Positions 1 to 22,508 of a DNA stretch of 22,508 nucleotides are shown piece after piece. The stretch covers positions 1 to 22,508 of IMG/VR virus record IMGVR_UViG_3300025127_000313. The stretch is one strand, 5' to 3'. Source of the DNA: a virus. The position numbers and the translations under genes are program-made. Each line of letters starts with the position of its first letter. Position 1 is the first letter of the stretch. The notes beneath the pieces were generated by a model that searched no databases, was not told the origin of the DNA, and saw nothing but the letters and a program-made list of their open reading frames with translations.

Positions 1-1049
1 CCCTCTAAATGCCATCCTTCTGGCTTCATCGCTGTAAAAGCAAACTGCAAACCCTCATCGTGAAACCAGTTGTCTTCGTCGTCTACATCGGGGCAAAAAG
101 CTAAAAAATTTCTTTTTTGCTGGTTGTAACTTCCTGTATAGTTTTCTCCGCATCTTAAATTTGTCCAAAGAACAGCGTACTTAACATCTACTTCATCTAC
201 AGAGGGGTTACTTGAAGTAGTAACGCAAGCTCCACAGGGTTCATAACTAATGCATGAAGTTCCCAGTGTAGGGTCAGGTACATTGCCCTCCGAATCCTCT
301 GCGTTGCACCAAGATGGACACTGGGAGTATTCTTCAGTGAGATTGTTATTATTTATTTGTACGCTTACATTGAAAGGGTATCCCCCAGACGGGTTGTGAG
401 TATTTGTACCCGAAAATTCCGTGGGGTTTTCGTCGCATCCGCTAGTTACAAAATCATAAAATTTAAACAAACCAACACTGCCCGATGCACCTGTATCTCC
501 ATCCCAACTTAAATCACCATCAATCTCATAATAAAAAACTTCATCTAGACTGTCTGTTTCGTATAGTTCTGACTTATCAAAGCAATAAAGATGCTCTCCC
601 GAAACACTAACACTTCCCGAAGTGCTTACTTGCATTTCCCCAGATAGGGGCGATAGTCTAATGCCATTTTCATCTCTATTAAAATTACAAGTAGCGGTTA
701 TTGTTTTTTGTAGGTTGGTGGCTGTAACACTCACCGATGATCCCCACCCTCTTTCGGGGGGGTTCGTAGTTACTGCGTCTGGTCCACTAACATCTCCCGC
801 GGTATATCCAGTCATTACTACTTGTCCATAATATCTTGATCCGTCGGATACACCACTTAAAATTTTTGGTTGACTTTCGCTCACGCAAATTAGAGTTGGA
901 GTTGGGCAAGGACAAATAGTCCTATAGTTAAATTCAATTGGTCCTGCCTCTTCGTTCATGCCCGCGTAATTATATCCCTTACAGCAATGTCCTATAAGAG
1001 CAATGCTTTCCGCGTCATTAATTTTTTCTCTAAATTCTGAGTCCGTCAT
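1..1049 (-). CDS. Cysteine-rich protein, C-terminus cut by left window edge
   Basis: The minus-strand frame is open from the ATG at 1049 to the window edge, giving 349 codons without a stop. It begins MTDSEFREKINDAESI. The visible part holds about 17 cysteines, often as close pairs (HCC near the start, ICPCP, SQCPSWC, CISYEPCGAC, FCPD), which suggests disulphides or metal binding. The remainder is rich in Gly, Ser, Thr and Asp and looks like beta-strand. No signal peptide or membrane segment is visible. The ATG directly follows the TAA of the upstream gene, so it is probably translationally coupled to the tail-type genes at 1050-6237. That placement suggests a tail tip, fibre or receptor-binding accessory protein; I do not recognise the family. 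The gene is real by length and coupling; the function is a guess from context. Confidence 0.8.
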   Translation of the reverse strand, partial: MTDSEFREKINDAESIALIGHCCKGYNYAGMNEEAGPIEFNYRTICPCPTPTLICVSESQPKILSGVSDGSRYYGQVVMTGYTAGDVSGPDAVTTNPPERGWGSSVSVTATNLQKTITATCNFNRDENGIRLSPLSGEMQVSTSGSVSVSGEHLYCFDKSELYETDSLDEVFYYEIDGDLSWDGDTGASGSVGLFKFYDFVTSGCDENPTEFSGTNTHNPSGGYPFNVSVQINNNNLTEEYSQCPSWCNAEDSEGNVPDPTLGTSCISYEPCGACVTTSSNPSVDEVDVKYAVLWTNLRCGENYTGSYNQQKRNFLAFCPDVDDEDNWFHDEGLQFAFTAMKPEGWHLE

Positions 1050-1475
1050 TTAATCGCTTGTTGATGATGTTGAAGTATTTCTGACCAAGATGGTTGCATC
1101 CATTTCTTCACCGTCGATACAAAGACTAACCCTAGCAGTTATCCACCCACCAGCTTCAACTCCAGATTCCGAGGGAATTGATTCAAACGAAGTATCAGCT
1201 GTTCTATCAATTCGATCAATAGAGTCGTCTCCTATTCTTGATCCAGAAAGACTTTTATTAGCATCCTCTTGCCTTTTTAATTCAGCAAGATTTTTCTTAT
1301 AGTTTTCTTTGATTTGTCTGCGAGTTTCAGTAGAATTTGTATTGTTTGCTCTATCTATTTTGTATTGTCGCTTGAGATCAAAGAATTTTTTTCTCGCTTC
1401 TCTTCTCTTGTTTCCAGCTTGAACTCTGGCTTTTGAGGCATCGTTTTTTTTATCTATTTCGCTTTGCTCTGGCAT
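1050..1475 (-). CDS. Small coiled-coil protein, probable tail accessory
   Basis: This encodes 141 residues. Residues 1-75 are highly charged and alanine-rich (MPEQSEIDKKNDASK, then many K/R/E) and look like a long basic helix or coiled coil. Residues 100-135 look like a small beta domain (GVEAGGWITARVSLCIDG). The ATG sits just after the stop of the 1586-residue repeat protein. The sequence GGAGGAGG ends 5 bases before the ATG and doubles as the C-terminal glycine codons of that upstream gene, so it is a strong ribosome binding site and implies coupled translation. The gene then runs directly into the Cys-rich gene at 1049. No known family is recognised. A role in tail assembly is inferred only from position. 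Confidence 0.8.
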   Translation of the reverse strand: MPEQSEIDKKNDASKARVQAGNKRREARKKFFDLKRQYKIDRANNTNSTETRRQIKENYKKNLAELKRQEDANKSLSGSRIGDDSIDRIDRTADTSFESIPSESGVEAGGWITARVSLCIDGEEMDATILVRNTSTSSTSD

Positions 1476-1476
1476 A

Positions 1477-4400
1477 TTAACCTCCTCCTATACTTCCGTA
1501 GCCACCATCACTGCCACCGCTACTACTTCCTATAGTGGTTGCCTCGGCTCTAGCTGGAATGGTAGCAACTATTTCTGTATGCTTATATATAATTTTACCA
1601 TCGCTTGATGGACTGGTAGAGGATGAACTAGAACCTTCTCCTCCCCCCTCACCAGAACTTTCTTCTCCAGAACTTTCAGATGAAGTTGTCGTAGCCTCAC
1701 TCAAAAACTCAGCCTCGACCTCAACTTTATAATCCAAAGTATACTCCTTGTCCTCTGGGTCTTCTGGTCCATCTTTTACTTGAATTAAATATTTTGTACC
1801 CCCCCAAAGTCTCCTGCCAGCAACCATATCCCAATTATTTCCTTCGTCATTTGTTCCAAGTGCAGTAGCGTAATACATGTTAACTTTGCTGTCGTCAATT
1901 CTGTATCCCCTAAATCCTTGGGACTCAGAGAAGGGTGTGTAATTCCAACCTATTCCGCTGGTTAACCCCATAGCCCATCTTTCTGGACACCATAGCCCCT
2001 CTTGCCCAGTATACTCTTCCATTTCGGGGGACTCTGTATAAAAAACTTTTTGGGTGGCTTTAATTAATTTTTCTACAGGGGGTTCTAAAACAAAATCCTT
2101 TGCAGTAAAGCTGTAGGTAGCATTGTCTCCAGATGGAAGTTCAACTGTATTAATAAATACAACTCCTGGATATGTAAAACTAACTAGCGTTTCCTTATCC
2201 GTTGATTTGTCTTTTCCTAAAATTGTTCCGCCATTTGTACTTTCTAAACTTACAACGGTTACTGTTTGAAACCCATCGTGATCCTCCGTTGTTTCTGAAA
2301 TAACTGGTCCAACAATAGTCTCATCATCCTCCCTTGCTTTTTGTCCAAAAAAGACGGTAGTTACCCTCACCATTCCATCACCAGCACTAACTCTTTCCTT
2401 GGATAAAATTCCAGTTTCAGTCTCAGTTTTTTCTAAAGAAAATAAACCACTTCCTTCAATTACATTAAAGCTAGTAAGAACTTTAGCATCAGCTGATTCT
2501 CCTCCAGTTCCTACTGTTAAACCACTGGGTTCTTCTGTTGAAATTTCGTATGTAGTTACTGACTCCAAGCCATTTTCCAGAGTTTCCTTCGTAGTATATG
2601 TTTTTAATTTAAACCTAAATGTTGTTGTTTCAATTCCGTCTAAATCGCTTTTAAATTCATCTATAAGTTCATGACCTTCGGTTACTTCTTCCAGCTTGCT
2701 TTCTACCTCGCTTTTAGTGAATGCAAAGGCTTGAACATCAATAATGTCTCCGCCTTCAATAAATTCCTGCCTAACATTAAGAATGCTCTTCCTTAAAAAT
2801 GTGTAAACAAAAGTTTCTTTTCCTAATTCTCCGCTTTTTTCCTTTCTAGCTACTACAAAATCCCCTTGGTGTTCTCCTGCGGCAGACGGAGAAATACTCT
2901 CCGCATCCTCCGTTTCGGGTTCTTCATCGCCAAATTTAGTAATTACTAAAGCCTCTTGAGCACCCACAAGGTCAATCCTAGAAGAAACTATTACATTTTC
3001 CTTTGCAAATGTAAACCTCTTCGTGGGGATACCGTCTACGTCGGACTCCTCTTCTCTTAGCAGTAAGTATTCACTCTTTTCATCCGCATCATCGTTGGGC
3101 TTAAATATTTCTTCTACTATAGTCCCCAAGGTGGATTCCTTGTCTTCAGTTTTCGACAGAACTGCTCCTTGCTGTAAAAAAGTATATCTAATTGTGGGGA
3201 TGCCCTCGAAGTCTGATTTTTCTCTGCGTGCTTCTATATGTCCATCGTCACCCGTTACCAAGTTAGTGCCAGAAACATCTTTTCCAGTTATGTCTTCTGA
3301 TTCTGCTGGTGGAAAAAAGACTTCGTTTATTACAGCGTTTTGACTTCCCACCTTATCCTCTGATACTGAAAGGATAGTATTTTTTTTGAGAAATGTATAT
3401 TTTATTGTAGGTATACCATCGAAGTTAGATTTTTCTCTGCGAGCCTCTTGGTATCCGTTTTCACCGTCTGACAATTCAACACCTGCAACATCCTGTCCCT
3501 TTATTCCTTCTTCATCTGTTGGCGGGAAAAACACTTCGTTAACTACAGCTAATTGACTACCTATTCTATCTTCGGTAACCAAGAGAGTAACATTCTTTTT
3601 CAAGAAGGTGTATTTAATGGTGGGTATACCATCAAAATTAGACTTCTCCCTACGAGCCTCTTGGTATCCAGTCTCATCAGTAGGTAGGGCAGTACCATCA
3701 ACGTCTTGTCCCGCTATATCTTCTGATTCCGCTGGCGGGAAAAACACTTCATTAATAACTGCCCTTTGACTTCCCACCCTGTCTTCGGATACCAGCAGAG
3801 TAGTGTTCTTTTTTAAGAAGGTGTATCTAATTGTGGGTATACCGTCAAAGTCCGATTTTTCTCTGCGGATTTCCGCGTAGCCATCGTCCCCGTCGGATAA
3901 AGCTGTACCATCAATATCTATTCCATTTATATTTTCGTCTGCCTCTTTTGGAAGAAAAACCTCATTGACGATTGTGTTTTGACTACCCAACTTGTCCTTG
4001 GATACAAATAATGTAGAATTCTTTTTGAGGAAAGTAATTCTAAATGTAGGTATACCATCAAAGTTAGATTTTTCTTCTCTTGCCTTCTGGTATCCTCCAT
4101 CGACTTCTTGAGTAAGATTATTTCCAGATATGTCTATTCCAAAAAACGCACTCTTGGGTTTAAATACCTCATTGATAACTGCCTTCTGGCTTCCTACTGA
4201 GTCCTCAGATACAAACAATACTGTATTTTTTTGCAAGAACGTAAGCCTAAATGTAGGTATGCCATTAAAGTTAGATTTTTCCCTACTAACTTCCTCATAT
4301 CCTTCGTCGTCAGTTCCTAGGTCTGCTCCCGATGCATCAATTCCATTAATTGACTCAGATGGTGGAGAAAAAATTTCGTTGATAATTCTCTTTTGACTAC

Positions 4401-6225
4401 CCAGCTTATCTTCGGATACTGAAAGAGTAGTATTCTTTTTAAGAAAAGTAATTCTTACCGTGGGTATTCCATTAAAATCTGATTTATCTTTTCTTGCTTC
4501 TGCATAGCCATCATCCCCAGTGTCTAAAGCCGCATCATCTTCGTCTACTCCAGCAAATCCATCCTTTGGGTCAAAAACTTCGTTAGTTATTGATAGCTGA
4601 CTCCCAACTTTATCAGAAGATACGGACAAGACGGAGTTCTTTTGTAGAAACGTGTAAACAAATGTTTTTAAACCCTCTTCACCTTCTTCTTCTTTCCTTG
4701 CAACCACATACCCATCTGCGTCAGAAGCACCAAAAAATTCTTCCGCCTCGCTGACTGTGGGGGCTTCTTCAAATTTTCTAATAACAACAGCTTGCTGAGA
4801 ACCAACGAGTTCTAAAGATTGAGAGATTATTGCTTTTTCTTTGACAAAAGTAAATCTTGTTGTGGATATGCCCTCTACATTGGACTCCTGCTGATCAATT
4901 AATTTATAACTATCTTTTTGGTCTGAATTATTATCTGGCTCAAATATTTCTTCTACTATAGTGCCAAGAGCTGAATCCTTATCTTCGGATTTAAAAAGTA
5001 TTGAGTTCTTTGCTAAAAATGTGTATGTAAATGTTTGTAATAACTCCTCTCCGCTTTCTTCCCTTTTAGCTACGCTATAATCGTGAGAGCCACCAGCAAA
5101 TGACTTCGCTTCGGCTACGTTTGGTTCTTCTTGGAACTTAGTAATAACTACCGCCCTCTGAGACCCCACTGCATCAAAGGATTGAGATATAATCGCTTTA
5201 TTTTTTGAAAACGTAAATCTAGTAGTTGGAACTCCGTCTACATTAGAGGATTCTTCTCTAAGTAAAGAAAAATTAGATAAAGTATTTCTTCCTGCCGCTG
5301 GCTTAAAAAATTCTTTGGATATTGTTTGCAGTGCGGATTCCTTGTCCTCAGTCTCGGACAACTGCACATCTTCTTCCAAAAATGTATAAGTAAAAATTTT
5401 TACTTGATCCTTGCCCTCTTCTTCTTTTTTAGCAACAAAGTAAGTTCCACTCCCTCCAAATGTTTGGGCTTCTGTAGTAGTGGGTGCTGTTTTAAACTTA
5501 CTAATAACGACGGATTGCTGAAAGCCGACAGCATCAAAGGATTGAGATATAATTGCATCGTCCTTATAAAACGTAACTCTTTGAGTCTTAATACCATCTA
5601 CGTCGGATTCCTCTCGCTTTACTTCAGTAAAGCCAGTCTTTGATGGGCTTGTTGCAGTGGGATGAAATATTTCTTCTATAGCGATTTCAAGCGAACCCAA
5701 CTTGTCTTCACTTGTAGAAAGGGTTACATTGGGTTTAAGAAAAGTGTACCTATTTGTTTTTATCCCCTTAAAATTGCTTTCTTCTTTTCTTGCAGGGACA
5801 TAATCCTCTGGGGTTTCGGGAGCAGTTCCAATGGTTTCTATTACCTTGGCTTTTTGAGAACCAACTTCTTCAATACTTTCAAATAGAGTTCCTTCCTCTA
5901 CATAAACTTGGGTTAACTCAGCGAATGCCGTGTTGTCTTCTACCTTAGAACTAGACAGTATTTCGCCACTTGATAGGGACGAACTACCCACTGTGCCCGT
6001 GTCAGAAGTTCCAGACTGTGCTCGAAAAACTTTTGTTATTCTTTTTAAACCGTTTTCTAAAACCTCAACGGTGGGATCGGTTATTTCTACAAAACTGCCA
6101 GTAAGAGTTTCGTAAGTTTTTACAAGAACTGGACTATCGGAGTTTGCTTGATCCGAAAAATTATCTACTTCAACGGATATTAGTCTACAGTCAGTGTAGC
6201 CCTGCCATTTCTTCTCCAGTTGCAT
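1477..6225 (-). CDS. Giant tandem-repeat tail-type protein
   Basis: About 1582 residues from ATG 6225, which has GGAG six bases upstream; a TTG at 6237 would add four residues. An N-terminal domain of about 140 residues (GYTDCRLISVEVDN, VKTYETLTGSFVEITDP) is followed by about 16 tandem repeats of roughly 57-71 residues at about residues 140-1150. Typical repeat landmarks are REKSNFDGIPT, YTFLKKN, SEDKVGSQ and INEVFFPP. A divergent beta-rich region follows, then a domain with a WCPERWAMGL motif near residue 1410. The C-terminus is Ser/Gly/Glu low-complexity and ends in GYGSIGGG. No enzyme motif was seen. Length, repeats, lack of a signal peptide and position late in the structural operon fit a tail fibre, tail-tip or other extended virion protein; this is inference. 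The 5' end overlaps a 65-codon ORF in another frame, so the true N-terminus is uncertain. Confidence 0.85.
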   Translation of the reverse strand: MQLEKKWQGYTDCRLISVEVDNFSDQANSDSPVLVKTYETLTGSFVEITDPTVEVLENGLKRITKVFRAQSGTSDTGTVGSSSLSSGEILSSSKVEDNTAFAELTQVYVEEGTLFESIEEVGSQKAKVIETIGTAPETPEDYVPARKEESNFKGIKTNRYTFLKPNVTLSTSEDKLGSLEIAIEEIFHPTATSPSKTGFTEVKREESDVDGIKTQRVTFYKDDAIISQSFDAVGFQQSVVISKFKTAPTTTEAQTFGGSGTYFVAKKEEEGKDQVKIFTYTFLEEDVQLSETEDKESALQTISKEFFKPAAGRNTLSNFSLLREESSNVDGVPTTRFTFSKNKAIISQSFDAVGSQRAVVITKFQEEPNVAEAKSFAGGSHDYSVAKREESGEELLQTFTYTFLAKNSILFKSEDKDSALGTIVEEIFEPDNNSDQKDSYKLIDQQESNVEGISTTRFTFVKEKAIISQSLELVGSQQAVVIRKFEEAPTVSEAEEFFGASDADGYVVARKEEEGEEGLKTFVYTFLQKNSVLSVSSDKVGSQLSITNEVFDPKDGFAGVDEDDAALDTGDDGYAEARKDKSDFNGIPTVRITFLKKNTTLSVSEDKLGSQKRIINEIFSPPSESINGIDASGADLGTDDEGYEEVSREKSNFNGIPTFRLTFLQKNTVLFVSEDSVGSQKAVINEVFKPKSAFFGIDISGNNLTQEVDGGYQKAREEKSNFDGIPTFRITFLKKNSTLFVSKDKLGSQNTIVNEVFLPKEADENINGIDIDGTALSDGDDGYAEIRREKSDFDGIPTIRYTFLKKNTTLLVSEDRVGSQRAVINEVFFPPAESEDIAGQDVDGTALPTDETGYQEARREKSNFDGIPTIKYTFLKKNVTLLVTEDRIGSQLAVVNEVFFPPTDEEGIKGQDVAGVELSDGENGYQEARREKSNFDGIPTIKYTFLKKNTILSVSEDKVGSQNAVINEVFFPPAESEDITGKDVSGTNLVTGDDGHIEARREKSDFEGIPTIRYTFLQQGAVLSKTEDKESTLGTIVEEIFKPNDDADEKSEYLLLREEESDVDGIPTKRFTFAKENVIVSSRIDLVGAQEALVITKFGDEEPETEDAESISPSAAGEHQGDFVVARKEKSGELGKETFVYTFLRKSILNVRQEFIEGGDIIDVQAFAFTKSEVESKLEEVTEGHELIDEFKSDLDGIETTTFRFKLKTYTTKETLENGLESVTTYEISTEEPSGLTVGTGGESADAKVLTSFNVIEGSGLFSLEKTETETGILSKERVSAGDGMVRVTTVFFGQKAREDDETIVGPVISETTEDHDGFQTVTVVSLESTNGGTILGKDKSTDKETLVSFTYPGVVFINTVELPSGDNATYSFTAKDFVLEPPVEKLIKATQKVFYTESPEMEEYTGQEGLWCPERWAMGLTSGIGWNYTPFSESQGFRGYRIDDSKVNMYYATALGTNDEGNNWDMVAGRRLWGGTKYLIQVKDGPEDPEDKEYTLDYKVEVEAEFLSEATTTSSESSGEESSGEGGGEGSSSSSTSPSSDGKIIYKHTEIVATIPARAEATTIGSSSGGSDGGYGSIGGG
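2770..5805 (-). repeat. Tandem repeat array within the giant protein gene
   Basis: About 16 in-frame units of roughly 170-215 bp make up most of the gene. Three sub-types are visible. One has (N/D)FxGIPTxRxTFLKKN and ends near NEVFFPP plus an acidic GxDVxGxxL linker. A second has (N/D)VDGIPTxRFTFxKxxAIISQS and VVIxKF. A third has EEGxxxxxTFTYTFL. The second and third types alternate in the N-terminal half of the array. The first type is then repeated about seven times in a row (about 3200-4540). The most alike copies lie near 3300-3900, consistent with recent expansion. Unit boundaries are read from the protein by eye. Confidence 0.85.
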
Positions 6226-6388
6226 CCAACGCTCCAAAGTCCCCCATGAGAGAACCCAAGTTTGAGTTGTCTACATCTTCTCTAGTAAACTTATGAAAAC
6301 GCCTAATTACCCTAATTCGATTATTAGGTAGCTTTACAATTTCTGGGATTTGACCCTTTTGATGTATATTGGTATTTCCTAAACTCAT
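6191..6388 (-). CDS. Short ORF, possible N-terminal part of the giant protein
   Basis: This encodes 65 residues (MSLGNTNIHQKGQIPEIVKL, then RIRVIRRFHKFTREDVDN) and ends at a TGA. Its ATG overlaps the stop of the 91-residue gene upstream by ATGA. Its last 35 bases overlap the giant repeat gene from ATG 6225 (47 bases from TTG 6237), which is in the +1 frame. The protein looks well formed until it stops abruptly just where the other frame becomes GYTDCRLISVEVDN. It may therefore be a separate small gene with coupled restart, the first part of a frameshifted product, or the result of an indel. No family is recognised. A role in the tail is inferred from position. Confidence 0.65.
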   Translation of the reverse strand: MSLGNTNIHQKGQIPEIVKLPNNRIRVIRRFHKFTREDVDNSNLGSLMGDFGALDATGEEMAGLH

Positions 6389-6660
6389 TTCTTTCTTCTG
6401 ACTGATTTAACCCTTTTGGGCTTTCCTGCGGGCTGTCCTAATTTTTTCTTTTGAGAAATCCTTGAACGCTTTTGTGCGGAGGTTAGCTCTCCAGCAGTGG
6501 CAGGGGTTTTCGAGCTTACACGCTTCGATGGTCTGCAATATGGCGTTCCTCGCTTTTCTCCCTTGCGTCTCCCACAGGGCTTCCCAGAGCGAACATCTAC
6601 CCACTTTTCCTTGAACCACCGCTTCAGAGCCATGCCCTTCGCTGTTTTTCTGACCGCCAT
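6385..6660 (-). CDS. Small basic Cys-containing phage protein
   Basis: This encodes 91 residues (MAVRKTAKGMALKRWFKEKW), strongly basic, with a core VDVRSGKPCGRRKGEKRG followed by PYCRPSKRVSSKTP. The N-terminal half resembles small proteins with an R(T/S)GKPCGR...YCRP(S/T)KRVS core that recur in marine phages and large DNA viruses (DUF5872-like; from memory, not searched). The two cysteines and the Arg/Lys clusters suggest nucleic-acid or metal binding, but the activity is unknown. The ATG follows the TAA of the 48-residue gene upstream directly, and the stop overlaps the next ATG. It belongs to a run of three tiny basic genes. The alternative frame at 6407-6724 is a shadow. Confidence 0.85.
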   Translation of the reverse strand: MAVRKTAKGMALKRWFKEKWVDVRSGKPCGRRKGEKRGTPYCRPSKRVSSKTPATAGELTSAQKRSRISQKKKLGQPAGKPKRVKSVRRKK

Positions 6661-6807
6661 TTATTTCTTGCGTTTTATGTTGGCTTTCTTGTTGCCCCAA
6701 TTTGAAGCCCCTACTTTCCTGCATTTAGCAATAGCTCCACTGGCATAGGCACTTGGGAATACCTTGTACCTAGCCTTTACTTTTTTATAACAAGCGTCCT
6801 TTGGCAT
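6661..6807 (-). CDS. 48-residue basic protein (YKVFPSAYASGA type)
   Basis: The ATG at 6807 opens a 48-residue frame beginning MPKDACYKKVKARYKVFPSA, continuing YASGAIAKCRKVG and ending KANIKRKK, then TAA. The KVKARYKV(F/W)PSAYASGA(I/L)xxCRK pattern is a recurrent short motif in phage and giant-virus proteins (from memory). It has two cysteines and is basic throughout. The start overlaps the stop of the 28-residue gene upstream (TAATG), and the stop abuts the next gene. This tight packing and the recognisable motif make it a real gene despite its size. Molecular function is unknown; a virion-associated or nucleic-acid-binding role is a guess. Confidence 0.8.
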   Translation of the reverse strand: MPKDACYKKVKARYKVFPSAYASGAIAKCRKVGASNWGNKKANIKRKK

Positions 6808-6893
6808 TACTTACACTTTCCCTTTTTCCCCATTTTTCCCTTCTTGGGTGGGCGACCTCTTGTAGTTCCGTATGTTCCTTTTCCTCTTGGCAT
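6807..6893 (-). CDS. 28-residue basic mini-protein (MPRGKGTYG type)
   Basis: The ATG at 6893 opens 28 codons reading MPRGKGTYGTTRGRPPKK and ending GKMGKKGKCK, then TAA that shares one base with the next ATG. The RGRPPKK segment resembles an AT-hook (core GRP), which binds the minor groove of AT-rich DNA in other proteins. Very short MPRGKGTYG-type peptides are seen in many tailed phages (from memory). Function is unknown. The overlap with the following gene and the intact motif support translation. Confidence 0.7.
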   Translation of the reverse strand: MPRGKGTYGTTRGRPPKKGKMGKKGKCK

Positions 6894-6914
6894 AATATAT
6901 CCTTTTGTTTGTTG

Positions 6915-7532
6915 TTATATATCGCTTCTAATCTTGAAGTAGCTGAATGCTACAAAAAATCCAATTATTAAAGCAATCCAAAGACCAGTATCTTTTACCT
7001 CTGGGATAGCTACTAGATCAGCACTGGTGATTTGTGCGGGTGCTGTGAGTCTTACACTCATAGTTCCCGTAGTATCCGACGCAAAAGATGTAAATACAGC
7101 GGCATAAGTGCTGTTCCCAGAAAGGGTTATTGTTGTGCTAAAGGGTTCTTCATACGTTTCAAACCCCTCAAAAGTATCAAGCTGTCCGCCTCCGAATCCT
7201 ATATTTGGACCATCGTTAAATATTAAAGGACGATCAATTATAAAATCCGCCTCTAAGTTATCATATATAAGCAAAGAGGTGTTTTGGGTTTGCCCAGTTA
7301 AATCACTTGAATAGTTTTCAAATGTGTATTGACCTCCAATAGAAGTAGTAAACACCATTGGGTTATAATGGGTTAACCCACCCGCTGGATTAAAATCGGA
7401 TACGCTGTATGTTTCGTCTATACCTATTTCTAGATCATAGATTACGCTATTGAGTTGAACTGCACCCCAAGCTATAGAGGCAACAAGTAATGGTGCTAGT
7501 AAAATTTTTATTTTTTGAAGATTGAAGTGCAT
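6915..7532 (-). CDS. Secreted protein with PEP-CTERM-like C-terminal sorting signal
   Basis: This encodes 205 residues. The N-terminus is a clear signal peptide: basic MHFNLQKIK, a hydrophobic stretch, then AWGA as a possible cleavage site near residue 24. The middle is beta-rich and rich in Thr, Ser, Gly and Asn, like exported PEP-CTERM substrates. The last 32 residues have IPE at 176-178, a hydrophobic helix at about 183-199 and a short basic tail (KIR), the three-part layout of PEP-CTERM signals processed by exosortase in the host envelope. The motif is close to, but not exactly, canonical (IPEV rather than PEP, few arginines). The gene follows a small membrane-protein gene that overlaps it by 25 bases. 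A role in altering the host surface or in lysis is speculative. The alternative is a simple C-terminally anchored membrane protein. Confidence 0.75.
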   Translation of the reverse strand: MHFNLQKIKILLAPLLVASIAWGAVQLNSVIYDLEIGIDETYSVSDFNPAGGLTHYNPMVFTTSIGGQYTFENYSSDLTGQTQNTSLLIYDNLEADFIIDRPLIFNDGPNIGFGGGQLDTFEGFETYEEPFSTTITLSGNSTYAAVFTSFASDTTGTMSVRLTAPAQITSADLVAIPEVKDTGLWIALIIGFFVAFSYFKIRSDI

Positions 7533-7672
7533 ATTGAAGCGAACTCTTTGAAGGCTCTGGATATAATATTGTTTTTAGGAAGAAACATAACTATAATAGA
7601 AAATACCCCTATGTATGCAAACAACATACCCAGTAGGTTTTCTTTATAATTATCTAAGATATATTGTATCAT
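7508..7672 (-). CDS. 54-residue single-pass membrane protein
   Basis: The ATG at 7672 opens 54 codons: MIQYILDNYKENLLG, then a hydrophobic segment at about residues 13-32 (LLGMLFAYIGVFSIIVMFLP), then a basic amphipathic tail ending SIFKK. It lies 3 bases after the stop of the 267-codon gene and its 3' end overlaps the start of the PEP-CTERM-like gene by 25 bases. Size and topology would suit a small holin, spanin-like or regulatory membrane peptide, but nothing identifies it. It is supported by its context, by filling the gap exactly and by sensible composition. Confidence 0.65.
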   Translation of the reverse strand: MIQYILDNYKENLLGMLFAYIGVFSIIVMFLPKNNIISRAFKEFASICTSIFKK

Positions 7673-7674
7673 AC

Positions 7675-8454
7675 TTATATTGATGTCGAGGGGGATACCA
7701 CGATTGCATCATCTGGAGTTATTTCTGGCTCTTGTTTATTTAGAATCATTCCAGATTCGTCGCTTTCTATATCCGAGTGGGGCTTGACTTCATCTACTTC
7801 GTCGGCACTTTCTTCTGGCACATCTTCTGCTATCTCCTCCGTGGCTGGCTCTTCAGCCTCTTCACTGTTTATTTCTTCACCATCAACCTCTTCAGCATTT
7901 TGTTCAACCTCTTTTGCATCTCCTCCATTTTCATTGCCGTTGTCAGCACTTTCATCTTGGGATTGTGGTTCTTGGCTCTTGGTTTCCTCGGTGGCTTGTG
8001 AGCTAGTTTCCGTCACTTTGGATTCCACCTTCTCAACTTGGGCTTTTACTTCAGCTACCTTCTGCTTCATTACCTCTGTTCCCCAAGAATTTAATGCACC
8101 GAAATCCACAAAGTTCGTAATCAACGGGGGAAACATAAGCCTTTCATGAACAACGTCATTGGCTACGCTGGCTACAAAAACCTCCGTTTCGTCCAGTGCG
8201 ATATTTGTTTGAGTTACTGCCGCTGTACCAACAGCAACAGTTCCAGCAGTTCCGAGCTGTGCTATTTTGTCTACTACTGGAAAATCTTTGATCTTGCCTA
8301 GAAGTGTTTTCTTAGCCCGCTTAGAGCCTTCTCTAGCCGCTTTAAGGGCTTTTTCAGCGTCCTCACGACTTGGACCTTCACTTTTGCCACCAAGGACTTT
8401 GTCGAGGCTATCACGGAGTTCAGATAGTTTTTGTTGAGCGTTTTTGTAATCCAT
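7675..8454 (-). CDS. Acidic protein with basic helical N-terminus
   Basis: From ATG 8454 it is 259 residues (MDYKNAQQKLSELRDSLDKV); a TTG at 8478 would add eight hydrophobic residues. Residues 1-60 form a charged helix with a basic patch (EGSKRAKKTLLGKIK). An Ala/Val/Gly-rich segment of about 20 residues follows (IAQLGTAGTVAVGTAAVTQT) that may insert in or lie on a membrane. The last 120 residues are very rich in Glu, Asp, Ser and Gln and are probably disordered (EEVDGEEINSEEAEE). No family is recognised. It sits among small membrane-protein genes. A structural or internal virion protein is possible, since acidic disordered tails occur in such proteins, but this is inference. Confidence 0.8.
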   Translation of the reverse strand: MDYKNAQQKLSELRDSLDKVLGGKSEGPSREDAEKALKAAREGSKRAKKTLLGKIKDFPVVDKIAQLGTAGTVAVGTAAVTQTNIALDETEVFVASVANDVVHERLMFPPLITNFVDFGALNSWGTEVMKQKVAEVKAQVEKVESKVTETSSQATEETKSQEPQSQDESADNGNENGGDAKEVEQNAEEVDGEEINSEEAEEPATEEIAEDVPEESADEVDEVKPHSDIESDESGMILNKQEPEITPDDAIVVSPSTSI

Positions 8455-8516
8455 TGAATTGGCGAACACCAAGAGCAAATAGCTTTGGGTTTTTTACATA
8501 CAGTGCATTTTTTCAT
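8298..8516 (-). CDS. Possible small zinc-knuckle ORF overlapping the next gene
   Basis: The ATG at 8516 is one base after the stop of the membrane-protein gene at 8518-8922. The frame encodes 72 residues starting MKKCTVCKKPKAICSWCSP. CxxC, nine residues, CxxC is the pattern of a small zinc ribbon or knuckle. The remainder (VQVVRTLKKPLKRLEKALSG) is basic. From residue 22 on it overlaps the acidic-protein gene in another frame, which counts against the whole ORF being selected. Perfect spacing and the four cysteines support at least the 5' part. It may be a true overlapping gene, a leader peptide or chance. Confidence 0.4.
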   Translation of the reverse strand: MKKCTVCKKPKAICSWCSPIQWITKTLNKNYLNSVIASTKSLVAKVKVQVVRTLKKPLKRLEKALSGLRKHF

Positions 8517-8517
8517 G

Positions 8518-8922
8518 TTATTTAACTGAGGATGAACCAAAGTAGAATCCTACAATGGCTAGGACTGTTTGACGAATTTCTGGTAATATAACGTATCCGT
8601 GTAGGGTTTGGTATGTTGTACCCTTCATAAAGCCAAAGAACTTGCTATACTCATTGGCTACCGTTACACCCTCATCGCTGTGAGCTAGGATAAAGGGGGC
8701 TATAATTACACCGAACAATACAGTTACTACAATTACTCTTCGCACCCAAGCACCCCCATCTCCAGTGCGTTTAGCCGCGGCATCCGCACTTTCGTCCGAG
8801 GCTTTTTGCTTTTTAAGCAAGCTGGAAACATTGTTTTGTTGAGCAGTAACCATTGTACCTATCAACTTAAATATAAAGCCCGATGCACCACCACCGAGCA
8901 TAGCTAAAAGTTCAGTAGTCAT
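8518..8922 (-). CDS. Small membrane protein, holin candidate
   Basis: This encodes 134 residues. The N-terminal segment (LLAMLGGGASGFIFKLIGTM) is hydrophobic and glycine-rich. A charged linker with KKQKASDESADAAAKR is followed by a clear membrane helix at about residues 62-80 (VRRVIVVTVLFGVIIAPFIL) and a C-terminal hydrophobic segment (ILPEIRQTVLAIVGFYFGSS). Three hydrophobic segments in about 130 residues match the layout of the three-TM phage/GTA holin group. The ATG overlaps the TGA of the 51-residue membrane protein upstream. A holin role (timed pore formation in the inner membrane) fits size, topology and the neighbouring small membrane genes. No endolysin is visible in the window to confirm a lysis cassette. 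Confidence 0.8.
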   Translation of the reverse strand: MTTELLAMLGGGASGFIFKLIGTMVTAQQNNVSSLLKKQKASDESADAAAKRTGDGGAWVRRVIVVTVLFGVIIAPFILAHSDEGVTVANEYSKFFGFMKGTTYQTLHGYVILPEIRQTVLAIVGFYFGSSSVK

Positions 8923-9074
8923 TTAAGTTCCTTTAATAATTTATAAATAGAAAGTCCCAAAAATACAAAAGTCATAATACCAACAACTAAGCTAACTGCT
9001 GTGCTAATGCCTTGCAGTCCTATGCAAGCAAAAAATCCCGTTGATCCCACTGTTCCTCTGAGCATTGTATCCAT
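8919..9074 (-). CDS. 51-residue single-pass membrane protein
   Basis: The ATG at 9074 opens 51 codons: MDTMLRGTVGSTGFFACIGL, then a long hydrophobic helix (AVSLVVGIMTFVFLGLSIY) and a basic tail LLKELK ending in TGA. The stop overlaps the ATG of the 134-residue membrane protein (ATGA), so both are translated together. It lies 4 bases after the tail-fibre stop. A pair of small overlapping membrane genes after a fibre gene suggests a holin/antiholin or other lysis pair, but there is no sequence proof. Confidence 0.75.
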   Translation of the reverse strand: MDTMLRGTVGSTGFFACIGLQGISTAVSLVVGIMTFVFLGLSIYKLLKELK

Positions 9075-9078
9075 AATA

Positions 9079-10191
9079 TTAACCACTTAAATCTGTCCAA
9101 CCTCCATCGGCAAAGCCTTGAAAAGTATCTTCATCGCTATTATAAATTATCATACCATTTTCAGCCGTTCCAGCTGTGACCATTGCATTCTTGGCGTCAT
9201 TTGTTAATAGACCCACTTTTACTGGTCCACTAGAACTTATACCCAAACTGCTAACTTCCATGCGTTTTACTGGAACTGATCCAGTTGCTATTTCAAGACT
9301 TTTATTGTTTTCAACAATTAAGTAAGCTGAATTTTCAGTCGAATTAGTATACAAATCTCCAGCAGAACCAATAAATCCTAAGTTCATTTCTTCTACATTA
9401 GAAGTCTCTGAAGTGCTTTCGTCTCTTTTTATTTTTAATATACTTGTAGAAGCATCCGAAGTGTTGTCGGTGTCCATTGCAAGTACCAGAGTAGAAGCAT
9501 TAGTTGATGTAAGCAAAGCACTTCCTACAACACGCAATGCTTCATCAGTAATTCCACCAGAAGCTACATGACCCCCAACAATGTGCAATGCTACTTTTGG
9601 ATTTGTGTGATTGATCCCAACCTTACCAATGGGGACTCCATCGGTTTTTTTAATTACTAACAAATTGCTAGGCTGTTCATCTTCATCTCTAAATCTATGC
9701 TCTATTGCATCGTACTCTATTGCCTCGCCAGATACAGCTTGAACTTCGCTAGTTTTTAATACTGGAGCTATTACAGTCCCAGTAAATGTTGGAGATGCAA
9801 TGGGTGCTTTAAGGGCAATATTACTGGTATTAGTAGATATGTCGGACGCATTATTAGATATGGCTACTCCTTGGGTCGATATATTACTGGTATTGGTAGC
9901 TATGTCACTGGTATTGGTAGCTATATTACTGGTGTTTGTAGATATATTGCTAGTGTTAGTGGATATATTGCTAGTGTTAGTGGATATATTGCTGGTGTTA
10001 GTGGATACATCACTTGAGCTTGCTTTGGCATCAAGGGCGGACTGAAGGTCGGTCTGCGTGGATAGAGTCCCAGTTATTTGTCCCCACTGAGCTTTCGTAT
10101 CCTCTAAGCCCAAAAATGTAGCCGCATCCTCCTTTGTAGATTTACGAAGAAACGTATCAATATCTGAAGATACTTTGTAGTTTATTGCCAT
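9079..10191 (-). CDS. Tail fibre protein
   Basis: This encodes 370 residues. The N-terminal 60 residues (MAINYKVSSDIDTFLRKSTK ... QWGQITGTLSTQTDLQSAL) are like the attachment parts of phage fibres. Residues 62-125 consist of the seven-residue repeat ISTNTSN, a thin fibrous or coiled-coil shaft. Next comes ALKAPIASPTFTGTV, a motif common in tail-fibre shafts. The region after it has VGINHTNPKVALHIVGG, similar to Asn-Pro beta-repeats of fibre distal parts. The C-terminus ends GMIIYNSDEDTFQGFADGGW, a common close for phage and algal-virus fibre domains. It probably forms a trimer that contacts the host surface. No chaperone gene lies nearby. Confidence 0.85.
   Translation of the reverse strand: MAINYKVSSDIDTFLRKSTKEDAATFLGLEDTKAQWGQITGTLSTQTDLQSALDAKASSSDVSTNTSNISTNTSNISTNTSNISTNTSNIATNTSDIATNTSNISTQGVAISNNASDISTNTSNIALKAPIASPTFTGTVIAPVLKTSEVQAVSGEAIEYDAIEHRFRDEDEQPSNLLVIKKTDGVPIGKVGINHTNPKVALHIVGGHVASGGITDEALRVVGSALLTSTNASTLVLAMDTDNTSDASTSILKIKRDESTSETSNVEEMNLGFIGSAGDLYTNSTENSAYLIVENNKSLEIATGSVPVKRMEVSSLGISSSGPVKVGLLTNDAKNAMVTAGTAENGMIIYNSDEDTFQGFADGGWTDLSG
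9817..10008 (-). repeat. 21-bp / seven-residue repeat in the tail-fibre shaft
   Basis: About nine copies of a 21-bp unit encode IxTNTSN with small changes (IATNTSD, ISTQGVA, ISNNASD). The first three or four copies near 9930-10005 are almost identical at DNA level, which suggests recent unit gain. Isoleucine every seven residues fits one face of a trimeric shaft. Confidence 0.85.
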
Positions 10192-10201
10192 ATATAATTA
10201 T

Positions 10202-10276
10202 TTATGGAGTTACGTTTTGAGATACCACAACAGTAGTATCACTAACGGATAATCCAAGTGTTAAAGACATTTGCAT
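10202..10276 (-). CDS. Possible 24-residue peptide
   Basis: The ATG at 10276 opens 24 codons (MQMSLTLGLSVSDTTVVVSQ, then NVTP) ending in TAA. It fills the gap between the 91-residue gene (stop 10281) and the fibre gene (start 10191), and its composition matches neighbouring beta-rich structural proteins. It is too short for firm support; the gap may instead be an untranslated leader. Confidence 0.3.
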   Translation of the reverse strand: MQMSLTLGLSVSDTTVVVSQNVTP

Positions 10277-10280
10277 TGTA

Positions 10281-10556
10281 TTAGGCGTTATATGCTTCGA
10301 CTGAGCCAGTATTTACATGGATAGATGTAAAGTTTCCGTAGCTAGTGTATCCAGCAGGAATATTTACATTAGTTATCGCGGTAACATTGGTTTTGTTTGA
10401 GCAAGTAAGTCCACCAGTCTCAAACTTTACTCCTTCTGGACCAGCTACGATAATTGCAAAATTACCACTAACTGCATCTCCACTATTGGAGGCTGGTGTA
10501 ATTACTACGCTTCCACGCTTGCCTAGGCTTTGTTCTGTTATTGCGGGAGTTGACAT
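10281..10556 (-). CDS. Small beta-rich protein, probable virion component
   Basis: This encodes 91 residues (MSTPAITEQSLGKRGSVVIT) of alternating hydrophobic and Thr/Ser/Gly/Asn residues, typical of an all-beta fold. It has one cysteine in GLTCSNKT. There is no signal peptide or membrane segment. It starts 2 bases after the stop of the adaptor-like gene and precedes the tail fibre. Small proteins here are often head-decoration or tail-joining proteins; no family is recognised. Confidence 0.75.
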   Translation of the reverse strand: MSTPAITEQSLGKRGSVVITPASNSGDAVSGNFAIIVAGPEGVKFETGGLTCSNKTNVTAITNVNIPAGYTSYGNFTSIHVNTGSVEAYNA

Positions 10557-10558
10557 AA

Positions 10559-11263
10559 TTATATTATTGTTGTGTTGTAGTTTGTTCCTATACTTTTTAC
10601 GATATAGGAGTTTGCGATATTTTGATCAGAAATTTTAGCTAACTCATCTTCAAGAACTGAGTTAACCAAAGCCAATGATAAAGTAAAATTTGTGTCACTC
10701 GCGTTTTGATCAACACTTCTTTGCCAAGTATATGCACTGAGGTGAGCCATGTAGGGCATAAATTCATCGGGGATTGTTGTGCTGTCAGCATCCGATGTAG
10801 ATAAATCTACATCCAGTGTTTTTTTGTAAATAACAAAAACCGTTGAATCGTCCTCCGAGGAATCTGGTTGAAGATAAAATCCGCTTCCATCTGGATTTTC
10901 GTATAAATCGGATGTTAATCCTGCGGCATTTCCCGTTATGGTTGCTCCGCTGTTATTGACAACAAACTTATATTCTCCCCCTCTTTTTTCTTGGGGATTG
11001 TTTTTATATATCCTTAAATATGTATCAATGGTTGACGATCCAGACTGCGTCCGTGGAACTTGATTTTCATTTGATACTGTCCTTTCGTCGCCTATTACCA
11101 AATAACGCTCCCAGTAATTACTAGCTCTGTATGCTTTCTTCGCAGAGTAATTCCAGAGGGCGTTTATTCTAGCGTAGCTATTCGATGTGCTAGCATACTC
11201 CCTGCCTATTAAGGCAAATGTCAAATCCTTGAGTTCTGCTAATGTTGAATCTTGTAGGGACAT
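10559..11263 (-). CDS. Probable head-tail adaptor / tail tubular-type protein
   Basis: This encodes 234 residues. The N-terminus is helical (LQDSTLAELKDLTFALIGRE) and includes INALWNYSAKKAYRASNYWE. The middle is beta-rich (TYLRIYKNN, GEYKFVVNNS, FVIYKKTLDVD). The C-terminal part has PDEFMPYMAHLSAYTWQR and a helix ending with EDELAKI. A C-terminal 'P-x-x-(F/Y)-x-P-Y-M...A-Y-x...R...Q' helix is typical of phage head-tail connector and tubular proteins that sit below the portal. Its place after the capsid genes and before the fibre agrees. The start overlaps the stop of the 101-residue gene by one base (TAATG). The family call is moderate; the structural role is likely. Confidence 0.75.
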   Translation of the reverse strand: MSLQDSTLAELKDLTFALIGREYASTSNSYARINALWNYSAKKAYRASNYWERYLVIGDERTVSNENQVPRTQSGSSTIDTYLRIYKNNPQEKRGGEYKFVVNNSGATITGNAAGLTSDLYENPDGSGFYLQPDSSEDDSTVFVIYKKTLDVDLSTSDADSTTIPDEFMPYMAHLSAYTWQRSVDQNASDTNFTLSLALVNSVLEDELAKISDQNIANSYIVKSIGTNYNTTII

Positions 11264-11568
11264 TATATCTTATTTGCCGCCATTCCGTTGGGCAAAAGAA
11301 CTTTGTTGTTTAAATATTTAACAAACTCCTTATCATTAGAGAATCCTACTCCATACTTTTTTGACATGTGATAGTATTCATTCATGGGAACACTACCAAT
11401 ATGTTTTCCAAAAACTGGATGATCCTTACCTTTGTAAAACTGTGTGGATTTTCTAGCTCGACGAATTCTTTGCTCTTCGGCTTTTGGGTTAAAAATCTCC
11501 TTTGTTTTTTTGTTAAGAATCTTAAATTGATTCTCAAAGAGTTCTTCTTCTGATAATGCTTGTGACAT
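11263..11568 (-). CDS. Small charged protein of unknown function
   Basis: This encodes 101 residues. The N-terminal half is charged and helical (MSQALSEEELFENQFKILNK, EEQRIRRARKSTQFYKGKDH). The C-terminal half contains GKHIGSVPMNEYYHMSKKYG and ends in a short helix. Its ATG lies a few bases beyond a G-rich hairpin and T-run (11577-11604), so expression probably depends on read-through. It overlaps the adaptor gene by one base. I do not recognise the family; position between capsid and adaptor suggests a virion or assembly protein. Confidence 0.75.
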   Translation of the reverse strand: MSQALSEEELFENQFKILNKKTKEIFNPKAEEQRIRRARKSTQFYKGKDHPVFGKHIGSVPMNEYYHMSKKYGVGFSNDKEFVKYLNNKVLLPNGMAANKI

Positions 11569-11570
11569 AA

Positions 11571-11604
11571 TAAAAAGGGCAGGGGGGGTATCCCCCCTAA
11601 ACCC
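11571..11604 (-). terminator. G-rich hairpin with T-run, terminator-like
   Basis: Read on the minus strand, GGGGGG-ATA-CCCCCC forms a six-pair stem, with an outer GGG/CCC pair across small internal loops, followed by CCCTTTTTATT and then the ATG of the next gene. This is the shape of an intrinsic terminator. It lies between the 112-residue gene and the 101-residue gene inside the operon, so it probably reduces rather than ends transcription, or protects the 3' end of the capsid mRNA. Confidence 0.6.
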
Positions 11605-11637
11605 AAAACTATTTTATTTTATGATCCTTGAAAGGGA

Positions 11638-11976
11638 TTATGAAGTTGGCTCATCTAATACAGAAAGGCTACTAGCCTCCATATTAAATGAAGCATTAAT
11701 TCGAGTTCTTAGAACTCCACTGCTCTCTGTCCTTGAACGAGTTATACTCATTTGAGTAGGTTTGTCCGCAGTAGGAACAGCGTTGTATTCCGTAAAGAAA
11801 AAGTTGAGAAGCTCGTATATTACATGACGGTAATCGCCAGTGGATGCATTTGCTTCAGCAGAAGTAAGGTTGGATAGCAATCCAGTAGAACCAATAGTAA
11901 AACTAATAGTGCTTCCATCGGATGTGTAGCCAGTGCCAAAAACTTCAGAGGGACTGTCGTTATCGGTATATGCCAT
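11638..11976 (-). CDS. Small protein next to the capsid gene, probable virion protein
   Basis: This encodes 112 residues (MAYTDNDSPSEVFGTGYTSD). It has a beta-rich first part, a central helix (YRHVIYELLNFFFTEYNAVP) and a beta C-terminal part with MSITRSRTESSGVLRTRINA. It lies directly after the major capsid gene, separated by a hairpin, and is followed by a second hairpin. That isolation suggests it is made at high level together with the capsid protein, as a decoration or cement protein might be. No family is recognised and this role is inference. Confidence 0.75.
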   Translation of the reverse strand: MAYTDNDSPSEVFGTGYTSDGSTISFTIGSTGLLSNLTSAEANASTGDYRHVIYELLNFFFTEYNAVPTADKPTQMSITRSRTESSGVLRTRINASFNMEASSLSVLDEPTS

Positions 11977-12005
11977 TGTAAATGTATTTTAAAAGTTTAA
12001 CAATA

Positions 12006-12032
12006 GGGCTAGGGGGATTTACCCCCTAACCC
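12006..12032 (-). terminator. Strong G/C hairpin downstream of the capsid gene
   Basis: GGGTTAGGGGG-TAAAT-CCCCCTAGCCC on the minus strand gives an 11-pair stem with one G.U-type or mismatched position. It starts 16 bases after the capsid stop. The following bases (TATTGTTAAACTTTT) are only moderately T-rich, so it may act as a weak terminator or as an mRNA-stabilising 3' structure. It is close in sequence to the hairpin at 11577-11604. Confidence 0.6.
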
Positions 12033-12047
12033 AGAATTGTATAAGAT

Positions 12048-13097
12048 TTATGCAGTGAAATCTTTGATCATACCTAGACCATTTGGTCCACGGCAAATTA
12101 GAGTTCCCATTGCATCGATGTAGCCACGAGGACCTCCACCTTGGTCTTCCAACATTGTTGAACCCATGCTCATTGCTTCTGCGTATCCAAGTAGGCTTGG
12201 GTCGAGAAGGTATGCACGTTTTTGGTTGGGTAATGTCTTTGGATTAGCGGAGATGATCTTCACGATACCGTAAGGACCTTGGAAGATTTCAACATTGAAG
12301 TTGATATCTGTGCCATCACCTTGGTTGAAAGTAGTAGCAGTTGGGCTTACGCGAGTAAAGCCATCAATGATAGCGTTACGGACGGTTGTGCCAGCAACAA
12401 GAACGTGGTCGCCTTGCTCACCAGTTTCTTCAAAGATGCTTGTAAGCATTCCGTTGAAACGAGACTCAGTTAACCCAGCCGCGGCTTCTGCTGTAGTTGC
12501 TGATGAGTCTGCACCAACACCCAAGACAGATGCTTCTGGAGTCTTGAACGCATCGGGAACTTCTTGAACAGCGTCCGAGGATTGCGTTCCCGAACCAGCT
12601 TCTAATGTTGGATCAAGCCAAACACCTAGTCCGCGGAATTCACCAGCGGTAGAGCTAGAACCAAGTACAGCGGGATTGTCCGAAGCGATTGATGTTTCAA
12701 TGTCCCGAAGGAGTTGAGAAGCCGCTTTTTCTTCAGCTTCTTGGATGCGAACTGGAGTTACGGAGTCAAAAATCTCCTGCTTCTTAGATACATTAAATGT
12801 ATCGCGGAAGTGCTGTAGGCGATTGCCCAAGCGAGTAAGACTACCGAACTGACCCACAAAGGAGTCGCCACCAGAAGTACCAACGTCTACGCCTTCAACG
12901 ACAGCGTTGTCGGCTACTGGAGTACGAAGATTGTCAACAGTCCATTCGACAAGATCAGCGGTTGCACCCTGCTTTGGGAGCATACCATAAATAGGAGCTT
13001 GACGAGGAGCAAGAACAGTTGTTAAGTCCAACAACTGCTCACGATTACCAGATGCGGACCCCGTAGGAGGTCCAGAATATGTATTATCAAATGCCAT
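12048..13097 (-). CDS. Major capsid protein, SU10/DUF5309-like
   Basis: This encodes 349 residues, the usual size for this group. The N-terminus has LTTVLAPRQAPIYGMLPKQG, followed by VEWTVDNLRTPV, NAVVEGVDV, NRLQHFRDTFNVSKKQEIFD and ASQLLRDIETSIASDN. This order (P-(I/V)-Y-x-M-L-P, then (E/H)W, then NAVVEG, then a VS-x-(T/K)Q helix, then a RDIE helix) matches the SU10-type HK97-fold capsid family (DUF5309). No delta-domain or protease fusion is visible; assembly probably uses the acidic scaffold protein just upstream. The start codon has no clear ribosome binding site (AATATAATATC before ATG). Codon use looks slightly more regular and GC-richer than the neighbours, as expected for a highly expressed gene. 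Confidence 0.9.
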   Translation of the reverse strand: MAFDNTYSGPPTGSASGNREQLLDLTTVLAPRQAPIYGMLPKQGATADLVEWTVDNLRTPVADNAVVEGVDVGTSGGDSFVGQFGSLTRLGNRLQHFRDTFNVSKKQEIFDSVTPVRIQEAEEKAASQLLRDIETSIASDNPAVLGSSSTAGEFRGLGVWLDPTLEAGSGTQSSDAVQEVPDAFKTPEASVLGVGADSSATTAEAAAGLTESRFNGMLTSIFEETGEQGDHVLVAGTTVRNAIIDGFTRVSPTATTFNQGDGTDINFNVEIFQGPYGIVKIISANPKTLPNQKRAYLLDPSLLGYAEAMSMGSTMLEDQGGGPRGYIDAMGTLICRGPNGLGMIKDFTA

Positions 13098-13120
13098 GAT
13101 ATTATATTATTTCAGTTTGT

Positions 13121-14233
13121 TTAAGTGTAACGAGAGTTTATTTGAATTTGTCGGAGTTGTCTAGCCGCTATAAGATTTCCTTTTTGAGCCGCTTCTTTCA
13201 GTTGCTTGATTTTAGTGGACTCCGCAGTTTGCCTTGAATTGCTAGCGGAGTTTCCGCTAACAGCATTCTTGGGAGCTTTTCTTGGAATGATTATTTTTTT
13301 CTTTTTAGTGGTCTTGGGTTTTACCATATTAGAAGCCGCGTGTGCCAACTGATATTTTAGTTTAGCAAAAATGGCTGGAGCTAATCTGGAGACAATAGCC
13401 AAGTCCTCAGAGTTAATCATTTTTTTGTATTCCAGATAAGTTTCTGATGCATCATCATTTAACCAAGAGAACTCCTCTTTTGATTTAGTATCCAGCTCTC
13501 CCGCTTCTTTTTTAGCGGAATCTATTCTTTTTAGATACCTTCGTTGCTTTGGCAACTCATCAAATCTATCCTGTAAACTAGATATATATTGAACAATATC
13601 AGAACGAGTATATTCCGTTCCCTTGTGTTCAAATGTATCATTGTCCCCAGCTAACCAGTTTTGATAAAAACGAATATTGTCCTTGGTCTCCTTCTCAATA
13701 TTGTCCAGCTCTTCTTGAGTATCAATGTGAGCTAAAGAATTAGAGGGAGCAATGACCTTATCAAGTCCACCCGAAAGGGCGGCATCTTTGCTTTCTATCT
13801 GGCTTTTGAGTTCTTTGATCTGAGAAGTAAGTTCTCCAATTCGTTTACCGCTACCACTACCCATTTTTTTAGCTAGCTCACCCAGTTTTTCTGGGGGCAA
13901 GACCTCCATGGCTTGTATAGCGATTTCCGATCTAGATTCATCATCTAACTCATCCCAATCAATCTGTGAAAGAACGCCTTCGCTTTCCTCGACCTCCTCG
14001 GTGGATTCCTCAACTTCGGTTGATTCGGATTCTTCCGCTTCAGATGCCTCTTCAGCGGGTTGCTCTTCTTCAACCTCCTTTGATTCCTCTACCGCCTCGG
14101 GCTTTGGAGTTAGCTTTTCCACTCGTGCCTTCCGAATTTCTTCCAGCGTTTGTGGTTTGGCTTGTTCGACTGTCGATACTTCTTCTTCTTGGAGGGCTGT
14201 ATCGTTACCCTCTATTGCGGTTTGTTCATCCAT
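13121..14233 (-). CDS. Scaffold-like capsid assembly protein
   Basis: This encodes 370 residues. The N-terminal 85 residues are extremely rich in Glu with Ser, Val and Ala (EESKEVEEEQPAEEASEAEE). A helical stretch follows (LGELAKKMGSGSGKRIGELT, then TSQIKELKSQIESKD coiled coil). The middle is charged and helical (QDRFDELPKQRRYLKRIDSA). The C-terminus is basic (KPKTTKKKKIIIPRKAPKN). Acidic N-terminus, coiled coil, basic C-terminus and position just before the major capsid gene are the hallmarks of phage scaffolding proteins, which bind the capsid subunit through a basic C-terminal end. Start at ATG 14233 follows a 65-base gap with no clear ribosome binding site. Confidence 0.85.
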   Translation of the reverse strand: MDEQTAIEGNDTALQEEEVSTVEQAKPQTLEEIRKARVEKLTPKPEAVEESKEVEEEQPAEEASEAEESESTEVEESTEEVEESEGVLSQIDWDELDDESRSEIAIQAMEVLPPEKLGELAKKMGSGSGKRIGELTSQIKELKSQIESKDAALSGGLDKVIAPSNSLAHIDTQEELDNIEKETKDNIRFYQNWLAGDNDTFEHKGTEYTRSDIVQYISSLQDRFDELPKQRRYLKRIDSAKKEAGELDTKSKEEFSWLNDDASETYLEYKKMINSEDLAIVSRLAPAIFAKLKYQLAHAASNMVKPKTTKKKKIIIPRKAPKNAVSGNSASNSRQTAESTKIKQLKEAAQKGNLIAARQLRQIQINSRYT

Positions 14234-14298
14234 AATACTGTTCTGCCGTTTTACGCCAAGCAGTGGGGCGAAAAATATATTATATCAAGAAGTATTTA

Positions 14299-15093
14299 TT
14301 AATAGCCGTATACCGCTTTTCTGGCTCTTAATAACTCTTCTTTTGTGTATCCCGCTGGGGCTTTGTTTTCTACTTGGGTAACTGCGGGCTTGCTAGAACC
14401 CGCTTTGCCTCCTAAGTAACCAGCCCCGAAGGATGCCGCTGGTATTGCGGACTTTTTAGCAAACGTTGCGGCTTTCTTCAACGGCTTGCGAAGACGAGCT
14501 GATCTTTTGCTAGCCAGCTTTCTCATAGCTTTATAGGAGGAGCTGTCCGTGTCTTTTCGTCTTCCCCTATATGTGGGTTTTTTCTTTGCCTTTGAACCTT
14601 GTTCTACGGCTTTTTTAACATTGCCCTTTCTTTTGCTTAAATTCTTTTCTACTGCCTTTGAAGCACTTAGGTTAGCAGTAGCCGAACCCGTTGTCTTCTT
14701 AGCAGTTTTCTTAACGGCTTTTTTAGTAGCAGTTTTTTTGACCTTGGGGTTAGCGGAGGCTTTTCCGCCAGCTTTAACAGCGGCATCATTTGCTTTTTTC
14801 TGGGCAGTAGTTAAGGGCTTTTTGGGAGCAGTAGTTTTTACTGGCGTAGTTTTAACTACCGCCTTTTTTACTGGAGTCTTTTTTATTGGAGTAGTTACTT
14901 TTTTTGCCCCAGTTCTTTTTCTGGCATTACCAGTCTTAGGCTTACTAATTTTAGTAACCTTTACTTTGCCAGTAACAACTTTAGAGTTATCAAAGCCAGA
15001 CTTTGAAATCTCTTGCTTACTCTGTTTTCTTAAAACTTTGCTCGCGGATTTAAGTCCCTCTGCAATTCCTTTTCCTACTAATTTTCTTGCCAT
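14299..15093 (-). CDS. Lysine/alanine-rich histone-H1-like protein
   Basis: This encodes 264 residues. Residues 35-145 are mostly Lys, Ala, Thr and Pro in short repeats (TPVKKAVVKTTPVKTTAPKK; VKKTATKKAVKKTAKKTT), the composition of histone H1 tails and bacterial H1-like proteins. A second basic part has KRKGNVKKAVEQGSKAKKKP and RKLASKRSARLRKPLKK. A short hydrophobic Gly/Ala segment (IPAASFGAGYLGGKAGS) precedes a small C-terminal tail (GYTKEELLRARKAVYGY). There is no globular H1 domain. The gene lies between portal and scaffold, so the protein may be packaged in the head to neutralise or eject with DNA, or bind the host chromosome. Its ATG overlaps the previous stop (TAATG). Confidence 0.8.
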   Translation of the reverse strand: MARKLVGKGIAEGLKSASKVLRKQSKQEISKSGFDNSKVVTGKVKVTKISKPKTGNARKRTGAKKVTTPIKKTPVKKAVVKTTPVKTTAPKKPLTTAQKKANDAAVKAGGKASANPKVKKTATKKAVKKTAKKTTGSATANLSASKAVEKNLSKRKGNVKKAVEQGSKAKKKPTYRGRRKDTDSSSYKAMRKLASKRSARLRKPLKKAATFAKKSAIPAASFGAGYLGGKAGSSKPAVTQVENKAPAGYTKEELLRARKAVYGY

Positions 15094-15260
15094 TATTTTT
15101 TCTTTCTCTTTTTCATGGCTTGAACGACACCAGCGGATTCTACTCTATCTGGATATCCTTTTACGCCCTTGTTGGTCATTGTACCATAGGTCTTTTTTTG
15201 ATTCATTCCGCCCGAGATTAATCGTGCTCCCATTTTACTTGCTAATTTAAATAACGACAT
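15093..15260 (-). CDS. 55-residue basic protein
   Basis: The ATG at 15260 opens 55 codons (MSLFKLASKMGARLISGGMN, then KKTYGTMTNKGVKGYPDRV, ending AMKKRKKK). Both ends overlap neighbours by one base in TAATG, a strong sign that it is translated. It has a short amphipathic N-terminal helix and a Lys-rich end. No family is recognised. It sits between two other basic proteins in the head-gene cluster, so a virion or DNA-contact role is plausible but not shown. Confidence 0.75.
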   Translation of the reverse strand: MSLFKLASKMGARLISGGMNQKKTYGTMTNKGVKGYPDRVESAGVVQAMKKRKKK

Positions 15261-15550
15261 TAGTATTTTCCTTTTCTAGATTTTGGTGATGATTTTTTGC
15301 TTCCCCCTTTTCCTGCCCAAAGTTTAGTGCAAGCCAAGTGTTTGGCTGTTCCCCACTTTGCTGTTGAGCATTTGTGGCGAGCTTTAAATGATTTTCTGGC
15401 GGCTGGAGAGTAGTTGTGTCCGTATCCTTTTGCTCCAGCGTGAACTAGCTTTTTCTTTCCACCCTTACAATAGAGCTTCATTATTTTTTTACCTGCTCTA
15501 GTGCTGGGTCGGGTTTCCCCGCAACTCATGCTGGATTTAGGATTTGGCAT
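15260..15550 (-). CDS. Small basic Cys/His protein
   Basis: This encodes 96 residues. The core KKLVHAGAKGYGHNYSPAA, RKSFKARHKCSTAKWGTAKH and LACTKLWAGKGG, with preceding cysteines (SCGE, LYCKGG), matches a short conserved pattern seen in many marine phage and large-virus proteins (GAKGY-HNYS...FxARHxC-TAK...A(R/C)xLW), known to me only as a conserved unknown. Four cysteines and histidines could bind zinc; the Lys-rich C-terminus could bind nucleic acid. The start overlaps the 76-residue gene by 14 bases. Function unknown. Confidence 0.85.
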   Translation of the reverse strand: MPNPKSSMSCGETRPSTRAGKKIMKLYCKGGKKKLVHAGAKGYGHNYSPAARKSFKARHKCSTAKWGTAKHLACTKLWAGKGGSKKSSPKSRKGKY

Positions 15551-15767
15551 CTTTTTGTGGACTCAGTGTTTTGAGTAAATAATCGTCCTCTATCATACCA
15601 CCTAATATTTTAGCATCCGCCCTTTCGGAAGCATCTAAACTGCGTTCCAATAATTGAAACTTTGTTTCTCTGCATTCTTTTAAAAAATTTAATACATATT
15701 CATATTGCTCGTACTTTGAGAGAAAATTTACGGCTTCCGACAAACTGTCAGTGGGTTTAATGCTCAT
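15537..15767 (-). CDS. Small helical protein of unknown function
   Basis: This encodes 76 residues (MSIKPTDSLSEAVNFLSKYE), predicted mostly helical (LNFLKECRETKFQLLERSLD) with mixed charge. The start overlaps the last base of the portal stop, and the end overlaps the basic Cys/His gene by 14 bases. It is therefore coupled to portal translation. No motif or family is recognised; a small portal-associated or assembly protein is possible. Confidence 0.75.
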   Translation of the reverse strand: MSIKPTDSLSEAVNFLSKYEQYEYVLNFLKECRETKFQLLERSLDASERADAKILGGMIEDDYLLKTLSPQKDAKS

Positions 15768-17860
15768 TAGGATTCTTCTATATTCTGCGTTTGAATATTA
15801 CCCATTTGTGCGGGATTTGCTCCTAGCCTTCCAATTTCAGCATTTTGTTGCTGAACAACTTGCTGTTGATATTGGGCGGCATAATTTTGAATATTAGCAA
15901 CGAAATCAGCGTCCTCTGCCATACGTCTTTGAATATCTTCTTGTTGAGTATACTCCTGTATAACCTGCATAGCAATCTGACCACCATTGGGTCTAGCTCC
16001 CACAGGTATTCCTGCGTATATCTTTGTTAAATCATCGGTGACATCCTTGACCATTTCTTCTTGACCTTGACCATCGGGCTGGATAATAACATCCGCGATG
16101 CTTGGATCAATGGCGTTTGCCGCGAGTTGCTCTGCGGCTTTTAGATTAAATGTATTGCTAGGAGAGGTTCTTGCTAATTCCATTATGGAAGCGATTTTTG
16201 CTTTCATCATTTCTGGGTCTTGGTTTTGAATGTCAAAAGAAATGCAAACGTCTATTTCCTCGTCATCTGGAGACCTATATATAAGCATTTCATTTGGATA
16301 ACCAGTAACCCTAAAGAACTTTTCATCTGGTCCAAAAACTAAGAATGCCTTGTATGCTAACTTTAGTATTTCTGAACAGTGTGTTAAAAACTTGTTAATA
16401 AAAAATTGTTGTCTTTGCTGGCTTAGTTGGCTGTCTTCCTTTAGTCCCACTAAGTCCATTGCTTCCTGTTGTACATACTTTTCTAGCTGGCTAGCGTCCC
16501 CAGAAGTGTTCGGCACATTCATGTACTCGAAGGTTTCATTTTGCCTAACCCCTATCCAAGCACCCGCACCCATTTGAGCTGGGGGTCTGCCTACTGGATG
16601 AAGCAGTGGGGGAGCAACGGACATTGCCATTTGGTCACTCCAGCCATCTCTGAGGGTTTTCATTTGTTTTTGTGGACCTCTGAGTAAATCGCCAAACGTA
16701 GTTACATCGTATATTCTTTTATTTGAATTGCTTAGTTTGCTTAGAACAAAGGGGTATCTATCGTATCCAGAAAGAAGCTCGTTGCTCAAGTATCCCGTTG
16801 TAGTTTTTGGATTCCAGACAGTTAGGTATATACCTTCTGAACCACTTTTTTCGTCTATTAATCTTCGATAGGTGTAAATAATTTCGATTAAATCCTTGGA
16901 CTCCACCATTCCGTTCATGCCGTAACTTGAACCCCCTCTTGATTGAGACGATCTAAGTCTATTCATGGATGCTTGGTTCATGCTGGTGTAATCAAATCCC
17001 CGATGCCCTTCAATTAAAGTCTCGGCTAGTTCGGCATCCCACCCCTTGGTTGTTACGCAGTTTTCTACTTCTTGGGGGGTTAGAAACGCCCTCATGTGAA
17101 CTCTGGGGGATCGCTGAATGTCTGTTACATAGGAGGGTATTACAATATCAATGTCAGAGAACTTTGTTTCTACAAAGGGTCTAGATATGTCTTTTTTTGC
17201 TACTGGAATCTTAGCAACACCGAAGTCCCTAAGTTCTTTAAGAGCACTCTTTGCTTTCGGGACATCAATGTAATCAAACATTTCAGTCATCATTGCAATA
17301 GTCTCTTCGTCCCTATTTTCGTCAGCCAAAAGCTCGTATAGCTCTGGAGCAACTTCGGATATTAATTCCAAGTTGAACTCTTCGTCGTGAGTTCTGGATT
17401 TCATTTCCCAGTCCACATAAGTTATTGCGATACCCTTTTCCAACAAGTTATTTGCGGCTGTTTCGCATTCAGAGGCAAAGTCCTTAATATATGTTTTTTG
17501 CATATATTTTAAGAAGGACGAAATTATGCCAGCTTGCTTAATGTCCGAGGACTCAACTGGATATGCTCTAATGTTTGCCCTGCTAAGAGCATTCATCATT
17601 AGACCAACGTAGGTGGTAATGCATTGTTCTATCAATCTGACTTCCGTATCCGAAGCCCCGTCCCAAGGAAATGCATCATCCCCAGATTTTACAAGTTGAT
17701 TGTTTTTACCTCGCCATTCAGCATTACGATTATCGTAGCTATCTTGGCACTGAGAAACATAGGCTGATAAATCAGTGACATCCGCATCGTAATCACTTTT
17801 TAATTCATCTATATCTGGCTCAGAGGTAACGTAATAGGCTTCTAAGTCTTTATCTTCCAT
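15767..17860 (-). CDS. Portal protein
   Basis: This encodes 697 residues. Evidence: residues 65-71 PWDGASD followed by a helix TEVRLIEQCITTYVGLMMNA, a signature of large podovirus/SU10-type portals; then FLKYMQKTYIKDFASECETA and a long mixed alpha/beta body with FVETKFSDIDIVIPSY and MRAFLTPQEVE. A region like YRRLIDEKSGSEGIYLTVWN forms the wing. After about residue 480 it is helical (LVGLKEDSQLSQQRQQFFIN), and the C-terminus is Gln-rich with QEYTQQEDIQRRMAEDADFV, a barrel-like tail. Portals form the twelve-subunit ring through which DNA enters and leaves. Position just after the large terminase and before scaffold and capsid is standard. The start codon overlaps the 81-residue gene by 19 bases. 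Confidence 0.88.
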   Translation of the reverse strand: MEDKDLEAYYVTSEPDIDELKSDYDADVTDLSAYVSQCQDSYDNRNAEWRGKNNQLVKSGDDAFPWDGASDTEVRLIEQCITTYVGLMMNALSRANIRAYPVESSDIKQAGIISSFLKYMQKTYIKDFASECETAANNLLEKGIAITYVDWEMKSRTHDEEFNLELISEVAPELYELLADENRDEETIAMMTEMFDYIDVPKAKSALKELRDFGVAKIPVAKKDISRPFVETKFSDIDIVIPSYVTDIQRSPRVHMRAFLTPQEVENCVTTKGWDAELAETLIEGHRGFDYTSMNQASMNRLRSSQSRGGSSYGMNGMVESKDLIEIIYTYRRLIDEKSGSEGIYLTVWNPKTTTGYLSNELLSGYDRYPFVLSKLSNSNKRIYDVTTFGDLLRGPQKQMKTLRDGWSDQMAMSVAPPLLHPVGRPPAQMGAGAWIGVRQNETFEYMNVPNTSGDASQLEKYVQQEAMDLVGLKEDSQLSQQRQQFFINKFLTHCSEILKLAYKAFLVFGPDEKFFRVTGYPNEMLIYRSPDDEEIDVCISFDIQNQDPEMMKAKIASIMELARTSPSNTFNLKAAEQLAANAIDPSIADVIIQPDGQGQEEMVKDVTDDLTKIYAGIPVGARPNGGQIAMQVIQEYTQQEDIQRRMAEDADFVANIQNYAAQYQQQVVQQQNAEIGRLGANPAQMGNIQTQNIEES

Positions 17861-18087
17861 GGATGAGAAATTATATCACAGTTATTTTTTTTACTTATTC
17901 TAATTTTTATATTACTTAAAAAAGTATTATACCACACTCTATCTCTTGCAATTAGGTCCAAAAAATTATCCAAGGGAATCTCGTCCAGAGAGTCCGTATG
18001 GGTTCTATAAAGAAGCTCCCAGTCAACAAACGCATTGGAATGCCTACTGGTGAATTTCTTGAATTCTTTTTTGTCTATTGATTTCAC
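17842..18087 (-). CDS. Small protein of unknown function
   Basis: This encodes 81 residues (MKSIDKKEFKKFTSRHSNAF, then VDWELLYRTHTDSLDEIPLD). It is basic at the ends and contains aromatic residues (RDRVWYNTFLSNIKIRISKK). It overlaps the HTH gene by 44 bases and the portal gene by 19 bases. Heavy overlap on both sides in a packed operon, together with sensible composition, supports it. No known family; possibly a packaging accessory. Confidence 0.65.
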   Translation of the reverse strand: MKSIDKKEFKKFTSRHSNAFVDWELLYRTHTDSLDEIPLDNFLDLIARDRVWYNTFLSNIKIRISKKNNCDIISHPWKIKT

Positions 18088-18466
18088 GAGTATAGATTAT
18101 TTCGTGCCTATAAAAATCTTCGTTGTTTTTGGTTATAACTTGAGCCTTGAATATCAAGCCCCTACGCATTAAATTGGTGTGCGTATAGGGAACTGAGACC
18201 CGAACTTTTTTGATGGGCTTTTCTAGTAGCTTGCAATTAAAGAACATTGGGTTTGGGGTGGAATCAATAACTTGTACCCTAACGAACTTCGGGGTTAATG
18301 CATCGTCATCCTTGTTTTCTAGGTATTTTTTTATTTTTTTGACCCCAGAGGGCAAAATGTGCCTTGTTTTTTCTAGGTAATCCTCCTCGTTGCACACTTT
18401 TTTTCGTATTTTACCCACTTGAAGCGGGGTTAACCCATATATTTCTGCTATTTCTTTTGCTTTCAT
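18044..18466 (-). CDS. Helix-turn-helix protein, possible packaging or regulatory factor
   Basis: This encodes 140 residues. Residues 1-24 (MKAKEIAEIYGLTPLQVGKI) form a helix-turn-helix of the type found in small terminases and resolvase-like domains (AEIYGLTPxQV). The remainder is beta-rich and basic (RVQVIDSTPNP, VRVSVPYTHTNLMRRGLIFK). It starts in the TAATG that ends the large terminase; GGGAGG seven bases upstream is a good ribosome binding site hidden in that gene's last codons. It could be a second terminase-like DNA-binding protein or a regulator. The small terminase role is better assigned to the gene at 20713-21345. Confidence 0.7.
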   Translation of the reverse strand: MKAKEIAEIYGLTPLQVGKIRKKVCNEEDYLEKTRHILPSGVKKIKKYLENKDDDALTPKFVRVQVIDSTPNPMFFNCKLLEKPIKKVRVSVPYTHTNLMRRGLIFKAQVITKNNEDFYRHEIIYTREINRQKRIQEIHQ

Positions 18467-20115
18467 TAATAACCTCCCGTTAATCTTACTTGTTCAAAGT
18501 CCAAATCGGTGTAATGTATTGGACCGTCTCCAGCGTTTGCCATACGCAGGTATCTAATTAAATCAAAAAAATCCTTTAGTGCTTCATCGTTTTTGCCTTG
18601 AGCATTATAATTAATTAAACTGTCAATTAGGTTGCCGCAGGATTCGTGTATAAAACACTTGGGTTTATTGGCTTCATCTAGTTCGTAATTTGGGTTGTAG
18701 CTAAACCATTCGTCCAGTGCTTGTATGCCTACGATCTCCTGCCTGCCGTCTGAGGGAACAAAATTAAAATCGTATTCCGCAAAGGAAGCAAATAAGTCTA
18801 GGTTATTTTCGTTTTCTCTAGCAAAATACCTAGAGTCCCCTATGCGTTCAAAGACCTCTATACCTAGCTCCTCTTCAATTTCGTCGAATAGAGCACAATA
18901 TCCTTGAACGTCTAATCCAATCTTTTTTGAGGCTGGTCCGTATTTCCATTTTTCCCCGAATAAAGCCCACTCCCCGTATGTATCTCTGTCGGGAAACTCC
19001 TTCGAGATATATACATTTCCATGTTCATCCACGGAGGACCATATAGAGCAAAAATTTCTGTTACCCGCGGGGTCTACCACTTGGTAGTGAGTAAACGCAT
19101 CCGTCGTTATATCTGGAAATGTCCAGCCCTCGGAGTTGGGTTCTTCTCCCAGTACTTGAACTTCTGTAGAAAATAAAGGCAGTAAAGAGGTAATGCTTTT
19201 GACTGGTATGCCGTATGCACGCACCATTATTTCTTCGTCTGGTCTGCCCTCTAAGTCCTTTTTTATACGCTCGTATCCCCCAAAGGGGTTTTCGTCGGAA
19301 TGCAAATACACTACTTGGGCATCCCTGCTGGGAGCATATTGCAATACTGGGACTTCTTCACCACGCAGGAGTTCTGCGGGTCTAGTTTCCAGAGTTCTTG
19401 CATTTTTTTGATATTCAGCTACAAAGGGCGTAAACCCATCAATGGGTGTAAAACCCAACAGCATCTTGGAGTTTCTGGTAGCAAGTCGGAATCGAAGGGT
19501 ATTTACTAGAGTTGCGTCCCCCAAGTATTCGTCTAACCATGCCCCTATATTTAACTCTGGGTCTCCTTTGAATCCAAATTCAAATCCCTCTAGGATTGTC
19601 TGATTGTTGGAAAACTGGGTGTATGTCTTGAAATCCACTCGGGTTCTCGTGTCTGGGAATATAAATGAAGACCCAGTAAAACCATTCTGCATACTGAAGT
19701 TGATATATCCCTCTATGCTTTTGGTTTTCTTCTTGAACTCCTTGGGCATCATTTCCCAAACTGCGGCTTGCTGAACTTTAACAGAGGTATCTGCGTTTTG
19801 ACTAAAGCAAACTATATGACCATCTTGGTTTTTAGTTACCGCTTGCATAATTAATTTAGCACATCCCGTGGTTTTTCCGCTTCTGTTACCTCCAAGTGCA
19901 AGAACCTCATTGTATTTATCTAAACCCTTTCGGATTCTATCCCATCCTTTTAAGTCAAATCCATGGCGAAGGGGGTCTTCTTGTGATGCCCTTATAACGC
20001 CCTCACGCACCCTATAAAGCTCTTGAAGAGCTTCGGGGTCACTCTCCCCTAGGAGAACGATTTCTTCGTCTGTAGGGGCTTCTATGAGTGGATGCGGGGT
20101 AAACGTGATTTCCAT
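18466..20115 (-). CDS. terL: Terminase large subunit (packaging ATPase/nuclease)
   Basis: This encodes 549 residues. A Walker A motif is visible at residues 75-83 (GGNRSGKTT), preceded by ALALG-like strand residues. A likely Walker B and catalytic carboxylates are at 190-196 (IGAWLDE). The coupling region has MLLGFTPIDGFTPF. The nuclease part has YQVVDPAGNRNFCSIW at about 344-359, with Asp348 as a candidate metal ligand, and later GLDVQGYCALF and FNFVPSDGRQE. It cuts the concatemer and drives DNA into the head through the portal. Length is normal for this family. The ATG at 20115 overlaps the stop of the sulfotransferase-like gene by one base (TAATG). The enzyme looks intact. Confidence 0.92.
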   Translation of the reverse strand: MEITFTPHPLIEAPTDEEIVLLGESDPEALQELYRVREGVIRASQEDPLRHGFDLKGWDRIRKGLDKYNEVLALGGNRSGKTTGCAKLIMQAVTKNQDGHIVCFSQNADTSVKVQQAAVWEMMPKEFKKKTKSIEGYINFSMQNGFTGSSFIFPDTRTRVDFKTYTQFSNNQTILEGFEFGFKGDPELNIGAWLDEYLGDATLVNTLRFRLATRNSKMLLGFTPIDGFTPFVAEYQKNARTLETRPAELLRGEEVPVLQYAPSRDAQVVYLHSDENPFGGYERIKKDLEGRPDEEIMVRAYGIPVKSITSLLPLFSTEVQVLGEEPNSEGWTFPDITTDAFTHYQVVDPAGNRNFCSIWSSVDEHGNVYISKEFPDRDTYGEWALFGEKWKYGPASKKIGLDVQGYCALFDEIEEELGIEVFERIGDSRYFARENENNLDLFASFAEYDFNFVPSDGRQEIVGIQALDEWFSYNPNYELDEANKPKCFIHESCGNLIDSLINYNAQGKNDEALKDFFDLIRYLRMANAGDGPIHYTDLDFEQVRLTGGY

Positions 20116-20720
20116 TACTCGTAGTTAAGTTTTAAAAAATCATCCTTGTATAGGGATTTAATTATTTTTTTAGTTTCCTCCGTATGCATATCGTCGTAAT
20201 ACGGATCATGGTGGGGGTTTGAATTAAACATGGATCGCTCGAACTCCTTGGGTAGCCCTAGATCGGCATATATTTCAGAGTTATCCTCCTCTAATTTAAT
20301 ATATTGAACATCGTATTTACTGGAATCCGCCCAAGATACTTGGGGAGCATAGAATCTCATTCCTGTGGTTATACTTGGGTCTTTAAAATTTTTATGATTG
20401 TGTATATTTTTTACAAAATCCTCGAAACCCTGTTTTTTTTCTGGCAAATCCCATCCCTTTAGTATTGTCTCAGCAAAAAACGCAGAGGGTACTCTGTTCA
20501 TTGGGTTTCTCGCTGTTTGATATATTTTCCAGTTTTCTATATCGTTAATTTTATGGTGTTCAATTAGTTCATCTAGATACCCATGTAGTTTATTTCCATG
20601 CCAAGTGTATCCATGGGAAAACTTATATTTGTAAATAATGTTGGCAAAGCTCCTAACTAAGGATTGCGTCCCAGTTTTAGGGGGTAGCAATATTATTTTT
20701 TTGCTTTCTTTATTAATCAT
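20115..20720 (-). CDS. Sulfotransferase-family protein
   Basis: This encodes 201 residues. ILLPPKTGTQSLVRSF at residues 10-25 matches the 5'-phosphosulfate-binding loop (PKTGTxSL) of PAPS-dependent sulfotransferases. YQTARNPMNRVPSAFF at residues 67-82 matches the 3'-phosphate-binding motif (RNPxxRxxSxF), with Arg71 and Ser79. The C-terminus ends DDFLKLNYE, like the usual end of this family. It should move a sulfuryl group from PAPS to a carbohydrate or other acceptor; the acceptor is unknown. AGGAGG six bases before the ATG is a strong ribosome binding site. It overlaps small terminase by 8 bases and large terminase by 1. Length is short but includes both cofactor motifs. Likely an auxiliary gene for modification of host or virion glycans. 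Confidence 0.85.
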   Translation of the reverse strand: MINKESKKIILLPPKTGTQSLVRSFANIIYKYKFSHGYTWHGNKLHGYLDELIEHHKINDIENWKIYQTARNPMNRVPSAFFAETILKGWDLPEKKQGFEDFVKNIHNHKNFKDPSITTGMRFYAPQVSWADSSKYDVQYIKLEEDNSEIYADLGLPKEFERSMFNSNPHHDPYYDDMHTEETKKIIKSLYKDDFLKLNYE

Positions 20721-21345
20721 CGGAATCCTCCTTGATTACTATTTCGGCATCTATAGATTTTTCTCTGATTTTTTCTATTCGCTTTCTAGCGGCTAATAGA
20801 GTTTCGTTAAAATCTTCCACTGTGTATGATTTGTTAACATCCACCACTTGGGATGCTTCGCCCCTAGCGGTCATAGCTTGACGCTGGGAGTTTGCCTTGG
20901 CAATGGATATTTCTTTTAGGTCTCTGAACTCTGGCTCGTACCCGCCCTCTAATTTTAACCTAAGTGCATCAATCATGTCTTCCTCTAGGGACTCCAAATT
21001 GATGTAGCTTCTAGCCGCCAACTGACCACCCAACTCGCGGAATGTATTTGTGTGATCCGCGTAATCCGCAAGTACCTGCACTATTGTGCTTCTTGAGAGT
21101 CCGTGTCTACGGATCATGTTTGTCTGCGAACACCCAAGTGCATGCAAATAAAGTATCTTCGCTACTTTCTTTGGGTTGTGCCTAGATAGGCTTTTGATTT
21201 GATTAGCCTCCTTTGTTCTTTGTATCTCAGTTATTGCACTGGAAATACTTAACATTAGCTTATCTTTTTCTTCGTTTTCTTCCATACCCATTCGCAATAT
21301 TGCGATAACCCATTGCAGATTTGCGATACCTATACCATTAGACAC
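20713..21345 (-). CDS. Putative terminase small subunit
   Basis: Start is GTG at 21345, giving 210 residues; ATG codons at residues 19 and 21 (MGMEENEEKDK) are alternatives and I cannot decide. Residues 60-92 (KVAKILYLHALGCSQTNMIR, then RHGLSRSTIVQVL) form a helix-turn-helix. The central and C-terminal parts are helical and charged (LESLEEDMIDALRLKLEGGY; ETLLAARKRIEKIREKS) as in oligomeric small terminases. It is the first gene of the leftward packaging operon and lies just upstream of the terminase large subunit, apart from the inserted sulfotransferase. It would recognise phage DNA and activate the motor. The call rests on HTH, size and position. Confidence 0.7.
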   Translation of the reverse strand: MSNGIGIANLQWVIAILRMGMEENEEKDKLMLSISSAITEIQRTKEANQIKSLSRHNPKKVAKILYLHALGCSQTNMIRRHGLSRSTIVQVLADYADHTNTFRELGGQLAARSYINLESLEEDMIDALRLKLEGGYEPEFRDLKEISIAKANSQRQAMTARGEASQVVDVNKSYTVEDFNETLLAARKRIEKIREKSIDAEIVIKEDSDD

Positions 21346-21372
21346 TTAATTAGACTATAATACATTAAGCCC

Positions 21373-21401
21373 TTTATGGGTTGTTCTTAAATGGGTGTCA
21401 A
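21373..21401 (-). promoter_or_regulatory. Sigma70-like promoter for the leftward operon
   Basis: On the minus strand, TTGACA (21401-21396) is followed after 17 bases by CATAAA (21378-21373), placing a start near 21366, about 20 bases before the GTG of the small terminase. The -35 box is a perfect consensus; the -10 is weak. ATGGGT repeats surround it (21376-21381, 21391-21396 and inverted ACCCAT at 21411-21416), which might be operator sites. Confidence 0.5.
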
Positions 21402-21565
21402 GTTCATGAGACCCATGGGCGACCAATTTTTTTGTGGGGTACTTTATATATATAAGGTATAGCCCGATCCCGAAAAACGCGACCCCCTCCCCGCCTACGT
21501 TGCTCCTCGTGTCGTAAGTCGTTGATAGTGAGGCACTACTATGGACAGACCTATCCTCATGAGGC

Positions 21566-21577
21566 TGGGTTAACCCA
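21566..21577. repeat. Perfect 12-bp palindrome TGGGTTAACCCA
   Basis: The palindrome sits 11 bases after another one (CCTCATGAGG). The same 12 bases occur at 7369-7380 within the PEP-CTERM-like gene and GGGTTAACCC occurs at 18427-18436. Could be a binding site; function unknown. Confidence 0.4.
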
Positions 21578-21897
21578 TACATGAGTATAAATATCTTATT
21601 GCATAGAGAAATGTATGTCAGACGCATGCCAGAAATTCTGGTTATTCTATTTTTAGTGGGTGCAGTTCAGTGGCAATTTTCTGCCGTTTTATCCCAATTT
21701 ATTTTACCCCAAATACATAAGTCGTTGATTATCAAAACTATGGACAACCCTATATATATCACTTTATTCTTGCACATTGATCGGGTTAACTCAATAATGG
21801 TTCTCATATTCCAACTCTGACCATCAATGATGCGAGTTCCGAATATGCTTCTCAACCAGCTAAGTGACATCCGAGCGAAATACGCCATGACCGATGC

Positions 21898-21925
21898 TTG
21901 CCAAGATGCTGGGTAGGATTATAAG
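21898..21925 (+). promoter_or_regulatory. Candidate rightward promoter
   Basis: TTGCCA (21898-21903), 16 bases, then TATAAG (21920-21925) resembles a sigma70 promoter. A start near 21932 would put the ribozyme within the 5' leader of the gene at 22043. The 16-base spacing is slightly short, and a hairpin lies at the predicted start. An upstream candidate, TTGCAC-N17-AATAAT near 21772-21800, is weaker. Confidence 0.35.
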
Positions 21926-21945
21926 CCACCAGTTGGATCGGTGGC
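21925..21945 (+). other. Hairpin upstream of the ribozyme
   Basis: GCCACC (21925-21930) pairs perfectly with GGTGGC (21940-21945) around a nine-base loop, AGTTGGATC. It ends eight bases before stem II of the hammerhead and may belong to the same structured leader, for example by supporting stem II or stopping interfering folds. Confidence 0.55.
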
Positions 21946-21952
21946 GAGACGA

Positions 21953-22001
21953 GACCGAAACGCAAATTGCGTCCAGTGCTGTCTGCACTGCTGATGAGGT
22001 C
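21953..22001 (+). ncRNA. Type II hammerhead self-cleaving ribozyme
   Basis: All elements are in the right order. Stem II 5' strand GACC (21953-21956); core GAAA (21957-21960); stem III CGCA/TGCG (21961-21964 with 21968-21971) with loop AAT; cleavage triplet GTC (21971-21973), so cutting is expected after C21973; stem I CAGTGC/GCACTG (21974-21979 with 21985-21990) with loop TGTCT; core CTGATGA (21991-21997); stem II 3' strand GGTC (21998-22001). Every invariant base of the CUGAUGA...GAAA...UH core is present and all stem positions pair by Watson-Crick rules. Stems I and III are closed and stem II is open, which defines type II, a form known mainly from prokaryotic and metagenomic DNA. Cutting would leave a 69-base leader with 5'-OH on the downstream gene. 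Activity is predicted, not shown. Confidence 0.9.
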
Positions 22002-22042
22002 AGAATATCCTCAGTTAACCAATAATAAAAATACATAAAATC

Positions 22043-22508
22043 ATGAATAACAACCGTATACTACAAAACTGGCTAAGAGATTTCTCAGACGAGGAATTAC
22101 TGCACAATGCTAATACCAACCGCACTGACATAAGAAATGGTAAACAATCCCAGCTTAGAGAATGGGTGGGAAAAATGGGTGGTGATCCCGATGAGTTAAT
22201 CAAAGCACATGACGATGGTGATGATGCACAGAGAAAGCTGGATGCCATGCGAGACATATTTGGTGGTGGATCAATCGATCCCGATCAAGTGAAGGACATC
22301 GTGGACGATGTGATAAGCACAGATGTAAAACCAACCATTGATGATCTCAACAACAAGGTAGATCAGCTAGCACCACTCGCTGATACATTGGATCGAATCG
22401 CTGATGCAATGAAGGGTGGAACATCTAATCGCCTACCGATCGCCACTGCTGTGGCAAGTGGTAAAAATCCCATCCTTGAAGTGGTCGCACCATATTATAC
22501 TGCTGGTG
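22043..22508 (+). CDS. Rightward gene of unknown function, C-terminus cut by window edge
   Basis: The plus-strand frame is open from ATG 22043 to the window end, 155 codons. It begins MNNNRILQNWLRDFSDEELL. The region is acidic and helical (LIKAHDDGDDAQRKLDAMRD; IDPDQVKDIVDDVISTDVKP), with a coiled-coil-like segment (LNNKVDQLAPLADTLDRIAD), and then GTSNRLPIATAVASGKNPIL and VVAPYY. The leader is AT-rich without a ribosome binding site of AGGAGG type. This layout, a helical N-terminal part then a region with 'NPILExxxPYY', is compatible with the start of a phage MoxR/CobS-type AAA ATPase, but no Walker motif lies inside the window, so this is only a guess. It is the first gene of the rightward unit and directly follows the ribozyme. 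Confidence 0.75.
   Translation, partial: MNNNRILQNWLRDFSDEELLHNANTNRTDIRNGKQSQLREWVGKMGGDPDELIKAHDDGDDAQRKLDAMRDIFGGGSIDPDQVKDIVDDVISTDVKPTIDDLNNKVDQLAPLADTLDRIADAMKGGTSNRLPIATAVASGKNPILEVVAPYYTAG

Follow-up and report, generated by a model that had tools for sequence, protein, structure and literature searches.

The 22,508-base phage fragment analysed here (the window) carries, in the gap between divergent genes, a short segment that a preliminary description, made from the sequence alone, had read as a complete hammerhead ribozyme of type II, located in a phage gene's leader. Is this segment a genuine ribozyme, and what would its cleavage do to the transcript in which it lies? The phage is probably marine, a label derived from its genes and its metagenome company, not from metadata. 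Its structural genes, among them those of the capsid (12048-13097) and the terminase (18466-20115), are on the minus strand, and the candidate ribozyme stands in the divergent gap, reading rightward.

The hammerhead and its downstream gene

Read directly from the sequence, positions 21953-22001 of the plus strand constitute a full type II hammerhead with the stem order II-III-I-II. The 5' strand of stem II (GACC, 21953-21956) pairs with GGTC at 21998-22001 to give an open stem of 4 bp. The segment 21957-21973 then holds the GAAA (21957-21960), the stem III hairpin (C21961-G21971) and C17 (C21973), the pair A21960-U21972 (A15.1-U16.1) closing stem III. Stem I is a 6-bp hairpin (21974-21990; CAGTGC 21974-21979 with GCACTG 21985-21990) with the 5-nt loop UGUCU, and is followed by the catalytic core CUGAUGA (21991-21997), whose N7 is U21995. 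The conserved elements CUGANGA, GAAA and UH (cleavage after H17) are thus all present, as CUGAUGA, GAAA and UC, and the minimum free energy structure of the 57-nt window RNA (-17.6 kcal/mol) is exactly the hammerhead fold. Pairing between loop I and the tail is limited to 3 bp at most (UCU/AGA), non-Watson-Crick contacts being invisible to the method. Cleavage is predicted 3' of C21973; it would leave a leader of 69 nt up to the ATG at 22043, with the stem I hairpin as the 5' end of the cleaved mRNA. The A-rich stretch from the ribozyme to the start codon (22002-22042) holds no Shine-Dalgarno-like sequence.

The preliminary description is borne out base for base: its coordinates, core bases, cleavage site and distance to the ATG were right, and the minimum free energy fold, the covariation and the match to the covariance model R2 presented below agree with it. 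The 14 pairs that it had counted are all intact, and their number becomes 15 once A15.1-U16.1 is included.

The attribution to the leader of a rightward phage gene also holds. By homology, this gene (22043-22508, plus strand, ending at the window edge) encodes the N-terminal part of an AAA ATPase-like protein. Its product is 36% identical to a 475-aa homologue with a P-loop/AAA motif, an LFLDEV motif and a weak phrog_249 match, beyond which Pfam, PHROG and PDB gave no identity for the downstream protein. In a relative, the next protein after the homologue has a VWA-like motif, DMSGSM. A sigma-70 promoter scan near the leader was uninformative (7 sites versus 3.2 expected). That the transcript is an early one, as had been proposed, and that the window RNA is actually cleaved, we infer. 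The sole close annotated phage, C75C1 (terminase 71%), had no detectable copy and was rejected as a ribozyme-bearing annotated relative; phages of this kind can thus do without the element.

Covariation and covariance models

The core string occurs once in the window and in none of 100 shuffles. To assess the stems, alignment A1 was assembled from 34 distinct hammerheads, which came from 36 loci related to a neighbouring gene and from a pattern scan of IMG/VR. The cells of stems II, III and I were paired in 100, 96.5 and 100% of cases, with 161 double-sided changes versus 46 in shuffles, and the signal collapsed when the partners were slid; in reading these figures, it should be kept in mind that pairing was already demanded by the motif scan at collection. 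For this reason, a sequence pattern provided a cleaner test. The pattern fixed only the core, the two stem III bases flanking it and loop I. All six stem I pairs and all four stem II pairs were found in 23/23 distinct viral matches, and in 0/7 of the matches obtained from 257 Gb of bacterial and archaeal genomes. As these seven are chance matches only, the idea that bacterial genomes contain hammerheads with exactly this type of loop was rejected. We likewise dropped a loop I-tail pseudoknot as a general feature of the sub-class, the corresponding cells of A1 being paired in 57% of cases.

Furthermore, the covariance model R2, trained on 13 hammerheads from other phages and including no sequence of the window's phage group, gave a single match in the window, which is the 21953-22001 site (53.9 bits; E 7.7e-16, a rough value from a short calibration). 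The preliminary description had stated that the lack of a significant covariance-model hit would speak against the ribozyme. Taken literally, this is what was observed with Rfam: RF02276 did not match the window at its gathering score, which is a curated cut-off and not a structural feature, nor at E<=10. A covariance match was obtained once a model, R2, had been built from other phages. RF02276 is silent on the window because its stem II has 2 bp, its loop I is larger and its tail reads AGCC. From this model, the close analogues of other phages receive 28-35 bits, the gathering cut-off being 37, with E 5e-5 in a local search.

The silence of Rfam is also the sole point in favour of a chance look-alike or a DNA-level palindrome, to which we give a negligible probability. 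It is refuted by the covariation in A1, the control on 257 Gb of genomes (0/7) and the R2 match, and a chance match disagrees as well with the 0/100 shuffles. It was concluded that the window ribozyme is real and of a known kind, within a sub-class missed by Rfam.

Placement between genes and predicted pairing of the tail

Related contigs carry one to four copies each, before successive rightward genes, with two to four in the relatives L008, L011, L013 and G003; the window, which ends inside the next gene, has one. Wherever a relative extended far enough upstream (about 1 kb or more, uncut within the element), a canonical or variant copy was present. L028 and L035 have no copy within the 743-772 nt available, and the copy of L026 is farther out, about 945 nt upstream. 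An unrelated contig, G020 (L071), contains eight type II hammerheads in 4 kb (263-4359, minus strand), each directly 5' of a small gene. Up to four copies, and eight in G020, before successive genes point to the processing of multi-gene transcripts. The effect on stability or translation of a single message, put forward in the preliminary description, fits these data and gives a partial picture of them.

Some leader hammerheads of the relatives are variants (L003:399-460, L004:3147-3208, L006:295-356, L014:3162-3223 and L021:3129-3196, all on the minus strand). The variant leader copies have a U.U beside GAAA at the base of stem II and a loop I-tail pseudoknot of 5-6 bp (UGGCU/AGCCA). In L008, L011, L013 and L015, near-identical units of hammerhead plus leader stand before different small genes. 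In L069 (465-746, plus strand), a small membrane protein with a marginal match to TMEM65 (PF10507) is encoded between two hammerheads.

When 46 copies were examined with respect to neighbouring codons, an ATG was found 20-56 nt after stem II in 45/45 scorable cases (null 0.17). For most intercistronic copies, the preceding stop codon ends 3-9 nt before GAAA, and in the intercistronic copies of the relatives it overlaps or abuts the 5' strand of stem II. The window copy is a leader copy with no adjoining stop codon, no gene ending near its stem II 5' strand. An independent test was carried out on two new phage sets, picked by core and stem II sequence only, in which 153/176 of the distinct matches listed had paired stems I and III. 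Among these listed matches, the stop of an ORF was located 3-8 nt from the end of the stem II 5' strand in 81% of the 153, an ATG 10-60 nt after stem II in 90%, and both in 73%; when one was retained per flank cluster, still among the matches listed, the values were 78, 86 and 67% of 92. For the stop, random positions gave a null of 2.7% and uniform placement in gaps one of 14%; the null for the ATG was 23%. A similar placement was seen in most Rfam-grade hammerheads from the genomes of one bacterial phylum. Since cleavage would take place downstream of the stop codon, every message would retain its own. Judged against open-licence full texts, the codon-exact placement of phage type II hammerheads between genes appears to be new; a text search showed that stop codons are unmentioned in the main text of Perreault et al. 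2011 (PMC3088659).

A tail reading xUCAG, able to pair with the CUGAN of the core, stands right after stem II in 79 distinct copies. The base x is the Watson-Crick partner of N7 in 79/79 (45 U-A, 34 C-G, 0 mismatches), and it is the only tail position that shares significant information with N7. All 23 of the independent flank clusters were matched (14 and 9), for which the counts give an exact probability of about 1e-6, and a looser count on 341 copies agrees with the matching. No tails are commoner than ATCAG and GTCAG; xTCAG tails covarying with N7 are exemplified by L092, L099, L102, L111, L117 and others (tails after CTGANGAGGCC). For the uncut RNA of xUCAG copies, the median predicted probability is 0.99 for the core-tail hairpin and 0.01 for stem II, and this hairpin is also predicted to dominate in the cleavage product. 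According to these predictions, it buries the catalytic core and excludes stem II, and could serve as an off state or as a post-cleavage lock. Measured against open-licence full texts, a covarying core-tail hairpin in a sub-class also appears to be new.

The window has its own competing hairpins after the ribozyme (21991-22013, plus strand), predicted by RNAfold; an analogous hairpin covaries in other phages. One pairs CUGAU with GUCAG (21991-21995 with 21999-22003; 5 bp, one G.U) and the other UGAGG with CCUCA (21995-21999 with 22009-22013). Each excludes stem II, and the latter is preferred by RNAfold once the tail is present. With the downstream tail, the RNAfold probability of stem II is about 0.02, a figure that ignores tertiary contacts and co-transcriptional order, and on this modelling the window ribozyme could be slow or off. 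Outside the xUCAG class, comparison of real with shuffled tails showed that stem II was not significantly more disfavoured (p 0.09), and a general tendency of tails against stem II beyond that class was rejected. For this reason, selection for the window's own hairpins is not claimed.

Predicted consequences of cleavage, alternatives and neighbouring elements

The reading that we favour, with a probability of about 0.8, is that of a type II hammerhead trimming the leader of the rightward divergent phage transcript. The sequence, the conservation of the fold, the position relative to genes and the covariation were observed directly, and from these we infer transcription, cleavage and effects on decay or translation. 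The nascent RNA would fold and then cut itself 3' of C21973. The upstream fragment would carry a 2',3'-cyclic phosphate at its end, which the stem III hairpin closes, and the mRNA of the AAA ATPase-like protein would start with a 5'-OH exactly at the stem I hairpin, 69 nt before its AUG. In the relatives, a hammerhead between successive genes, starting at the stop, would split a long transcript into gene-length mRNAs hairpin-closed at both ends. Such ends should resist both 5'-phosphate-dependent decay and 3' exonucleases. In the xUCAG sub-class, pairing of the 3' tail with the core may lock the product against re-ligation or keep the uncut ribozyme off.

Cleavage by hammerheads leaves 2',3'-cyclic phosphate and 5'-OH ends. 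Among the permutations, type II alone would close both newly made ends as hairpins, with stem III at the upstream 3' end and stem I at the downstream 5' end. Since both cleavage ends would be closed in this way, the production of gene-length protected mRNAs is the most economical explanation. The benefit to stability should follow from known decay pathways, and translation gating is a live alternative.

The spacing of stop and ATG might be a side effect of tight phage genomes, the ribozymes serving to process transcripts and nothing more. Such compact packing is quite possible, though short of an even chance: phage gaps are short, uniform placement in them alone yields the 14% given above, and A2 and G3 beside stem II may be required by the ribozyme and suit UAG/UAA by chance. 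The 78-81% observed among the matches listed far exceeds 14%, but this is indecisive, as a shrinking genome would also press the ribozyme onto the stop. Rather doubtful, and a little below compact packing in our estimate, is a conditional ribozyme, or natural switch, in which the tail pairs with the core so that uncut RNA is normally off, and a ribosome, a protein or the folding order decides. Ribosomes ending at the overlapping stop would cover stem II, and translation of the upstream gene would then gate cleavage. The complete N7-tail match, over copies as over flank clusters, the predicted predominance of the hairpin over stem II in xUCAG RNAs and the contact of the stop codon with stem II argue for a switch. 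However, the same hairpin could form simply after cleavage, when stem II dissociates; tails outside the xUCAG class have no significant effect; and the window copy, which is without an upstream gene, has just the 5-bp version with one G.U.

It is improbable that the copies are relics of a selfish or recombination module, spread with their leaders as cassette boundaries and having no current role in mRNA processing. The near-identical units before different small genes (L008, L011, L013, L015) do suggest an exchange of gene cassettes. Against a relic, compensatory changes keep the stems paired and the core is intact, whereas unused ribozymes would decay, and no integrase or transposase was noticed in passing in the ORF lists near the copies. 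Beyond the trimming of the window leader, we tentatively propose, at rather less than even odds, that many phage type II hammerheads are switchable intergenic punctuation, starting at the stop, ending just before the next ribosome-binding region and sharing a conserved CUGAN/N'UCAG fold, with ribosomes or folding order deciding whether the operon is cut.

The occurrence of type II hammerheads close to phage genes is not new (Perreault 2011, PMC3088659), and a processing role was suggested for the clusters flanking prophage genes (Perreault et al., PMC3088659). Tandem phage hammerheads cleave in vitro, and one array does so in E. coli (PMC3088659); a halovirus hammerhead is found 13 nt before a start codon, in agreement with a mapped 5' end (PMC3088659). 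What hammerheads do in bacteria and phages has been termed an open question (PMC3088659, PMC6155905). The window ribozyme shares with type II of RF02276 (PMC3088659) the permutation, the core, closed stems I and III, an open stem II and the bacterial or phage setting; tandem copies around phage genes recur in its relatives. It differs by its stem II of 4 bp instead of about 2 bp, its 5-nt loop I and its score under the cut-off. In well-studied type II ribozymes, the tertiary contact between stems I and II is often a loop I-tail pseudoknot, as described in PMC3088659; the window copy is without a strong one, whereas the variant first copies of the relatives have UGGCU/AGCCA. Similarly, HHphage of haloviruses HF1/HF2 (PMC3088659; PMC7230728) is a hammerhead a few nt before a start codon. 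It precedes the first gene of an early transcript, with a mapped 5' end matching the cut, but belongs to an archaeal virus, has a core variant and stands before a helicase gene. The prophages of Azorhizobium, Agrobacterium and Clostridium scindens (PMC3088659) have clustered hammerheads, with single genes of a common transcript flanked by several of them, as would be the case in the relatives here. All of those cleave in vitro (PMC3088659). The present group differs in being one of free, probably marine phages with unrelated genes, and in a position defined to the codon. This codon-exact position and the covarying core-tail hairpin turn 'near phage genes' into specific claims on the cutting, capping and perhaps timing of phage mRNAs, and the type II model of Rfam overlooks a sub-class with a longer stem II.

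Upstream of the ribozyme, a second conserved structured element (P1-P3; 21849-21919, plus strand) was identified by covariation and by a covariance model, R3. It comprises P1 (21856-21860/21908-21912), P2 (around 21867-21871/21893-21896) and P3 (21875-21877/21883-21885), its apical part reading AGC..ARUA.GCCAUGAC. The hairpin P4 (21925-21945, plus strand; GCCACC/GGUGGC, loop AGUUGGAUC) follows directly 5' of the ribozyme; in the relatives, its loop GUUGG is invariant, and the stem letters change with pairing kept. The P1-P4 structure (about 21849-21945) occurs in 14 distinct sequences just 5' of leader hammerheads. The covariation score of P1-P3 was 0.56 versus 0.15 in shuffles, P1 being poorly aligned and 61% paired. 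R3, built without the window, matched the element there (49.7 bits, E 2e-11), and in a scan of the collection nearly all matches to the element pattern fell within this phage group. The element has no Rfam match; P1-P4 appears to be a new structured RNA upstream of the ribozyme, and our guess is a leader-bound regulatory or antitermination-like function.

Elsewhere in the window, a 1586-aa protein (1477-6237, minus strand), which has no PHROG match, contains many repeats of roughly 40-80 aa (..EKSNFDGIPTFRLTFLKKNTVLSVSEDKVGSQ..) and is possibly a tail or fibre protein. A sulfotransferase-like gene (20115-20720, minus strand), with a weak phrog_3347 match, adjoins the terminase gene.
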